From the NCBI GenBank assembly GCA_951812895.1, contig OX638333.1, forward strand, positions 3,328,001-3,392,000: 64,000 nt of DNA, given 5' to 3'. The notes under the pieces are model-generated. The model did no database searches. It worked only from the letters and a program-made list of their open reading frames with translations, and was not told the DNA's origin. The position numbers and the translations under genes were made by a program. Source of the DNA: an uncultured Roseovarius sp. (GTDB lineage Bacteria; Pseudomonadota; Alphaproteobacteria; Rhodobacterales; Rhodobacteraceae). This document shows, piece by piece, positions 1 to 64,000 of this stretch. Numbering within the stretch: the first letter of the stretch is position 1; every line of letters begins with the position of its first letter.

Positions 1-540
1 AAGGGTCTGAAACAGGATTTCCACCTCTTGTGGGGTGAGAACCGAGGTGGGTTCGTCCATGATCAAAAGCTTGGGATCCTGTAACAGACAGCGGATGATT
101 TCCACGCGCTGACGTTCTCCCGCCGAAAGGTCCCCCACCGTGCGAAAGGGATCAAGCGGCAGGCCGTAGTTTTCCGACACTTCGCGGATGCGGGAGGCAA
201 GATCGCCCATCGGCGGCGGGTTTTCCATACCGAGTGCTATGTTTTCGGCCACGTTCAGCGCATCGAAAAGTGAAAAGTGCTGGAACACCATCGCCACGCC
301 CGTGGCCCGGGCGGCGCGTGGTTCGGGTGGGGCAAAAACTTCGCCCCGCAGGGTCATGGTGCCACTGTCGGGTTTGACAAGACCATAGATCATCTTGACC
401 AGTGTGGATTTTCCAGCACCATTTTCACCCAGAAGGGCGTGAACTTCACCTTCTTTTATCTCGAACGAAACAGTGTCGTTGGCCACCACACCGGGATAGG
501 CCTTGGTCAGTCCGGATATGGTCAGAAGAGTGTCTGTCAT
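1..540 (-). CDS. BMP-type nucleoside/purine ABC transporter ATPase (partial)
   Basis: The first 180 residues of an ATP-binding subunit; the remainder lies beyond the left edge. I translated it directly from the minus strand starting at the ATG at 538-540. Walker A is GENGAGKST (residues 38-46), the Q-loop FQHFSLF (86-92), the signature LSAGERQ (138-144) and Walker B LLIMDEPTS (158-166). This pattern matches the first nucleotide-binding domain of the double-domain ATPases that energise BMP-type nucleoside importers; the gene at 51402-52964 is a complete member of the same family. Its start overlaps the xdhC stop by four bases, so it is co-transcribed with the xanthine dehydrogenase genes. I infer uptake of purines or nucleosides that feed the dehydrogenase. 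Permease genes would be expected further left. Confidence 0.9.
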   Translation of the reverse strand, partial: MTDTLLTISGLTKAYPGVVANDTVSFEIKEGEVHALLGENGAGKSTLVKMIYGLVKPDSGTMTLRGEVFAPPEPRAARATGVAMVFQHFSLFDALNVAENIALGMENPPPMGDLASRIREVSENYGLPLDPFRTVGDLSAGERQRVEIIRCLLQDPKLLIMDEPTSVLTPQEVEILFQTL

Positions 541-1496
541 GCCGATATCCTTTGCGTAAAGCATTGATTGTTTTTATGTTTCATCAGGTCTGCGGTCACA
601 CCTACCGCAATTGCCTGCGGGTGTTTGCCAAGTTCGGGTGCGCCGATCGGGCATTGGATGCGCTCAATCTGTTCCGCCGTATGGCCCAACTGAGACAGGC
701 GGCTGCGAAAGCGTGCCCATTTGGTGTCCGATCCGATCAACCCGGCAAAAGCGAATTCCTGTTGCAGCAGCGTATGGCATAGTTCCAGATCGTAGTCATG
801 TTCGGGGGTCATAATCAGATGCATGGCCTCTGGCGGTGCGGACTGCATCACTTCAGTGGGTAGCGAGACCCAGCTTTGGCGGAGCGTGTCGGGCAAGCCC
901 GCAAACTGGCTTTCGCGCACATCGACCAAAAACACCTCGAACTGCGGCAGTTCGATCAAAACAAGGGCCAGCGCGCGCCCGACATGGCCCGCACCGTAGA
1001 TGTAGACCGGTGTGCGGTTGCGCCAGACCGGTTCGATCAGCCAGCCGCTGGTGAGGGTGGTTGGAATCGGGGTGTCGTCATGCTGAACCTTTTCGATTTT
1101 GCGTCGTGCGCTGGCAGAGAGGGGCCCTGCATCGGGCGCAATCGGGCGGGCCCAGATACCCTGATATTCGAAACCCTGATCCAGGGCGCGGTAGCGGGCA
1201 GCGTCAAACACCTCTGTCACCAGAGTGGCCGCGCCGCCGCAGCACTGGTTGCGGGCCGGGCCTAACGCGATACGGGCCAGATGAGTGCCGGGCCCTTCGC
1301 TGATCATCTCAAGTGCGTGAGTTTGCGCTTCAAGCTCCAGCCGGCCGCCGCCGATCGTGCCGGCGCTGCCACCTTCCCAGACCAGCATTTCGGTGCCGGC
1401 TTCGCGCGGGGTGGAGCCTTTGGTTTCGGCGATCACGATACGTGCGACTATCTTATGTGCCTCCAGCGCGTCAGAGAGGGCTTCGATGTCAAACAT
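537..1496 (-). CDS. xdhC: Xanthine dehydrogenase accessory protein XdhC
   Basis: A 319-residue XdhC/CoxI-family chaperone, which in characterised systems binds molybdenum cofactor, protects its sulfurated form and inserts it into XdhB. The N-terminal part carries GSTPREAGTEMLV and the Cys-containing NQCCGG segment (about 103-108). The C-terminal part has a Rossmann-type VYIYGAGHVGRAL motif (about 165-178). I chose the ATG at 1496, giving MFDIEALSDALE, because an upstream extension to 1847 would lie inside xdhB and does not resemble the family. It overlaps the xdhB end by eight bases and the following ABC ATPase by four, so it sits inside one operon. Confidence 0.93.
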   Translation of the reverse strand: MFDIEALSDALEAHKIVARIVIAETKGSTPREAGTEMLVWEGGSAGTIGGGRLELEAQTHALEMISEGPGTHLARIALGPARNQCCGGAATLVTEVFDAARYRALDQGFEYQGIWARPIAPDAGPLSASARRKIEKVQHDDTPIPTTLTSGWLIEPVWRNRTPVYIYGAGHVGRALALVLIELPQFEVFLVDVRESQFAGLPDTLRQSWVSLPTEVMQSAPPEAMHLIMTPEHDYDLELCHTLLQQEFAFAGLIGSDTKWARFRSRLSQLGHTAEQIERIQCPIGAPELGKHPQAIAVGVTADLMKHKNNQCFTQRISA

Positions 1497-3786
1497 CGGC
1501 GGCCTCCTGTACCTGCTGAACTGTTTTGAGGATACGTTCGGCTGTGGCCGGAGCATCCAGCGCCGGGTAGGCCGCACCACAAGCCGCGATGGCGTCTGAC
1601 AGGGCGAGATAGGCCGAGATACCCAGCATGAAGGGCGGTTCGCCCACGGCCTTGGACCGGTAAATGGTCTCTTCACGGTTTTCACCATCCCAGAGGGCGA
1701 CATTGAAGATGTCGGGCCGGTCCGAACAGGCCGGGATTTTGTAGGTGGAAGGGGCGTGCGTGGTGAGCTGGCCATGGTCGTCCCAGACCAGTTCTTCCGT
1801 GGTGAGCCATCCGGCGCCCTGGACATAGCCGCCTTCGACCTGACCAATGTCGAGTGCCGGGTTCAGGCTGGCGCCTGCGTCGTGGATGATATCAGCCCGC
1901 AGGATGCGGTTTTCGCCGGTCAGCGTGTCGATCACCACTTCGGTCAGGGCCGCGCCATAGGCAAAGTAGAAAAATGGTCGCCCTTCGCCCTTGATCCGGT
2001 CCCATGCGAGTTTTGGGGTTTTGTAAAAGCCGGTTGAAGACAGGCTGATCCGGTTTTCATAAGAAAGCTGGGCGGCGTCTGTAAAGCAAAGGATATGGTC
2101 GCCAATTTCCACGTTGCCATCGACAAAGCGTACCTGACTTGGCGTGACCTGATAGTATTCCCCAAGGAAGTCGGCCATGCGGTCGCGGATTGTGTCACAG
2201 GCCGCTTTAACTGCCATCCCGTTGAGATCACTGCCGGAACTGGCCGCCGTGGCGGAGGTATTGGGAACTTTGGCGGTGTCTGTAGCGGTGATTTTAACCG
2301 CGTCCAGCGAAATACCAAACCGGTCAGCAGCGACCTGAGCCACCTTTTGGAACAGGCCCTGGCCCATTTCTGTGCCGCCATGGTTCACGTGAACCGAGCC
2401 GTCCTGATAGACATGCACCAGTGCGCCGGCCTGATTGAGGTGGGTCAGGGTGAACGAAATGCCGAATTTGACCGGGCTGAAGCCGAGGCCCTTTTTCAGC
2501 ACGGGATTTTCTGCGTTCCAGTGTTTCACGGCTTCGCGCCGTGCCACATAATTGCTGTCCTGAGCCAGCTTTTCGGTGAGCTCGTGCAGGATGAAATCTT
2601 CGACCGTTTGACCATAGGGCGTCGTGTGCAGGGCGGGGGCACCCTGCGGGGCGTAGTAATTGGTTTGCCGGATGGTGAGCGGATCGCGGCCCAGATGGTG
2701 GGCGATATGATCCATCACGCGCTCGATCCCGATCATACCCTGCGGACCGCCAAAGCCACGATAGGCTGTTGCCGATTGCATGTTGGTTTTCAGCCGATGC
2801 GATTCGATGCGGGCATTTGGCAGGTTATAGGCGTTGTCAGAATGCAGCATGGCACGGTCGGCCACGGGGAGGGACAGATCCTGTGACCAGCCACAGCGTG
2901 TGAACTGGACAAACTCGACGCCGGCGATGCGCCCTTCATCGTCAAAGCCTGCGCGGTAGGTGATGCGAAAATCATGGCGTTTGCCCGTGATGATCATATC
3001 ATCGTCACGGTCGTAACGCATTTTGCAGGCGCGGCCGGTTAGCCGGGCCGAAATCGCACAGGACACGGCGAGCGCATTGCCCTGGCTTTCTTTTCCTCCA
3101 AAGCCTCCGCCCATACGGCGGGTTTCGACGCGGACGGCGTGCATCGGGACTCCCAAAGCGTGAGAGACCTTGTGCTGAATTTCGGTCGGGTGCTGAGTTG
3201 AGGAATGGACGATCATGTCGTCACCTTCCTGTGGAACTGCCAGAGCGGCCTGACCTTCGAGGTAAAAATGCTCCTGTCCGCCGATTTCAAAGGTGCCTTC
3301 GACGATGTGATTTGCCGAGGCTATGGCAGAGGCAGCATTACCTTTTTGATAAACTCGGGGGCCTTCTTCGAAGCGGCTGTTGGCGGCCAGAGCGTCTTCG
3401 ATGGTGAGGATTGGTGCGTGTTCGTCGATCTCTACCTTGGCGAGGCGGGCGGCCTTTCGGGCGGCGAGGTGGCTGTCGGCGATGACCAGAAAAAGAGCCT
3501 GTCCGGCATAGTGAACCTCACCCGTGGCCAAAAGCGGTTCGTCATGGGCCGAGGGGGAGGTGTCGGCGTCACGGGTAAGGTCATCTGCTGTCAGCACCTG
3601 AACAACACCCGGTGCCGTGGCAACGTCCGAGATGTCCATTGAACGGATGCGTCCCGCGGCAATGGTGCTGGTCCCAAAGGCCAGATGCAGCGTGCTAGCT
3701 GGGGTCGGGATGTCATCGACATAGCGCGCCTGACCGGTCACATGCAAAGGGGCCCCGTCATGTGGGAGAGGGCGCGAAACACTCAT
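1489..3786 (-). CDS. xdhB: Xanthine dehydrogenase molybdopterin-binding subunit
   Basis: The 765-residue large subunit that oxidises hypoxanthine to xanthine and xanthine to urate at a molybdenum centre. Visible signatures are the cofactor-binding loop MGGGFGGKE (about 226-234), the AYRGFGGPQ segment (about 337-345) and the catalytic glutamate in VGEPPFM (Glu716). Length matches the Rhodobacter-type XdhB. The ATG at 3786 overlaps the xdhA stop in an ATGA arrangement, pointing to translational coupling. No frameshift or missing active-site residue was seen. A related purine or aldehyde oxidase is possible, but the separate FeS/FAD subunit and XdhC neighbour favour xanthine dehydrogenase. Confidence 0.95.
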   Translation of the reverse strand: MSVSRPLPHDGAPLHVTGQARYVDDIPTPASTLHLAFGTSTIAAGRIRSMDISDVATAPGVVQVLTADDLTRDADTSPSAHDEPLLATGEVHYAGQALFLVIADSHLAARKAARLAKVEIDEHAPILTIEDALAANSRFEEGPRVYQKGNAASAIASANHIVEGTFEIGGQEHFYLEGQAALAVPQEGDDMIVHSSTQHPTEIQHKVSHALGVPMHAVRVETRRMGGGFGGKESQGNALAVSCAISARLTGRACKMRYDRDDDMIITGKRHDFRITYRAGFDDEGRIAGVEFVQFTRCGWSQDLSLPVADRAMLHSDNAYNLPNARIESHRLKTNMQSATAYRGFGGPQGMIGIERVMDHIAHHLGRDPLTIRQTNYYAPQGAPALHTTPYGQTVEDFILHELTEKLAQDSNYVARREAVKHWNAENPVLKKGLGFSPVKFGISFTLTHLNQAGALVHVYQDGSVHVNHGGTEMGQGLFQKVAQVAADRFGISLDAVKITATDTAKVPNTSATAASSGSDLNGMAVKAACDTIRDRMADFLGEYYQVTPSQVRFVDGNVEIGDHILCFTDAAQLSYENRISLSSTGFYKTPKLAWDRIKGEGRPFFYFAYGAALTEVVIDTLTGENRILRADIIHDAGASLNPALDIGQVEGGYVQGAGWLTTEELVWDDHGQLTTHAPSTYKIPACSDRPDIFNVALWDGENREETIYRSKAVGEPPFMLGISAYLALSDAIAACGAAYPALDAPATAERILKTVQQVQEAADV

Positions 3787-5156
3787 GCGGGAACCTCCAG
3801 CACAGAGGTGATTACGCCCTGATCTTCATGGAAATAGCGGGTCAATAAATTGCGTGCGCTTGTCAGGCGATAGTCGGCAGAGGCGCGCATGTCGCTAAGC
3901 GGTGTGAAATCCTGCGCCCAGGCGGGGGCTGTGCCCTCGACCGTTTCAATTGTCCAAGGTTTTCCAATCAGCGCGTTCTCGACATGTCTGGCGCGTTTGG
4001 GGATACCAGCCATGCCACCAAAGGCAATGAGGGCCTGTGTCACGTGGCCGTCTTCGAAGTGGATGTTGAAGCACCCGCAGACCGCTGAAATGTCCTGATC
4101 AAACCGCTTCGACAGTTTGTAACAACGCAGGCGGTCGGGTTGCAGTGGAACGCTTACGGCTTCGACAAACTCGGACTGTTCAAGATCTTGTTGGCCGTAA
4201 TCGACGAAGAAATCCTCAAGCGGCAGGGTGCGCCGTGTGTCGCCGCGGCGCAGATGCAGAACCGCGTTCAGAGCGATGAGTGCCGGTGGGCCGTCACCGA
4301 TAGGCGACCCGTTGGCGATATTGCCGCCGATCGTGGCGGCATTCCGCACCTGGGTGGAGCCGTAGCGGCGGATCATTTCTGAGAATGAGGGGTGAAGATC
4401 CGCGAAAGTCTGGCGCAGTGTTTCCAGAGAGACGCCAGCACCGATATGAATTTCTCCCTCAGTTTGTTCGACCTGTTGCATGTCGGTGCACAGGTGAAGA
4501 AATGCCACCGGTGCCAGTTCGCGGAGCTGTTTCGTCACCCAGAGCCCCACATCAGTGGCCCCTGCGACAAGCGTTGTATCCGGTGCGTCCACCAACAGCG
4601 CGGCAAGGTCATCTGAGCTTTGCGGCAGGGAGAGCTCTGGCGAGGTGACTAAATCTGCGATGGCGGCCTGATCCGATGCAAGCCAATCGGGTGCAGGTTG
4701 CGCCTCTGCCGCCTTTGCCGCGCGGATGATGGGGGCATAGCCGGTGCAGCGGCAAAGATTGCCTGCCAATGCCGTTTCATAGTCGGTTTCGCCATTCAGA
4801 TGCGCCACGGCCATCGATGCAATGAACCCCGGCGTGCAAAAACCGCATTGAGACCCGTGTAAATCGACCATCGCCTGCTGAACCGGGTGCAGCTGGCCCT
4901 CCGGTCCGCTGATGCCTTCGACGGTACGTACCGCTTTGCCGTCAAGCTGAGGCAGAAACAGGATACAGGCATTCAGGGCACGTGCGCCGTCCGTGTCTGT
5001 GATCATCACCGTGCAAGCGCCACAGTCGCCTTCGTTGCAGCCTTCTTTCGTTCCGGTCAGCCCACGGTTTTCCCGCAACCAGTCGAGCAAGGTCACTGTG
5101 GGGTTAACCCCGGAAAGGTGTATGGCTTCTCCGTTCAGAAGAAACTTTATCTCCAT
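3783..5156 (-). CDS. xdhA: Xanthine dehydrogenase FeS/FAD subunit
   Basis: The 457-residue small subunit that passes electrons from the molybdenum centre to NAD. The N-terminal [2Fe-2S] ferredoxin domain shows GCNEGDCGACTV, followed by the second cluster motifs CGFCTPGF and CRCTGYAP. The FAD domain shows VAGATDVGLW and RNAATIGGNIANGSPIGDG, and the C-terminal CO-dehydrogenase flavoprotein region completes the family layout. It is the first gene of the purine operon. The start at 5156 gives the family-typical MEIKFLLNGE; a good GGAGG lies about 21 bases upstream, further than usual, so initiation here may be weak or the leader may have structure. Confidence 0.95.
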   Translation of the reverse strand: MEIKFLLNGEAIHLSGVNPTVTLLDWLRENRGLTGTKEGCNEGDCGACTVMITDTDGARALNACILFLPQLDGKAVRTVEGISGPEGQLHPVQQAMVDLHGSQCGFCTPGFIASMAVAHLNGETDYETALAGNLCRCTGYAPIIRAAKAAEAQPAPDWLASDQAAIADLVTSPELSLPQSSDDLAALLVDAPDTTLVAGATDVGLWVTKQLRELAPVAFLHLCTDMQQVEQTEGEIHIGAGVSLETLRQTFADLHPSFSEMIRRYGSTQVRNAATIGGNIANGSPIGDGPPALIALNAVLHLRRGDTRRTLPLEDFFVDYGQQDLEQSEFVEAVSVPLQPDRLRCYKLSKRFDQDISAVCGCFNIHFEDGHVTQALIAFGGMAGIPKRARHVENALIGKPWTIETVEGTAPAWAQDFTPLSDMRASADYRLTSARNLLTRYFHEDQGVITSVLEVPA

Positions 5157-5529
5157 GGCGACATGCCCGCCGCGTTACCTCCGCCCTTTTTAGGCATTCC
5201 CCGATGCGGCGTAGAGGAACGCAGGCTTTCCCTGAGCCAAGGCTATGCGCCCGATCAGAGACTTGGCAAGGATTGAGTCACTTGGGAATCAGCTTTGTTT
5301 CGGTTCCAGCTGATCATGGGTTGGAAAATTTTATGTGTAATAACAAAGATATGTAGGTTCAAAATTTGAACTTACTTGGAAAAATTGGAAGTGCTTTCGT
5401 GCATCTGGGGAAATTTGAAAGTCCCGGAACAGCCCGCCAATGTCCCGATCGAAAGAATTCCACGACTCGCAGACAGAAATATGCATTACCGGTTCCAACT
5501 TTGATGTGGGCTGGATTAGGATGCGCGTT
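5157..5529. other. Divergent intergenic region between xdhA and dnaE
   Basis: About 370 bases separating divergently transcribed xdhA and dnaE, so it must hold both promoters. The middle part (about 5325-5400) is clearly AT-richer than the flanks. The one strong symmetric signal is the GTTCAAA-A-TTTGAAC palindrome described separately. I see no convincing gene in this stretch. Confidence 0.6.
5357..5371. promoter_or_regulatory. 15-bp palindrome with LysR-box form upstream of xdhA
   Basis: GTTCAAA, one central A, then TTTGAAC: perfect seven-base arms. Its inner part fits the T-N11-A form of LysR-type regulator sites. It lies about 200 bases upstream of xdhA and about 160 upstream of dnaE, inside the AT-rich part of the gap. 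LysR-family proteins commonly control xdh operons, so purine control is a fair guess, but no regulator gene is adjacent and a chance palindrome is possible. Confidence 0.35.
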
Positions 5530-8500
5530 ATGAGCAGCGAGCGGCGATTCATTCATCTACGGGTCCATACCGAGTATTCCCTTTTGGAAGGGGCCGTTCG
5601 GTTAAAAGGATTGCCCAAGCTTTGCCAAAAGGCAGGGATGCCGGCGGTCGCGGTGACCGACAGCAACAACATGTTCGGCGCGCTGGAATTTTCGGTGACG
5701 GCGGCGGCTGCGGGTGTTCAGCCCATCGTCGGATGCCAGATTGATCTGGCCTATGCAGTGGCCGGGCCGGGGGAAAAGCCAGTGCCGCCAGCGCCTGTAG
5801 TTTTGTTGGCACAGAACGAGCGCGGTTATCTCAACCTGATGAAGCTCGAATCCTGCCTGTACCTGCGTGGTGACGGGTCATTGCCGCATGTCACGTTGGA
5901 TGAACTGGCAGAATATTCAGAAGCATTGATTTGCCTGAGTGGCGGGCCCGATGGCCCGGTGGGCCGGTTGCTGCGCGGTGGGCAAAGGCCAGCGGCCCAG
6001 GCGGTTATGCAACGCCTGAAAGTGGCCTTTGGAGACCGGTTGTATGTTGAGCTACAGCGACATCCGGGAGAGGGCGGCTTACCAGAAGCAGAGCGGTTAA
6101 GCGAACGTGGCTTTGTCGAGATGGCCTATGCGATGGAGCTGCCGCTGGTGGCGACAAATGATGTCTATTTTCCTGCCACCGAGATGTACGAAGCGCATGA
6201 TGCGATGATCTGTGTGGCCGAAGGGGCGTATGTGGATCAGTCGCAGCCGCGCAGGCGGCTGACAGACCAGCATTATTTCAAGTCGCCCCAGGAAATGATC
6301 ACGCTGTTCGCGGATTTGCCTGAGGCGATTGAAAACACGATTGAAATTGCACAACGGTGCGGGTTTGGGGCCTATCGGCGTGATCCGATCCTGCCGAAAT
6401 TTGCAGATGACGAGGTGGATGAGCTGCGCCGTCAGGCCGAGGCCGGGCTGAAAGAGCGACTGGCAGTGATCCCGCATGCGGTGTCTGTCGAGGAATACGA
6501 AAAACGGCTTGAATTCGAGCTGGGCATAATTGAAGGAATGGGGTTCCCTGGGTACTTCCTGATTGTTGCGGATTTTATCAAATGGGCCAAGGAACAGGAT
6601 ATCCCGGTCGGGCCGGGCCGGGGATCTGGTGCGGGATCATTGGTGGCCTATGCGCTGACCATTACCGACCTTGATCCACTGCGTTATAGTCTGCTGTTTG
6701 AACGGTTTTTGAACCCTGAGCGGGTCAGCATGCCGGATTTCGACATCGACTTTTGCATGGATCGCCGGGAAGAGGTGATCCAATACGTTCAGGACAAGTA
6801 TGGCCGCGACAAGGTGGGCCAGATCATCACCTTTGGTGCGCTGCTCAGCAAGGCGGCGGTGCGCGACATCGGGCGGGTGTTGCAGATGCCCTACGGGCAG
6901 GTGGACCGCCTGTCAAAAATGATCCCGGTTGAAGGGGTTAAACCGCTTTCCATCGAAAAGGCGCTTGCGCAGGAAGAGCGGCTGCGCGAGGCCGCGCGCA
7001 GTGAAGAAGTGGTCGACCGGCTGCTGAAATACGGCCAGCAGGTTGAAGGGCTGCTGCGCAATGCCTCAACCCATGCCGCCGGTGTTGTGATCGGGGATCG
7101 CCCGTTGGACGAACTGGTGCCGCTTTATCAGGATCCACGATCGGAAATGCCTGCCACGCAGTTCAATATGAAATGGGTGGAACAGGCGGGGCTGGTCAAG
7201 TTTGACTTTCTCGGGCTGAAAACACTGACGGTAATTCAGAACGCGCTGGAACAGATACGTGCCAGTGGCAGGGACCTGCATGTCGCACAAGATGGGCGCA
7301 TTCTGTACGAGCCCAAGGACGGGACGGAAAACGATATTGGGCAAATCCCGCTGGAAGATGCCGCTACCTACGAGCTATATTCCAAAGCCAAAACCGTGGC
7401 CGTGTTCCAGGTGGAAAGTTCGGGCATGATGGATGCGCTTAAGCGGATGAAGCCCGACTGTATCGAGGATATCATCGCGCTTGTGGCGCTTTATCGTCCG
7501 GGGCCGATGGAGAACATTCCGAAGTTCTGCGAGGTCAAGAATGACCTGAGTGATCGCGAAACCCTGCACCCTTCGATCGATCATATTCTGGACGAAACGC
7601 AGGGTATCATCGTTTATCAGGAACAGGTGATGCAGATCGCGCAGGAAATGGCGGGTTATTCTTTGGGTGGCGCGGATTTGTTGCGCCGGGCGATGGGTAA
7701 GAAGATCCAAGAGGCGATGGACGCCGAACGTCCGAAATTCATCTCAGGCGCCAAGGAAAATGGCGTGGATGAGGCCAAAGCGATCGAGGTCTGGAACCTG
7801 TTGGACAAGTTCGCCAACTATGGCTTTAACAAATCCCACGCGGCTGCCTATGCGGTGGTGAGCTATCAAACCGCCTGGCTGAAAACCAACCACCCGGTAG
7901 AGTTTATGGCCGGGGTGATGAATTGCGACATCCATCTGACTGACAAGCTGGCAGTCTATTTTGAAGAAGTTAAAAAACACCTTGAGCTGCCCTATGTGCC
8001 GCCCTGTGTGAACCGGTCAGAGGCGACGTTTACTGTGCGCGAACAGGCACTGCATTACGGATTGGGTGCACTTAAAAACGTGGGTGTCGAGGCGATGCGG
8101 CTGATCACTGAGGGGCGGGGGGACAAGCCTTTTGTCACACTCTTTGATTTTGCCCGCCGGGTGGACCTGAAACGGATAGGAAAGCGGCCGATTGAAATGC
8201 TGGCCCGGGCCGGGGCGTTTGATCAGCTGGATCGTAACCGACGCAGGGTTTTTGACAGTGTCGAGGCGTTGATGGCGTATTCAGGCGCTATTCATGAACA
8301 AAAAAACTCTAACCAGGTTTCGCTGTTTGGTGAGGCGGGGGATGATCTGCCGGAACCACGCATGAGCCCGGTTGAAGACTGGCTGCCTGCGGAGCGGTTG
8401 ACCGAAGAGTTTCAGGCGGTTGGGTTTTACCTGTCCGGGCATCCGTTGGATGACTATATGACCGCGTTGCGTCGCAAGGATGTGAAGACGCTGGACCAGG

Positions 8501-9030
8501 TTACAGAGCTGGCCACGCGTGGGGCATTGGTCGTGAAAATGGCCGGAGTTGTCGCCGGCCGGCAAGAGAGGAAGTCGGCCCGTGGCAATCGGTTTGCCTT
8601 TGTTCAGATGTCTGATGTGACGGGTGGCTTCGAGGCGACGATGTTCTCTGAAACGCTCGAAAAATCAAGAGATTACCTTGAGACCGGCGCGAAGATTGTG
8701 TTGACCGTTGAAGCGACAATGGATGACGGTCAGCTGAAACTGCTGGCGCGGGGTGCACAGCCGATGGATGACGTTGTCGCTGATGCCGGGGCAACGGGAT
8801 TGCGCATCTTTATAGAGACCGAACAGGCCATCCCGTCTGTGGCGACGGTGCTGGAAGATGCGGCAGGCAGCGTGCGACGTGGCGCGCGTGGTCCAATCTA
8901 TTTCTGTCTGATGGCCGAGGGGTTGCCAGGTGAGGTTGAAATCTCTGCCGGGCAGGATTTTCCGGTAACGCCACAAATCAAAGGCGCGATCAAAAGTCTG
9001 AGCGGCGTTTTGACAGTGGAAGAGGTATAG
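5530..9030 (+). CDS. dnaE: DNA polymerase III alpha subunit
   Basis: A 1166-residue replicative polymerase catalytic subunit. The N-terminal PHP domain begins with HLRVHTEYSLLEGAVR. The polymerase active-site acidic motif PDFDID is at residues 402-407, equivalent to Asp401/Asp403 of the E. coli enzyme. Further on are the helix-hairpin-helix region (KNVGVEAM, KRPIEML) and an OB-fold (VVKMAGVVAGRQ onward). I chose the ATG at 5530 because AGGA sits about eight bases upstream; the ATG at 5521 is too close to that site, and an ATG further back at 5440 adds residues unlike the family. The gene stands alone. Confidence 0.95.
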   Translation: MSSERRFIHLRVHTEYSLLEGAVRLKGLPKLCQKAGMPAVAVTDSNNMFGALEFSVTAAAAGVQPIVGCQIDLAYAVAGPGEKPVPPAPVVLLAQNERGYLNLMKLESCLYLRGDGSLPHVTLDELAEYSEALICLSGGPDGPVGRLLRGGQRPAAQAVMQRLKVAFGDRLYVELQRHPGEGGLPEAERLSERGFVEMAYAMELPLVATNDVYFPATEMYEAHDAMICVAEGAYVDQSQPRRRLTDQHYFKSPQEMITLFADLPEAIENTIEIAQRCGFGAYRRDPILPKFADDEVDELRRQAEAGLKERLAVIPHAVSVEEYEKRLEFELGIIEGMGFPGYFLIVADFIKWAKEQDIPVGPGRGSGAGSLVAYALTITDLDPLRYSLLFERFLNPERVSMPDFDIDFCMDRREEVIQYVQDKYGRDKVGQIITFGALLSKAAVRDIGRVLQMPYGQVDRLSKMIPVEGVKPLSIEKALAQEERLREAARSEEVVDRLLKYGQQVEGLLRNASTHAAGVVIGDRPLDELVPLYQDPRSEMPATQFNMKWVEQAGLVKFDFLGLKTLTVIQNALEQIRASGRDLHVAQDGRILYEPKDGTENDIGQIPLEDAATYELYSKAKTVAVFQVESSGMMDALKRMKPDCIEDIIALVALYRPGPMENIPKFCEVKNDLSDRETLHPSIDHILDETQGIIVYQEQVMQIAQEMAGYSLGGADLLRRAMGKKIQEAMDAERPKFISGAKENGVDEAKAIEVWNLLDKFANYGFNKSHAAAYAVVSYQTAWLKTNHPVEFMAGVMNCDIHLTDKLAVYFEEVKKHLELPYVPPCVNRSEATFTVREQALHYGLGALKNVGVEAMRLITEGRGDKPFVTLFDFARRVDLKRIGKRPIEMLARAGAFDQLDRNRRRVFDSVEALMAYSGAIHEQKNSNQVSLFGEAGDDLPEPRMSPVEDWLPAERLTEEFQAVGFYLSGHPLDDYMTALRRKDVKTLDQVTELATRGALVVKMAGVVAGRQERKSARGNRFAFVQMSDVTGGFEATMFSETLEKSRDYLETGAKIVLTVEATMDDGQLKLLARGAQPMDDVVADAGATGLRIFIETEQAIPSVATVLEDAAGSVRRGARGPIYFCLMAEGLPGEVEISAGQDFPVTPQIKGAIKSLSGVLTVEEV

Positions 9031-9107
9031 CCACCTAAAGACTGGACCGATTGGTCCTTAATGCGATAGTAAGACGCTCATGTTTTGGATGAGGGTCGGT
9101 CTGTAAC

Positions 9108-10157
9108 ATGCGGCAATTCCTGCCTCTGCTCATTTTATCCACAGTTGCGGCTTGTGGTGATCCGGTGGCGGAGTTGTCCCAATTCCCTCAGTATGATTCT
9201 TCGCAGGATGGTGTTGAACTGGTGGCGCATGTGCCGGTTGGGGAAGATTCTGCGCAAGAACAGGGATTGTTTGCACGCCTGTTTGGCGATGATCAGAGCG
9301 ATGGTGCCGAAAGTGAGAGTACTAACGTTGTTGTAACTGAACCCGTTGAAGGTGAAATTGCAGAAGGTTCAACCGCCGATCCAACCGTTGAGGCACCTGC
9401 GCCGAAAAAATCCAAGGGGTTGTTCGGGTTTCTCAAGGCGAAAACGGTGGAACCGAAGGTTGAAGCTCAGCTACCACCGAGCGAGCCATCCGCCGAGAGT
9501 GGCCCGGAGGAAGATGTTCAGCTGGCCGCACTTTCACTGCCCGAGGAACCGGCAGACGAGCCCGCTATACAAGCCGGGCAAAAGCCTAAGCGGAAGAAAG
9601 GATTGCTAGCGTTGTTTGCAGCGCCTGAGGCAACGGGCAAGAAATCGCATAAGCGGGAAGAAGCAAAAAGCGAAATTATCCCTGGTGCATCGTTGCCTTA
9701 TGGCCGGATCGCCCGCGTTTGTGATGTGCCCAAGCGAAAAATGGGCGAGAAGATTGCCCAATATCCAGAGCGTGGGCCAATGCACCAGCTGTTTGATAGT
9801 GATCCCGGCAATACTGAACCACATACATTCTACCTGACAGGGTTCCCCGACGGGTGCGCCAGGCAGTTCACCGCATCATTGGCGGTGTTTGGCAGTGCGG
9901 GGATGCATGAGCAACTGCGTTATGGGCTGCCGGCCGAAGTGCAACCCTATAGCGATACCGACAAGGCCTATGAAAAAGTCAAAAAATCGGTGTGTAAGGT
10001 GGGACGTCGCAAACCCTGTGGTGAAAAAGTATCCTTGCTAGAAGGCGACACCGTTTTTCTAAGCATTTACGAGCGGTTCGGAGATAATCTTCACTGGATG
10101 AACCTGTTGTTGCATCGTGGTGAAATTGTAGCTCAGGATCATAAAGGGGGCGGTTAA
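9108..10157 (+). CDS. Predicted lipoprotein, unknown function
   Basis: A 349-residue protein I do not recognise. It starts with a lipoprotein signal: a hydrophobic run FLPLLILSTVAAC with the acceptor Cys at residue 16. Residues 20-190 are acidic and proline/lysine rich and hold three spaced amphipathic repeats, GLFARLFG, KGLFGFLKA and KGLLALFAA. From about residue 200 a compact domain follows with four cysteines (RVCDV, DGCAR, SVCKV, KPCGE) that could form two disulfides outside the cytoplasm. It lies 77 bases after dnaE with a small hairpin between, so it probably has its own promoter. Confidence 0.8.
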   Translation: MRQFLPLLILSTVAACGDPVAELSQFPQYDSSQDGVELVAHVPVGEDSAQEQGLFARLFGDDQSDGAESESTNVVVTEPVEGEIAEGSTADPTVEAPAPKKSKGLFGFLKAKTVEPKVEAQLPPSEPSAESGPEEDVQLAALSLPEEPADEPAIQAGQKPKRKKGLLALFAAPEATGKKSHKREEAKSEIIPGASLPYGRIARVCDVPKRKMGEKIAQYPERGPMHQLFDSDPGNTEPHTFYLTGFPDGCARQFTASLAVFGSAGMHEQLRYGLPAEVQPYSDTDKAYEKVKKSVCKVGRRKPCGEKVSLLEGDTVFLSIYERFGDNLHWMNLLLHRGEIVAQDHKGGG

Positions 10158-10160
10158 ACC

Positions 10161-10382
10161 CTACCAGTGCGGCGGGCGTTCATCGCCAAGAACAACGCCT
10201 CCGCCGGCTGATGCCTCGCGTTCTGCCTCACGTTCCATCAGCAGCTGCACACGGCGGGTGAGCATCGCAATCTCTGTGTCCTGACGTGCGACGACCTCTG
10301 ACAATTCATCGACTGTGCGGGTCAAATGCGCAATTTGCTCTTCGAGTGATTTCATGAGGTCGGGTTTAAGGGGCGCATCCAC
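10161..10382 (-). CDS. slyX: SlyX-family protein
   Basis: A 73-residue, highly charged protein that fits the SlyX family: a short coiled coil with the core [20 protein letters not shown], a leucine-zipper-like middle ([13 protein letters not shown]), and the typical C-terminal ERPPHW. SlyX has no settled biochemical role. The start given is a GTG at 10382; an in-frame ATG at 10355 ([11 protein letters not shown]) would make 64 residues and is equally possible, since neither has a clear ribosome binding site. The gene converges with the lipoprotein gene, ending three bases after it, and is divergent from hisS. Confidence 0.8.
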
Positions 10383-10492
10383 GAATGGTCAAGGTTGCTT
10401 GTTTCCGATCTGGCAATGATGCGCCAGATGCTTGCCCCCGGGTGCACCTTCCGATAGACCGCGCGCGAACCCAGAAATCAAGGATTCAGGAC

Positions 10493-11983
10493 ATGGCCAA
10501 AGCCGGGAAACAGCCGCGCCCCAAGGCGGAGACGCCCAAGGGTTTCCGCGATTATTTCGGCCCTGAGGTGACTCAGCGGACCGAGATGCTAAGCTCGATC
10601 GCTGCCGTGTACCATCAATACGGGTTTGACGCGCTGGAATCGAGCGCGGTGGAAACGGTTGAATCCCTTGGGAAATTCCTGCCGGATGTGGACCGTCCGA
10701 ACGAGGGCGTGTTCGCCTGGCAGGAAGATGAGGACGACGGCAAGGGTGATTGGCTGGCGTTGCGATATGATCTCACGGCGCCGTTGGCACGTGTCTATGC
10801 CCAACATCGAAACGATTTGCCGACGCCTTATCGGCGCTATGCGATGGGGCCCGTCTGGCGCAATGAAAAGCCGGGCCCGGGCCGGTTTCGGCAGTTTTAT
10901 CAATGTGATGCCGATACGGTTGGAGCTGCGAATGTCGCTGCGGACGCCGAAATTTGTGCCATGCTCAGTGATACACTGGAACGGGTAGGAATTCCTCGTG
11001 GCGATTACATCGTACGGGTCAACAACCGCAAGGTGCTCAACGGTATTCTCGAAACCATGGGTCTTGTTGATGATGCGGGGCGCCGTGACGCGGTCCTGCG
11101 GACGATTGATAAGTTCGACAAGGTTGGCGAAAGCGGGGTACAAGAGTTGCTGACCAAAGGGCGGCTTGATGCATCTGGCGCGTTCATTGACGGTGTTGGC
11201 CTGAGCGAGGATCAGGCCGCGCCGGTATTGGCCTTCCTGACATCAAAAGCGGATGAAGTCGCCACAACGTTGCGCAATCTACAAGGCGCCGTGGGGCAAT
11301 CTGTGACTGGGTTAGAAGGCGTGCAAGAGCTTGAAACCATTGCCGAACTAATGACTGCCCAGGGGTACAACGCCGACCGGGTTATGATTGACCCAAGCGT
11401 TGTACGTGGTCTTGGTTATTACACCGGGCCGGTGTTTGAGGCCGAATTGACCTTTGAAATTCTGGATGAAAAAGGCCGCAGGCGGCAGTTCGGTTCAGTT
11501 TCCGGTGGGGGCCGGTATGACGATCTGGTCAAACGGTTCACGGGGCAGGCTGTTCCGGCAACTGGCATTTCAATCGGTGTGGACCGGTTGTTGGCCGCAT
11601 TGCAGGCCAAGGGACGTATGGCGGCAGAGGTTCAGGGACCGGTAGTTGTGACTGTTATGGACCGGGACCGGATGGCGGATTATCAGGCGATGGTCGGCGA
11701 ATTGCGTCAGGCTGGTATCCGGGCCGAGGTTTATCTCGGAAACCCGAAGAACTTTGGTAATCAGCTTAAATATGCGGATAAACGCAACTCTCCCATTGCT
11801 GTGATCGAGGGCGGAAACGAGAAAGAGGCTGGCATCGTGCAGATCAAGGATCTGATCCTTGGTGCCAAGATTGCCGAGAATGCGACCCTTGAAGAGTGGA
11901 AAGAACGGCCCAGTCAGATTGAGGTTCCACGTACGCAACTTGTTGAAAAGGTGCGTGAAATTTTGGACGGACAAGGCGGATGA
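10493..11983 (+). CDS. hisS: Histidyl-tRNA synthetase
   Basis: A 496-residue class II aminoacyl-tRNA synthetase charging tRNA-His. Visible motifs include [11 protein letters not shown] near the N-terminus, [15 protein letters not shown], class II motif 2 with [13 protein letters not shown], the histidine-specific [11 protein letters not shown], and motif 3 [13 protein letters not shown]-terminal anticodon-binding domain follows. It is longer than E. coli HisS, as is common in alphaproteobacteria. I chose the ATG at 10493 because AAGGATTCAGG precedes it directly; an upstream in-frame extension to 10385 has no family resemblance. Its stop overlaps hisZ, so charging and biosynthesis of histidine are transcriptionally tied. 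Confidence 0.95.
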
Positions 11984-13065
11984 CGGACCTGTCTGCGATC
12001 CGTGCAGAGGCCGCAAGGCTTCGCGCGGAGTTCGAAGCGGCGGGGGCAGAACCGGTGGAGACATCGGTGCTGCAACCGGCTGAGGTTCTGCTTGATCTCT
12101 ATGGCGAGGATATTCGCGCGCGGGCCTATGTGACGTCAGATGCGCTGCGCGGGGAACAGATGCTGCGGCCGGATTTTACGGTTCCGGTGGTTCAGATGCA
12201 TATGGAGCATGGGGCAGAGCCGGCTTGTTATACCTATTCGGGCAAGGTTTTCCGGCGACAGGAAGATGATCCGGCGCGGGCCAGTGAGTATTTTCAAGCC
12301 GGATTCGAAATTTTTGACAGGCAAAACCCTGCCGCGGCAGACGCAAGGGTATTTTCTCTGTTTTACAACATGCTATCTCATATGTCTTTACGCGCTTCGA
12401 CGGGCGATATTGGTATTCTGATGGCTGCGGTTGAAGGCTTGAAAACCACTGATCGGCGCAAGGTAGCGCTGCGCCGGCATATCTGGCGGCCAAAGCGGTT
12501 TCGGGCATTGATTGACCGGTTTTCGGGACGGACACCAGTGCCGGAGAGTCGGGCTGAATTGTTGCAGATTGATGATCCGCTTGCGTGCGCCGGACCGATG
12601 ATCGGCCTGCGGAATTGGGATGAAATATCACACCGTATCAGTGTATTGAGAGAGGATGCTAAAGCGAACCCGATCTCATCCGAAGAGGTGAGGCTGATCG
12701 ATTCTGTTTTATCGGTACAGGGAAGTTCGGATCGGTCACTGGAGGCGCTGCGTGATATTGCAGTCGTGATGCCATCGATTTCACCTGCTGTGGACCGTTT
12801 GGCAACGCGGCTGGAGGCGATAAGTGCGAGCGGAATTGACCTCTCAAAGCTGGATTTTGAGGCCAGCTACGGACGTACGCAGATGGAATACTATGACGGC
12901 TTTGTCTTTGGTTTCTATGCAGAAAATCGATCAGACCTGCCGGCTGTGGCGTCCGGTGGCCGGTATGATGCACTGACCCGGCAGCTGGGTCGTGGAAAAG
13001 AGATACCTGCGGTGGGTGGGGTGATACGTCCAGGGTTGGTTGTGGCCCTGGGAGGTGCGCGATGA
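11980..13065 (+). CDS. hisZ: ATP phosphoribosyltransferase regulatory subunit
   Basis: A 361-residue HisZ, a catalytically dead HisS paralogue that partners short-form HisG in the first step of histidine synthesis and confers feedback control. It keeps class II synthetase-like segments such as [25 protein letters not shown] and the late YDGFVFGFY and [14 protein letters not shown]. It overlaps hisS (ATGA) and hisG (ATGA), showing a three-gene operon. The presence of hisZ predicts the short HisG that indeed follows. Confidence 0.93.
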
Positions 13066-13757
13066 GCCTTAAAATCGGAGTGCCGTCCAAAGGGCGGTTG
13101 ATGGAAAAAACATTCGAATGGTTTGGCGAGCGCGGTGTTGAGCTGGGCCGGTCGGGATCGGATCGTGAATATTCGGGATTTGTTCAAGGCGTTGAAAACG
13201 TAGAGCTGATCCTGCTGTCTGCCGGAGAAATTCCGCGTGAGCTGGCCGCTGGTCGCGTTCATCTTGGGGTGACTGGCACAGATTTGGTGCGCGAAAAACT
13301 GGGGCGTTGGGAAACTCAAGTTGAGGAAATAGCCGAACTTCAGTTCGGATTTGCTGATTTGGTATTGGCTGTACCGGCGGCCTGGGTGGATGTGGGGACG
13401 TTGGACGATCTGGATGCGGTATCTGCCGCATTTCGGCTAAATCACGGATTTCGTTTAAGAATCGCAACGAAATATCACCGTCTGGTACGGGATTTCCTGC
13501 GTGAAAACGGGGTCGCGGATTATCAGCTTGTAGATAGTCAGGGCGCCACTGAAGGGACAGTGAAAAATGAAACTGCTGAGGCGATTGCTGATATCACCTC
13601 GACCGGGGATACATTGCGCGCCAACCATTTGAAAACATTGGAAGATGGATTGGTTTTGCGCAGCCAGGCGACACTGTTCCGATGCCTGAGTACGCCAATG
13701 GATCTGGATGAAAAAACCGCCTGGGTCAAATTGCAGGAAATGCTCGCACTGGGGTGA
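13062..13757 (+). CDS. hisG: ATP phosphoribosyltransferase catalytic subunit, short form
   Basis: A 231-residue HisG condensing ATP and PRPP in the committed step of histidine synthesis. It begins LKIGVPSKGRLMEKTFEWF and has the PRPP-binding region EGTVKNETAEAIADITSTGDTL (the loop is at about 166-187; the core is DITSTGDTL). It lacks the C-terminal regulatory domain of long HisG, consistent with dependence on HisZ. It is the last gene of hisS-hisZ-hisG. An unusual operator-like element begins 16 bases after its stop. Confidence 0.95.
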   Translation: MSLKIGVPSKGRLMEKTFEWFGERGVELGRSGSDREYSGFVQGVENVELILLSAGEIPRELAAGRVHLGVTGTDLVREKLGRWETQVEEIAELQFGFADLVLAVPAAWVDVGTLDDLDAVSAAFRLNHGFRLRIATKYHRLVRDFLRENGVADYQLVDSQGATEGTVKNETAEAIADITSTGDTLRANHLKTLEDGLVLRSQATLFRCLSTPMDLDEKTAWVKLQEMLALG

Positions 13758-13773
13758 GCTGCAGTGTAAACAA

Positions 13774-13857
13774 TTTGTACAATTTGTACAATTTGCATGT
13801 CCGATTTGTACAATGATCGGGGCGATTGACGGAATTTGGGTGCATTGTGTACTCACC
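13774..13857 (+). promoter_or_regulatory. Repeated regulatory element, copy 1 (triple TTTGTACAA)
   Basis: Three TTTGTACAA palindromes: 13774-13782, directly abutting 13783-13791, then 13805-13813, whose start is 22 bases after the second. GATCGG follows at 13815-13820 and GAATTTGGGTGCAT at 13832-13845. The same blocks in the same order and spacing occur at 41046-41129 in an unrelated place. By hand count the two copies agree at 57 of 84 positions, nearly all within the blocks. Two-turn spacing of palindromes suggests a dimeric repressor or activator site. The regulator is unknown; TTGTACAA resembles some GntR-family sites but that is only a guess. Confidence 0.6.
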
Positions 13858-13987
13858 ACGCATTGTCGCGGCGCTGGATATTCTGAATTTCAAAAATGAT
13901 GAGCTGTTGTTTGGTTCACTGGAGAACGGCGGTCCGATTGGTGATATTCCGCACCTAGACCAGCAAATACGGAATAGTGGGGCTTGA
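13847..13987 (+). CDS. Possible 46-residue small protein
   Basis: An open frame starting at GTG directly after the repeated regulatory element and ending at TGA 13985-13987. It encodes 46 residues beginning YSPRIVAALDILNFKNDELL after the start and ending QQIRNSGA. The amino acid mix looks protein-like, and codons such as GCG GCG CTG GAT match neighbours. There is no ribosome binding site, so translation would need a leaderless or nearly leaderless mRNA. I do not recognise it. It may equally be a degenerate remnant of a larger gene. Confidence 0.3.
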   Translation: MYSPRIVAALDILNFKNDELLFGSLENGGPIGDIPHLDQQIRNSGA

Positions 13988-14056
13988 ATTAAATAAGCTG
14001 TCGCGGCGAGGCAGGGTGCTGCTAACATTTGCCAGAGTTAAAGAAAGCACCTGACC

Positions 14057-15229
14057 ATGAAAATCCGTGAAATCCGGGCAACGCCTGTGAACATCCCCTT
14101 TGTTGCGCCGTACCGGTTCAGCTATGGCAGCATCGCCTCGCTTACCAAGACTGTAATCGAGTTGCAGACCGAAGACGGAGTTGTGGGGTTGGGTGAATGT
14201 GCCGATGGCGACCGGTCGGCTGAGGTAGAGGCAATGGGCACGCGGCTTGTCGGTCAGGATATCCGGCTGGTCGCAGAAGCTGCGCAATACTGCGTGCCTG
14301 GCATGGCCTATAGCCCGTGGGACAATGTGCTGGCCCGCAAACGCGCCTTTGCCGGGATTGAAATGGCAATGTGGGATGCACGGGGCAAGACCGAAGGCGT
14401 TCCGCTATGGCATTTGCTGGGCGGAAAATGGAGGGACCAGATTGCGTTGACCGAATACTTTGCCTTCCGCAGACCGGGGGCTGATCATCCGGGCGAGGCA
14501 ACCCCGGTCGAAATTGCCCGATTCTGCGCTGACATGATTGACCAGCATGATGCTCGGATATTCGAGGGCAAGCTGGCGACAGTGGATTTCGCTACGGAAA
14601 TCGAAATGGTGCGTGAGGTGCGCGCGGCAATCGAAGATCGCGATCTGCGGCTGGATGCCAATGGTGGCTGGACCCTGCCAACGGCGCGGCGGGCGATCAG
14701 GGCGCTGGAGCCTTTTGGGGTCAGCTGGTTCGAAGAGCCGGTGGAAAGCTATGAAGAAATGGCGGCACTTCGCGAAGTGACCGCGGCAGGGCTGTCATCG
14801 CACCGGATTGATCTGCGTCGGGCGGTGGAGCTGGGCGCGCCGGATGCGATTGTGACCAATATCAATGAGCTGGGTGGGATTGCGGGAGCTGTTCAGTTTA
14901 TCCGCTCCTGCGCCGAGTTCGATATTGGCTTTCGGTTTCACAGTGGGGAAACCGGCGTGGCGAGTTCGGCCTATCTGCATCTGTCTGCGGCATTGGTGCC
15001 GGTGCGGGACGCGAGCCAAACCTTGTTTCGCTGGTATGGTGACGATGTCATCGAAGGTGGCCCGTTTGTGCCAAAGGGTGGTGCCGTGGCGGTGCCGGAA
15101 GGGCCGGGATTGGGTGTGGTGCTGGACCCCAAGGCGCTTGCGCGGTGCCATCAACGCTATCGCGATGAAGGGGCGTTTCCGTCGGGGGAACCCGGGAGAC
15201 GTTATGGGGGAAGTTTTTGTAAGGTCTGA
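14057..15229 (+). CDS. Enolase-superfamily sugar-acid dehydratase/racemase-like protein
   Basis: A 390-residue member of the mandelate racemase/muconate lactonizing enzyme family. These enzymes abstract a proton alpha to a carboxylate using a Mg-bound enolate. The N-terminal capping domain (MKIREIRATPVNIPF) precedes a TIM barrel with FEGKLATVDF (Lys region), the metal ligand motif LDANGGWTL and FEEPVE. The late RFHSGETG supplies a histidine in the place typical of glucarate-dehydratase-like members. The stretch between FEEP and SSHRIDLRRA looks slightly shorter than usual. Substrate cannot be assigned; an acid sugar is the general expectation. A conserved structured repeat follows its stop. 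Confidence 0.8.
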   Translation: MKIREIRATPVNIPFVAPYRFSYGSIASLTKTVIELQTEDGVVGLGECADGDRSAEVEAMGTRLVGQDIRLVAEAAQYCVPGMAYSPWDNVLARKRAFAGIEMAMWDARGKTEGVPLWHLLGGKWRDQIALTEYFAFRRPGADHPGEATPVEIARFCADMIDQHDARIFEGKLATVDFATEIEMVREVRAAIEDRDLRLDANGGWTLPTARRAIRALEPFGVSWFEEPVESYEEMAALREVTAAGLSSHRIDLRRAVELGAPDAIVTNINELGGIAGAVQFIRSCAEFDIGFRFHSGETGVASSAYLHLSAALVPVRDASQTLFRWYGDDVIEGGPFVPKGGAVAVPEGPGLGVVLDPKALARCHQRYRDEGAFPSGEPGRRYGGSFCKV

Positions 15230-15516
15230 GCCTATTGTTGATAATGTAAAGCTGCATCTCGCGCGGAATAAAGGCCGAAGGCCGCCGCGCATCGCCAGAC
15301 CGCCCACAGGTCTGGCGATTTGGTGACGCTTGGTGCATCGAATTGATCTTAGAGGTGCTTGGCGGGCATAAAGTTCTTTTGAATTGATGTTGGGTCGCCA
15401 TCCCGCGGTCCGACGATGCGCGGCTTGGTGCAGCTGGAAAAGCTCGTATTCTCGATAGCAAAAATGTGGGCGGGCGCCAGTAGGAGTGAGGGAAGGGGTG
15501 CGCCCGCCCACACGGA
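15230..15516. other. Convergent intergenic region with structured repeat
   Basis: About 290 bases between the convergent enolase-family gene and the outer-membrane barrel gene. The left part holds the structured palindromic repeat described separately. I see no gene in the remainder. Confidence 0.6.
15260..15335 (+). repeat. Dispersed structured repeat, copy A
   Basis: Begins about 30 bases after the stop of the enolase-family gene. It reads GCGGAATAAA, a small hairpin GGCC-GAA-GGCC, GCCGCGC, then a perfect hairpin ATCGCCAGACC (15291-15301), loop GCCCACA, GGTCTGGCGAT (15309-15319), ending near TTGGTGCAT. A second copy lies at 50196-50285 on the other strand, again just after a stop codon in the sense direction. 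It probably acts as a 3-prime mRNA structure or terminator, though it lacks a clear T-run. Confidence 0.65.
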
Positions 15517-16104
15517 TCAGAAGCGGAATGTACCGCGGATCTGAACCGTTGTGGCATCGACACTTGTTCCGGTGGAATTGAAGTTGTCGAAATCGTTGTA
15601 AAGCAGCTCTCCACCCACAGAGAAATTGCTGCTTACGAGGTGTTCGTAGCCGCCGCCGATAAAGTAGCCATCATCGCTGCCGAAAATATCGGTTTCGCCG
15701 AGGGCATATCCACCGGTGGCATAGAGCAGACCATTGCCGATTTTATAGCCACCGCGTGCCTTGAGGCGAAAGATCTCTTCCAGACTGGCCGCAGTGCCGT
15801 TGATGCTGGCATCTGTAAAGTCGTAATCGATACCCGCACCGATCACCCATTGGCCAAGGTCAAGGTCGTAGCCGCCGGTGAGACCGCCGATGAATTCATC
15901 CTGATCGCCGCCTGCAGAGCTATCAACATTGGCATAGCCCAGCTGAACGCCGCCATAGAAGCCGGTCCAGTCCGGAGAGCCGAGTGCGGCCGGGGCGGCC
16001 TGGGTCACTGCGTCCTGAGACGGTGCGACTTCGGGAGAGCCGGCAAGCGCCGGGGCGGCGGTAAGGGCGATCACTGCTGCGATAAGGGAAGTGGTCGTTT
16101 TCAT
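15517..16104 (-). CDS. Small outer-membrane beta-barrel protein
   Basis: A 195-residue protein with a clear Sec signal peptide (MKTTTSLIAAVIALTAAPALA, cleavage after ALA). The mature part has alternating strands with glycine and aromatic residues, such as GFYGGVQLGYANV, GGLTGGYDLDLG, GNGLLYATGGYALGE and VQIRGTFRF. The final residue is Phe, the classic recognition signal for outer-membrane barrel assembly. It fits the OmpA-like transmembrane-domain/porin-like family with about eight strands; without a peptidoglycan-binding domain its role is unknown. GAAGGACT lies a few bases before the ATG at 16104. It is monocistronic. Confidence 0.88.
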   Translation of the reverse strand: MKTTTSLIAAVIALTAAPALAGSPEVAPSQDAVTQAAPAALGSPDWTGFYGGVQLGYANVDSSAGGDQDEFIGGLTGGYDLDLGQWVIGAGIDYDFTDASINGTAASLEEIFRLKARGGYKIGNGLLYATGGYALGETDIFGSDDGYFIGGGYEHLVSSNFSVGGELLYNDFDNFNSTGTSVDATTVQIRGTFRF

Positions 16105-16369
16105 AACTTCAGTCCTTCACTAAGGTTTTTGTCCTGTCATTCGGCGAGGCCGAGTAGGGGGGATATCTGTCTCGCCCCAGCGTTCAGCAAGTGTGGGCGG
16201 GGTCGCGCATGTTCAACTGACGGTGAGCGATTGTGCGAAGGATTGCCGGTGCCCGGCATGATCTTGCCGGGCGCGGTTAAGAGCGCGCTAAAATCCGCTT
16301 GGTTCAGGGGGTTGGGGCGGCCAATTCAAGCCGATTTGTGAAGGTGAAGCGACGGAAACTCAGGCTTGC
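16105..16369. other. Gene-free gap upstream of the barrel protein gene
   Basis: About 265 bases without a recognisable gene between the DUF1489 stop and the barrel-protein start, both on the minus strand. It contains one compact inverted repeat, GCCCGGCA (16251-16258) and TGCCGGGC (16265-16272), without a following T-run on either strand. The barrel gene promoter should lie here. Confidence 0.5.
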
Positions 16370-16804
16370 TCAGATCACGCCGATGTCAGACAGGGCAGCC
16401 GAGAGTTCTGCCGGAAGGGCATCTTCGTTTTGGCGCGTGCGGGCGAGATCGGCAGGTGCATCGCCGGGGGCCAGATAGCGCCAGCCCTGAAACGGGCGTT
16501 TGGGGGCGGCAGAGGTTCGAATCAACTCTGGCTCAAGGACAATTGCGCAGCGCCTGATGCCGTCTTCGCCGCGCACTTCGTCAAAGCGCAGGATGCGCTG
16601 GCGGCATTGGACTGCGCCCTGGATCACCCAATAAATCGAACCGGTCGGCAGGATTTCATCCGCACGGCGGGGCCACATGCGGGTGACATGGCGGTTCAGC
16701 CCGTCCGCGTGGACCGCGCGCCGCCCTTGCTGCCACTCTGCGAGGCTTTCGACGCTTTCAGAGCCAACACTGAGCTTGATGAGGTGAAGTTTTGGCTGCG
16801 TCAC
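16370..16804 (-). CDS. DUF1489 family protein
   Basis: A 144-residue conserved protein of the alphaproteobacterial DUF1489 family, function unknown. The diagnostic start is HLIKLSVGSESVESLAEWQ, followed by TRMWPRRADEIL, GSIYWVIQGAVQCRQRILRFDEV and the YLAPGDAPADL segment. I chose a GTG start at 16804 because AAAGGA lies about nine bases upstream and the product then begins like the family; extension to 17020 would run into the next gene on the other strand. It is divergent from the D-aminoacylase gene. Confidence 0.85.
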   Translation of the reverse strand: MTQPKLHLIKLSVGSESVESLAEWQQGRRAVHADGLNRHVTRMWPRRADEILPTGSIYWVIQGAVQCRQRILRFDEVRGEDGIRRCAIVLEPELIRTSAAPKRPFQGWRYLAPGDAPADLARTRQNEDALPAELSAALSDIGVI

Positions 16805-16913
16805 GCAACAGAATCCTTTGGACGGTGTTCGGTTCATCCTAGGGGGTGCATCGGAAAGATCAATAATGACAGAACAGTTTGAACTGATAGGCTCAATCCC
16901 GTGGAGGAACGCA

Positions 16914-18347
16914 ATGGCGGTTTGTGATCTGATCCTGAAGGGTGGCTTGGTGGTGGACGGAACAGGGGCACCGCCACGACGTGCTGATGTGGCGGTGGAG
17001 GGCGAGCGCATCCTGTGCATTGGTGACTGCAGCGCCTATCAGGCGAGCGAGGTGATCGATGTCGGGGGCGAGGTGATCGCGCCAGGGTTTATCGATGTTC
17101 ATACCCATGACGATTGGGCCGTGCTGAACACACCAGATATGTCTTTCAAGATCACGCAGGGTGTCACCACTGTAGTGGCGGGCAATTGCGGACTGAGTGC
17201 TGCGCCCTTTGTGCCGCGGGAGGGTCTGCCGGCGCCGTTTGGGATCGTGCCGGGGGGCGAGGCGCGTTTTGCTTCGGTTGAGGCTTATTCAGCTGCCGTT
17301 AAGAGAGCCAAGCCAGCAGTGAATGTGCGGTTGTTGGTTGGACATTCGTCACTTCGGGCCGGTGCAATGCAAGGGGCGCTGGAGCGTGCGGCATCAGGGC
17401 CTGAGATTGCTGACATGGCGCAGGCACTTGACGCTGCGCTGCGACAGGGTGCGGCGGGGTTGTCGAGTGGATTGGATTATCCGGCGGCGCTGAATGCGCC
17501 CGCCGAAGAGATGATTACGCTGGCGCGTGTTGTGGCTTCGCATCGCGACAAAACCTATACCACCCATATGCGGGATGAGGGCGACGGCGTGATCATCTCT
17601 GTCAAAGAAGCGCTGGAGACCGGGCGCCGATCAGGTGCGCGATTGGTGATCTCACATCACAAATGCGCAGGGCGCGCGAATTTTGGCAAAAGTCAAAAGA
17701 CGCTGCCGATGATAGATGCTGCAATGCGTGAAGGCGATGTGGCGATGGATGTGTATCCCTATGTTGCGTCCTCTACCGCATTGATTGCGCGGTTCTTACC
17801 TTCGGCCGAGGAGATCAAGGTGATCTGGTCCAAACCGCATCCGGCGATGGCTGGCCGCATGCTGGATGACATCGCAAAGGAATGGGGCGTCAGCCGGGAA
17901 GACGCGGTTGCACAATTACAGCCCGCAGGCGCGATTTACTTCGATATGGACGAAGGAGATCTGCAACGGATTATGATGCATCCGGCGGCGATGATCGGCT
18001 CTGACGGGTTGCCGGGGACCGAGAAACCACATCCACGACTGTGGGGTACGTTTCCACGTGTTCTTGGACGCTATGTACGTGAACTGAAACTGTTGGAGCT
18101 GAGCCAGGCCATTCACAAGATGACAGGCCTTTCGGCATCCAAATTTGGGATACAAGACAGGGGGGTGATTGCAGAAGGTAAGCGAGCGGATCTGGTGATT
18201 TTTAATCCAGATGTGGTGGCAGATGTAGCGGATTTTGACCACCCGGAGCGCCCCAGCCAGGGGATTTCCCATGTCATAGTGAACGGTGCTATCGCTATGG
18301 CAAATGGGGTTCAGACCGATGCGAAGGCGGGTCGGTTTTTGAGTTAA
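16914..18347 (+). CDS. N-acyl-D-amino-acid deacylase (D-aminoacylase) family
   Basis: A 477-residue amidohydrolase-superfamily enzyme. The metal-binding HTHDDW is at residues 63-68, followed by VVAGNCGLSAAP, THMRDEGDG, SHHKCAGRANFGKS and the late IGSDGLPG aspartate motif, all in the order expected for D-aminoacylases, which release free D-amino acids from N-acyl-D-amino acids. I chose the ATG at 16914 because GGAGGAA lies just before it. The next gene, ten bases on, is a D-amino-acid aminotransferase, which supports a D-amino-acid role. A related D-glutamate or dihydroorotase-like specificity cannot be ruled out. Confidence 0.88.
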   Translation: MAVCDLILKGGLVVDGTGAPPRRADVAVEGERILCIGDCSAYQASEVIDVGGEVIAPGFIDVHTHDDWAVLNTPDMSFKITQGVTTVVAGNCGLSAAPFVPREGLPAPFGIVPGGEARFASVEAYSAAVKRAKPAVNVRLLVGHSSLRAGAMQGALERAASGPEIADMAQALDAALRQGAAGLSSGLDYPAALNAPAEEMITLARVVASHRDKTYTTHMRDEGDGVIISVKEALETGRRSGARLVISHHKCAGRANFGKSQKTLPMIDAAMREGDVAMDVYPYVASSTALIARFLPSAEEIKVIWSKPHPAMAGRMLDDIAKEWGVSREDAVAQLQPAGAIYFDMDEGDLQRIMMHPAAMIGSDGLPGTEKPHPRLWGTFPRVLGRYVRELKLLELSQAIHKMTGLSASKFGIQDRGVIAEGKRADLVIFNPDVVADVADFDHPERPSQGISHVIVNGAIAMANGVQTDAKAGRFLS

Positions 18348-18356
18348 GGAGACGTC

Positions 18357-19223
18357 ATGAGCAGAACGGTTTGGCTGAACGGTGAATTTATACCTGAAGA
18401 GCAGGCAAAGGTGCCGATTTTTGATCGCGGGTTGCTGTTCGCAGATGCCGTGTATGAGGGATTGGGTGTGCTTGATGGACAAGTTGTTGACTTTGCCTAT
18501 CACATGGCGCGGCTGCGTCGTTCTATGTCAGAATTGAACCTAGCGCCGCCGATGGATGAGGTGGCGTTCGCGGAAATGTTGAACGGGTTGATTGAGCGTA
18601 ATGATGTCGTCGAGGGATTTATCTATCTTCATATTACGCGCGGGGTTCATGAGCGGGACTACGTGTATCCTACTGGGCTGACCTCCACGGTTTTTGCTTT
18701 TACCCAATCCGCGTTTGGAAGGGCGGATCAAGCGCCTGAGGCCATGAAGATGGCGAGTACGCCCGATTTAAGATGGGCGCGGCGGGACATAAAGACATCA
18801 AATCTGCTGGGTCAGGTTTTGGCCAAAGTGGCGGCGCATGATGCCGGTGCGGACGAAGCTTTGATGCTGGATGCTGATGGAAAAGTAACTGAGGGCGGAT
18901 CGGTCTCATTTTTCATGGTCAGGGATGACCTGCTATTTGCCCGGATACTTGAGCGTGAACTGCTGCCGGGTGTGACCCGCCGAACGATGCTGGAAGTGGC
19001 GGAAGAGTTGGATCTGAGCATCTGCGATGCGCGCTATGGGTTAGAGGATGTTTATGGGGCGGACGAAGCTTTTGTCACTGGTGCATCCACTTACGTACAG
19101 CCCGTGAGCCACGTGGACGGTCATCAAATCGGAGCGGTCTGTCCGGGGCCAATCACGCTACGGCTACGTAAGGCGTATCTTGAGGCGGTTCGTTCTCGGA
19201 TAGAAGTGAAAAAGCGGCAATGA
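18357..19223 (+). CDS. D-amino-acid (D-alanine) aminotransferase, class IV
   Basis: A 288-residue fold-type IV PLP enzyme. It begins WLNGEFIPEEQAKVPIFDRG, the catalytic lysine is Lys146 in RRDIKTSNLL, and the acid residue pairing with the PLP pyridine nitrogen is in VTEGGSVSFFMV. Length and motifs match D-alanine aminotransferases, which convert D-amino acids plus 2-oxoglutarate to D-glutamate and 2-oxo acids; branched-chain aminotransferases are close relatives but usually longer. AAGGAG precedes the ATG closely. It is in an operon with the deacylase, suggesting catabolism of N-acylated or cell-wall-derived D-amino acids. Confidence 0.88.
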   Translation: MSRTVWLNGEFIPEEQAKVPIFDRGLLFADAVYEGLGVLDGQVVDFAYHMARLRRSMSELNLAPPMDEVAFAEMLNGLIERNDVVEGFIYLHITRGVHERDYVYPTGLTSTVFAFTQSAFGRADQAPEAMKMASTPDLRWARRDIKTSNLLGQVLAKVAAHDAGADEALMLDADGKVTEGGSVSFFMVRDDLLFARILERELLPGVTRRTMLEVAEELDLSICDARYGLEDVYGADEAFVTGASTYVQPVSHVDGHQIGAVCPGPITLRLRKAYLEAVRSRIEVKKRQ

Positions 19224-19250
19224 GTGGCGAGCGGCGATTTTGCAGTGATA

Positions 19251-19264
19251 GATTTGATCAAATC
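19251..19264. promoter_or_regulatory. Palindrome GATTTGATCAAATC at the GNAT gene end
   Basis: Perfect 14-base palindrome overlapping the stop codon of the GNAT gene. Its 12-base core ATTTGATCAAAT is identical to the core of the longer palindrome at 19737-19756 on the other side of that gene. It may be a second operator or a chance event. Confidence 0.25.
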
Positions 19265-19713
19265 AGCAGGCGCAGGCGCGGCCCAACCTCGGTAAAATCA
19301 TTACGAACATAAAAATCGAATGTGCGTTTCCATGCAGGTTGATCCGGTGCGCCGACCTCCAGCCGCTTCCAGCCGCATGATATGCCATGGTCAACAGCGG
19401 CTGTGATGAGTTGTGGGGCAATGCCAAGAGAGCGGTCATTGGGGTGGACATAAAGCTCTGAAATCTCTCCGAACCGGCCGCCTGCATAGATGGCTGCGCA
19501 TTCATTCAGGGTGATTACGCCAACGGGCTGGTCGTCTTTGAAAGCGATAAACGCGCTGACCGCGCCGCTGTTCAGCAATTCAGCTGTGCTTTGCGTAACG
19601 GCTTCAATTTCCGGGCCGTCGCCGTCGGAAAGTTCGACAAGCAAATCATGGGCGAGACTGGCAACAGTTTGAATGTCGTCCGGGCCAGCTTTTCGGATTT
19701 CAATTGTTGGCAT
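19258..19713 (-). CDS. GNAT family N-acetyltransferase
   Basis: A 151-residue single-domain acetyltransferase. The acetyl-CoA binding motif A region is GEISELYVHPNDRSLGIAPQLI (core RSLGIAPQL at about 95-103), and the C-terminal part reads WKRTFDFYVRNDFTEVGPRL. Substrate unknown. It stands alone, divergent from nrdJ, and is bracketed by two palindromes sharing an ATTTGATCAAAT core. Confidence 0.85.
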   Translation of the reverse strand: MPTIEIRKAGPDDIQTVASLAHDLLVELSDGDGPEIEAVTQSTAELLNSGAVSAFIAFKDDQPVGVITLNECAAIYAGGRFGEISELYVHPNDRSLGIAPQLITAAVDHGISCGWKRLEVGAPDQPAWKRTFDFYVRNDFTEVGPRLRLLI

Positions 19714-19736
19714 ATTGGGATCCGCGATCAGGTCGG

Positions 19737-19756
19737 AATAATTTGATCAAATTATT
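19737..19756. promoter_or_regulatory. 20-bp perfect palindrome between GNAT gene and nrdJ
   Basis: AATAATTTGATCAAATTATT is a perfect palindrome, 23 bases upstream of the GNAT start and about 117 bases upstream of nrdJ. The position suits an operator for either. It resembles an FNR-type half-site pair (TTGAT/ATCAA) but lacks the four-base spacer, so FnrL is not supported. Confidence 0.45.
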
Positions 19757-19872
19757 AAATCGAACCAGATACAAGTCAATGGGATTATTGCGTCAGGAGG
19801 CACGGATTCCTTGACCGATGGCGCCACAAGGTATAGTGTACACGATCTGTTCTACCACTGGATTTACCTGAT

Positions 19873-22146
19873 ATGACCCGATTCGCTGCCCCAATAGCTG
19901 AGTCCATCTGGGATATGAAATACCGCTTTAAATCGGCGGATGGCGTGGCCATCGACCGGACGGTCGAAGACAGCTGGCGGCGTGTGGCACGGGCCTTGGC
20001 CGAGGGGGAAAAGGCGCCTGATGCCTGGGAAGAGCGGTTTTATGCGGCGCTGGAAGATTTCCGGTTTCTGCCGGCGGGCCGGATTGCGGCAGGGGCCGGA
20101 ACCGAACGACAGGTGACGCTGTTCAATTGCTTTGTCATGGGCACGGTGCCCGATGACATGGGCGGGATTTTCGATCATCTGCGCGAGGCGGCGCTGACCA
20201 TGCAACAGGGCGGCGGGATCGGGTATGATTTCAGTACGCTGCGCCCGCGTGGTGCCGAGGTCAAAGGCGTGGGGGCAGATGCCAGCGGGCCGTTGAGTTT
20301 CATGGATGTGTGGGATGCCATGTGCCGCACGATCATGAGTGCGGGCAGCAGGCGGGGAGCAATGATGGCGACGATGCGTTGCGATCATCCCGATATTGAG
20401 GATTTTATCGCAGCCAAGTCCGATCCGGCCCGGCTGCGCATGTTCAACCTTAGTGTGCTGGTGACCGATGCGTTTATGGATGCGGTCAAGGCGGACGGGC
20501 CGTGGGAGCTGTCATTCGGCGGCAAGGTTTTTCATACGCTGCAGGCGCGTGACCTGTGGAACCGGATCATGCAGGCGACCTATGATTTTGCCGAACCCGG
20601 TGTAATTTTCATCGACCGGATCAACGCTGCCAACAATCTGAATTACTGTGAGACGATTGCTGCGACCAACCCCTGTGGCGAGCAACCCTTGCCGCCCTAT
20701 GGCGCCTGTCTGTTGGGCAGTATCAATCTGGCGCGGCTGGTGGCGGACCCGTTCGAGGCCCGCGCGGCGCTGGATGAGGCGGCGCTGGAGGAACTGGTCA
20801 CGACCGCAGTGCGGATGATGGATAACGTGGTCGATACCTCGAAATTCCCGCTGGAGGCGCAGGCGCAAGAGGCGCAGGCCAAGCGGCGGATCGGGCTGGG
20901 GGTCACGGGCCTGGCCGATGCGTTGTTGATGGTGGGATTGCGCTATGGCTCTGATGAGGCCGTTGTGCAGACCGAGGACTGGCTGCACAGGATCGCACGG
21001 GCGGCCTATCTGGCATCGGTTGAGCTGGCCAAGGAAAAGGGGCCGTTTCCGTTGTTTGAGGCAGAGGCATATCTGGCCAGTGGCACAATGCAGGCGATGG
21101 ATGCGGATGTTCGTGAAGCGGTGGCCAAGCATGGCATCCGCAATGCGCTGCTGACCAGCATCGCGCCGACCGGGACGATCAGCCTTTATGCTGGAAACGT
21201 AAGTTCCGGGATCGAGCCGGTTTTCGCCTATTCCTACACCCGCAAGGTTTTGCAGAAAGACGGCAGCCGGACCGAGGAAGAGGTTGAGGATTATGCCGTG
21301 CAATTGTGGCGGCAGAAGTTCGGTGATGCCGAATTGCCCGCGCATTTTGTCAATGCCCAGACCTTGCCACCCGGTGATCATGTGAAAATGCAGGCGGCGG
21401 CGCAGAAATGGGTGGATTCGAGTATTTCCAAGACCATCAACTGCCCTGCTGATATCTCTTTTGAAGCGTTCAAGGATGTCTATATGCAGGCCTGGGATCT
21501 GGGGTGTAAGGGGTGCACGACTTACCGGCCCAATGATGTGACGGGCAGTGTGTTGAGTGTTTCGGAGGCGGCGGATAAAGCACCAGGTGAGACCGGGCTG
21601 CCGGTGGAGAGCGGCGAAGTGGTCTATATGTCCGAACCGCTGGACCGGCCGAATGAGCTGGAAGGGGCGACGTATAAGCTGAAATGGCCTGACAGCAGCC
21701 ATGCGATTTATGTGACCGTCAATGACATCGTGATGGGCGGGCGGCGCAGGCCGTTTGAAGTGTTCATCAACTCCAAGAACATGGAGCATTTTGCCTGGAC
21801 CGTGGCGCTGACCCGGATGATCAGCGCAGTGTTCCGGCGGGGCGGTGATGTCAGCTTTGTTGTCGAAGAACTAAAAGCGGTGTTTGATCCGCGCGGTGGC
21901 GCGTGGATGGGAGGGAAATACATTCCGTCGATTCTGGCCGCCATCGGGGGTGTGCTGGAGCAGCACATGATTCAGACCGGGTTTCTGGAAGGCGAAGGTA
22001 TGGGCCTGAAAGAAGACCCCAAGGCGCAGGTGGTCAATTTGGGCGGCGGCCTCGGGCCAGCTTGCCCGTCCTGTGGGCAATATGAAATGCGGATGGTTGA
22101 GGGGTGTATGACCTGCGGCAGCTGCGGGCATAGTAAATGCGGATGA
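19873..22146 (+). CDS. nrdJ: Adenosylcobalamin-dependent ribonucleotide reductase (class II)
   Basis: A 757-residue class II reductase making deoxyribonucleotides with a B12-derived radical, so it needs no oxygen. Motifs include GGGIGYDFSTLRP, SAGSRRGAMMATM, the finger-loop NPCGEQPLPPYGACLLGSI (from residue 266), and APTGTISLYAGNVSSGIEP. The C-terminal end has paired cysteines (CPSCGQ, CMTCGSCGHSKC) serving as the redox/zinc tail. No class I genes are near. The upstream gap has a palindrome but I see no cobalamin riboswitch. Confidence 0.93.
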   Translation: MTRFAAPIAESIWDMKYRFKSADGVAIDRTVEDSWRRVARALAEGEKAPDAWEERFYAALEDFRFLPAGRIAAGAGTERQVTLFNCFVMGTVPDDMGGIFDHLREAALTMQQGGGIGYDFSTLRPRGAEVKGVGADASGPLSFMDVWDAMCRTIMSAGSRRGAMMATMRCDHPDIEDFIAAKSDPARLRMFNLSVLVTDAFMDAVKADGPWELSFGGKVFHTLQARDLWNRIMQATYDFAEPGVIFIDRINAANNLNYCETIAATNPCGEQPLPPYGACLLGSINLARLVADPFEARAALDEAALEELVTTAVRMMDNVVDTSKFPLEAQAQEAQAKRRIGLGVTGLADALLMVGLRYGSDEAVVQTEDWLHRIARAAYLASVELAKEKGPFPLFEAEAYLASGTMQAMDADVREAVAKHGIRNALLTSIAPTGTISLYAGNVSSGIEPVFAYSYTRKVLQKDGSRTEEEVEDYAVQLWRQKFGDAELPAHFVNAQTLPPGDHVKMQAAAQKWVDSSISKTINCPADISFEAFKDVYMQAWDLGCKGCTTYRPNDVTGSVLSVSEAADKAPGETGLPVESGEVVYMSEPLDRPNELEGATYKLKWPDSSHAIYVTVNDIVMGGRRRPFEVFINSKNMEHFAWTVALTRMISAVFRRGGDVSFVVEELKAVFDPRGGAWMGGKYIPSILAAIGGVLEQHMIQTGFLEGEGMGLKEDPKAQVVNLGGGLGPACPSCGQYEMRMVEGCMTCGSCGHSKCG

Positions 22147-22207
22147 TTTTCTGCGTCACCTTTGTACAGAAATGAGTATTTTCAGAACAATGAAAGTGCG
22201 GGCATCC

Positions 22208-23071
22208 TCATAATGCTGTCTGAGCCACATCCATGAATGCGCGGATGACGCGGACGTCACGGCGTTGTGAGATAAACACAAGGCTTTCGTGCATTTGAAG
22301 GTCGTCCCCATCCAGCGCATAGGCTTTGAGCCGGTCGTCATGCCCAAGTTCCGCGCGTGAAATAAAGCCGATGCCGGCCCCGGAGGCCACGATTTCACGC
22401 ACCGCTTCGCTGCCTTCGGCGGTGATGGCCGGTTTGAGAGAAATGCTCTGTTTAGCTGCGGATTCTTCCAGTTTCTGGCGGGTTTTTGAGCCCTGTTCGC
22501 GAAAAATAAGAGGCCAGTTCTGCAGTTCCTGCATTGTCAGCTGTTTGATTTTCGCAGGCAAAAACCTGCGCGAAGCAAAGGCGACGATATCGGCGCTGCC
22601 GAGGTTGAGCACCTGCATGTCTGATCCAGGCGCGGCATCCCCCAAAACGCCGATTTCGGCGTTATAGGCGCGCAATTCCTCAATGATTTCGCCGGTATTC
22701 CCCGCCTTGAGCGAGACAGTGACATTGGGGTGGCGTTTGCGAAAGCGGCTCAGAATATCCGTCACATGGTGGGCTGAATCAGCGATGATCCTGAGCTCTC
22801 CGGATACAGCGGCCCCAGATTGCGAGAGATGATCGGCGATCTGAGCCTCGGCCTCGAAATAGGGGCGGGTGAGGCGAAACAGGGCTGTGCCCGCCTTTGT
22901 CAGCCGGATGCGCCTGCGGTCGCGGTGAAACAGCAGCACATCGTGGTCTTGTTCGAGTTTGCGTACCTGTTCTGAGATTGCGGGTTGGGTCAGGTAAAGG
23001 GCTTCTGCTGCACGGGAAAAGCCGCCCAGCAGGGCGACGTGATGGAAGGCTTTGAGCTGGCTGTGGCGCAT
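22208..23071 (-). CDS. LysR-family regulator of the phosphonate genes
   Basis: A 287-residue LysR-type regulator. The N-terminal winged helix-turn-helix is RHSQLKAFHHVALLGGFSRA then AAEALYLTQPAISEQVRKLE. The effector domain follows from about residue 90 (GELRIIADSAHHVTDIL). It is divergent from phnW with a 121-base shared promoter region, the classic arrangement for a LysR protein controlling its neighbour. I infer activation of 2-aminoethylphosphonate catabolism, with the substrate or phosphonoacetaldehyde as possible effector. Confidence 0.9.
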   Translation of the reverse strand: MRHSQLKAFHHVALLGGFSRAAEALYLTQPAISEQVRKLEQDHDVLLFHRDRRRIRLTKAGTALFRLTRPYFEAEAQIADHLSQSGAAVSGELRIIADSAHHVTDILSRFRKRHPNVTVSLKAGNTGEIIEELRAYNAEIGVLGDAAPGSDMQVLNLGSADIVAFASRRFLPAKIKQLTMQELQNWPLIFREQGSKTRQKLEESAAKQSISLKPAITAEGSEAVREIVASGAGIGFISRAELGHDDRLKAYALDGDDLQMHESLVFISQRRDVRVIRAFMDVAQTAL

Positions 23072-23192
23072 GGGGGAAGGTCTGATCTATTGTATAGGGT
23101 AAACTTATGGGACCATTTTTATTACCAATTTCACATATAGTAAATATTGCTGCACATCTGCAGGTGTCGATAAGCATTCCGGGAGATGGGGT

Positions 23193-24383
23193 ATGACTGT
23201 GAAACCTGCTGAGATCGAGCCGCCCCGGCTGGGCGAACCCTATCTTCTGACACCCGGACCTTTGACCACATCTTATGCTGTAAAAGAGGCGATGTTGCGG
23301 GATTGGGGCAGCTGGGATGCCGATTTTCGGGCGATGACAAGGGAAGTCCGTTCGCGTCTGCTGGATATGCTGGGCGAGGGGGGGGCGGACGATTTTGACT
23401 GTGTACCAATGCAGGGATCGGGGTCATTCGCCGTAGAATCAATGCTGGGCACGTTTTTACCCGCTGACAGCAAGACGCTGGTCCTTGCCAACGGCGCCTA
23501 TGGGATGCGCACGGCCAAGACGATGGAATATCTGGGGCGCGATTTTATCCTGCTGGACAAAGGCGACTATCTGCCACCACGCGGTGATGAGGTAACACAA
23601 ATTCTGGCCGATGATCCGGCAATCACCCATGTGGTTGCCATTCACTGCGAAACCTCAAGCGGTATCCTGAATCCGGTTGAAGAGATTTCCCGCGCCACAT
23701 ACGCGGCGGGCCGGAAATTGCTGATCGACAGCATGTCGGCCTTTGGCGCGGTTGAGCTGCGACCGTCAGAGATCAGGTACGAGGCGATGGTGTCGTCGGC
23801 CAATAAATGCGTCGAAGGCGTGCCCGGCTTTGGCTTTGTCATCGCGCGCAAGTCAGAGCTGATTGCGGCGAAGGGGAACTGCCATTCGCTAAGTCTGGAT
23901 GCAGAGGCTCAGTGGTCGCATATGGAAAAGACCGGGCAGTGGCGGTTTACCCCGCCGACCCATGTTGTTGCAGCTTTTCTTGAGGCGTTGAGAGCGCATG
24001 CCGATGAAGGTGGAGTGCCTGGACGCGGGTCGCGGTACACGCGCAACCGGGATGTGGTTGTGGCAGGCATGCGCGATCTGGGGTTTGAAACATTGCTCAA
24101 GGATCGCTGGCTGAGCCCGATCATCGTGACCTTCTTCTGCCCGGCGTCTCCGGCGTTTGAATTTGAGAGATTCTATGACCTGATGAAGACGAAGGGTTTC
24201 ATCATCTATCCCGGCAAACTGACCGTGGTGGACAGTTTCCGCATCGGCTGTATCGGGCAAATGGATGAACATGTGATGCGGCAGGTTGTGACTGCCGCCG
24301 CGCAGGCCCTGTCTGAGATGGGTGTGAATGATGCTTCGCCGCCGCAAGCGGCACTGGATGAACGCGCCAAGCTGGCCGCATAA
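23193..24383 (+). CDS. phnW: 2-aminoethylphosphonate-pyruvate transaminase
   Basis: A 396-residue class V aminotransferase that converts 2-aminoethylphosphonate plus pyruvate to phosphonoacetaldehyde plus alanine. It starts with the family pattern YLLTPGPLTTSYAVKEAML and has the PLP lysine Lys205 in SSANKCVEGVPGFGFVIA. GGGAGAT lies before the ATG. It leads phnW-phnA-phnY, the set known from Sinorhizobium that breaks the C-P bond via phosphonoacetate rather than by phosphonatase. Confidence 0.94.
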   Translation: MTVKPAEIEPPRLGEPYLLTPGPLTTSYAVKEAMLRDWGSWDADFRAMTREVRSRLLDMLGEGGADDFDCVPMQGSGSFAVESMLGTFLPADSKTLVLANGAYGMRTAKTMEYLGRDFILLDKGDYLPPRGDEVTQILADDPAITHVVAIHCETSSGILNPVEEISRATYAAGRKLLIDSMSAFGAVELRPSEIRYEAMVSSANKCVEGVPGFGFVIARKSELIAAKGNCHSLSLDAEAQWSHMEKTGQWRFTPPTHVVAAFLEALRAHADEGGVPGRGSRYTRNRDVVVAGMRDLGFETLLKDRWLSPIIVTFFCPASPAFEFERFYDLMKTKGFIIYPGKLTVVDSFRIGCIGQMDEHVMRQVVTAAAQALSEMGVNDASPPQAALDERAKLAA

Positions 24384-24402
24384 ATAGAAAGTGATCTGAG
24401 AG

Positions 24403-25647
24403 ATGACCATTCAAACCCCTGTTGAGGCCAATGAGCGCGTCTATGCGACGCCGAAAGTTTGTGCAATTGCCATCTGTCTGGACGGGTGCGAGCCCGAATA
24501 TCTGGAAGTGGCGATTGCCAAGGGCCTGATGCCGAACCTGAAACGTATGCGCGAAACCGGAACGGACCGCCTGGCGCATTCGGTGATCCCGAGCTTTACC
24601 AACCCAAACAACCTGTCGATCGCCACTGGCCGGCCACCAAGTGTGCATGGCATCTGTGGCAACTATCTGATCGATCCCGACACGGGTGAAGAGGTGATGA
24701 TGAACGACGTGCGTTTCCTGCGCGCGCCGACCATTTTTTCGCAATTCTACGAGGCTGGTGCCCGGGTGGCGATGGTGACGGCCAAGGATAAGCTGCGCGC
24801 GCTTTTGGGGGCCGGGCTGAAGTTTGATGAAGACAGGGCGGTGGCGTTTTCTTCGGAACGGTCAGGCGAGACTACGCAGGCAGAGCACGGCATCGATAAT
24901 GCGAGCGACTGGCTGGGCATGCCGGTGCCAGAGGTGTATTCGGCCGAGCTGAGCGAGTTTGTATTCGCCGCTGGCGTAAAGCTGTTGAAAGAATGGGCGC
25001 CGGACGTGATGTATCTGTCGACCACGGATTACATCCAGCACAAGTTTGCCCCTGAACAACAGGGCGCGTTGGATTTCTATGAAATGTTTGATCGGTATCT
25101 GGGTGAGCTGGATGCGTTGGGCGCCGCTGTGGTGGTTACGGCAGATCACGGTATGAAGCCCAAACATAACGCTGACGGCTCGCCAAGCGTGGTGTATGTG
25201 CAGGACCTGATGGACGAGTGGCTGGGCGAGGCCGCGGCACGGGTGATTCTGCCGATCACTGACCCCTATGTGGTGCATCATGGTGCATTGGGATCTTTTG
25301 CTACCGCCTATTTGCCCGAAAGGGCCGATCAGGCGGACATCATGGCTAAACTTAATGCCACAGACGGTATCACCCATGTTCTGACCAAAGCCGAGGCGAT
25401 TGAACGGTTTGAGCTGCCCGGCGACCGGATTGGCGACATTGTCATGGTGTCAGGGGAGAACATCACAATCGGCACATCTGCGCACCGTCATGATCTGGCC
25501 GCACTGAAAGAGCCGCTGCGCAGTCATGGGGGGCTGACCGAGCAGGAAGTGCCGTTTATTGTGAACCGCAAGATTGAATTGCCGAACGCGCCGGTTTTGC
25601 GCAATTTTGATGCGTTTTTCTATGCAACAGTGGCGGCGGCCCTTTGA
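24403..25647 (+). CDS. phnA: Phosphonoacetate hydrolase
   Basis: A 414-residue alkaline-phosphatase-superfamily metalloenzyme that cleaves phosphonoacetate to acetate and phosphate. Metal and catalytic segments visible are [13 protein letters not shown] (Asp ligand), [13 protein letters not shown] (nucleophile Thr), [22 protein letters not shown] (Asp-His) and [15 protein letters not shown] (His). The name follows the phosphonoacetate hydrolase usage and not the unrelated small PhnA zinc protein. It lies 19 bases after phnW and 16 before phnY. Confidence 0.93.
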
Positions 25648-25663
25648 GATGAAAGATAGTGAT

Positions 25664-27112
25664 ATGACCAGAACGGATATCCGCAACGAAGGCATGCGCA
25701 TCGGCGGCGAGATTGTTTTTACCGATGATGTTGTGCCTGTGCATTATCCCTATACTGACGAAGTGATTGGCACGGTTCCCGCAGGCACTGCGGAGCACGC
25801 GGCACGCGCTTTTGAGATTGCGGCCAACTACAAGCCGACGCTAAGCCGCTATGAGCGCAGCCAGATCCTGCACCGTGCCGGTGAACTGATCGGTGAAAAG
25901 CGAGACTATATGGCCAAATGGCTGACGCTTGAACTGGGCATTTGCCATCAGCATGCGATCTATGAGACCAAGCGCGCGCAGGATGTTTATCAGTTCGCGG
26001 CACAACAGGCGATGAATGATGATGGCGAGATATTCAGCTGTGATCTGACCCATAACGGCAAAGAGCGCAAAATCTACACCATGCGAGAGCCGGTCAGGGC
26101 GATTTCGGCGATTACGCCATTTAACCACCCGCTGAACATGGTGAGCCACAAGATTGCGCCGTCAATAGCGACCAACAATTGCATGGTCTGCAAGCCGACC
26201 GAGCTGACCCCACTGACCGCGATTGCGCTGGCTGATATCCTGTATGAGGCTGGACTGCCGAAAGAGATGTTCCAGATCGTGACCGGCTGGCCGCAGGATA
26301 TCGGTGATGAGATGATCACCAATGACAACATAGATATTATCACCTTTACCGGCGGTGTGCCTGTTGGCAAGATCATAGCCGGCAAAGCAGGCTACAGACG
26401 CCAGGCGCTGGAGCTGGGTGGGAATGATCCGCTGATCATCTGCAATGACCTGAGTGACAAGGATCTGGACAAGGCGGCGACCATTGCTGTGGCGGGCGCC
26501 ACCGGAAATTCCGGTCAGCGTTGCACTGCGGTAAAGCGCATTCTTGTACAGGATAGCGTGGCGGACAAATTCGTGCCCTTGGTGCTGGCCAAGGCCAAGG
26601 CGATCAAATTCGGCGATCCCGAGGATCCGGCGACCGAGCTGGGCTGTGTGATCCATGCCCAGGCCGCGGAACTGTTTGAAAAGCGTGTGTTCATGGCCGA
26701 AGAAGAGGGCGCCGAAATCCTCTATCACCCAGGACGGCAGGGCGCGTTGCTGCCTCCGATCGTGGTCGACAAGGTGCCCCATGACAGTGAGCTGGTGATG
26801 GAAGAAACCTTTGGCCCGATTGTTCCCATCGTCCGTGTGCCGGATGACGACGCCGAGGTGATGGCGATTTCGAACTCAACTGAATTTGGCCTTTCATCGG
26901 GCGTGTGCACCAATGACCTGAACCGCGCGATTGCCTATATCAACGGGTTGGATGTGGGCACCTGCAATATCTGGGAACAGCCCGGTTACCGGATCGAGAT
27001 GTCACCGTTTGGCGGAATAAAAGACAGTGGTAACGGAGTGAAAGAAGGGGTGATTGAAGCGATGAAGTTTTTCACCAATGTGAAGACCTATTCGCTGCCC
27101 TGGCCGGGTTAG
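25664..27112 (+). CDS. phnY: Phosphonoacetaldehyde dehydrogenase
   Basis: A 482-residue aldehyde dehydrogenase that oxidises phosphonoacetaldehyde to phosphonoacetate, linking PhnW and PhnA. The catalytic cysteine is Cys287 in [11 protein letters not shown] and the general-base glutamate is in [12 protein letters not shown] chose the ATG at 25664 ([10 protein letters not shown]) over the ATG at 25649, because GAAAGA is spaced properly before the former; a longer frame would overlap phnA. A rho-independent terminator follows 15 bases after its stop. Confidence 0.93.
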
Positions 27113-27126
27113 GAATTCTCCCTTGG

Positions 27127-27157
27127 CGGGGTCTGGTTCGCCGGATCCCGTTTTTTT
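27127..27157 (+). terminator. Rho-independent terminator after phnY
   Basis: A ten-pair stem (27127-27136 with 27141-27150, including G-T pairs) closed by a TTCG tetraloop and followed by seven Ts. It separates phnWAY from pbfA, so pbfA must be read by partial read-through or from its own promoter in a very short space. Confidence 0.85.
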
Positions 27158-27174
27158 CCATTAGGAGCCAGATC

Positions 27175-28527
27175 ATGTCTAAACGGGTCGTTCATACCGA
27201 AGGGGAATCCAACACTTCCGTTGCACGGCAGGCTTGGCGTGACAGCGCAACCGGGCCGAATTCAGCGCCATTGCTTGCGCGGGATGCGGATGCATTTCTG
27301 CATCAAAGCTTGTCGAGCCCTTGTGTCAGTACCATCGCCAAGGCCGAGGGCATCTGGATCGAAGATCTGGACGGTCGCCGGTGCATGGATTTCCACGGCA
27401 ATTCGGTGCATCACATCGGCTATGGTCATCCGCGTCTGATTGAAGCGATCAAGGCGCAGCTGGATGATTTGCCGTTTGCGCCGCGTCGGTTTACCAATGA
27501 ACCGGCTGTTGCACTGGCCGAGAAACTGGCCGCGATTGCGCCGGGTGACCTGAACAAGGTTTTGTTCACCACGGGTGGGTCAGATGCCAATGAGGTGGCC
27601 CTAAAAATTGCCCGTGCTGCGACCGGACGGTTCAAAACGTTGAGCTTTTGGGATTCGTTTCATGGTGCGGGGTTCGGTGCGGCCAGCGTTGGGGGCGAGG
27701 CAACATTTCGCAGCCATATTGCCGGGCCGCTTTTGCCCGGCGCAGAACATGTGGCGCCGTTTGCCTGTTATCGCTGTCCTTATGGCCATTCCGGTCCTGA
27801 TGTCTGTGCATTGGCCTGTGCCAAGATGGTAGACTATGTGCTGGAGCGCGAGGGCGACATCGCAGCGGTGATTGCAGAGCCGATGCGCGCCGTTCCCTAT
27901 GTGCCGCCGCCGGGGTTTTGGAAAGCCGTGCGCGAGGCCTGTAATAAGCACGGCGCGCTGCTGATCATGGATGAAATTCCTACCGGGCTGGGCAAGACGG
28001 GGCGGATGTTTGCCTTTGAACATGATGAGGTGATCCCGGATATCGTGACATTGGGCAAGGCGCTAGGCGGGGGAATCCTGCCCATCGCGGCCTGTGTGGC
28101 GCGGTCTGAACTGGATGTGTGCGGAGATTTTGCCATTGGGCATTATACGCATGAAAAGAATCCGGTGACGGCGCGGGCGGCGCTGACCACGATAGAAATT
28201 ATCGAGCAAGAGGGACTTGTAGCCCGCTCTGCCGAGCTGGGCGCATGGTCCATGGCGCGATTGCACGACGCGTTGGGCAATGTGGCCTGTGTCGGGGATA
28301 TACGGGGCAGGGGGCTGATGTTCGGGGTGGAGATTGTCGAGGATCGCGACAGTAAAGCACCCGGAAATGAACGCGCTGAACGGATTTACTATGCCTGCCT
28401 GGAGGCTGGGTTGAGTTTCAAGATCAGCCATGGGTGTGTTTTGACCCTGTCCCCGCCGCTGACGATTGAGAAACCGGATCTAGAGCGCGCGTTGAATATT
28501 GTGATCGACGCGATCCGCGCAAGCTGA
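27175..28527 (+). CDS. pbfA: (R)-1-hydroxy-2-aminoethylphosphonate ammonia-lyase
   Basis: A 450-residue class III aminotransferase-fold PLP protein with the lysine Lys295 in VTLGKALGGGILP. In phosphonate clusters this type is PbfA, which eliminates ammonia from (R)-1-hydroxy-2-aminoethylphosphonate to give phosphonoacetaldehyde, widening the PhnW route. The call relies on position beside phnWAY and general similarity; a conventional transaminase for 2-aminoethylphosphonate is the alternative. A cysteine-rich insert (FACYRCPYGHSGPDVCALAC, about 199-218) is notable. TTAGGAG precedes the ATG at 27175. Confidence 0.8.
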   Translation: MSKRVVHTEGESNTSVARQAWRDSATGPNSAPLLARDADAFLHQSLSSPCVSTIAKAEGIWIEDLDGRRCMDFHGNSVHHIGYGHPRLIEAIKAQLDDLPFAPRRFTNEPAVALAEKLAAIAPGDLNKVLFTTGGSDANEVALKIARAATGRFKTLSFWDSFHGAGFGAASVGGEATFRSHIAGPLLPGAEHVAPFACYRCPYGHSGPDVCALACAKMVDYVLEREGDIAAVIAEPMRAVPYVPPPGFWKAVREACNKHGALLIMDEIPTGLGKTGRMFAFEHDEVIPDIVTLGKALGGGILPIAACVARSELDVCGDFAIGHYTHEKNPVTARAALTTIEIIEQEGLVARSAELGAWSMARLHDALGNVACVGDIRGRGLMFGVEIVEDRDSKAPGNERAERIYYACLEAGLSFKISHGCVLTLSPPLTIEKPDLERALNIVIDAIRAS

Positions 28528-28612
28528 CCTTTCGCAATGAAGTCTGTGACTGTGTTCGACCAGCGGGTCGGGTAAGTAAGTGCGTGTGGGTTTGTGTAAA
28601 ATGTCGGTCAAT

Positions 28613-28642
28613 TTCCCACAAATGATTTGGAAATTGTGGGAA
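28613..28642. promoter_or_regulatory. Operator-like inverted repeat upstream of DeoR gene
   Basis: Perfect nine-base arms TTCCCACAA (28613-28621) and TTGTGGGAA (28634-28642), start-to-start 21 bases, about two helical turns. Further TGTGGG (28585-28590) and TTCCCACA (28706-28713, inside the gene) half-sites flank it. This is the expected place for autoregulation by the DeoR-family product encoded 40 bases downstream. Confidence 0.6.
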
Positions 28643-28681
28643 TTAGGGCTAGATTAGCTGAAATTGTGCGGATATTGCTGA

Positions 28682-29476
28682 ATGAACAAGCACGTCAAAC
28701 ATTCCCACAGAGAGCTGGAATTGCTCGATTCGCTGCGTCGGTTCGGAGGCTCTGCCCGTAATGCCGAGCTGGCCCGGTCGATGGACGTGTCCGAGGAAAC
28801 AGTACGCAGAACCGTTAAGGCGCTGTCCAAATCCGGCCAGGTGGCGCGGGTTTACGGCGGGGCGTATCTGGTAGGCACATCAGAAGAGCCAAGTTTTTTC
28901 AGCCGGATTGCAGAACATCCCAAAGAAAAGCGGGCTATCGCCTCTGGTGTGGCGGATTTGGTAGCGGACGGGATGACGGTGTTTCTGGATGTGGGATCAA
29001 CCACCGCCTTTGTTGCCGAAGAGTTGCGCAGCCGGCGATCTTTGCTGGTGGTAACGAACTCCATTGTCGTGGCGCAGACGTTGATTGGCCATAACGGCAA
29101 CCGGGTCTTCCTGCTGGGTGGCGAGATGCAAAGTGATGAGCGCGGCAGTTTCGGATTTACAGCAGAACAGCAAGCTCAGAGGTTTGTTTTTGATCTGGCT
29201 GTGCTGAGTGCGGATGCATTGTCTGCATCACAAGGGTTTCTTTATCTCAATTCGGCTGAGGCCAATCTGGCTGGCGTCGTTGCGGACAGGACCGGGCGTG
29301 TGGTGATTGCGCTGGACCGCACGAAATTTGGTGCCACAGCGCCCTATTGCGGACCGCCGCCCGAGAAGTTCAACGTGCTGGTCACAGATCGCGCCCCGGA
29401 ATCTGGTGTAGCTGCGGCATTGGCGGCTTGGGGTATTGAGATTGTTTCAGTTAAGCGGGACGGGGTGGTCTGTTGA
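28682..29476 (+). CDS. DeoR/GlpR-family transcriptional regulator
   Basis: A 264-residue DeoR-type repressor. The N-terminal helix-turn-helix is SARNAELARSMDVSEETVRR, and the sugar-phosphate sensing domain has FLDVGSTTAFVAEEL, VVTNSIVVAQTL, VFLLGGEM and the closing ALDRTKFGATAP. Such proteins sense phosphorylated sugars or related metabolites. It is the first gene of an operon with a HisN-type phosphatase (overlap TGATG) and a Na/Pi transporter. No good ribosome binding site is seen before the ATG. Confidence 0.9.
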   Translation: MNKHVKHSHRELELLDSLRRFGGSARNAELARSMDVSEETVRRTVKALSKSGQVARVYGGAYLVGTSEEPSFFSRIAEHPKEKRAIASGVADLVADGMTVFLDVGSTTAFVAEELRSRRSLLVVTNSIVVAQTLIGHNGNRVFLLGGEMQSDERGSFGFTAEQQAQRFVFDLAVLSADALSASQGFLYLNSAEANLAGVVADRTGRVVIALDRTKFGATAPYCGPPPEKFNVLVTDRAPESGVAAALAAWGIEIVSVKRDGVVC

Positions 29477-30243
29477 TGGAAAGCCATATTTCGATCCATG
29501 CGACCCGGGCAGCGGAAATCGCGGCCAACGCCGCACGCGGCTATTTCCGTGGACAGTTAGGGGTGGAGTTCAAGGCTGATGAAAGCCCTGTCACGCAAGC
29601 TGATAAAGCGGTCGAGTCAGAGGTCCGGGAATATCTTTCGCACCATTTTCCTGACCATGGCCTGTTTGGTGAGGAGCATGGGATTGAGCGTGCAGAGCAC
29701 AGTCACATGTGGATCGTCGATCCAATTGACGGCACGCGGTCGTTTCTGTCCGGGCATCCTTTGTTTGGGTTTTTGCTGGGGCATCTGGTCAATGGAAAGC
29801 CCGATCTTGGCGTGATCGGCATGCCTGCATTGAACGAAGTGTTGTTGGGAGAGCCGGGCCGAGGCGCAACATTGAACGGCGCGCCGGTTGCGGTGTCAGC
29901 GCAGCGCGACCTTGAGCAGGCGGTATTATTTATCAATGAAGGCGAAAAGATTTACCGGGATCATCCGCAAGTGTTTGATCGCCTGAACACCACCGCACAA
30001 ACGCGCCGCTTTTCCTATGATTGTTATCCGCATGCGCTGGTTGCGATGGGACATGTGGATGCTGTCGTGGATTATGATTTGCAGCCCTATGATTACATGC
30101 CTGTTCTGGCGGTGATCGAAGCGGCGGGAGGTGTGATGACCGATTGGGCCGGTGCGGCGCTGGATCTGAATTCGGACGGGCGCGTGGTGTCCGCTGCGAC
30201 GCCGGAGTTGCACGCTGCATTGCTTGACGTGCTTGAGGAGTAG
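29476..30243 (+). CDS. Inositol-monophosphatase-family phosphatase, HisN-like
   Basis: A 255-residue Mg-dependent phosphatase. Metal-binding motifs are GEEHG (near 65), DPIDGTRSF (near 85) and the C-terminal YDLQPYDYMPVLAVIEAAGG. The last motif with PYDY rather than WD is typical of histidinol-phosphatase-type (HisN) members, so histidinol phosphate is the first candidate; inositol phosphate or another sugar phosphate is the alternative. I start at the ATG at 29476, which overlaps the DeoR stop (TGATG), and not at the TTG one codon earlier. Confidence 0.82.
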   Translation: MESHISIHATRAAEIAANAARGYFRGQLGVEFKADESPVTQADKAVESEVREYLSHHFPDHGLFGEEHGIERAEHSHMWIVDPIDGTRSFLSGHPLFGFLLGHLVNGKPDLGVIGMPALNEVLLGEPGRGATLNGAPVAVSAQRDLEQAVLFINEGEKIYRDHPQVFDRLNTTAQTRRFSYDCYPHALVAMGHVDAVVDYDLQPYDYMPVLAVIEAAGGVMTDWAGAALDLNSDGRVVSAATPELHAALLDVLEE

Positions 30244-30246
30244 ACC

Positions 30247-31926
30247 GTGGCGATACTAAGCTTTCTGTTTCAACTGGCCGGGGCGACGATGTTGTTGTTG
30301 TTCGCCGTTCGGTTGGTGCGAACAGGGATCGAACGCAGCTATGGCGCGTCGTTTCAGCGGGTGATGACGCAGAAGGGCAACCTGCTGCAATCCAGCTTTG
30401 CCGGTCTGACATTGGCCGTAGTGCTGCAGAGCTCGGCGGCGGTGGCGTTGTTGACAGCTGGGTTTGCCGCAACCGGGTTTCTGGCATTTCCGACGGGCAT
30501 GGCACTGGTATTAGGGGCGGATCTGGGCAGTGCCCTGATCATTCAGGTGCTGACATTTGACCTGAGCTGGCTGGTGCCGGTGCTGTTGACCGTGGGCGGG
30601 TATCTGTTTGTTAAGACCGAAGGCAAGATAAGTCGCCAGATGGGACGGATTATCATGGGAATTGCCTTTATCCTGATCTCACTACGGTTTCTGCGCGAGG
30701 CGATGGATCCCATTCGGGACAGTGCATTTTTGCCTGCAATAGCCGAATATCTTGCGCGTGATTACATCACCGCCTTTCTGGTTGGGGCGGCGCTGACCTT
30801 TGTGATGCACTCATCAGTGGCGGCGATACTGATGTATGTGACGTTGGTGCAGATCGGGGCCATACCATTTGCGGCGGGCCTGTCGCTGGTGCTGGGGGCC
30901 AATCTGGGCAGCGCGTTGATCCCTGTCTGGCTAAGCCGGGGGATGGGGCTGCCCGCGCGCCAAATTCTGATGGCCAACCTGATCCTGCGCGGAAGCTGGG
31001 CCGTTTTAATGTTGATGGTCGCCAATCTGAGCCTGCAGGGCGGGCTGTGGATGGATGACCAAGGGGCGCAGATGCTGATTATGGGGCATATTGCGTTCAA
31101 TGCCTCACTATTGCTGATCGGGTTGCCTTTGTGGCGGGTTTTCCATGGCCTTACGAACATGTTGATGGCAAGTCCGACTGAGCCGCAGGTTTCTGAAGTT
31201 CAGGTCTTGCCGGAAAGCGGATTAGACCTGCGAGACTTGGATTCTCCGCAAAAGGCGCTGACAGGCCTGAAACGCGAGCTGCTGCGGATGACGGATCTGG
31301 TCGAACGGATGTTCCGTCCTTCGCTGGAAAATTATCGCAGCGGTGACAAAGAGCAGAGCAAGGCGATCCGCGCCATGGACGAACAGGTTAATCAAGGTCT
31401 TTCGAACATTCGCGATTTTGTGGCGGCCATTCCGTCGGAGGTTTTCGGAAAGGAACACGTGCGAACCGCGCATGACATGATGGAATATGCCGTTCGGCTG
31501 GAAACGGCGGGCGATGTGGTGGTCCGGAGACTTACAGTTTTGGCCGATGAGATGCACAAGAAGGGTCTTGCTTTTAGCAAAGAGGGCTGGAACGAGCTGG
31601 AGAAAATGCATGAAGGTATCTGTGAGAACCTGAAACTGGCAACGAATGTGCTGATTTCAGATGATTTGGAAAGCGCACGGTTCCTAAGTCTCGAAAAAAC
31701 CGAAATCAAGCGACAGGAACGCAGCAGTCGCAAGCGGCATTTTAAGAGACTGCAAAACAGCGAAGTGCAAAGTTTCGATACAAGTGACATTCATCTGGAA
31801 ACATTGCGGGCACTTCGCGAGTTCAACAGCCACATCGCCGCGGTTGCCTATCCCATCCTTTATCAGAAGGGGCAGCTTTTGGAGACCCGTCTGATTGATG
31901 ATTTGAGCGAGGCAGTCGATGAATAG
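30247..31926 (+). CDS. Na/Pi cotransporter with PhoU-like domain
   Basis: A 559-residue membrane protein. The first 300 residues hold two NptA repeats with the conserved serines LQSSAAVALL and MHSSVAAILM and the matching GADLGSALI and GANLGSALI segments. Residues from about 335 form a helical PhoU-like cytoplasmic domain (KRELLRMTDLVERMF onward). Bacterial members move phosphate with sodium and some act as exporters. Start is GTG at 30247 with GAGGAG before it, overlapping the tail of the phosphatase. Next to phosphonate breakdown, phosphate export or balance is a reasonable inference. Confidence 0.88.
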   Translation: MAILSFLFQLAGATMLLLFAVRLVRTGIERSYGASFQRVMTQKGNLLQSSFAGLTLAVVLQSSAAVALLTAGFAATGFLAFPTGMALVLGADLGSALIIQVLTFDLSWLVPVLLTVGGYLFVKTEGKISRQMGRIIMGIAFILISLRFLREAMDPIRDSAFLPAIAEYLARDYITAFLVGAALTFVMHSSVAAILMYVTLVQIGAIPFAAGLSLVLGANLGSALIPVWLSRGMGLPARQILMANLILRGSWAVLMLMVANLSLQGGLWMDDQGAQMLIMGHIAFNASLLLIGLPLWRVFHGLTNMLMASPTEPQVSEVQVLPESGLDLRDLDSPQKALTGLKRELLRMTDLVERMFRPSLENYRSGDKEQSKAIRAMDEQVNQGLSNIRDFVAAIPSEVFGKEHVRTAHDMMEYAVRLETAGDVVVRRLTVLADEMHKKGLAFSKEGWNELEKMHEGICENLKLATNVLISDDLESARFLSLEKTEIKRQERSSRKRHFKRLQNSEVQSFDTSDIHLETLRALREFNSHIAAVAYPILYQKGQLLETRLIDDLSEAVDE

Positions 31927-32334
31927 AGCATCGAAAAATTGTTGCCGAATTGGTGGAGCGATCGCACGTGATCTACCCATTAAATTCAGAGTTAACTACA
32001 GCGGGAACAGGCCGCACAAACTGGAGGGCCGTTTCAGAAGCAACAGAAAAGATGAGAGAAAGTGGCTGCGAATATTTTTTTTGTGCTAGGCTTCCAGAGG
32101 TGATTCCAGTTTCGCGACGTACGAACCGGAATTTGGAGTGGCGCGAAAGGGGCTATCAACAGGGCATCTGGTATGACGGAGAAGCAACATGATGATCAAA
32201 CTGGAGTTATCAAAGTTGTAAACTGACACTACGGGAAACCGCCCTGTAGAAAGAATATCGCGATCAATAAAAAAGGATCACAAAGGTCCGATAAACAAAA
32301 CTTGTTAGTAGTATCGTCTAAAGGGAGAAAACAT
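31927..32334. other. Gene-free leader of the PotD-like transporter operon
   Basis: About 400 bases without a convincing gene; an 80-codon frame at 31950-32192 has no family resemblance. An inverted repeat sits at 32104-32131 (TTCCAGTTTCG and CGAACCGGAA, near-perfect). The stretch is AT-richer than its surroundings and should hold the promoter of the transporter operon, perhaps with a long 5-prime leader. Confidence 0.5.
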
Positions 32335-33468
32335 ATGACGACGAAAACCAATCACACACGGCGTACCGTACTGAAGGGTGCAACTACCTTGGGTGCGGCC
32401 GCACTTGCGGCGCCTTTGTATACAAAAAGCGCGCTGGCTTCGTCAGGCGAAATCAACATTCTGATGTGGTCAGACTATCTGCCTCCGGTATTCCTGGAGG
32501 AATTTGAAGCGGAAACCGGCATCAAAGTGAACTACACCGGTATCGGATCTAACGAAGAAATCATCAACAAGATGAAGGCGACCAAAGGTCAGGGATTTGA
32601 CATTGTAAGCCCGACCAATAACCGGTCACTGCAGTGGGGACCTCTGGAACTGTTGCAGCCGTTTGACATGAACCGTGTTGGTATCGACGCGGTGAACCCG
32701 GCGATGGCAAAAATTGGCACCGATGCATGGAACTTTGACGGCGCAGGCGTGCATTGGCTGCCGCATATCTGGGGTACAGAAGGCATCGCTTATCGTACTG
32801 ATTTGTGGCTGCCTGAAGGTGATGCACCGTCCTATGGTGACGTCTGGTCAGAAGCCAACGCTGGCAAAACAATGGGCCGCGCGCATTCAATGATGCTGGG
32901 TGCAGGCCTCTACATGGAAGCGTCTGGTCAGATGGATGCAGGTTCGATCTGGGCTGCATACAATGACGAAGACACCATGCGTAAAGTCTGGGGTCAGGTT
33001 GCTGACTGGTGTGTTGAGCGTAAGAGCCGGATCAAGCTGATCTGGAATGACGCGGATACGCAGAAAAACGGTCTGCTGAATGAAGGCGTGATCGTTGGTC
33101 AGACCTGGGATGGTCCGCCACTGGCGCTGAAATCAGCGGGTGAGCCGGTGCATTATCAAGCACCAGTTGAGGGCGCGATGGCATGGGTTGACGGTATGTC
33201 GATGCCTGTTGGTGCGGAAAACTTCGATCAGGTTTATGCGTTCATCGAGTTCGCCTATCGCCAGAAGCCTGCGGGCGTTGCGATCGACAGCCATGGCTAT
33301 AACTCACCTGTTCTGGGTGCCGATGGCTATTCAGGCGATACTTATAAGAAGAACTTTGCCGAAGCCTATCCAGGTGACAGCCTTGCTAATCTGAACCCAT
33401 GGCCGGCGGAAGCCCCTTGGTATGCGGAAGTGCGGACCGAGTTCGTCAACAAGTTCATCAGCGCCTGA
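32335..33468 (+). CDS. PotD-like ABC substrate-binding protein, Tat-exported
   Basis: A 377-residue periplasmic binding protein of the polyamine/family 1 type. The N-terminus has a twin-arginine signal, RRTVLKGATTLGAAALAAPL, cleaved near SALA. The mature part starts INILMWSDYLPPVFLEEFE, as in PotD/PotF, and has WLPHIWGTEGIAYRTD. AAGGGAG precedes the ATG at 32335. Polyamine is the default guess, but neighbouring molybdenum hydroxylase genes suggest another nitrogen compound may be the ligand. A strong GC hairpin follows the stop. Confidence 0.9.
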   Translation: MTTKTNHTRRTVLKGATTLGAAALAAPLYTKSALASSGEINILMWSDYLPPVFLEEFEAETGIKVNYTGIGSNEEIINKMKATKGQGFDIVSPTNNRSLQWGPLELLQPFDMNRVGIDAVNPAMAKIGTDAWNFDGAGVHWLPHIWGTEGIAYRTDLWLPEGDAPSYGDVWSEANAGKTMGRAHSMMLGAGLYMEASGQMDAGSIWAAYNDEDTMRKVWGQVADWCVERKSRIKLIWNDADTQKNGLLNEGVIVGQTWDGPPLALKSAGEPVHYQAPVEGAMAWVDGMSMPVGAENFDQVYAFIEFAYRQKPAGVAIDSHGYNSPVLGADGYSGDTYKKNFAEAYPGDSLANLNPWPAEAPWYAEVRTEFVNKFISA

Positions 33469-33485
33469 TCGCGTCTTTTGAAGAT

Positions 33486-33511
33486 GCCCCCGGCCCATGT
33501 GGGCCGGGGGC
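33486..33511 (+). terminator. GC-rich hairpin after the binding-protein gene
   Basis: An eleven-pair stem, GCCCCCGGCCC with GGGCCGGGGGC, loop ATGT, with no T-run after it. Such hairpins between a binding protein and its ATPase usually protect the upstream mRNA from decay or cause partial termination, giving more binding protein than transporter. Confidence 0.6.
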
Positions 33512-33597
33512 CACAAACTTAGAAACCACGCACGTATTGGCGTAGTGTGGGCGGGTGCGGAACACCCACAACATCAACTTTTTCAGGGAGAAGCCAA

Positions 33598-34710
33598 ATG
33601 AGTGCTGGGGTTGGTGTCGATCTCGAAAACATCTGGATCCGTTTTGGTGACTTTGTTGCCGTGCGTGATGCAAATGTGAATATTAACGGGGGCGACTTCT
33701 TTTCATTTCTGGGGCCGTCGGGCTGTGGTAAAACCACGATCCTGCGGGCCGTATCCGGGTTTCTGGAGCCAAGTGAGGGTAACGTTCTGATCGGTGGTCA
33801 GAACATGCAAGGCTTCGGGCCGAACAAACGACCGACTGCACTGATTTTTCAGAATCTGGCGTTGTTCCCGTTGATGAAAGTCTGGGAAAACATCACGTTC
33901 TCGCTGGAAATCAAGGGCGCAAGTTCTGCCGAACGGCGCAAGCGGGCCGACGAGCTTTTGGATATGATTGCGCTGCCGGGGCAGGGTGACAAATTGCCCA
34001 GCGAGCTTTCGGGCGGGCAAAAACAGAGGGTTGCGATTGCGCGGGCCTTATGTGCAGAACCTGATGTTTTGTTGCTGGACGAGCCGCTTTCGGCGCTTGA
34101 CCTCAAGCTGCGCCAGCATATGCGGACGGAGCTGCGGGAAATTCAGCAGCGGGTTGGCATTACCTTTATATACATCACCCACGACCAGGGCGAGGCGCTG
34201 ACTATGTCGGACGATATCGCCGTGATGAAGGCGGGTGTGATTGACCAGATCGCAGATGGCAGAACGATCTATAACGATCCGTCCACAGCATTTTGTGCCT
34301 CTTTCGTCGGGGAAAACAATGTGTTCCGTGGCAAGGTCAAGAAGGTCAGCGGCGATCATGCGATGATTTCCACCAACCGGTCTGGCGATCTGATGGCGCG
34401 GATTTCCACCGCCAATCAGGGCAAGATGAAAGAGGGCGATGACGCGATGATGTTCATCCGTCCCGAAGCCCTTGCATTGGCGCCCGAAGGGGCACAGGGC
34501 GATCATTTTGTAACGGCTCAGGTGACCAATGAAGAGTTTGAAGGCAATTCCTTTAACATTTTCATGGAAGGGGACGGCGGCAAGGAGATCAAAGTGTCGC
34601 TGCCCAACCTTGGCCAGTCCTTTGACAGCCACCGGGGCCAGCCGATGACGCTGGAGTATGAAGTCGACAATGCGGTGGTCGTTCCGGCCGGCGAACTGGC
34701 GACGGAATAA
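33598..34710 (+). CDS. ABC transporter ATPase, PotA-like
   Basis: A 370-residue ATPase. Walker A is GPSGCGKTT (residues about 38-46), the signature LSGGQKQRVAIARAL, Walker B VLLLDEPLSALD, and the switch histidine in YITHDQGEA. A C-terminal TOBE-like regulatory domain begins near 270 (GENNVFRGKVKKV). I chose the ATG at 33598 because CAGGGAGAA precedes it. It energises the two permeases that follow. Confidence 0.93.
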   Translation: MSAGVGVDLENIWIRFGDFVAVRDANVNINGGDFFSFLGPSGCGKTTILRAVSGFLEPSEGNVLIGGQNMQGFGPNKRPTALIFQNLALFPLMKVWENITFSLEIKGASSAERRKRADELLDMIALPGQGDKLPSELSGGQKQRVAIARALCAEPDVLLLDEPLSALDLKLRQHMRTELREIQQRVGITFIYITHDQGEALTMSDDIAVMKAGVIDQIADGRTIYNDPSTAFCASFVGENNVFRGKVKKVSGDHAMISTNRSGDLMARISTANQGKMKEGDDAMMFIRPEALALAPEGAQGDHFVTAQVTNEEFEGNSFNIFMEGDGGKEIKVSLPNLGQSFDSHRGQPMTLEYEVDNAVVVPAGELATE

Positions 34711-34724
34711 GGGGGGTCAGGATT

Positions 34725-35645
34725 ATGCCGGGCTTCCTTAAGGAGTTTTTTAATCGCAACGGTATCGGCATGGGTTCGCTGATGCTGGGGCTGGTTCTTT
34801 TTTGGACCATTGGCCTCATCATCCTGCCCCAGTTGTCGATACTTGACTTTTCATTCCGTCCGAACCTGCCACCGCCGGAATATGGCGGGCCAAAGGACGT
34901 CTACACGCTGGAGAATTACAGATATCTGGTGTTTGGTCCCGAAGGTGGGGGCCAGGATTACAACTCGGTGGATCTGCGGGTGTTCTTCCGTACGTTGGTT
35001 GCCGCTGTTTGCGTTACCTTGTTCAACCTGATCCTATGTTATCCGATCGCCTATTATCTGGGTCAGAACAAAGGCAATCACATGCGCATTTTTGCGCTGA
35101 TGCTGATCATTCCCTACTGGATCAATGAGATTTTGCGCGCCTTTGCGTTGCGGATTATCTTTGGTGAGAGCGGAGTGCTGAACACTGTGCTGATGGGGTT
35201 AGGCGTGTTCGATACGCCGTTCGATTTCATCCGCAACGATATCGCGCTCTATGCCGGTCTGGGTTACGCATATATCTTGTTGATGATCTTCCCGATCTAC
35301 AATGTCATCGAAAGCCTTGATCGCAACCAGATCGAGGCCGCGCGGGACATGGGGGCAAGCTGGCCAATGATCCACAAGCGGGTGGTGATCCCCTATGCAA
35401 AACCAGGAATCAGCTCTGGCTGTACCATGGTGTTTATGTTGTCGGCCGGTGCGCTGGCGGCACCACAGATCCTTGGCGGTCCGTCAAGTCTGTGGTTTAC
35501 GCAACTGATTTACCAGCAGTTCAACGATAACAACGACTGGCCACAAGGTGCGGCCTACGCGATTGTTCTGCTGGCAGTCTGTATCCTGTTCGTTCTGGCG
35601 GTTATGCGTATGTTCAAAGTGAATATGGGGGATATTGGCAAATGA
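34725..35645 (+). CDS. ABC transporter permease, PotB-like
   Basis: A 306-residue inner-membrane permease with about six hydrophobic segments (starting MLGLVLFWTIGLIILPQ). The coupling loop EAARDMGASWPMIHKRVVIP contacts the ATPase. A long first periplasmic loop (RPNLPPPEYGGPKDVYT) is usual in this type. GGGGGGTCAGGA precedes the ATG. It overlaps the second permease by four bases. Confidence 0.92.
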   Translation: MPGFLKEFFNRNGIGMGSLMLGLVLFWTIGLIILPQLSILDFSFRPNLPPPEYGGPKDVYTLENYRYLVFGPEGGGQDYNSVDLRVFFRTLVAAVCVTLFNLILCYPIAYYLGQNKGNHMRIFALMLIIPYWINEILRAFALRIIFGESGVLNTVLMGLGVFDTPFDFIRNDIALYAGLGYAYILLMIFPIYNVIESLDRNQIEAARDMGASWPMIHKRVVIPYAKPGISSGCTMVFMLSAGALAAPQILGGPSSLWFTQLIYQQFNDNNDWPQGAAYAIVLLAVCILFVLAVMRMFKVNMGDIGK

Positions 35646-36913
35646 ACAATTCCGCTATTCGCATAAGCATCTGGATCTATCTGGCGATCTTCTTTGCCTA
35701 TCTTCTGGGTCCGCTTGTCATCATGTCTGTCACCGCATTCAACTCGTCAGAGTTTCCACGGGCGACGCCATGGGAATGCCTGACGTTTGAATGGTTCTCG
35801 GCGTTGTTTCAGGATGAACGTATTCTGAACGGTATCAAGAATTCGATCATCATCGGGTTCGGAACGATTGTTCTGTCGGTCTCTATGGGATTGGCCGGGG
35901 CACTCATGCTGACGCAAATCTGGCCGAAGCTGCGGGCGACCTATTACACGATCATCATTGCACCTATTCTAATCCCCGGCGTGGTTCTGGGTATCTCGAC
36001 CCTGGTGTTCTGGGATCGGGTGAACCGGATGCTGGGGCTGGGCGCAGACAGTTTCCTGTCAAGCGGCCTGTTTCTGACCGTGATCGGTCAGTCCACCTTT
36101 ATTGCCAGCTATTGCATGCTGGTACTGGTGGCTCGGTTGCAGCGCTATGAAATCGTGCAAACCGAAGCAGCTCTTGATCTTGGGGCAACCCATGCACAAG
36201 CGTTCCGCAAGGTGATGTTGCCTTTCATGCGTCCGGCGATTGCATCGGCAGCGGTGTTGGCATTTCTTGCGTCGTTTGAGAACTACAACACCACCACATT
36301 TACCTTTGGTGAATACCCGACGTTGACGATCGAGCTGGCGCAGAAAGTTCGTTACGGGATCACCCCGGCGATTTCGGCTCTGGCCTTCATCATCGTGGTG
36401 CTGACTGTCTTTGCTGCGGTGGCCAACGAGGCCAACATCAAGCGCAAGGAACTGGCAGCAGCGGCGCGGCGTGGGGAAACAACTGTGGGTCAGGTGTCCG
36501 GTGGCGGCATCAGACTGCCTCGGTTCCTGGCTGGGAACTCGGCTGCGGTCCTGCTGGTGATCTTGTGCATAGGCACAATCACAGTTGTCGGGACAGCGAC
36601 AGCCTATAGCCCGGACCAATGTGTTGCAGACATCAGAGAGCAAAAGCGTCTTGAAGCCGACGAACGTATTCAGGAATTGCGCCGCAAGCGCGACGAAGAA
36701 AATATTCGCAAGTTCAAGGGCGTCTTTGATCCGGAAGATATCGCGCCGGAAGAAGAAGCCGCACCTGCAACCGGAGGAAATGATTCCGGCTTTGGTGGGG
36801 TCTTTGATCCGAACGCTCTGAGCGGGCAGGAGGAAAGTGAGGCACCGTCAACCGAAGGCAATGATTCTGGCTTTGGTGGGGTGTTCGACCCGAATTCTTT
36901 AAGCAGCGAATAA
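35642..36913 (+). CDS. ABC transporter permease, PotC-like, with extra tail
   Basis: A 423-residue permease, about 150 longer than usual. Residues 1-265 are a normal six-segment permease with the coupling loop EAALDLGATHAQAFRKVMLP. After a basic linker come an extra hydrophobic segment (about 298-322), a charged, probably coiled region (326-358), and an acidic tail with GVFDP at 360-364, 386-390 and 413-417; the last two sit in near-identical blocks NDSGFGGVFDPN. With a seventh segment the tail should face the periplasm. No frameshift is needed to explain it. Function of the tail is unknown. Confidence 0.9.
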   Translation: MNNSAIRISIWIYLAIFFAYLLGPLVIMSVTAFNSSEFPRATPWECLTFEWFSALFQDERILNGIKNSIIIGFGTIVLSVSMGLAGALMLTQIWPKLRATYYTIIIAPILIPGVVLGISTLVFWDRVNRMLGLGADSFLSSGLFLTVIGQSTFIASYCMLVLVARLQRYEIVQTEAALDLGATHAQAFRKVMLPFMRPAIASAAVLAFLASFENYNTTTFTFGEYPTLTIELAQKVRYGITPAISALAFIIVVLTVFAAVANEANIKRKELAAAARRGETTVGQVSGGGIRLPRFLAGNSAAVLLVILCIGTITVVGTATAYSPDQCVADIREQKRLEADERIQELRRKRDEENIRKFKGVFDPEDIAPEEEAAPATGGNDSGFGGVFDPNALSGQEESEAPSTEGNDSGFGGVFDPNSLSSE

Positions 36914-36945
36914 CTCAGACCATTTTTGATCTGATAAAGCACATT

Positions 36946-36977
36946 CAGGGCGTCCGCTGGGCGCCCTGATTTTATTT
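36946..36977 (+). terminator. Terminator after the transporter operon
   Basis: A ten-pair stem, CAGGGCGTCC with GGGCGCCCTG (one G-T pair), three-base loop, followed by ATTTTATTT. It ends the PotD-like transporter operon and separates it from the molybdenum hydroxylase genes. Confidence 0.8.
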
Positions 36978-37188
36978 ACCAGCAGTGATCACTTATCTTT
37001 TTCAGGGTACGATTAGTAAATTGATTGCCTGCTGAATGGGCATGTGGCGATACCGTCGGCTCTGTTGTTCTGGTAACACGTGAGTGGAGACTGGAACCAT
37101 TTGCCCTTTCTGAAAAATGGTTGATAGTCGCTATGAACCCGAATCTCTGTCAGACAGGTTTGGGCAAAGGAAGACAAAGGCCAATTTA

Positions 37189-38055
37189 ATGAGATACGAA
37201 GCACCAACAACGATTGATGATGCTGTCCGTCTTTTGACGGATGGATCAGGTGACCGGCGCATACTTGCCGGCGGAACGGACCTTTTGGTTCGGATGCGGT
37301 CAGATATGGCGGATCCTGACGTTATCGTCGACATCAAGGGTATTGAAGGTTTTAGAGACATCACACGTGAAGACGGCGGATGGCGCGTGGGCGCGGCTGT
37401 TTCTGGTGCCGAGATGGGAGAGCACGAAGCACTTGTCGCGGCATGGCCCGGTGTCGTTGAGGCGACCAACCTGATTGGATCAACCCAGGTTCAGGGCCGC
37501 GCGACCATGGCAGGCAATCTTTGTAACGCTTCGCCGGCCGCGGACAGTGTGCCCGCGATGGTGGCCGCAGGTGCGGTTGCACGCGTGGTTGGCCCTGATG
37601 GGACACGCGATATTCCGGTCGAGGATATTCCAACCGGACCGGGACGTTTGTCGTTGACGCAGGGCGATATCATTGCTTCGATCTTTTTGCCTGATCCGGG
37701 TGCAGGGTCTTCCTCAGATGCCTATCTGCGATTTATTCCCCGAACTGAAATGGATATCGCCGTTGTAGGTGTAGGCGTGGCATTGACCCTGGATGACAGC
37801 GGAACATGTGTGGCCGCGCGTGTCGGTCTGGGGGCGGTTGCACCCACAGTTCTGGTTGTCGAAGAGGCAGCGAATGCGCTGATCGGCACCAAGGTTGACG
37901 ATGCGGCGCTGGATGCGGTTGCGGCGGCTTGTTCGGCGGCTGCAAATCCGATTGATGACAAACGTGGCACGGTTGAATTCCGTGTTGAGGTTTCCGGTGT
38001 CCTGGCCCGTCGGGCCGCGGCAATCGCAAAAACCCGTGCAGGAGGTGCGGCATGA
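37189..38055 (+). CDS. Molybdenum hydroxylase FAD subunit, CoxM-like
   Basis: A 288-residue flavoprotein subunit. FAD-binding segments are LAGGTDLLVRMR (about 29-40) and TMAGNLCNASPAADSVP (about 106-122). I chose the ATG at 37189, with AAAGG before it; an upstream extension has no family match. It is the first of three overlapping subunit genes of a xanthine-dehydrogenase-family enzyme. CO dehydrogenase is unlikely because of the large subunit, see there. Confidence 0.9.
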   Translation: MRYEAPTTIDDAVRLLTDGSGDRRILAGGTDLLVRMRSDMADPDVIVDIKGIEGFRDITREDGGWRVGAAVSGAEMGEHEALVAAWPGVVEATNLIGSTQVQGRATMAGNLCNASPAADSVPAMVAAGAVARVVGPDGTRDIPVEDIPTGPGRLSLTQGDIIASIFLPDPGAGSSSDAYLRFIPRTEMDIAVVGVGVALTLDDSGTCVAARVGLGAVAPTVLVVEEAANALIGTKVDDAALDAVAAACSAAANPIDDKRGTVEFRVEVSGVLARRAAAIAKTRAGGAA

Positions 38056-38531
38056 GCAAGGTACATGTTTCTACGACGATCAACGGTGATCCGGTCGAGT
38101 ATCTTTGTGAAGCGGATGAAACGCTTTTGGATGTGTTACGCGACAGGATTGGCCTGACCGGCTCAAAAGAGGGGTGCGGCACCGGCGATTGCGGAGCCTG
38201 CTCTGTGACTGTAGGCGGACGGTTGGTCTGTTCCTGCCTGATGCTCGGTGCCGAAGCCGAAGGGCAAGAGGTCGAAACAATCGAAGGCATGGCTGATGGT
38301 GAAAACCTACATCCACTACAGCAGAAATTTATCGACCATGCAGCACTTCAATGCGGTATTTGTACGCCGGGCCTTTTGGTCGCTGCGAAATCCCTTCTGG
38401 AAAACAATCCAGATCCGACAGAGGAAGAGGCCCGTTATTGGCTGGCCGGCAACCTGTGCCGCTGTACGGGATATGACAAAATTATTCGCGCTGTGATGGA
38501 TGCGGCACAAGAAATGCGGGGGGCTTCCTGA
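38052..38531 (+). CDS. Molybdenum hydroxylase [2Fe-2S] subunit, CoxS-like
   Basis: A 159-residue iron-sulfur subunit with both cluster motifs: GCGTGDCGACSV for the plant-type ferredoxin cluster, and CGICTPGLL with CRCTGYDKI for the second. Overlaps the FAD subunit (ATGA) and the large subunit (TGATG), so the three are translated together. Confidence 0.94.
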   Translation: MSKVHVSTTINGDPVEYLCEADETLLDVLRDRIGLTGSKEGCGTGDCGACSVTVGGRLVCSCLMLGAEAEGQEVETIEGMADGENLHPLQQKFIDHAALQCGICTPGLLVAAKSLLENNPDPTEEEARYWLAGNLCRCTGYDKIIRAVMDAAQEMRGAS

Positions 38532-40783
38532 TGGCCTTGGACAACGAATCTCAAAACCAAAAGCGTAATTTCAAGGTGGTGGGCACGCGTGTTCAGCGCC
38601 CTGATGGTATCGACAAAGTCACCGGCAAGGCGCGCTTTGGCGCCGATATGTCAGCGCCCGGGATGTTGGTGGGTCGCGTACTGCGCAGTCCGCACGCCCA
38701 CGCTCAGATCAAATCCATCGACACATCTGAGGCCGAAGCATTGGCAGGGGTCCGTGCTGTGGTGACCCGCGCGGATTTTGCTGTGATAGAGGATGACGAA
38801 TTCACCGCTGATACACTTGATAACTGCATGGCAGGTGAGAAAGCGCTGTACGATGGTCATGCGGTGGCAGCTGTTGCCGCCTCGTCCACGGCGATTGCAA
38901 AAAAAGCTCTGAAGCTGATCAAGGTCGACTATGAAGTGCTGCCTAACGTAACCGATGTGGACGCCGCGATGGCACTGGACGCACCAGTTCTGCATGAGGG
39001 GCGAGCCAATGAAACCGTGCCTGCCGGCATGTCGTCTAATGTGGTTGCGCGCCACGAATTTGGCCACGGCGATATCGAGGCTGGACTGGCCCAGGCCGAC
39101 CGGGTGCTGGAGCGCACCTATCGTACGGCGGCCACCCATCAGGGTTATATCGAACCGCACGCTTGTCTGGCGACGATGGGTCCTGACGGTCAGGCGGATC
39201 TGTGGTGTTGTACCCAAGGTCATTATTTCGTGCGCGATCTGTGTGCGGCGATCCTTGGCATGAAACAGGGACAACTGCGAGTGACAGCCTCTGAAATCGG
39301 CGGTGGATTTGGCGGCAAGACAACGGTATTCTTGGAACCCGTTGCGCTGGCCCTGTCAAAGAAATCCGGCCGTCCGGTCAAGATGGTGATGAGCCGGTCC
39401 GAAGTGCTGCGGGCCAGCGGGCCAACAGCGTCCAGCTCAATCGATGTGCGCATCGGTATGACCAAGGACGGCAAGATCACGGCGGGCTTTGCCGAGCTGC
39501 GCTATCAGGGCGGTGCCTATCCCGGCTCGCCGGTGGAATTCGGTGCGATGTCGGCCTTTGCGCCCTATGATCTGGAACATGTGAAAACCGTGGGTTGGGA
39601 TGTTGTTTCTAACCGCCCCCGTCAGGCAGCCTACCGTGCGCCGGGCGCGCCGATGGCGGCGTATGCGGTGGAAAGCGCGGTAGATGAGCTGGCCAAAGGT
39701 TTCGGCCTTGATCCGCTGGAAGTACGCTTGAAGAATGCGGCGCGCGAGGGAACCAAAGCCTCTTATGGCCCGACTTTCCCTGCGATTGGTCTTGAAGCCA
39801 CCTTGCAGGCAGCCAAGGATCACCCGCATTGGGCGGCTCCGTTGGGAGAAAACCAGGGCCGCGGAGTGGCCTGTGGGTTCTGGTTCAATTTTGGTGGAAA
39901 CACCTGCGTTTCCATGAGCATAACACCCGATGGCACGGTTACAGTGTCTGAAGGAAATCCGGATATCGGCGGCTCGCGTGCGTCGATGTCGATGATGGCG
40001 GCAGAAGAGCTGGGCATTTCCTATGACCGGGTGCGTACGATTATCGCGGATACCGGATCTCTGGGCATGAACGATGTCACAGATGGAAGTCGTGTGACAT
40101 TTGCGGTCGGGCTGGCAACGATCAAGGCAGCCCGGGCGGCCAAGGCCGAGATGTGCAAACGCGCAGCCCAGGTATGGGGCATCGACGAGGATGCCGTGAT
40201 CTGGGAAGATGGCGCGGCCAAGCCTGCAGGCCCCAATGCCGGGGAATTCCCGCCAATGTCGCTGGCGGAAATTGCAGCGATTGCATCGAACACCGGCGGG
40301 CCGATCTCAGGTCATCACGAGGTCAACGCCGAAGGGGCAGGCGTCAGCTTTGCCACCCACATGGTCGACACCGAAACCGACCCGGAAACCGGTGCGGTCA
40401 AGATTCTGCGCTATACGGTTTTTCAGGATGCGGGCAAAGCGGTGCATCCCGATTATGTGGAAGGTCAGTTTCAGGGCGGCGCGGTGCAGGGCATTGGCTG
40501 GGCGCTGAATGAAGAGTATGTCTATGGGGATGACGGGGTGCTTCAGAACCCTATTTTCCTTGACTATCGCGTACCTGTCGCCTCGGACCTGCCGATGATT
40601 GATACGGTTATTCTGGAGATCCCCAACCCGGGCCATCCTTATGGGGTGCGCGGTGTCGGAGAGACCTCGATCGTGCCGCCGCTGGCGGCTGTGGCAAATG
40701 CGGTTTCTGAATCCGCAGGGGTCCGGATGACCGAACTGCCCATGTCGCCGCCAAAGGTTTTGGCTGCGATGAAATCGAAGTAA
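38531..40783 (+). CDS. Molybdenum hydroxylase large subunit
   Basis: A 750-residue molybdopterin cytosine/guanine-dinucleotide-type subunit. Cofactor loops are SEIGGGFGGKT and QAAYRAPGAPMAAYAVE; the catalytic glutamate is in RGVGETSIVPP. The active-site loop AYRAPGA is not the AYRCSFR loop of true form I CO dehydrogenase, so a hydroxylase for an N-heterocycle, purine-like compound or aldehyde is more likely. The upstream PotD-like importer may bring in the substrate. Substrate cannot be named from sequence. Confidence 0.9.
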   Translation: MALDNESQNQKRNFKVVGTRVQRPDGIDKVTGKARFGADMSAPGMLVGRVLRSPHAHAQIKSIDTSEAEALAGVRAVVTRADFAVIEDDEFTADTLDNCMAGEKALYDGHAVAAVAASSTAIAKKALKLIKVDYEVLPNVTDVDAAMALDAPVLHEGRANETVPAGMSSNVVARHEFGHGDIEAGLAQADRVLERTYRTAATHQGYIEPHACLATMGPDGQADLWCCTQGHYFVRDLCAAILGMKQGQLRVTASEIGGGFGGKTTVFLEPVALALSKKSGRPVKMVMSRSEVLRASGPTASSSIDVRIGMTKDGKITAGFAELRYQGGAYPGSPVEFGAMSAFAPYDLEHVKTVGWDVVSNRPRQAAYRAPGAPMAAYAVESAVDELAKGFGLDPLEVRLKNAAREGTKASYGPTFPAIGLEATLQAAKDHPHWAAPLGENQGRGVACGFWFNFGGNTCVSMSITPDGTVTVSEGNPDIGGSRASMSMMAAEELGISYDRVRTIIADTGSLGMNDVTDGSRVTFAVGLATIKAARAAKAEMCKRAAQVWGIDEDAVIWEDGAAKPAGPNAGEFPPMSLAEIAAIASNTGGPISGHHEVNAEGAGVSFATHMVDTETDPETGAVKILRYTVFQDAGKAVHPDYVEGQFQGGAVQGIGWALNEEYVYGDDGVLQNPIFLDYRVPVASDLPMIDTVILEIPNPGHPYGVRGVGETSIVPPLAAVANAVSESAGVRMTELPMSPPKVLAAMKSK

Positions 40784-40799
40784 ATTAAGTGGCCCGGCA

Positions 40800-41045
40800 A
40801 TGGTTCAGGTGAAAATCTGGGGCTCGCTCGCCGCGGCCACTGACGATCAGACAACAGTAGAGATCAAGGCGGAAACGCTGCGGGAACTTCTGGATGGTCT
40901 GGGCAAGAAATACCCTGCGATTCAGCCACAACTGGATCGCGGGGTATCAGTTGCCATTGATGGCTGGATCTACAACGATAGCTGGTTCACCCCGATAAAG
41001 CCGGACAGCGAGGTGGTTCTTCTGGCACGCCTGAAGGGCGGGTGA
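40800..41045 (+). CDS. MoaD/ThiS-like ubiquitin-fold protein
   Basis: An 81-residue beta-grasp protein beginning VQVKIWGSLAAAT and ending LARLKGG. The C-terminal Gly-Gly is the residue pair that is adenylated and thiocarboxylated in sulfur carriers such as MoaD and ThiS. It lies 16 bases after the large subunit, so it is part of the hydroxylase operon and may supply sulfur for cofactor maturation. No cognate E1-like activating enzyme is in the window. Its stop overlaps the start of the second copy of the TTTGTACAA element. Confidence 0.85.
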   Translation: MVQVKIWGSLAAATDDQTTVEIKAETLRELLDGLGKKYPAIQPQLDRGVSVAIDGWIYNDSWFTPIKPDSEVVLLARLKGG

Positions 41046-41129
41046 ATTGTACCATTTGTACAAATGGTACACGCCTTTTGTACAAGGATCGGCCTGTCAG
41101 AGAGAATTTGTGTGCATCATGAACACAAA
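41046..41129 (+). promoter_or_regulatory. Repeated regulatory element, copy 2
   Basis: Sites ATTGTACCA (41046-41054, degenerate), TTTGTACAA (41055-41063) and TTTGTACAA (41077-41085), then GATCGG (41087-41092) and GAATTTGTGTGCAT (41104-41117), in the same order and spacing as copy 1 at 13774-13857. The middle site is the centre of a perfect 24-base palindrome at 41048-41071 (arms TGTACCATTTGT and ACAAATGGTACA). It lies between convergent genes, where no promoter would be expected, which suggests it drives a small RNA or tiny gene. Confidence 0.6.
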
Positions 41130-41193
41130 GCCCCGATCGCGCCCTGTTTTGCGCAGTCTGGGCAGGGGTATTTCTAGCAAGAAAGAAGCCTGA
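41119..41193 (+). CDS. Possible 24-residue small ORF
   Basis: An ATG at the position that aligns exactly with the GTG start after copy 1 of the repeated element. It encodes 24 residues, basic at the N-terminal side (NTKPRSRPVLRSLGRG) and ending KKEA. Its last codons run into the left arm of a long hairpin. There is no ribosome binding site. It could be a leader or small peptide, or just chance in a small RNA. Confidence 0.2.
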   Translation: MNTKPRSRPVLRSLGRGISSKKEA

Positions 41194-41226
41194 AAAGCCC
41201 TATTTCTTTCTTGCTAAAAAATACCC
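41166..41226. terminator. Long inverted repeat between convergent genes
   Basis: Arms of about 22 bases: GGGTATTT then TAGCAAGAAAGAA on the left, TTCTTTCTTGCTA then AAATACCC on the right, with a 16-base loop and one small bulge. It lies between the hydroxylase operon and the convergent EF-G-like gene, so a two-way terminator is the simplest reading, although neither strand shows a T-run directly after the stem. Confidence 0.5.
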
Positions 41227-41312
41227 AAAGGCCACGTTCGCAGATGGCACAGGATGCGGAGTAAACGTGCGACGGCCCGGGGGGCGGACCGTCGCAGCAA
41301 ATACGTCTTTCG

Positions 41313-43232
41313 CTACGACGCCGAAGCGCGGGCGGGCTCCGAAAGACGGGTCTCGGTATAGTGGTCGAATTCAGCGGTGAACCATGCAGTGCCACGGGCA
41401 GCACTTCCCAGTGCGTTCAGCAGGTCATCGAGGGCGCCCATGGGCAGCAGAGCCTTGAACACATCCCAGCCTGCAGCTGTCGGGTGACCTTCGAAGCCAA
41501 GCACTTGCCCCTTCATGCCCGAGATGGTGGGCACCAGGCCGCCAGCATAGACGGATGGGACGTGGATAAAGACCTGGGCGATGGGTTCGAGTGCAACCAT
41601 GCCGGCCTCTGTCATCGCTTCCTTCATCGCGTTTTTTCCGGCCATGCGGAAGGCGTAATCCGAGCTGTCGACATTGTGGTGTTTGCCGTCCTTGAGCGTC
41701 ACGCTGAGGTCAATCACAGGATATCCCTGAGGCCCTTCGGCCAACGCATCATTCACGCCGTGTTCAACCGCTGGAATATAATTGCGTGGGATTGCACCAC
41801 CCTTGATCACCTCTTCGAATGATATGCCTGCGCCGCGCGGTTCCGGCCGGACCTCAATCTGAACATCGGCGAACTGTCCGGCGCCGCCAGATTGTTTGCG
41901 GTGGCGGTGATGGCAGGAGACTTTGCGCCGGATGGTTTCGCGGTATGCGGCGGGCACAAAATCCTCTTCCACTTCGATCCCGAAGGACTCGGACAGCTTG
42001 CTAAGGGCGCGGCGGAAATGCAGCGAGCCCTGCGCACCGATTACCGAATGGCCCGATTGCGCATCCTGTTCGATGCTGAGGCCCGGGTCAATTTCGACCA
42101 GACGTTCGAGTGCAGTCGAGAGCCGGGTTTCGTCGCGCTCTTTCACGCATCTTACAATCCGGCGGTAGATTGGGGTGTGAGAGGCAGCCCAGTCCGGCAG
42201 GGTGACACTTTCATCCGCCGTATATGCGGAACCAAGGCTCAGGTGGTCGGTTTTCATGGTCAGGCCAATTTGACCCGGTGCGAGGTTGGGTGTGGAGGTT
42301 TTTGCATCAATCGCAGTGATGCTGCCCACGGATTTTCCGGCAAGCGGTTGGCCGTTGCCAACCCCATTGCCAAGGGCGCGGATCAGAACGATTTTCCCAA
42401 GATGTTTGACATGATCGGCGAGGCAGCCGGTGGCGAGGGCATCGCCATTTGCGGACAGCCTGTCGCGCACGGCCTCAACCCCAGGGGCCTCGTGCCGCAG
42501 GGATTTCATCAGTCGCTGCATGCCATTGGTATGTTCTGCCGAACCCAAGAGGGCGGGCACCAGATCATGGTGCTGCAGCACGCGCGATGCAACGTCGTAG
42601 ACATCTTCGGTCAGGGGTTGTTGATCTTCAATGAGTTGTTCAAGCAGGCTGTCGTCGAAATCCGCCAGTGCCTCGAGCAATTCTGTTCGTGCCTCTTGTT
42701 CGCGCGAGGCTGCACTGTCAGGCAATTCGACCAGCAGGGATGTACGCCCTTCCTGGTATTCCCAGGCGCGTTCGGAGATCAGGTCAACCGCGCCGACAAT
42801 CTGGCCATCTTCGCGCATTGGCACCTGACGCAGGATTACACCATGCTGGCAATAGACCTGAAGCGAGGCGATGATTTCGCTGATCCGGCCGACGGTAGCA
42901 TCGACCTTGTTCACAAAAAGAAAGCAGGGGATCCCTGCTTCTTCGATCAACCGAAAATAGGGCGCTGCAAGGACCGCAGCGTCCGCATCAGCCGGGACAC
43001 AGAGCACCGCCGCGTCGCTGGCCGCCAAGGCCGGGCCGGCCGGGGCGAGGTTGTCTGCGCCGCCTGCGATATCGATGGCTGTCCAGTCATCGCCCATGAA
43101 GCTGAAAGAGGTTACTTTTGCTGTGCCGGTCACATCCAGTGTTGCAGGTCTTTGCTCCTCTAGCCCTGCAAGTGCCGTAACCAGCGTTGTCTTTCCGGAT
43201 TGAGATGGTCCGAGAACTGTAAATACCCGCAT
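41313..43232 (-). CDS. Elongation factor G-like GTPase
   Basis: A 639-residue translational-GTPase-family protein, about 60 residues shorter than canonical EF-G. The G1 loop is GPSQSGKTT (8-16), G3 is DIAGG, and G4 is NKVD. Later domains carry KVSCHHRHRKQSGGAGQFAD and GVNDALAEGPQGYPVIDLSV, which align with EF-G domain IV and its surroundings, and the closing YAGGLVPTISGMKGQVLGFE region. It is a paralogue, since it lies outside any ribosomal operon. Roles in ribosome recycling or stress are known for some paralogues; none can be assigned here. Confidence 0.88.
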   Translation of the reverse strand: MRVFTVLGPSQSGKTTLVTALAGLEEQRPATLDVTGTAKVTSFSFMGDDWTAIDIAGGADNLAPAGPALAASDAAVLCVPADADAAVLAAPYFRLIEEAGIPCFLFVNKVDATVGRISEIIASLQVYCQHGVILRQVPMREDGQIVGAVDLISERAWEYQEGRTSLLVELPDSAASREQEARTELLEALADFDDSLLEQLIEDQQPLTEDVYDVASRVLQHHDLVPALLGSAEHTNGMQRLMKSLRHEAPGVEAVRDRLSANGDALATGCLADHVKHLGKIVLIRALGNGVGNGQPLAGKSVGSITAIDAKTSTPNLAPGQIGLTMKTDHLSLGSAYTADESVTLPDWAASHTPIYRRIVRCVKERDETRLSTALERLVEIDPGLSIEQDAQSGHSVIGAQGSLHFRRALSKLSESFGIEVEEDFVPAAYRETIRRKVSCHHRHRKQSGGAGQFADVQIEVRPEPRGAGISFEEVIKGGAIPRNYIPAVEHGVNDALAEGPQGYPVIDLSVTLKDGKHHNVDSSDYAFRMAGKNAMKEAMTEAGMVALEPIAQVFIHVPSVYAGGLVPTISGMKGQVLGFEGHPTAAGWDVFKALLPMGALDDLLNALGSAARGTAWFTAEFDHYTETRLSEPARASAS

Positions 43233-43514
43233 CTTTCGATCTCCCTATCATTTGAGCCCACATTTCTTGTGCTGCCCGAAGGGAAGGGGATGCGTCATCC
43301 CGCGTCTGCCTGTCGTGATCTGCCGCCCCCTCGTGCCAGAGGTCCGGGGCCTGATCTGATGCCGGCGCCCGGTTTGGCCGGGGTATATGATTTAAGTCTG
43401 GGTTATCAGACCGGGTTTCGTCAAGTTATTCCAGCAGTCGAGACAATCGGGATTTGCTAAACCGGCGCCTCTTTGCGCGGATTGCACCATCTTCAAAAGG
43501 TCGTACGGGGCAGA
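43233..43514. other. Gene-free gap between ALDH16 and EF-G-like genes
   Basis: About 280 bases on the minus-strand path from the ALDH16 stop to the EF-G-like start. I see no gene or RNA. The EF-G-like gene has TAGGGAGAT about five bases before its ATG. Confidence 0.5.
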
Positions 43515-45890
43515 TTATTCACCGTAAGGCACCCAGATGTTTTTAACCTCGGTCGCATGGCCAAGGAACTCTGTGCCCTCACTCATGGCCGGGTTGTTCC
43601 AGTCGCGGGCCAGCCCGTGATTGACCCAGGTGCGTTTGAGATTGCCTGAAGAGTGTGCTTCGGCCATTGCAGAGCCTTCGGCGCTGCCGTGATACCAAAG
43701 GGCATCTACGCCCAGATGATCAGCGAGGGTTTTTGACAGCTCATCGCGGGGACCGGTGACGATGTTAACCACCCCACCGGGAAGGTCAGAGGTATCGAAC
43801 ACCTGATAGAGGTCAGTGGCAGACAGTGGATGTGCCGGGCAGGGAAGCGCAATCACTGTATTGCCCATGGCGATTGCCGGGGCGACGAGCGAGATCAGAC
43901 CAAGAAGGGGCGAAGCATCCGGGCAGGCAATGCCGATGACACCCACCGGTTCCTTCATTGCCATGGCGACACCGCGGATCGGGACGGAATGAACCTGGCC
44001 ATCATATTTATCGGCCCAGGCGGCATAGGTGAACAGCCGGTCGATTGAAGTGGTGACTTCAGTGCGTGCAGCCCTGGCACTTGCCCCGGTCATGGCGCGC
44101 AGGCGGTCGGCAAATTCTGTGGCACGGGCGTCGAGGTTTTCACCGATGTAATAGAGGATCTGCGCGCGGGTATGGCCGGATGCCTTGGCCCATCCCGGGA
44201 CGGCGGCGGTCGCGGCCTCGACCGCGTTACGGATATCTTTGCGATTGCCGTGGCCGACATGGGCGATCAGCGCGCCCTTGGGGGAAATGACCGGCAGGCT
44301 GTAACCGCTGTCGGATCGTGTCTGTTTGCCGCCGATGTACATTTTGGCGGTGCGATCTATGCCGCCAGACAGCGGGTCTGCACCGGATGCAGGGGGCTTG
44401 GTCGCCGTTACAGGTTTGAGCGATTTAAGGTAGCGAGGGCGGAGATATTCGGTCAGCCCCTCGCGCCCGCCTTCGCGGCCAAAGCCGCTTTCGCGCACAC
44501 CGCCGAAACCAGCGGCAGCGTCGAACTGGTTGGTGCAGTTGATCCAGACCACACCGGCGCGCAGGCGGGGGGCGATGCCGAGGGCAAGGTTGATATTTTC
44601 GGTCCAGACCGATGCAGCGAGCCCATAGCGGGTGTTGTTGGCCAGTTGCACCGCCTCATCCGGGGTGCGGAATGTCATGGAGACCAGAACCGGGCCAAAG
44701 ATTTCCTCTTGCGCCAGCGTGTCGCTGGCCTCGACCCCGGTCAGCAAGGTTGGCGGATAGTAGCAGCCGTTTTCGGGCAGGGCTGTGTCAGTGCGAAACA
44801 TCTCGGCCCCATCGGCGATGCCCTGATTGACCATATCGGCGACGCGGGTGTGCTGGACCGGGTCGACCAGCGCGCCGACGTCGATGGATTTGTCCAGCGG
44901 ATCGCCGACACGAAGGGTTTTCATGCGTGCGCGGATTTTGCTGTAAGTGCGTTCTGCCAGCGCTTCGTGCACCAAAAGGCGCGATCCGGCGCAACAGACC
45001 TGTCCCTGATTGAACCAGATGGCATCAACGATGCCTTCGACGGCGCTGTCGAGATCGCAATCGTCGAACACGATGAAGGGGGATTTTCCACCGAGTTCCA
45101 GTGTCAGCGCCTTGCCCGAACCGGCGGTTTGTTCGCGAAGCAGGCGACCCACGCGGGTTGAGCCGGTGAAGGCGATTTTGTCGACATCCGGATGGTCCGC
45201 GATCATTGCCCCCACGGTGCCTGTGCCGGTGACAATGTTGACCACACCAGCGGGCAAGCTGGCCTGAGCGCAGATGTCGGCAAACAAGAGTGCGGTTAGT
45301 GAGGTATATTCTGCCGGTTTCAAAACCACGGTGTTTCCGGTCGCAAGTGCCGGTGCCACCTTCCATGCGAGCATCAGCAGGGGGAAGTTCCACGGAATGA
45401 TCTGTCCGGCCACACCGTGGGGTTCATGATCGGGGAATTCCCGGTCGATCAGCTGGGCCCAGCCTGCGTGGTGATAGAAGTGGCGGATGACAAGCGGGAT
45501 ATCCGCATCACGCGCTTCACGTATCGGTTTGCCATTGTCGAGGGTTTCCAGCACGGCAAAGAGCCTTGCGTGTTTCTGAATGAGCCGCGCCAGCGCGTAG
45601 AGGTGCCGTGCCCGACCGGGCCCACCTAGGGCAGCCCAGCCTTTTTGTGCGCGACGGGCCGCAGCAACAGCAGTGTTCACATCTGCCTTGCTGGCCTGTG
45701 TCAGAGAGCCAAGCACTTTGCCAGTGGCCGGATTGGTGCTGTTGAACCGGGATTTACCCGGCTTGGTAAAGGCACCATCAATGAACAGACCAAAGCGGCT
45801 GTTGCGTATATCGAGCCAGGATTGCGCAGCTTTGGCGTCTTCTGGCGCGGTGCCATATTCCATCGTCTCAAAGATATCGGTGAGTGTCAT
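43515..45890 (-). CDS. Two-domain aldehyde dehydrogenase, ALDH16 type
   Basis: A 791-residue protein with two aldehyde dehydrogenase domains. The first (about 1-480) has the catalytic Cys299 in NQGQVCCAGSR and Glu265 in LTLELGGKSP, plus the NAD-binding FTGSTRVG. The second (about 510-791) keeps the fold (GVIGIACPDASPLLGLISLV) but shows no matching catalytic cysteine. This matches bacterial ALDH16, known from the Rhodobacteraceae genus Loktanella. I chose the ATG at 45890, with AAGGA before it, over a TTG at 45896. It follows deoC by 11 bases, so oxidation of acetaldehyde from deoxyribose cleavage is a plausible role. Confidence 0.92.
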   Translation of the reverse strand: MTLTDIFETMEYGTAPEDAKAAQSWLDIRNSRFGLFIDGAFTKPGKSRFNSTNPATGKVLGSLTQASKADVNTAVAAARRAQKGWAALGGPGRARHLYALARLIQKHARLFAVLETLDNGKPIREARDADIPLVIRHFYHHAGWAQLIDREFPDHEPHGVAGQIIPWNFPLLMLAWKVAPALATGNTVVLKPAEYTSLTALLFADICAQASLPAGVVNIVTGTGTVGAMIADHPDVDKIAFTGSTRVGRLLREQTAGSGKALTLELGGKSPFIVFDDCDLDSAVEGIVDAIWFNQGQVCCAGSRLLVHEALAERTYSKIRARMKTLRVGDPLDKSIDVGALVDPVQHTRVADMVNQGIADGAEMFRTDTALPENGCYYPPTLLTGVEASDTLAQEEIFGPVLVSMTFRTPDEAVQLANNTRYGLAASVWTENINLALGIAPRLRAGVVWINCTNQFDAAAGFGGVRESGFGREGGREGLTEYLRPRYLKSLKPVTATKPPASGADPLSGGIDRTAKMYIGGKQTRSDSGYSLPVISPKGALIAHVGHGNRKDIRNAVEAATAAVPGWAKASGHTRAQILYYIGENLDARATEFADRLRAMTGASARAARTEVTTSIDRLFTYAAWADKYDGQVHSVPIRGVAMAMKEPVGVIGIACPDASPLLGLISLVAPAIAMGNTVIALPCPAHPLSATDLYQVFDTSDLPGGVVNIVTGPRDELSKTLADHLGVDALWYHGSAEGSAMAEAHSSGNLKRTWVNHGLARDWNNPAMSEGTEFLGHATEVKNIWVPYGE

Positions 45891-45901
45891 GTTCAATATC
45901 C

Positions 45902-46927
45902 TTAGCTGATACCGTGGCGGTGCGTGGCCGAGTAGCGGCCTGTGAGGTGGTGTTCGAGCTGGCGTTCGATATCACCCAACAGACTGGAGGCGCCAAAGCG
46001 GAACAGGTCGGGGCGCAGCCAGTCATTGCCGCGCTCTTCCTTCATCATTGACATGTAGACCAGTGCATCCTTGGCCTTGGAAATGCCCCCGGCGGGTTTG
46101 AAGCCGATTTTGTATCCGGTGCGGTCCTCGTATTCACGCGTGGCGCGGACCATGACCAGACTGACCGGCAGGGTGGCGTTTACGCTCTCCTTGCCGGTTG
46201 AGGTTTTGATGAAATCCGCACCCGCCATCATGCAGACATGGCTGGCGCGGGCGACATTGCGCAATGTGCCAAGCTGACCGGTAGAGATGATTGCTTTGAT
46301 ATGCGCGCCGCCACAGGCCGCGCGAAAGGCGCGCATTTCGTCATAAAGAGCCTGCCAGTTGCCTGACAGGACGTGGCGGCGCGAGATCACGATGTCGATT
46401 TCCTGTGCGCCTGCGCGAACCGATGCCTCGATCTCTTTCACCCGCAGATCAAACGGCGACAGGCCGTCGGGAAAACCGGTTGAGACGGCGGCGACCGGGA
46501 TGCCGGAGCCATCAAGAGCCTCAACCGCGGTTTCCACCATGTCGTGATATACGCAGACCGCGGCAGGAGTGATTGAGAGCGATCCGATATCGAGACCATC
46601 GCGCAGGGTCTGGCTTAGCGGGTGACGGGCTTTGGCGCACAGACGGCGTACGCGTTGGGCGGTATCGTCCCCACTAAGGGTGGTAAGATCGATCAGAGTG
46701 ACCGCGCGCAACAGCCAAGCCGCTTGGTACGACTTCTTCACGCTGCGCCGTGCGCCAAGACTGGCTGCGCGGCGCTCAACGGCAGATGTGTTGATCTGCA
46801 CCGATGAGACCCAGTCGGGATCAAACTCCACCCCGGGATTGCGGGCAAACCGGGGATGATCTGTCGTGGCGGGCAGGGTGGCCTGCCGCAGATGGGTCGC
46901 AGTTACAGTGGCTGTGGCAGAGGTCAT
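45902..46927 (-). CDS. deoC: Deoxyribose-phosphate aldolase
   Basis: A 341-residue class I aldolase that splits 2-deoxyribose-5-phosphate into glyceraldehyde-3-phosphate and acetaldehyde. The Schiff-base region is GADFIKTSTGKESVNA, with VCVYHDMVETAVEAL and IGFKPAGGISKAKDAL completing the barrel; this is the longer DeoC form with about 80 extra N-terminal residues. GGAGGAATT precedes the ATG, which overlaps the deoB stop (ATGA). Confidence 0.94.
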   Translation of the reverse strand: MTSATATVTATHLRQATLPATTDHPRFARNPGVEFDPDWVSSVQINTSAVERRAASLGARRSVKKSYQAAWLLRAVTLIDLTTLSGDDTAQRVRRLCAKARHPLSQTLRDGLDIGSLSITPAAVCVYHDMVETAVEALDGSGIPVAAVSTGFPDGLSPFDLRVKEIEASVRAGAQEIDIVISRRHVLSGNWQALYDEMRAFRAACGGAHIKAIISTGQLGTLRNVARASHVCMMAGADFIKTSTGKESVNATLPVSLVMVRATREYEDRTGYKIGFKPAGGISKAKDALVYMSMMKEERGNDWLRPDLFRFGASSLLGDIERQLEHHLTGRYSATHRHGIS

Positions 46928-48111
46928 TTCAATTCCTCCATTTCATTTAAAAAGCTGGCGCCATGGCCGGTTTGGACCACATTGAGATAGTCGGCGATGG
47001 TTGCGCCCAGATCGGCCATGTTACGGGACCCGAGCGTGCCGGGGGCACGCCCCGGTGCGTGGATCAGCACAGGCACCTGCTCACGGGTGTGATCGGTGCC
47101 ACGCCAGGTGGGATCATTGCCATGATCGGCAGTCAGGATCAGCAGATCACCGGCTTTCAGCGCGGCCAAAAGGGCGGGCAGGCGGGCGTCGAATTCTTCC
47201 AGCGCCCGGGCATAGCCCTGCGGGTCACGGGCGTGGCCGTACAGGGTGTCAAAGTCGACGAAATTGGCAAAGGCCAATCCCCCCGGCTGCAGGTCATCCA
47301 CAGCGCCAAGCAGAGTGTCGAACATGGCCATGTTGCCGTGCGCCTTGCGCGTTTCTGACAGGCCACGATTGGCAAAAATATCTCCGATCTTGCCCACACC
47401 GATGACCTGACGCCCCGCCTGTTGCAAATGATCCAGAAGCGTTGGGCCCGAAGGTGGCATGGTGAAATCGCGTCGATTGCCGGTGCGGATATAGCCGGTT
47501 TCGGCATCACCAATGAAGGGTCGGGCAATAACACGCCCGATTTTGTGGGCGTTGCAGATATCACGCGCGACTGTGCAAAGCACCATCAGGCGATCGAGGC
47601 CAAAAGTTTCCTCATGTGCTGCGATCTGCATGACGGAATCGGTTGAGGTGTAGATGATCGGCTTGCTCGTTTGCAGATGTTCTGCGCCAAACTCAGCCAG
47701 CACAGGCATGCCAGAGGCGTGTTTGTTGCCGAGATATCCGGGTATATCGGCAGCATTGACGATCTGGTCGAGCAGCTCTGACGGAAATGAGTTTTCGCGG
47801 TCTTTGAATACGCGGGGTGGGTTGGTGACGGGAAATCCTGCAATTTCCCAATGCCCCGATGGGGTGTCTTTGCCCAATCCCTGTTCCGTCGCCGCGGCCC
47901 AGATGCCGATGAGATGCGGTTTGGGCAGGTCCAATCCACTGGCTTGTTCCAGAGCATGGTAAAGGCCCAGCGAGGCCATGTGTGGCAGGGCAAGGTCCGG
48001 GCACGCCTGGGCGATATGGCCCAGCGTGTTGGCGCCGTCGTCGCCAAATCGGGCTGCATCCGGGGCGCCGCCGATGCCAAAGGAATCCAGAACTGCCAGA
48101 ATGACGCGCAT
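46924..48111 (-). CDS. deoB: Phosphopentomutase
   Basis: A 395-residue alkaline-phosphatase-superfamily mutase that turns (deoxy)ribose-1-phosphate into the 5-phosphate for DeoC. Metal and phosphoacceptor motifs are VILAVLDSFGIGGAPDA, KDTPSGHWEIAG and LTADHGNDPTWRGTDHTRE. I prefer the ATG at 48111 because it overlaps the upstream stop (ATGA) and starts MRVILAVLD as in the family; a GTG at 48123 would add four residues. Confidence 0.94.
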   Translation of the reverse strand: MRVILAVLDSFGIGGAPDAARFGDDGANTLGHIAQACPDLALPHMASLGLYHALEQASGLDLPKPHLIGIWAAATEQGLGKDTPSGHWEIAGFPVTNPPRVFKDRENSFPSELLDQIVNAADIPGYLGNKHASGMPVLAEFGAEHLQTSKPIIYTSTDSVMQIAAHEETFGLDRLMVLCTVARDICNAHKIGRVIARPFIGDAETGYIRTGNRRDFTMPPSGPTLLDHLQQAGRQVIGVGKIGDIFANRGLSETRKAHGNMAMFDTLLGAVDDLQPGGLAFANFVDFDTLYGHARDPQGYARALEEFDARLPALLAALKAGDLLILTADHGNDPTWRGTDHTREQVPVLIHAPGRAPGTLGSRNMADLGATIADYLNVVQTGHGASFLNEMEELK

Positions 48112-49097
48112 CAGCTTTGGCACCTTTGCTCTTGCATGGCACCGGAGAGAACGGCACTGGCGAGGTGTTCGTCGATGATGATTTCCGTCAGCACGCCCGA
48201 GCGCAATGCGCCCAGCATGGCGGCAGCTTTGGAGGGACCTGCCGCGATGCCAAGCACCCGTCTGCCGCGCAGTGTCTGGCCGGGAAGGCCGACGGTCATG
48301 CGGCCCAGCTCGGTCTCTATGAAATTTCCATCAATGCCGTAAAAGCTGCCCGCGATATCGCCGACGACGCCCGCGGCGCGCAGGTTGTTCAGCTCTTCAC
48401 CGGAAATGGTTTCGGTGCTTGCCAGGTTGCCCTCATCGTTCACCGAGCCGATGCCGACTGCAAAGAGATCAGCGCCCTCTGCCAGAGCCATCAGCTCTTG
48501 CACGCTTTCATAAGCCTGAAATGCCTCACGCTCCTCAACGGACCGGGCGAGGTAAGGGACGGGCAGGAAATACCCCTCTCCCCCGGTTTTGTGCTGCAGC
48601 CGCAGGACAACATCGAGCGGGTTTGCGGATAATTTGCGCGACAGGCTGCCGGTGATGGCGACGATTTTCAGGTCAGCGCGCGGTGTGTCCGGCATCGCCT
48701 CGATTGCTGCGGACATTGTGCGCCCCATTCCGGCGCCGATCCGGGTGATGGATTTGTTGTCCAGCAGACTGGCAAGATATTGGCCCGCCGTTTCACCGAC
48801 TGACGCGATGAGCGTCTGCTCGTCGATATGGTCCGGCAGGCCACCGGAGCAGATTGTGCACCTGTCCAGCCCAAAGGCGTCTTTGATCTGTGCCTCAAGC
48901 TCTAACAGCCGGTCAGAGCCGCCATGCACCCGGATGGTCACGTAGCCCCGGGTTTGCGCGTGAGAGATCAGGCGGTGCACCTTGGATTGCGACACCTCAA
49001 GTTCCTGCGCGATGCTGGCCTGGGTATGCCCACCGACAAAGGACATCCATGCGGCCTTGGTCGACAGGTATCTGAGGGGATCGCGCGCGTCTGTCAT
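48111..49097 (-). CDS. SorC/DeoR-type sugar-binding regulator
   Basis: A 328-residue regulator of the SorC family, which includes Bacillus DeoR. The N-terminal helix-turn-helix is GHTQASIAQELEVSQSKVHR, and the effector domain has RIGAGMGRTMSAA, VAITGSLSRKL and the closing RRVLGIAAGPSKAAAMLGAL. It is embedded between the importer and deoB, so deoxyribose-5-phosphate or a related sugar phosphate is the likely effector. The operator candidate is the TACACAT palindrome upstream of the operon. Confidence 0.9.
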   Translation of the reverse strand: MTDARDPLRYLSTKAAWMSFVGGHTQASIAQELEVSQSKVHRLISHAQTRGYVTIRVHGGSDRLLELEAQIKDAFGLDRCTICSGGLPDHIDEQTLIASVGETAGQYLASLLDNKSITRIGAGMGRTMSAAIEAMPDTPRADLKIVAITGSLSRKLSANPLDVVLRLQHKTGGEGYFLPVPYLARSVEEREAFQAYESVQELMALAEGADLFAVGIGSVNDEGNLASTETISGEELNNLRAAGVVGDIAGSFYGIDGNFIETELGRMTVGLPGQTLRGRRVLGIAAGPSKAAAMLGALRSGVLTEIIIDEHLASAVLSGAMQEQRCQS

Positions 49098-49100
49098 CGG

Positions 49101-50066
49101 TCAGTTTTCTTTGGTGTAAGGTTCGCCGCTGGCCAACGGTGGCACGGCGCGGCCGATCAGGCCGGCGAGGATGATGATGGTCAGGATATAGGGCAGGGCC
49201 TCCATCAGCTGGACCGGGATGGTGATGCCGCCCAGTTCGATGCTCTGGTATCTGAGCGCTACGGATTGCAACAGGCCAAAGAGCAGACAGGTGGCCATGG
49301 CCTGCCACGGGCGCCACTTGGCGAAAATCAGCGCGGCAAGCGCGATAAAGCCGCGACCGGCGGTCATGTCTTTGACAAACCCGGCCTGCAGAGCCGTGGC
49401 CATGTACACGCCACCCAGCCCACAGAGGATACCACAGATCAGCACGGCGGAATAGCGCAGGCGGATCACGGAAATGCCTGCCGTATCCACCGCGGCTGGA
49501 TTTTCGCCCACTGCGCGCAGGCGCAGACCGAACCGGGTGCGGAACAGGACCCACCAGCTGAGTGGGACAATGGCGAAGGCGATGTAGACCAGCAGGGAAT
49601 GACCCGAGATCAATTCGTGATAGATCGGCCCAAGGAAGGGGATGTCCTGAAGCGTCTCGGCGAGCGGCAAGGTGATCGGCTCAAACCGTGCGTCGCCGAC
49701 GAGAGCCGGAGTGCGGCCACCCTGTTGAAACCAGGCCTGTGCCATCAAAACGGTGATCCCGGCGGCCAGAAAGTTGATTGCCACCCCGGCGATCAGCTGG
49801 TTGCCGCGAAAGGTGATTGAAGCAACGCCGTGCAACAGGGCCAGCATCAGCGACCCAGCCACCCCCGCCAGCAATCCGATCAGGACAGAGCCGGTCATGA
49901 ACGCCACTGCCGCCGATAGAAAGGCGGCCATCAGCATTTTGCCTTCAAGCCCGATATCCACAACGCCTGCGCGTTCGGAATAGAGACCGGCAAAGCAGGC
50001 AAATATAAGAGGCGTGGCGAGGCGGACGCCGGAGTCGAGCACCTGAATGAGGGTGAGGAAATCCAT
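49101..50066 (-). CDS. Nucleoside-type ABC permease (second)
   Basis: A 321-residue permease of the BMP-linked importer family with about eight to ten hydrophobic segments, beginning SGVRLATPLIFACFAGLYSE and containing GLEGKMLMAAFLSAAV and GGVYMATALQAGFVKDM. AGAGGAA precedes the ATG at 50066. It forms the channel with the permease at 50308-51402. Confidence 0.92.
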   Translation of the reverse strand: MDFLTLIQVLDSGVRLATPLIFACFAGLYSERAGVVDIGLEGKMLMAAFLSAAVAFMTGSVLIGLLAGVAGSLMLALLHGVASITFRGNQLIAGVAINFLAAGITVLMAQAWFQQGGRTPALVGDARFEPITLPLAETLQDIPFLGPIYHELISGHSLLVYIAFAIVPLSWWVLFRTRFGLRLRAVGENPAAVDTAGISVIRLRYSAVLICGILCGLGGVYMATALQAGFVKDMTAGRGFIALAALIFAKWRPWQAMATCLLFGLLQSVALRYQSIELGGITIPVQLMEALPYILTIIILAGLIGRAVPPLASGEPYTKEN

Positions 50067-50307
50067 TAGAAGATTCCTCTGACTGCGCTCAACAAGTTTT
50101 GGCTCAGCCGCGCGATTGGCTGACCGCGGGCTGGCGATCTTACGTTTGGGCCGCTCGCTTTATCTTTGCCATGATCGAAAAAGATCAGAATTTTGAGCAT
50201 GCACCAACAAATCGCCAGACCACCGGGGCGGTCAGGCGATCGCGCGGCGGCGTGCAAGGCACGCCTTGATTCCGCAAGGGGGAAAAGGAATGGCAAAGGT
50301 GTGTCCA
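50067..50307 (-). other. Intra-operon gap with repeat palindromes
   Basis: About 240 bases between the two permease genes, unusual since all other operon junctions here are within 11 bases. It holds the structured repeat described separately and, further down, a degenerate relative near 50112-50138 (ATCGCCAGCCC...). An 81-codon frame crossing it has no family resemblance, so I treat the gap as non-coding. Confidence 0.6.
50196..50285 (-). repeat. Dispersed structured repeat, copy B
   Basis: Read on the minus strand it begins about 23 bases after the permease stop: TTGCGGAATCA, a hairpin GGCGTGC-CTT-GCACGCC, GCCGCGCG, then ATCGCCTGACC, loop, GGTCTGGCGAT, and TTGTTGGTGCAT. Copy A at 15260-15335 has the same layout; the first hairpin has different bases but keeps pairing in both, and the second is nearly identical with one mismatch here. 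This suggests selection on structure. Confidence 0.65.
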
Positions 50308-51402
50308 TCACGACCCCTCCCGCCGCAGCGCCACAAACAACCGTTCAAGCGGGATGCGCACCATGTTGTCCAGCGCCCCGGTGAACAGGATGACCAGCGC
50401 CTGAATGACGATGATCAACTCGCGTGGGATCGACGTCCAGAAGGCCAGCTCGGCGCCGCCTTGATAAAGGAATCCGAAAAGAAGTGCTGCCAGCACGATG
50501 CCGAACGGATGATTGCGCCCCATCAGGGCCACGGCGATGCCGATAAATCCCGCACCCTCGACCGAATTCAATACCAGCCGCTCTGCCTCTCCCATTGAGG
50601 TGTTGACCGACATCATCCCGGCCAGCGCGCCGGAGATCAGCATCGCGACGACAATGATACGGCCCGGGGCGATCCCGGCATAGCGCGCAGCGGTTTCTGA
50701 TTGGCCAAAGCTGCGGATTTCGTAGCCCAGCCTCGTGCGCCAGATCAGCAGCCACACCGCGACACAGGCCAGAAGGGCCACGAAGAAGGTGACATTGGCG
50801 GGCGAGCCGCGAAACAAGACCGTCTCAGTGGTGGAGAACATATCATGGAAGGTGGGCAGATGCGTGGCCTCTGGAAACTTTGCGGTGGCCGGGTCCATCG
50901 ACCCCTTTGGGCGCAGCAGGTTCACCAACACATAGTTCAGCAGGGCGGCGGCCATAAAGTTGAACATGATGGTGGTTATGACGATATGGCTGCCGCGTCT
51001 CGCTTGTAACCACCCCGGTAGGAATGCCCAGAGCGCACCAAAGACTGCGCCACCAACCGAGGCCCCAACCAACGCCAGAGACCAGTGCGGCCACGGAATG
51101 TAGAGACAGACCAGCGCCACACCCAGACCGCCCAGCATCGCCTGACCTTCGCCACCGATATTAAAAAGCCGGGCGTGAAAGGCCACGGCAACAGCCAGAC
51201 CGGTGAAGATAAAGTTGGTGGCGTAATAAAGCGTATAACCCCAGCCCGCGCTGCGCATCAGCGCGCCCTTGATCATCAGGTCCAGCGCGTTCAGCGGGCT
51301 TTCGCCGATGGCAAGGATCACCAGTGCAGACAGAAAGGCCGCCAGCAAAAGGCTGATCAGCGGTATCAGGATGATATCGGCCCAGCGTGGCATCTTTTCC
51401 AT
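50308..51402 (-). CDS. Nucleoside-type ABC permease (first)
   Basis: A 364-residue permease with about eight to ten hydrophobic segments. Family features include YATNFIFTGLAVAVAFHARLF, FNIGGEGQAMLGGLGVALV and the late GAGFIGIAVALMGRNHPFG. Its start overlaps the ATPase stop by one base. It should form a heterodimer with the second permease. Confidence 0.92.
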   Translation of the reverse strand: MEKMPRWADIILIPLISLLLAAFLSALVILAIGESPLNALDLMIKGALMRSAGWGYTLYYATNFIFTGLAVAVAFHARLFNIGGEGQAMLGGLGVALVCLYIPWPHWSLALVGASVGGAVFGALWAFLPGWLQARRGSHIVITTIMFNFMAAALLNYVLVNLLRPKGSMDPATAKFPEATHLPTFHDMFSTTETVLFRGSPANVTFFVALLACVAVWLLIWRTRLGYEIRSFGQSETAARYAGIAPGRIIVVAMLISGALAGMMSVNTSMGEAERLVLNSVEGAGFIGIAVALMGRNHPFGIVLAALLFGFLYQGGAELAFWTSIPRELIIVIQALVILFTGALDNMVRIPLERLFVALRREGS

Positions 51403-52964
51403 TACGCGGCCTTTGCTTTCATGCCTGCCATCATCAAGCCGAGTTCCTTTTCATCGGTGTCCGCGGTGATGCGTGTTCCCATGATCTGGCCGTCGAACAT
51501 GACAGCCACCCGGTCCGACAGGGACAGGATTTCCTCAAGCTCGACACTGACCAGCAGGATCGCCTTACCCTGGTCGCGCAGGCGGACGATCTGTTGGTGG
51601 ATGAATTCAATGGCGCCGATATCAACGCCACGGGTGGGCTGGCCAACCAGCAGCAGGTCAGGATTGCGTTCAATTTCGCGCGCCAGCACGATTTTCTGCT
51701 GATTGCCGCCGGAAAAGCGACCGGCTGCAAGATTGGCGATGGGCGGGCGGATGTCAAAGCGGTCTATATGGCCTTCGGATGTGTCGCGAAGGGCGGTTTG
51801 ATCCATGAAAAGCCCCGATTGATAATTCGGGTCGTGGTGATAGCCAAAGACCGCATTTTCCCAGGCCGCAAAATTCATGATCAGTCCTTCGCGCTGGCGA
51901 TCCTCTGGCACATGGGCAATGCCCTGTGCCCGGCGATGCTGACCGCTGCACCGCGCACCGGATAAGGGCAGGGAGGTGCCGTTCACACGAATGCTGCCTG
52001 TACCGCTGCGGATGCCACCCAACACGTCGAGCAGTTCTGACTGGCCATTTCCGGCCACACCGGCCAGCCCGAGGATTTCACCGGCGCGAATGTCAAGGCT
52101 GATGCCCTTGACCCGTTCGACGCCTTTTTCGTCGATCACTTTCAAATTGTCGATTTCCAGAACCGTGTCACCCGGTTTGGCCGGAACCTTGTCCACCCGC
52201 AGCAGAACCTTGCGGCCGACCATCAGCTCTGCCAGATGTTCCGGGCTGGTGTCGGCGGTTTTCACCGTGGCGGTCATCTCACCCTGCCGCATCACGCTGA
52301 CGGTATCGGTATAGTCGATGATCTCGCGCAGTTTGTGGGTGATGATAATGATGGTTTTGCCCTCATCCCGCAGCCGGTCGAGGATGCGAAACAGCTGATC
52401 CGCTTCGGACGGGGTAAGCACGCCGGTGGGTTCGTCGAGAATGAGGATTTCTGCCTGTCGGTAGAGCGCCTTTAGGATTTCGACCCGTTGCTGGTGCCCG
52501 ACGCTAAGCTTTTCGATCAGGGCATCCGGGTCGATCTTAAGCTCATATTCCTGTGCCAGATGCAGCAGATCGCTGCGGGCCTTGGCCAGCGAACCTTTGA
52601 GCAGGGCGCCGTCTTCGGCCCCAAGCACGATGTTTTCCAGGACGGAAAAGTTTTCGACCAGTTTGAAATGCTGGAACACCATGCCAATACCTGCGGCAAT
52701 TGCTGCCTGACTGTCGGGGATGAGAGTGCGGCGGCCCTGAATAAAGATCTCACCCTTATCCGCCTTGTAAAAGCCGTAGAGGATTGACATCAGGGTGGAT
52801 TTCCCCGCGCCGTTTTCACCGATGATGCCGTGGATCGTGCCCGGCATGACAGAGATAGAGATATCGCGGTTAGCCTGCACCGGTCCAAATGCCTTGGAGA
52901 TTCCGCGCAGTTCGATGGCCGGGGCAGGGGCTGCCCCGGCGGTTGTCTGGCCCGAGCCCGTCAT
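51402..52964 (-). CDS. Nucleoside-type ABC ATPase, double domain
   Basis: A 520-residue ATPase with two nucleotide-binding domains. The first has GENGAGKST, the signature LSVGHQQRVEI and ILILDEPTGVLTP; the second has a degenerate Walker A (GVAGNGQSE) with FSGGNQQKIVLAREI and LLLVGQPTRGVD, as is normal for these proteins. It belongs to the same family as the ATPase cut at the left window edge. It lies one base from the binding-protein stop. Confidence 0.94.
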   Translation of the reverse strand: MTGSGQTTAGAAPAPAIELRGISKAFGPVQANRDISISVMPGTIHGIIGENGAGKSTLMSILYGFYKADKGEIFIQGRRTLIPDSQAAIAAGIGMVFQHFKLVENFSVLENIVLGAEDGALLKGSLAKARSDLLHLAQEYELKIDPDALIEKLSVGHQQRVEILKALYRQAEILILDEPTGVLTPSEADQLFRILDRLRDEGKTIIIITHKLREIIDYTDTVSVMRQGEMTATVKTADTSPEHLAELMVGRKVLLRVDKVPAKPGDTVLEIDNLKVIDEKGVERVKGISLDIRAGEILGLAGVAGNGQSELLDVLGGIRSGTGSIRVNGTSLPLSGARCSGQHRRAQGIAHVPEDRQREGLIMNFAAWENAVFGYHHDPNYQSGLFMDQTALRDTSEGHIDRFDIRPPIANLAAGRFSGGNQQKIVLAREIERNPDLLLVGQPTRGVDIGAIEFIHQQIVRLRDQGKAILLVSVELEEILSLSDRVAVMFDGQIMGTRITADTDEKELGLMMAGMKAKAA

Positions 52965-52965
52965 A

Positions 52966-53961
52966 TCAGAATGTCAGAGCCGGGCAGCTGTCGTCAGACA
53001 TGTAATCATGCACTGAGATTTCACCGGAAATGATGCTGGCCTTGGCTGCATCGACCTGCGCCTGCATATCGGCGCTGACCAGATCGGCGTTGTGTTCATC
53101 CATCGCATACCCCACGCCCTCAGCGGCCAGATCGAGCAGTTGATAGCCGCCCTCAAGGGTTTCGCCGGATTTGAGTGCGTCATAAACCGCCACATCAACC
53201 CGTTTCATCATCGAAGTCAGAACCTGACCCGAGTGCAGGTGGTTCTGGTTGCTGTCAACGCCGATGGACAGAATGTTTTCGTCCGCCGCCGTTTGCAGAA
53301 CACCCACACCGGTGCCGCCTGCTGCTGCATAAACCACATCGGCGCCCTGGCTGATCTGGGCCTTGGTCAGTTCAGAGCCTTTGACCGGGTCGTTCCAGGC
53401 GGTTGGGGTCACGCCAGTCATGTTTGAGATCACGGTGGCATCGGGGTTCACTGCTTTCACGCCTTGGGCATAGCCACAGGCAAAGCGGCGGATGAGAGGG
53501 ATATCCATCCCACCGATAAAGCCCACGGTGTTGGATTTGCTTGCCATAGCAGCCATCATGCCAACAAGGTAAGACCCTTCATGTTCAGTAAAGCCAATGA
53601 CGCGCACATTGGGTGCCTCAACCCAGCCATCAATAGTGACAAATGTTGTGTCGGGATAGTCCGGCGCGACCTCTTTGATTGGGGTGCTCATGGCAAACCC
53701 CATGGTGATGACCGGATTTGCACCCGCTTCGGCAAACCGGCGCAGGGCCTGTTCGCGCTGGGCCTCTGACTGAAGTTCGATTTCCAGATAATCGCCGCCG
53801 GTTTCTTCTTTCCAGCGTTGGGCACCGTTATGGGCGGCCTCGTTGAACGACTTGTCGAACTTGCCGCCCAGGTCAAAAATCAGGGCCGCATCGGCGTGGG
53901 CTTGCCCGGCGCAAAGTGCAGTTCCGAGCAGCAGCGCGCGGAAAGTGGCAGCGTGTTTCAT
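52966..53961 (-). CDS. BMP-family nucleoside-binding protein
   Basis: A 331-residue periplasmic binding protein with a Sec signal (RALLLGTALCAGQAHA, cleavage after AHA). The mature start ALIFDLGGKFDKSFNEAAHNG is the hallmark of BMP-family proteins that bind nucleosides; VGFIGGMDIPLIRRFACGYAQG and VVYAAAGGTGVGVLQTA follow. GGGAGGAAA precedes the ATG. It leads an operon of importer, regulator, deoB, deoC and ALDH16, so deoxynucleosides are the probable ligands. Confidence 0.93.
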   Translation of the reverse strand: MKHAATFRALLLGTALCAGQAHADAALIFDLGGKFDKSFNEAAHNGAQRWKEETGGDYLEIELQSEAQREQALRRFAEAGANPVITMGFAMSTPIKEVAPDYPDTTFVTIDGWVEAPNVRVIGFTEHEGSYLVGMMAAMASKSNTVGFIGGMDIPLIRRFACGYAQGVKAVNPDATVISNMTGVTPTAWNDPVKGSELTKAQISQGADVVYAAAGGTGVGVLQTAADENILSIGVDSNQNHLHSGQVLTSMMKRVDVAVYDALKSGETLEGGYQLLDLAAEGVGYAMDEHNADLVSADMQAQVDAAKASIISGEISVHDYMSDDSCPALTF

Positions 53962-54302
53962 TTGGTTTCCTCCCTTGGAATGATGGTCGTGGGCGATTTC
54001 ACCCTTGTTGGATTGTTGAGACTATAGATGAATTAATATTCACAGAACCAATAATTATTCAAAAGAGTTGCAGAGGTAATAATTTACACATCAAGGTCAA
54101 TGTGTAGTGCTTTGAAAAATATTCAGTAAAAGTGAGTCTAGAGGCTTTGAAACACAGGCCAATTTCACCGCATGTCAGCGACATATTTCCCGAGTCAGGG
54201 TGCACCAAGTCGAATCAGTGCCGTAGGGAAAGTCTGGCGCAATCCGCGTTGGTCGGCAAAGCCAATCGACATGATCGAACGGCTTTGCCGGAGTTTTCGG
54301 CT
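53962..54302. other. Promoter region of the deoxynucleoside operon
   Basis: About 340 bases between the gabT stop and the binding-protein start, both minus strand. The part nearer the binding-protein gene (about 54000-54130) is AT-rich and holds the TACACAT palindrome. No gene recognised. Confidence 0.55.
54085..54106. promoter_or_regulatory. Inverted repeat TACACAT-N8-ATGTGTA
   Basis: Perfect seven-base arms separated by eight bases, about 124 bases upstream of the binding-protein start in an AT-rich stretch. A candidate operator for the SorC/DeoR-type regulator encoded in the same operon. Confidence 0.4.
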
Positions 54303-55580
54303 TTAGCCCGCTTTTGCGGCCTTTATCGACTCTTCAAGCAGATCGAGCGCCTCTGAGAAGACCTCGTCCTGAATAGTGATCGGCGCGAGGAAACGCACAA
54401 CGTTTCCATAGACCCCACAGGTGAGCAGAACCAGATTGCGCTTCAGGCCCTCGGCGCGCACACGGTTGGCAAAATCCGCATCCGGTGCCGAGCCGTCCGA
54501 CGTGTTGAACTCTGCGGCGATCATGAAGCCGGGGCCGCGCACATCCACCATTTCGGGCGTTTCTGAGCGGATTGCTTCGAGCCGTTGCTTGAGGCGCGAA
54601 CCAAGCTCGTTGGCGCGGTTACAAAGGTCTTCTTCTTCGATCACGTCCAGCACGGCATTGGCTGCCGAAATGCCCAGAGGGTTGCCGCCATAAGTGCCGC
54701 CCAGTCCGCCGGGATTGGCCGCATCCATCAGCTCTGCTTTGCCGGTCACGGCAGCGAGAGGCAGGCCGCCTGCCAGACCTTTGGCCATTGTGGTCAGGTC
54801 CGCGGAGACATCGTAATGTTCCATCGCGTAAAGCTTGCCCGTCCGGGCAAAGCCGGTCTGAACCTCGTCCGCGATCATCACGATGCCATGTTCGTCACAT
54901 ACCTCGCGCACAGCACGCATCAGATCGTTAGGCGCTTGATAGAAGCCACCTTCGCCCTGCACGGGCTCGATGATCATCGCGGCAACACGCGTCGGATCAA
55001 GATCGGCCTTGAACAGTTGGGTGATCGCTGCGTTGGCGTCTTCTACTGATACACCGTGAAGGTCAATCGGGAAGGGGACGTGGAACACGTCGGGCATCAT
55101 CGTGCCGAAACCAGCCTTGTATGGCTGTACTTTGCCGGTGAGGCTCATCCCCATGAAGGTACGGCCGTGAAAGCCGCCGCCGAATGCGATAACCGCTTGC
55201 CGGCCAGTTGCTGCGCGCGCAACTTTTATTGCGTTTTCAACGGCTTCGGCGCCGGTTGTGACAAAGATGGTTTTCTTTTCAAAGTCGCCCGGCACGGCGG
55301 CGTTCAGACGCTCACCCAAACGGACATAGTTTTCATACGGCATGACCTGATGACAGGTGTGGGTGAAGCTATCCAGCTGCTTTTGAACCGCAGCCATAAC
55401 CTTTGGGTGACGATGGCCGGTATTGACCACGGCAATGCCGGCGGCAAAGTCGATATAGCGGGTGCCTTCGACGTCCCAAACTTCTGCGTTTTCGGCCCGG
55501 TCAACATAGATCTGGGTCATCATGCCAACGCCACGGGCGATGGCGTCGTCCCGGCGTTCTGCTATCTCTGCATTCTTCAT
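54303..55580 (-). CDS. gabT: 4-aminobutyrate aminotransferase
   Basis: A 425-residue class III aminotransferase. PLP site: MIADEVQTGFARTG and Lys267 in TTMAKGLAGGLPLAA; substrate-side motifs GGFHGRTFMGMSLTGK and VEPVQGEGGF (written IIEPVQGEGGF here). The length and sequence pattern fit GabT, which converts GABA to succinic semialdehyde; related omega-amino or diamine substrates are possible. I chose the ATG at 55580 with AAAGGA before it. No gabD is adjacent. Confidence 0.88.
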   Translation of the reverse strand: MKNAEIAERRDDAIARGVGMMTQIYVDRAENAEVWDVEGTRYIDFAAGIAVVNTGHRHPKVMAAVQKQLDSFTHTCHQVMPYENYVRLGERLNAAVPGDFEKKTIFVTTGAEAVENAIKVARAATGRQAVIAFGGGFHGRTFMGMSLTGKVQPYKAGFGTMMPDVFHVPFPIDLHGVSVEDANAAITQLFKADLDPTRVAAMIIEPVQGEGGFYQAPNDLMRAVREVCDEHGIVMIADEVQTGFARTGKLYAMEHYDVSADLTTMAKGLAGGLPLAAVTGKAELMDAANPGGLGGTYGGNPLGISAANAVLDVIEEEDLCNRANELGSRLKQRLEAIRSETPEMVDVRGPGFMIAAEFNTSDGSAPDADFANRVRAEGLKRNLVLLTCGVYGNVVRFLAPITIQDEVFSEALDLLEESIKAAKAG

Positions 55581-55783
55581 CTTGTGTCCTTTCGAAGATC
55601 GGTCAACTTGACTCGGAAGAGTTAAATTCATCGCACACTATGATTCATTATGTGAATAGAAAAGCTTTTTCTTTTTGGCTTTCGCGTGTTCCGGCTAAGT
55701 ACCCGAATCCACCTTGTTTTATGCCCTTTGGGTCTGTGAATTCGGGGATCAACCTGTACCTGAAGCGGAAATGGTGCGTGAAA

Positions 55784-56647
55784 TTATCCGCGCACTGGTC
55801 GCTGTGCTTTTTCCAATGGTCCCAGTGAATTGAGGTATTCAGTCTGGTGACCATCAGGTGAATAAAGCGGAAAGCGCATATCGGTGTCGCGGAAGCTTTT
55901 GAGTGGCTGACCCATGTTCAATACACCCTGACGGCGCTGGCGGCGCACCAGATCAAAATCAACCTCGATCGGGATCAGCTCTTCATTTACACAGCCATCG
56001 TGCAACAACTGTCCTGCGGGGTCGATCACACGGGAATACCCGTTTCCACCCGCCATCAGCCCGTTGATCGCAAACACATAGGATTGGAACATCGCGGCTG
56101 AGGCCTGGGCAATGATAAGGTCGGCGTGCCTGTCAATAAAGCTGGCAAGAACCGGGTTGATGATGACCTCCGCCCCTTGGGCGACCATGGCACGTGTGAG
56201 TTCGGGGAACCAGATGTCGTAACAGATGGACATTCCGAATTTGCCCACATTGGGTATATCGAAGACGCAGACTTCGGTCCCAGGAGTCGTGTGGGTTTCA
56301 TAAGGTGTGAAGGGGAACATCTTGCGGTAGCGGATTACAATTTCACCCGCCGGGTTGATCACAGGAGAGGTGTTGTAAAGCAGCTCACCTTCACCCTTTT
56401 CAAAGTAGGAGCCCGGGATAAGCCAGATTCCGTATTTCTGGGCAAGCGCCTGGCATTCTGTCTCAAACTGGCCACCCTGTGGCTGTGCAGATTGCGGATT
56501 TGGGCCCGAATGGCACAATTCACTGAACACCACCATTTCAACCCATGGATAAAGGTGCATCATGATAGCCAGCCGTTTCTTCATTTCCGGCATGTTGTCA
56601 TTAACTGTCAGATGCATCTGAATGCCACCGATGGCGAATTTCGTCAT
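55784..56647 (-). CDS. Carbon-nitrogen hydrolase (nitrilase superfamily)
   Basis: A 287-residue amidase-type enzyme. The Glu-Lys-Cys triad is visible: Glu in MVVFSELCHSG, Lys in IRYRKMFPFTPYE, and Cys142 in GMSICYDIWFPEL. The family hydrolyses amides, carbamoyl compounds or nitriles; the exact substrate is unknown. I chose the ATG at 56647 with GAGGAAA before it. It lies 34 bases after the C45 gene, with which it likely forms an operon. Confidence 0.88.
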   Translation of the reverse strand: MTKFAIGGIQMHLTVNDNMPEMKKRLAIMMHLYPWVEMVVFSELCHSGPNPQSAQPQGGQFETECQALAQKYGIWLIPGSYFEKGEGELLYNTSPVINPAGEIVIRYRKMFPFTPYETHTTPGTEVCVFDIPNVGKFGMSICYDIWFPELTRAMVAQGAEVIINPVLASFIDRHADLIIAQASAAMFQSYVFAINGLMAGGNGYSRVIDPAGQLLHDGCVNEELIPIEVDFDLVRRQRRQGVLNMGQPLKSFRDTDMRFPLYSPDGHQTEYLNSLGPLEKAQRPVRG

Positions 56648-56681
56648 ACTGCTTTCCTCATCCTTTTCAGGCTGTCGGTGC

Positions 56682-57722
56682 TCATTGGAACCGTGAACCC
56701 GTTTTGTCAAATTGTAGTGGTATCTGTGTGTTGGGGTAGTCGTCGACCGACCATGTTCCTGCTGTTCCACCAGCAAACAGTAGCTCGACCGTGCGCGCTT
56801 CCGGGCGGTAAAGGCTGGTGAAAACGGTTCCGAACCCTTCCTCGTAATTGGTGACGAATACAGGGCCGGTCAGAAACACGTTTGTCAGCTCCGCCGCTGT
56901 GGGGTTGGCGTCGGTTACAAGATTGCTCAGGATTTCTGCGCGTTCCAGTGTTGCCGAGAACCGGCCATGACCCAAAAGCTCAACACCCAACTGATGGTTC
57001 GTAGACCAACGGCGGTTTTGAACGATCGCCGGTCGATCCGGCGCAAGAAACGCTGTCACCGCCTTTCCAGACCGGTCTGTGAGCGTCAGGTTGTAAGACA
57101 TATGACAGGGGATGCGCCGCAAAGCTTCGGTTGCGTCCTGAACATCGGTGCAGGTTTCCAGCAAATACCGTATGATCAGCGGGACACCGAAGCCGAGCCC
57201 AATTTTAAGCCGCCCCCCGAAGCTTAGCGATACAGCCAGGCCATTTTCATTGACGCCGTCGGATAGCCCGGACAGCCCGTCAACCATCCCGATTACGCGC
57301 TTTCCGCGCCAACATGATCGCAATAATGTGAGCTCGTTCAGGGCCGGGTCGAGGTCATAATTCCGAATCAGAAACGGTCCAAAGGCATCAACGGATGCCG
57401 CTTGGGAACAATTTGTCAGGTAGCGTGGGGGGCACCAAAACGACAAGAAGCTTTGCAACGATGAATCGTCTGGTGCAACTTCTGACAGAGTGTCAATCAG
57501 TCGCTCAAATTCGGGCATGTGAAGCCGAATAGCGCGTTGTGCATCTTGTGTGCCGGCCGACGATCCGCCCTTGTTTTCATACCAATTTCGCCAACCCGGC
57601 CAGAATTTTTGGTGTATCTGACCCCAACCAGCCCCGGGGCGATCCTCGGACAAAAGCAAGAGCCGCCGGTTCATGGTGAAACCGGGTTTTGGTTGCTCTG
57701 CTGACGTGTCTGCGACGATCAT
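56682..57722 (-). CDS. C45-family autoproteolytic acyltransferase/hydrolase
   Basis: A 346-residue N-terminal-nucleophile hydrolase related to fungal acyl-CoA:6-aminopenicillanic acid acyltransferase. The precursor is expected to cut itself before Cys105 in YLTNCSQAASVDAFGPF, which then acts as nucleophile; RNYDLDP and SDGVNENGLAVSLSFGG follow as usual. Such enzymes act on amide bonds of acylated amino compounds. The start is uncertain: the ATG at 57722 is used, but the ATG at 57674 (MNRRLLLLSED) may be the true one. Confidence 0.82.
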   Translation of the reverse strand: MIVADTSAEQPKPGFTMNRRLLLLSEDRPGAGWGQIHQKFWPGWRNWYENKGGSSAGTQDAQRAIRLHMPEFERLIDTLSEVAPDDSSLQSFLSFWCPPRYLTNCSQAASVDAFGPFLIRNYDLDPALNELTLLRSCWRGKRVIGMVDGLSGLSDGVNENGLAVSLSFGGRLKIGLGFGVPLIIRYLLETCTDVQDATEALRRIPCHMSYNLTLTDRSGKAVTAFLAPDRPAIVQNRRWSTNHQLGVELLGHGRFSATLERAEILSNLVTDANPTAAELTNVFLTGPVFVTNYEEGFGTVFTSLYRPEARTVELLFAGGTAGTWSVDDYPNTQIPLQFDKTGSRFQ

Positions 57723-57792
57723 TAATTGTGGTGCCTTTGGGCCATTTTTTGAACACTATGATGCAAGGTGTTGCATTTGCAATCGTAAAAGT

Positions 57793-57815
57793 CTACATCA
57801 TGCCGCATAATGTAG
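57793..57815. promoter_or_regulatory. Inverted repeat CTACAT-N11-ATGTAG
   Basis: Six-base arms in the divergent promoter region between the C45 gene and the VOC gene. Possible operator; short arms make chance likely. Confidence 0.25.
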
Positions 57816-57862
57816 CCGGATTTAGAAAATACAAGCAATCTGGCCCGAAAAGGAGACCTACA

Positions 57863-58351
57863 ATGAAGAAACCCGCAATTCGTCCGCGCGGATATACGAC
57901 TGTTACGGCCTCGTTGGCGGTAACAAATGTATCTGAAGCGCTGGAATTTTTGAAAACTGCTCTGAACGCCGAAGTTCAGATCACGGATAACGAAGAAAAC
58001 CCAGCATTTGCATCTGCCAAAATTGGCAATGCGATGGTTTTCGTAACCAATGGTTGGGCGGCTCATGGCCATGTACCGCATGCTCAGGGACAGACCTCTT
58101 CTGTGTCCTTGCATCTGTATGTCGAAGATGTTGTTGCATCGACCGAACAGGCTGTCGCTGCTGGTGCAACTCTGGTTTCAGAGCCACAGGACATGTTCTG
58201 GGGTGAGCGGACCGCAGCGATCACCGACCCGTTCGGGCATTGCTGGACACTTGCCGAGCGTGTTGAAGTACTGACAGCGAAAGAAATCGCTGCACGTCTG
58301 GCGCCGGTGCAGGAAGAAGAGCAACTGGTTGACGAGCCTGCTGAGGCGTGA
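57863..58351 (+). CDS. VOC-superfamily (PhnB-like) protein
   Basis: A 162-residue glyoxalase/bleomycin-resistance-fold protein, beginning KKPAIRPRGYTTVTASLAV, with two beta-alpha-beta-beta-beta halves and the closing WGERTAAITDPFGHCWTLAE typical of the PhnB/YdcJ-like subgroup. Despite the name, no phosphonate role is implied. AAAAGGAGA precedes the ATG. An acidic tail (EEEQLVDEPAEA) follows the domain. It is divergent from the C45 gene. Confidence 0.85.
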   Translation: MKKPAIRPRGYTTVTASLAVTNVSEALEFLKTALNAEVQITDNEENPAFASAKIGNAMVFVTNGWAAHGHVPHAQGQTSSVSLHLYVEDVVASTEQAVAAGATLVSEPQDMFWGERTAAITDPFGHCWTLAERVEVLTAKEIAARLAPVQEEEQLVDEPAEA

Positions 58352-58498
58352 ATTTATTTACTTGAAGCGTTTCGCCTTGAGCCTGAGACAGGTTTAAAGT
58401 GAGACGCGGCGAGTGATATGAACGTTACGGGCGATTTGCAACAAACCCGTTATTCTGGTTGTCGCAAATCGCTTTAACAGCAAGCAAGAGAGACCTTG

Positions 58499-58852
58499 AT
58501 GGACACAGAACCGGCCCCAACCAGCACAATTCGGCAAGGTGATTTACCCACTCTGATGACAGAGGAGCGGATTGCCGATTATCCGGTTGCGGTACGTACT
58601 GTTCGAGAGGTTGCTGGAGGTGGTTTTGCCAATAACGACCGCCACCCCAATACCTGGACCGTTTACTTTCTGGTTGATGGTCAATGGGCCCTTGTGGAAT
58701 CCGCGCGTGGTTTGCGGCGGGAATGGTCAAGTCTGGACCGTTTGGAAAAATGGCTTCGGTCCTTTGGCTTTCGGTTCTTTTGGGTGCGCAACGACATCGA
58801 CCCGGTTGAACCTACGGGTGAGGGACCTTTAGGCGGACCCAACTTGAAATAA
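58499..58852 (+). CDS. Hypothetical 117-residue protein
   Basis: I do not recognise this protein. It has an alpha/beta look with segments TWTVYFLVDGQWALVESARG and SLDRLEKWLRSFGFRFFWV, rich in Trp and Arg, and no signal or membrane segment. A TTG sits one codon before the ATG chosen; CAAGAGAGA precedes both. It ends at a strong two-way terminator shared with the ATP-grasp gene. Confidence 0.7.
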   Translation: MDTEPAPTSTIRQGDLPTLMTEERIADYPVAVRTVREVAGGGFANNDRHPNTWTVYFLVDGQWALVESARGLRREWSSLDRLEKWLRSFGFRFFWVRNDIDPVEPTGEGPLGGPNLK

Positions 58853-58883
58853 AAAAAGGCCGGGCACATCGCCCGGCCTTTTT
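58853..58883. terminator. Bidirectional terminator
   Basis: Stem GGCCGGGC with GCCCGGCC, loop ACATC, flanked by an A-run on the left and TTTTT on the right, so it works for both the hypothetical gene (+) and the ATP-grasp gene (-). Confidence 0.93.
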
Positions 58884-58901
58884 CGTGAATGGTCATTCAG
58901 G

Positions 58902-60377
58902 TCAGAACCATTTTCCTTCGGAAATATCCTCGGGTATCGCAACGGCCTGTTCAGCCTTCAGCGGTATGGATTTGAACTGGGCCTTGATGCCCGCATTCCA
59001 CTGTTTGGCGCGTTTGGTAAGGTTCCGCTTGTCGGTCTGCATCCGGCCCCGGGTCAGCAGACAGCCCAGATCGGCACCGTGATAACAATAATCCCCGGCG
59101 CTGTAGACCCGCAGATAGAAGGCCTCTGTTTCCTGACCGACAGAATTGATGTTCAGAGCAGGCCGGACAAAGCTGACGGCACCATCTTTGTCCATCTCCC
59201 AGATGCCGGATTGTGGTGCTCCGGTGATCAGCTCAACCTTATCCTCGGTCTGTTTCAAGACCAGCTGGGTCCAGTTGTCATATTCTGTCCAGCGCGACTG
59301 AATCTCTGCAATATCAATGTCGTAGTCGACATTCATGAACTCCAGAAGGTGGAACAGGAATAGAGGGCACCCACCATAGGTCGACGTGATCAGATTTGTC
59401 GGAGGGGTTACACCGCTGACCCGTGGGTTCAGTTCACCGAGGTAAACCTCGTTGGTATCGGTATCGAGCAGGAAGTCGAGGCAGAACACACCCTTGTAGC
59501 CATCCTTGTATAGGCGATCGCCAAACTTTCGGACCATTTCCTGAACCTGCGGCGCCACACCGTCGGGCAAAAGGGTGGGCGAGACATCATTGCCGCACCA
59601 TCCGCCCTTGTAAGGCGTCACTTCTACAAACCCGGTGATGTCAGTCATGACCGGACCCACCAAAGTACCATTGCGTGTGGCACAGCCTTCGACGGCACCA
59701 GGCAGGTGGTTGAGACGTTTCATCACCTTTAGCTGCTGGTCGATTATCTTGGCTGAATACTTGTCCCAGTCTTTTTCCGATTTGATAAAGAACGTCGTTC
59801 GGCCACTGTCACCATAGGGTGTCTGCACCACCAGATCGCGACCCAGTTTGGCGCTGTCGGCCAGTTTGTTCAGCTCAGCATAGGTGTCGGCCTGGCCAAG
59901 TACGTTCGGCGCCGATGGCACTCCGGCTTCGTTGCCCAGCTGTGTGGTAATGATCTTACTGTCCAGTCGTTCACGCAGTGCCGCAGGGGCGAGTGCGACC
60001 TCGACACCGATCTCTTTGCAAAGTTTTTCAGTTTCTTCGTTGAACATAACAAAGATTGCCTTGGCATCTTTGCTTGCCTTGGCTTTCTGAACAAATTCAG
60101 GATGTGACACCAGATAATTGGCCACATCTTCCATCGATTGGAATTCGTCATGCATCATCGGAGTTGGTACAAATGACCGGGGATGATTGCCGTCGAAGAT
60201 GTCAAAATAATTTACAAACTCAAGACCCCCGACCCACTGGTCAAGCCCGAGCAAACTGTAGGGGGTTGGCGTCACAATGTAGATCGGGCTCTGATTTTTT
60301 CTGAGAAAATTGAAAATTTCAGACAAAGAATTGAGTTTTTTACGGCCACCTTTGCGCGGTGCCTTGTTTTTTGACAT
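58902..60377 (-). CDS. ATP-grasp carboxylate-amine ligase-like protein
   Basis: A 491-residue ATP-grasp enzyme. It begins with a basic, lysine-rich stretch; the central ATP-binding region has DLVVQTPYGDSGRTTFFIKS and the late metal-binding acid motif is CLDFLLDTDTNEVYLGELNP with RVSGVTPP after it. Such enzymes join a carboxylate to an amine via an acyl phosphate. The sequence resembles proteins often labelled biotin carboxylase, but no biotin-related partner is here, so peptide or amide ligation is the safer reading. AGGAGA precedes the ATG. Confidence 0.83.
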   Translation of the reverse strand: MSKNKAPRKGGRKKLNSLSEIFNFLRKNQSPIYIVTPTPYSLLGLDQWVGGLEFVNYFDIFDGNHPRSFVPTPMMHDEFQSMEDVANYLVSHPEFVQKAKASKDAKAIFVMFNEETEKLCKEIGVEVALAPAALRERLDSKIITTQLGNEAGVPSAPNVLGQADTYAELNKLADSAKLGRDLVVQTPYGDSGRTTFFIKSEKDWDKYSAKIIDQQLKVMKRLNHLPGAVEGCATRNGTLVGPVMTDITGFVEVTPYKGGWCGNDVSPTLLPDGVAPQVQEMVRKFGDRLYKDGYKGVFCLDFLLDTDTNEVYLGELNPRVSGVTPPTNLITSTYGGCPLFLFHLLEFMNVDYDIDIAEIQSRWTEYDNWTQLVLKQTEDKVELITGAPQSGIWEMDKDGAVSFVRPALNINSVGQETEAFYLRVYSAGDYCYHGADLGCLLTRGRMQTDKRNLTKRAKQWNAGIKAQFKSIPLKAEQAVAIPEDISEGKWF

Positions 60378-60615
60378 GGTCTTCTCCTGATTAAGTCGGT
60401 TTCCATATCAACAATTAAAACTGGGTTTGTCACGTGTTTTAGGAACAGTTTTTCGCGTGAAGGCTGAGAGATCGGATTGAGGCGCCCGCCATTAGGGCTC
60501 ATGTCACGGTAAGAAGAGGGCGTTCAATCGCTCAATACTTTCGCGAATAAGAAAAACACCCTCGTTCTATGAGTTTGTGTGGAATGCAAAGCAGGCTGTG
60601 ACCGAAACCGCGTGC
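60378..60615. other. Gene-free gap between XRE and ATP-grasp genes
   Basis: About 240 bases on the minus-strand path from the XRE stop to the ATP-grasp start. It should hold the ATP-grasp promoter. I see no gene, repeat or strong hairpin. Confidence 0.45.
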
Positions 60616-61434
60616 CTACGCCCTGGGTACAAACGCGGTTTCATGCGGCTGGATGTCATTAACAACACGATCACGAATATACTTGGATATCTCAGGAGAA
60701 TCGTAATCGAAGGTCTTACAACCGCGTAACGCCCGGCGGCTGTTCACATTTAAACCCAGAAATTCGTACACGACTCGGTAACACGCGATATCGCGAACTG
60801 TTTCCGTCGCGATGCCCATGGTGAGGCCCGATAAATACGTCGAAAATTTGAGGTTGTTGGTATAAACAACCGTCTGCCAAATACGCGTGCCGGTCCCAAT
60901 TTCGCGTTCGTAAATGAACAATCGCCCGGCATTATAGGTAGCTACGCCATCAAATTTGTGGATCGACGCCGCGCCATCGGTATCATCCGGATAGCGTTCG
61001 ATGTTCTTGGTCAATATAGCGCCTTCGGCTTCATAAATGCACACGAGCGAGCGGGTAATCAGGTTGGGTGTTTCTGCGACCCTGAAATGTGAGTAATAGT
61101 AACCGAGTAACTTTCTCAGTTCACTCCTTGTATTCGCATCAATGCGTGCACTGCTTGCAATAAAAGCCTGCATCGGATTCAGATTTTCGATTTGAGGGGG
61201 GTTCAGGGCGATTAATTTTCTAAATTCGCCGACAGGCAACAGGATTTCCGATTCCTCGACGCCAAAATAATCAGAGATCTTCTGGAGGTTACGTACCGAA
61301 GGCATATTCTTGCCTGCCAGATACTTGGTATATTGCTGTCGTGAGACGCCCAAGTCACGGCACACTGATGCTATAGACGGGCGATAACCCGTCAAAAGCC
61401 GTAAATTTGCAGCAAAGATCGAGCGCTTTTCCAT
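60616..61434 (-). CDS. XRE-family helix-turn-helix regulator
   Basis: A 272-residue regulator. The N-terminal helix-turn-helix is SIASVCRDLGVSRQQYTKYL with AGKNMPSVRNLQKISDYFGV after it. The C-terminal 200 residues form a domain of unknown type, possibly a ligand sensor. It is divergent from the family 5 binding-protein gene, with TGACG(C/T)A half-sites between them, so it probably controls that gene and the following hydrolase, and perhaps itself. Confidence 0.85.
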   Translation of the reverse strand: MEKRSIFAANLRLLTGYRPSIASVCRDLGVSRQQYTKYLAGKNMPSVRNLQKISDYFGVEESEILLPVGEFRKLIALNPPQIENLNPMQAFIASSARIDANTRSELRKLLGYYYSHFRVAETPNLITRSLVCIYEAEGAILTKNIERYPDDTDGAASIHKFDGVATYNAGRLFIYEREIGTGTRIWQTVVYTNNLKFSTYLSGLTMGIATETVRDIACYRVVYEFLGLNVNSRRALRGCKTFDYDSPEISKYIRDRVVNDIQPHETAFVPRA

Positions 61435-61451
61435 AGCGAACCCTAAGTGAT

Positions 61452-61485
61452 TACGTCATTATCACACCTGACGCACTATGACGCA
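61452..61485. promoter_or_regulatory. TGACGYA half-sites between XRE and SBP genes
   Basis: Two direct repeats TGACGCA (61469-61475 and 61479-61485, ten bases apart, one helical turn) and one inverted copy TACGTCA (61452-61458). They sit 18-51 bases upstream of the XRE start, a fit for an autoregulatory operator. Confidence 0.5.
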
Positions 61486-61612
61486 ATTAGTTTCCATTAT
61501 GCGTCCAAATTTACGGCTGCAAATTGTTGATGCTCTGAATTTTGCTTCATATCCTGTTCTCGTGAACCAAAAAATACACCAACAAATGTCACCGCTTCGT
61601 CAGGGAGGTAAT

Positions 61613-63142
61613 ATGACACACATAGATAAACTCGGGAATTTTTCCCGTTCACTTGCAGTTTCTATCGGGGTATTGAGCATTGCGGCAGCTGCTCAAGCCG
61701 AAGAAATCACACTACAAACAGCATCTGATTTTGGTCAGCTGGACCCAGCGTTCTGGCAGAGCGGTGCGGACCAGATAATTATCAATGCGATATATCCCAA
61801 ACTGATAGAATTCAAATCCGGCACCGAATGGGAATGGGAACTGTCAGCGGCAGAATCGATTGAACAAGTCGACGATTTAACCATCAAATTCACACTGAAA
61901 CCCGGACTGATGTGGACGGGCGATTATGGTGAAGTAACTGCTGAGGATGTCGAATACTCATTCGAACGTTACACCGACGAAGCCTTGGCCGCGCCCAACA
62001 GTGGTGATTGGGCGCCGTTGAAAGATGTCGAGGTGATCGACAAATACAACGGCCTTATCCACTTCAATGAACCTTTTGCTCCGGTTTGGTGGAGCACGCT
62101 GCCTTACACTGGTGGAGCGATCATCAGCAAAGCCGCGACCGAGGCGCTTGGCGGAACCTTTACGACGGAACCCGGCGCAACGGCGGGCCCGTACAAAATT
62201 GAACGGTGGGATCAGGGACAGCAAACAGTTCTGGTCGCTCATGATGGCTGGAACGGCGACAAGCCTGCTTATGACCGGGTGGTGCTGATTCCGATCAACG
62301 ATCTGAAAGCGGCCGAAGTTGCCTTTGAGGCCGGGCAAACCGTGGTGTCCGGTGTTGCCATCAGCTCTGTACCTGAGCTGGAGGCGAATATGCCGGAAAA
62401 TGCAGCGTTGGAAGTGCGCCCAACAGCGGCCTATTTCTGGCTGGGCCTGAATGCGGATAACCCATCCTTGCAGGATCCGCTTGTCCGCGAGGCAATTGTC
62501 AAAGCAATCGATGTCGAGGCGATCATCGAAGGTGCATATTTTGGCATTCCTGAACGATCGACCGGCCTGATTGCGCCCGGCCTGATCGGGTTCAGCGAAG
62601 AGCCGCAACCTTCGCGGGATGTGGAGGGTGCGCGTGCGCTCTTGGCAGAGGCCGGTGTTAGTTCACTCGACTTGGAACTGGAATTGCAAAACTCGACAGA
62701 CGAGCAGACAACCGGCCTGATAATCCAGGCTAATCTGGCCGAGATTGGCATCAATGTTCAACTGAACACCCATGAAAGCGGCACTTTCTGGAGCCTTGGT
62801 GACGAAAAGGGCGTCAATATGCAGATGACCCTGAAAGAGTTCACCAGCCCGCCGGACCCTGCATGGTCTACACAGTGGTTCCTGTCTGAGCAGGCTGGTA
62901 TCTGGAACTGGGAATGGTTCAAGAGCGACGAGTATGAAAAGCTGCACTATGCCGCGATTGCCGAGACAGATTTTGACAAGCGGGCACAGCTGTACAGGGA
63001 CATGCAGGACCTGATGGATGCTTCACATTCATTTGTTTGGCTAATCCATCCGCCAGCATCCTTGATCTACCACAATTCGATCAAGCCGGGCCTGTTGCCC
63101 AATGGTGATTACAAGCTGCAGGATTTTGCACCAGCGCAGTAG
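61613..63142 (+). CDS. ABC substrate-binding protein, family 5 (peptide type)
   Basis: A 509-residue periplasmic protein with a Sec signal (SLAVSIGVLSIAAAAQA, cleaved before EEITL). The mature part has family 5 features: DFGQLDPAFWQSGADQ, SAAESIEQVDDLTIKFTLKP, TAEDVEYSFERY and REAIVKAIDVEAIIEGAYFG. Ligands of this family include peptides, glycosides and other compounds. CAGGGAGGT precedes the ATG at 61613; an upstream frame to 61478 is not expected to be translated. No permease or ATPase genes for it are within the window. Confidence 0.92.
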   Translation: MTHIDKLGNFSRSLAVSIGVLSIAAAAQAEEITLQTASDFGQLDPAFWQSGADQIIINAIYPKLIEFKSGTEWEWELSAAESIEQVDDLTIKFTLKPGLMWTGDYGEVTAEDVEYSFERYTDEALAAPNSGDWAPLKDVEVIDKYNGLIHFNEPFAPVWWSTLPYTGGAIISKAATEALGGTFTTEPGATAGPYKIERWDQGQQTVLVAHDGWNGDKPAYDRVVLIPINDLKAAEVAFEAGQTVVSGVAISSVPELEANMPENAALEVRPTAAYFWLGLNADNPSLQDPLVREAIVKAIDVEAIIEGAYFGIPERSTGLIAPGLIGFSEEPQPSRDVEGARALLAEAGVSSLDLELELQNSTDEQTTGLIIQANLAEIGINVQLNTHESGTFWSLGDEKGVNMQMTLKEFTSPPDPAWSTQWFLSEQAGIWNWEWFKSDEYEKLHYAAIAETDFDKRAQLYRDMQDLMDASHSFVWLIHPPASLIYHNSIKPGLLPNGDYKLQDFAPAQ

Positions 63143-63166
63143 TCGCTTCTAGACTGAAACCAACTT

Positions 63167-63197
63167 CTCTGGCGGTGGACATGTGATGCCGCCAGAG
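63167..63197 (+). promoter_or_regulatory. Hairpin upstream of the CocE-like gene
   Basis: Perfect nine-base arms CTCTGGCGG and CCGCCAGAG around a 13-base loop, 24 bases after the binding-protein stop. The right arm overlaps AGAGGA, the best ribosome binding site in the junction, so it could reduce translation of the next gene or shield the upstream mRNA end. No T-run follows. Confidence 0.5.
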
Positions 63198-63237
63198 GAA
63201 TTGTTCCTTGCCTAATTTTTTCGGGAAATACGAAGCC

Positions 63238-64000
63238 ATGGCTTTAGACAAAACGCCAAAGCACGATTCAATTCTTCTGATCGGCCTAAAGGATCTGCCT
63301 CATCAGATTATCGAAGAGGAAATTTATATCCCTTTGGCGGATGGGACCCGAATAGCCGCCCGAATTTGGCGACCTAAAGCGCCTGCCGGAACAAAGTTTC
63401 CTGCCATTCTCGAATACATCCCTTACCGTAAACGCGACGGAACCCGGACCCGCGACGAAGAGCAGCATCAATACCTTGCCGGGCATGGTTATGTCTGTGC
63501 CCGCGTCGATATGCGGGGGTCGGGCGATTCCGACGGTGTACAGCACGACGAATATCTGCCGATTGAACAACAAGACGGGCTGGAGGTTATTGTATGGCTG
63601 GCCGAGCAATCCTGGTGCACCGGATCGGTTGGAATGTTCGGGCTGTCGTGGGGGGGGATCACCACGCTGCAGCTGGCATCGCACCGCCCGCCGGCACTGA
63701 AAGCAATTGCCCCAGTTGGGGCGACCGATGACCGGTACTACGACGATGGATGCTATTTCGTCGGTGGTTTAGCCGGGGAAACCGTAGGATGGGGCGGCGT
63801 GATGTTCGCCTTTAACGGCCGCCCGCCGGATCCGGTACTTTACGGAGAAGGATGGCGCGACGCTTGGATGCGACGTCTGGAAGAGCCGGAACTCTTCATG
63901 AAAATTTGGTTGGATCATCAGCAGCGCGATGACTATTGGCTGCAGGGCACAGTCTGTACCGATTATGACCGCATTCAGATCCCGGTCTATGCCGTTAGCG
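63238..64000 (+). CDS. CocE/NonD (peptidase S15) hydrolase, partial
   Basis: The first 254 residues of an alpha/beta hydrolase; the rest lies beyond the right edge. It has YIPLADGTRIAARIWRPKA, LEYIPYRKRDGTRTRD, CARVDMRGSGDSDG and the nucleophile elbow GLSWGGITTLQ (Ser), matching X-Pro dipeptidyl-peptidase/alpha-amino-acid ester hydrolase relatives. The start is uncertain: the ATG at 63238 has a weak site, while a TTG at 63208 has AGAGGA properly spaced but inside a hairpin. It likely acts on what the binding protein delivers. Confidence 0.88.
   Translation, partial: MALDKTPKHDSILLIGLKDLPHQIIEEEIYIPLADGTRIAARIWRPKAPAGTKFPAILEYIPYRKRDGTRTRDEEQHQYLAGHGYVCARVDMRGSGDSDGVQHDEYLPIEQQDGLEVIVWLAEQSWCTGSVGMFGLSWGGITTLQLASHRPPALKAIAPVGATDDRYYDDGCYFVGGLAGETVGWGGVMFAFNGRPPDPVLYGEGWRDAWMRRLEEPELFMKIWLDHQQRDDYWLQGTVCTDYDRIQIPVYAVS

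Follow-up and report, generated by a model that had tools for sequence, protein, structure and literature searches.

The two matching stretches of the window analysed here belong to a larger family of non-coding elements of about 86 bp in the marine genus Roseovarius, and the copies of this family that lie near stop codons mark the ends of transcription units. The window is the whole stretch of 64,000 nucleotides under study (C1:3328001-3392000), taken from the single contig (4,544,618 bases) of an uncultured Roseovarius sp., referred to below as the source genome (G000). Both stretches had been noticed, and correctly placed, in an initial annotation of this DNA, which suggested that they may be promoters serving leaderless small genes or small RNAs. 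We propose that the element works at gene ends as DNA and, from its position only, that a putative factor reading its boxes would stop or insulate transcription there; this reading is tentative, with a probability of about 0.4.

The two copies in the window share one layout, and all of their parts lie on the plus strand. Copy 1 (13772-13858; model match G000:3341772-3341860) begins 15 nt past the stop codon of hisG, which encodes ATP phosphoribosyltransferase (13062-13757, PF01634). As read from the sequence, its first, second and fourth boxes (13774-13782, 13783-13791 and 13805-13813) are each TTTGTACAA, and sequence and alignment place a degenerate third box (TTTGCATGT) at 13792-13800. These are followed by a GATCGG block that is mostly invariant in the copy alignment (13815-13820), by an 11-bp spacer whose length is fixed and whose sequence is poorly conserved, as judged from the alignment and from identity by segment (13821-13831), and by a 3' inverted repeat with the left arm GAATTTGGGTGCAT and a degraded right arm, recognised from sequence and covariation (13832-13858). 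Copy 2 (41045-41131; model match G000:3369044-3369132) begins at the stop codon of a gene that is ThiS-like by Pfam (40800-41045), and a convergent EF-G-like gene lies ahead of it. Its boxes 1 to 3 read directly as ATTGTACCA, TTTGTACAA and ATGGTACAC (41046-41072) and form one dyad, in which boxes 1 and 3 carry compensating, complementary changes; its sequence continues with box 4, TTTGTACAA, and GATCGG (41077-41092) and with the 3' inverted repeat GAATTTGTGTGCAT-C-ATGAACACAAAG (41104-41130). Three exact TTTGTACAA had been described for each copy, which is right for copy 1 (13774, 13783 and 13805), but copy 2 has two only (41055 and 41077). Aligned without gaps on their last TTTGTACAA (13805 vs 41077), the copies agree at 53/77 bases. 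The inverted repeat, which extends to about 13858 and 41130 and has the consensus GAATTTGTGTGCAT-N-ATGCACACAAATC, had been overlooked.

Further copies are numerous. A sequence-only covariance model built from 17 source-genome copies (R1, cut-off E<=0.01) matched the source genome 63 times, and copies were also found in other Roseovarius genomes. Parts of the pattern that had been proposed for searching recur well beyond chance: TTTGTACAA-N-GATCGG occurs 14 times in the source genome vs 0 for the reversed control, and GATCGG-N11-GAATTTGNGTGCAT, allowing 3 mismatches at most, occurs 18 times vs 0, although at least three of the weakest of these 18 (L033, L034 and L038) are unlike the family in context. 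For detailed comparison, 46 of the 63 source-genome matches and 59 of the 71 R1 matches of R. pacificus (DSM 29589, listed as G034 in the genome-by-genome counts) were used, those omitted being weaker matches; the 46 source-genome copies were excised and compared without gaps, and 39 R. pacificus copies entered the fold and covariation analyses. Three boxes at 9-bp steps are followed by a short linker, a fourth box that runs into GATCGG, the 11-bp spacer and the inverted repeat; all four boxes are of the GTAC type, and their spacing is fixed. By segment, the source-genome copies have mean identities of 0.36 (spacer), 0.62 (boxes 1-3), 0.72 (box 4 with GATCGG), and 0.48 and 0.51 (the two arms of the tail), and the corresponding values among R. 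pacificus copies are 0.43, 0.83, 0.88, and 0.69 and 0.77. The earlier view that conserved blocks around a fixed-length unconserved spacer look like a set of sites rather than one recent duplication is thus borne out, with many copies and spacer identities of 0.36/0.43 against 0.62-0.88 in the boxes. Copying of whole units alone would homogenise the spacer too; selection by a box-reading factor would account for the contrast.

The placement of the copies is the basis of the proposed function. First, a same-strand gene stop lies within -32 to +35 nt of the element's 5' end in 23/46 source-genome and 36/59 R. pacificus copies, and no such stop was detected in the other 23 of each set; the genes were called from open frames, partly with GC by codon position and with no trained gene finder, so counts of near stops vary by a few between analyses. 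In 13 of the 59 R. pacificus copies, the stop of a convergent gene also lies at most 33 nt from the other end, and the element nearly fills the gap. The fit can be very close: counted by eye, 17 R. pacificus copies have a single base between the end of the stop codon and the boxes, and 16 of these read TGAG|TTT. The element seems not to supply the T before GAG, since 18/23 R. pacificus copies without a near stop show GAG, GCG or GGG before the boxes. Second, near-stop copies avoid operon interiors. Among those with a known downstream neighbour, a codirectional start follows within 60 bp in 0/22 cases in the source genome and 3/26 in R. pacificus, vs 15/43 gene ends of the window (Fisher p 0.001, both for the source genome alone and for the two together). 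An excess of convergent neighbours was not significant (26/48 vs 16/43, p 0.14). The upstream genes include those for HisG, RNase J, LpxK, MltG/YceG, ArgG, RuvB and enolase, and many are housekeeping genes; as had been noted for the two window copies, they are unrelated, and the 25 source-genome genes that were scanned, out of 46, share no functional theme.

This placement also speaks against the promoter reading of the initial annotation, which was drawn from a start codon in register in both copies and a 46-codon frame opened in one of them. A start codon at the shared alignment position does recur, as ATG, GTG or TTG in 32/46 source-genome copies, but it is the ATG of the right arm of a palindrome (CAT-N-ATG), and the GTG at 13847 falls inside the 3' inverted repeat of copy 1. 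Frames opened at this position have chance lengths across the 46 source-genome and 59 R. pacificus copies, with medians of 23 codons vs 20 for arbitrary positions in the former and 38 vs 31 in the latter. The 46-codon frame of copy 1 has no Pfam match, and the box architecture persists in species that have a GTAC tail in place of CAT-N-ATG. A promoter of small genes or small RNAs, rejected on the chance frame lengths and the placement at gene ends, is therefore the least probable reading considered and hardly to be expected, although a transcript could still start at an element.

Alternatively, the element could act as RNA within the 3' untranslated region, where it would form a structured 3' end or bind a protein or a small RNA. 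The shared strand of the near-stop copies and their upstream genes fits this proposal, as does folding: single strands fold somewhat better than shuffled sequences (mean z -2.1 over 46 source-genome and 39 R. pacificus copies; z below -2 in 22/46 and 18/39). Among 8341 windows of the source-genome copies, the 3' dyad also ranks first as a covarying helix (z 7.3-8.8); in R. pacificus alone, other windows outrank it, on very few varying copies. The mismatches within the dyads bear on whether DNA or RNA is conserved. At the 3' dyad, G-U and A-C occur about equally (41:40 in the source genome, 40:55 in R. pacificus), and the lack of a G-U excess favours a DNA dyad over an RNA stem there. G-U exceeds A-C at the 5' dyad of the source-genome copies (39:22, p 0.04), and the ratios between their boxes (39:22, 27:23, 31:22 and 27:18) show at most a slight bias, while those of R. 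pacificus (106:5, 84:0, 111:1 and 47:14) are strongly biased. We put the R. pacificus bias down to shared descent of near-identical copies, which would produce it as transcript structure would, and did not count it; this is a choice against the RNA reading, for which the excess would otherwise speak. As read directly, the tail pair is GTGC..GCAC in the source genome, GTCC..GGAC in R. pacificus and GTAC..GTAC in G007, G030 and G014, and each of these three states is self-complementary, the exception being G021 with GTCC..GTAC; this too suits an RNA stem. On the other hand, the possible pairings vary between species, and Rfam 15 gave 0 matches at gathering score within the window. Overall, the evidence leans towards a DNA dyad and is no proof, and we regard the RNA element as unlikely.

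Like intrinsic terminators, the element lies right behind stop codons and sometimes between convergent genes; the difference is that few source-genome near-stop copies (3/30) hold a G+C hairpin and a T run. In a simple scan, canonical terminators accompanied 7/30 source-genome near-stop copies vs 10/27 control gene ends, which is not clearly rarer and counts against a gene-end function of the element. In R. pacificus, 25/35 pass a loose terminator scan, 24 of them inside the element, mostly by way of box hairpins before TTTTGTAC.

The family is nearly confined to Roseovarius, as far as the sensitivity of the searches allows us to judge. R1 found 71 copies in G034, 39 in G028, 38 in G007, 29 in G030, 24 in G021, 23 in G003, 4 in G014 and 1 each in G019 and G026, and none in 22/32 genomes of the genus. 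A second model (R2), trained on 23 copies from six genomes and used to score at most 133 candidates in each of 33 genomes, found at least 131 in G007, at least 124 in G030, 82 in G034, 53 in G021, 47 in the source genome, 37 in G028, 24 in G014, 12 in G003, 5 each in G005 and G013, 2 in G024 and 1 each in G019 and G023, and none in 19/33; for both models a zero means that nothing was detected, as more diverged dialects could escape them. One weak R2 match was obtained in G190, a genome of another genus, and in a survey of 198 family genomes with stricter filters and at most 22 candidates of each genome scored, matches occurred in the source genome and G190 only. A relaxed pattern run over 84,980 species genomes, possibly not including the source genome, returned 30 stretches, all from Roseovarius (24 in R. 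pacificus DSM 29589, 4 in a MAG and 2 in Roseovarius sp. MMSF_3281). Plasmids and phages gave no blastn match to a typed consensus, and viral contigs gave no match to one search pattern. In the literature on Rhodobacteraceae, alphaproteobacterial and Roseovarius repeats and transcript ends that our search covered, which leaves most subscription journals outside, we found no description of the element, and TTTGTACAA as a text string led to unrelated papers only among the matches listed.

Within the genus, the boxes are spelled by species. They read TTTGTACAA in the source genome and TTTCGTACG in R. pacificus, and the GTAC boxes hold the same positions across species. The exact string TTTGTACAANGATCNG has 17 matches in the source genome and 0 in 35 congeners, largely because the boxes are spelled differently; it occurs once each in 2 of 393 other genomes of the family sample and once each in 3 genomes from other families within the class. 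The architecture varies as well: G007, G030 and G014 have two extra GTAC boxes in the tail, a recognisable third box is missing in G003 and in a subtype of G007 and G030, and the argG-site copies of G007 and G030 have a C-rich stretch in its place. Such dialects could be explained by drift of the putative factor. They also recall the DNA uptake sequence dialects of Neisseriaceae, a species-specific spelling of a dispersed signal (PMC3630211). By analogy, the elements might serve as sites for chromosome organisation or DNA uptake, read by a receptor that differs in dialect from lineage to lineage, and their dialect-like spelling in each species and their dispersal at gene ends, some of them between convergent genes, would agree with this. 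Uptake sequences are likewise placed at gene ends and number about a thousand or more copies. The Roseovarius element is a far longer, composite unit, and genomes rich in it have tens to about 130 copies, far below such numbers; we consider sites of this kind very unlikely.

Positions are shared between species. In 17 of the 46 source-genome copies, an element stands behind the orthologous gene in R. pacificus, where 59/71 copies were examined, vs 0.6 expected from independent draws of sites from an assumed 4300 gene ends; orthology was taken from tblastx similarity at equal displacement from the element. Two copies at a shared site resemble each other no more than randomly shuffled pairs do (permutation p 0.83, spacer; 0.93, whole element). 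At the hisG 3' end, compared by eye in 30 Roseovarius genomes, the element is present in the source genome, G034 and G021; in G028 it lies further on and in the opposite orientation, and several congeners have ordinary hairpin-and-T terminators at the same place. In a tree of HisG and the protein upstream of it, element presence needs at least 3 changes on well-supported branches of this small tree. Because many branches are weak, one row (G031) is very long, and 92/500 shuffles cluster the element label at least as strongly, we take from this tree only that the distribution is patchy.

The argG site was compared in 29 genomes, the 30th of the set (G032) being left out. The element follows argG in 8 of them (source genome, G030, G034, G007, G021, G003, G013 and G014), and these carriers all belong to the 10 genomes that have 5 or more R2 matches; presence was judged by eye in all genomes, the models also match the copies of the source genome, R. 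pacificus, G021 and G014, and the G013 copy is degenerate with a low score. No element was recognised by eye in the other 19/29. The same convergent neighbour of argG is kept in 19 genomes. Where the element fills the gap, the two stop codons are 89 bp (G034), 89 bp (G021) and 90 bp (G013) apart, and in the source genome, G003 and G014, where the distances are 654, 544 and 711 bp, it still directly follows argG. Without the element, the distance is 6 bp in G004, 4 bp in G022 and -5 bp in G010, G001 and G020, and 82-1078 bp in eight other genomes. The element is thus a discrete unit that is present or absent whole, with empty sites, and it is not needed at argG, since three empty genomes have genes overlapping by 5 bp and two keep only 4-6 bp; this counts against the proposed gene-end function. 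The best-scoring other copy for the argG-site element is in the same genome in 6/7 testable genomes and, for G030, in its sister G007; the pool for this comparison was uneven (58 copies from R. pacificus, 45 from the source genome and 3-6 per other genome), and G013 had no other copies.

Whole-unit presence or absence at argG, with 89-90 bp in three genomes against -5 to 6 bp in five, is what a miniature non-autonomous mobile element of the MITE or REP type would leave behind. Such an element would have inverted ends and boxes that bind its enzyme, gene ends would tolerate its insertion, and the species spellings would be separate bursts with replacement of old copies. Mobility is likewise suggested by end inverted repeats, recognised by eye in G007, G030 and G014 and weak in source-genome copies, by the patchy distribution with its at least 3 changes, and by the closer likeness of copies in R. 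pacificus than in the source genome (whole-element mean identity 0.75 vs 0.55). In addition, some copies share homology far past 86 bp, over about 240-510 bp, which suggests copying of longer units. In R. pacificus, about 390-510 bp around the element are common to three copies (C23:272295, C23:325372 and C15:942859) and 82-94% identical, as if longer units had been duplicated. At L061 in G007 and at L078 and L086 in G030, the matched copy is preceded upstream by partial elements arranged end to end. Several observations weigh against mobility. No target duplication was seen by eye at argG, the one site inspected, and the site is filled in 8 genomes with boxes specific to each genome. The boxes stay constant while the spacers vary. 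No transposase was found among the scanned genes beside source-genome elements, most downstream genes being outside the scan, and a Y1 (RAYT-type) transposase is absent in 7 of the 8 genomes with at least 4 R1 matches. We regard the mobile element as a serious possibility and nearly as likely as a gene-end factor.

REP and BIME elements, with their RAYT transposases, are short, non-coding, palindromic and dispersed between genes, and form lineage-specific families. The Roseovarius element is also short, non-coding, palindromic, intergenic and lineage-specific, but it has 86 bp and four to six GTAC boxes, and about half of its copies lie directly behind stops in one orientation. Membership in the REP/RAYT system was rejected, as PF01797 was not found, at the sensitivity of Pfam, in the source genome, G034, G007, G030, G021, G003 or G014; the domain occurs in 6/31 genomes, and a single match in G028 only just reaches the cut-off. 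Correia/NEMIS elements are small MITE-like repeats. BOX and RUP are likewise small MITE-like repeats (PMC3049150). The Roseovarius element resembles Correia/NEMIS, RUP and BOX in its size, in the inverted ends of some species and in its whole-unit presence or absence, and differs from them in that its conserved boxes are separated by a spacer whose length is constant but whose sequence is not, and in that the same sites are filled across species. At argG, no target duplication was visible by eye, and we found no autonomous partner.

Other repeats occur beside the elements. A second dispersed motif, GGGTATTTNNNGCAAGAAAGAAGC, lies 34 bp past the element match of copy 2 (41166-41189, plus strand), and together with an inverse near copy it makes up a long inverted repeat, read directly at 41166-41226, between the element and the end of the convergent EF-G-like gene. 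This motif has 36 copies in the source genome at up to 2 mismatches vs 0 for the reversed control; 9 of the 36 share the strand of one of 48 element positions and lie 31-123 bp downstream of it, and none is within 250 bp upstream of these positions. Four of them are 34 bp from the end of a model match and a fifth is 34 bp from an estimated end, two of the 48 element positions being estimated, one of which is behind a 34-bp distance. GGGTATTTNNNGCAAGAAAGAAGC also occurs in inverted pairs about 40 bp apart, and G008 has 36 copies of the motif with no more than 1 mismatch, most of them with the spelling ACAAG. Downstream of elements L002, L026 and L036 there is a third repeat, which forms a hairpin around GGTGGGGTGAAACCCCACCCTACG or sequences close to it.

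In conclusion, we propose that the boxes would be DNA sites for a dedicated putative factor, probably dimeric and cooperative, which would occupy the element and halt or insulate transcription leaving the gene, acting on both strands where genes converge. As the specificity of the factor drifts in a lineage, its sites would drift along; lineages without it would lose the elements, and the elements may additionally have spread as units. The more specific form of this proposal, that transcript ends are marked and enforced by a dedicated DNA-binding factor and not by an RNA hairpin, on both strands where genes converge, and that this factor co-evolves with several dozen to more than 100 sites into species dialects, is doubtful at present. 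Protein-roadblock terminators of the Reb1 or TTF-I type act as DNA-bound blocks at gene ends, and by analogy the proposed factor on the Roseovarius element would be such a block; to the best of our knowledge, no general protein-roadblock termination system is known in bacteria. Short dispersed elements of bacteria are usually taken for selfish debris, yet gene ends that are filled alike in several species while the spelling changes genome-wide ask for a reader. The argG junction, filled or empty among congeners, offers a natural experiment on what such an element does at the end of a gene.
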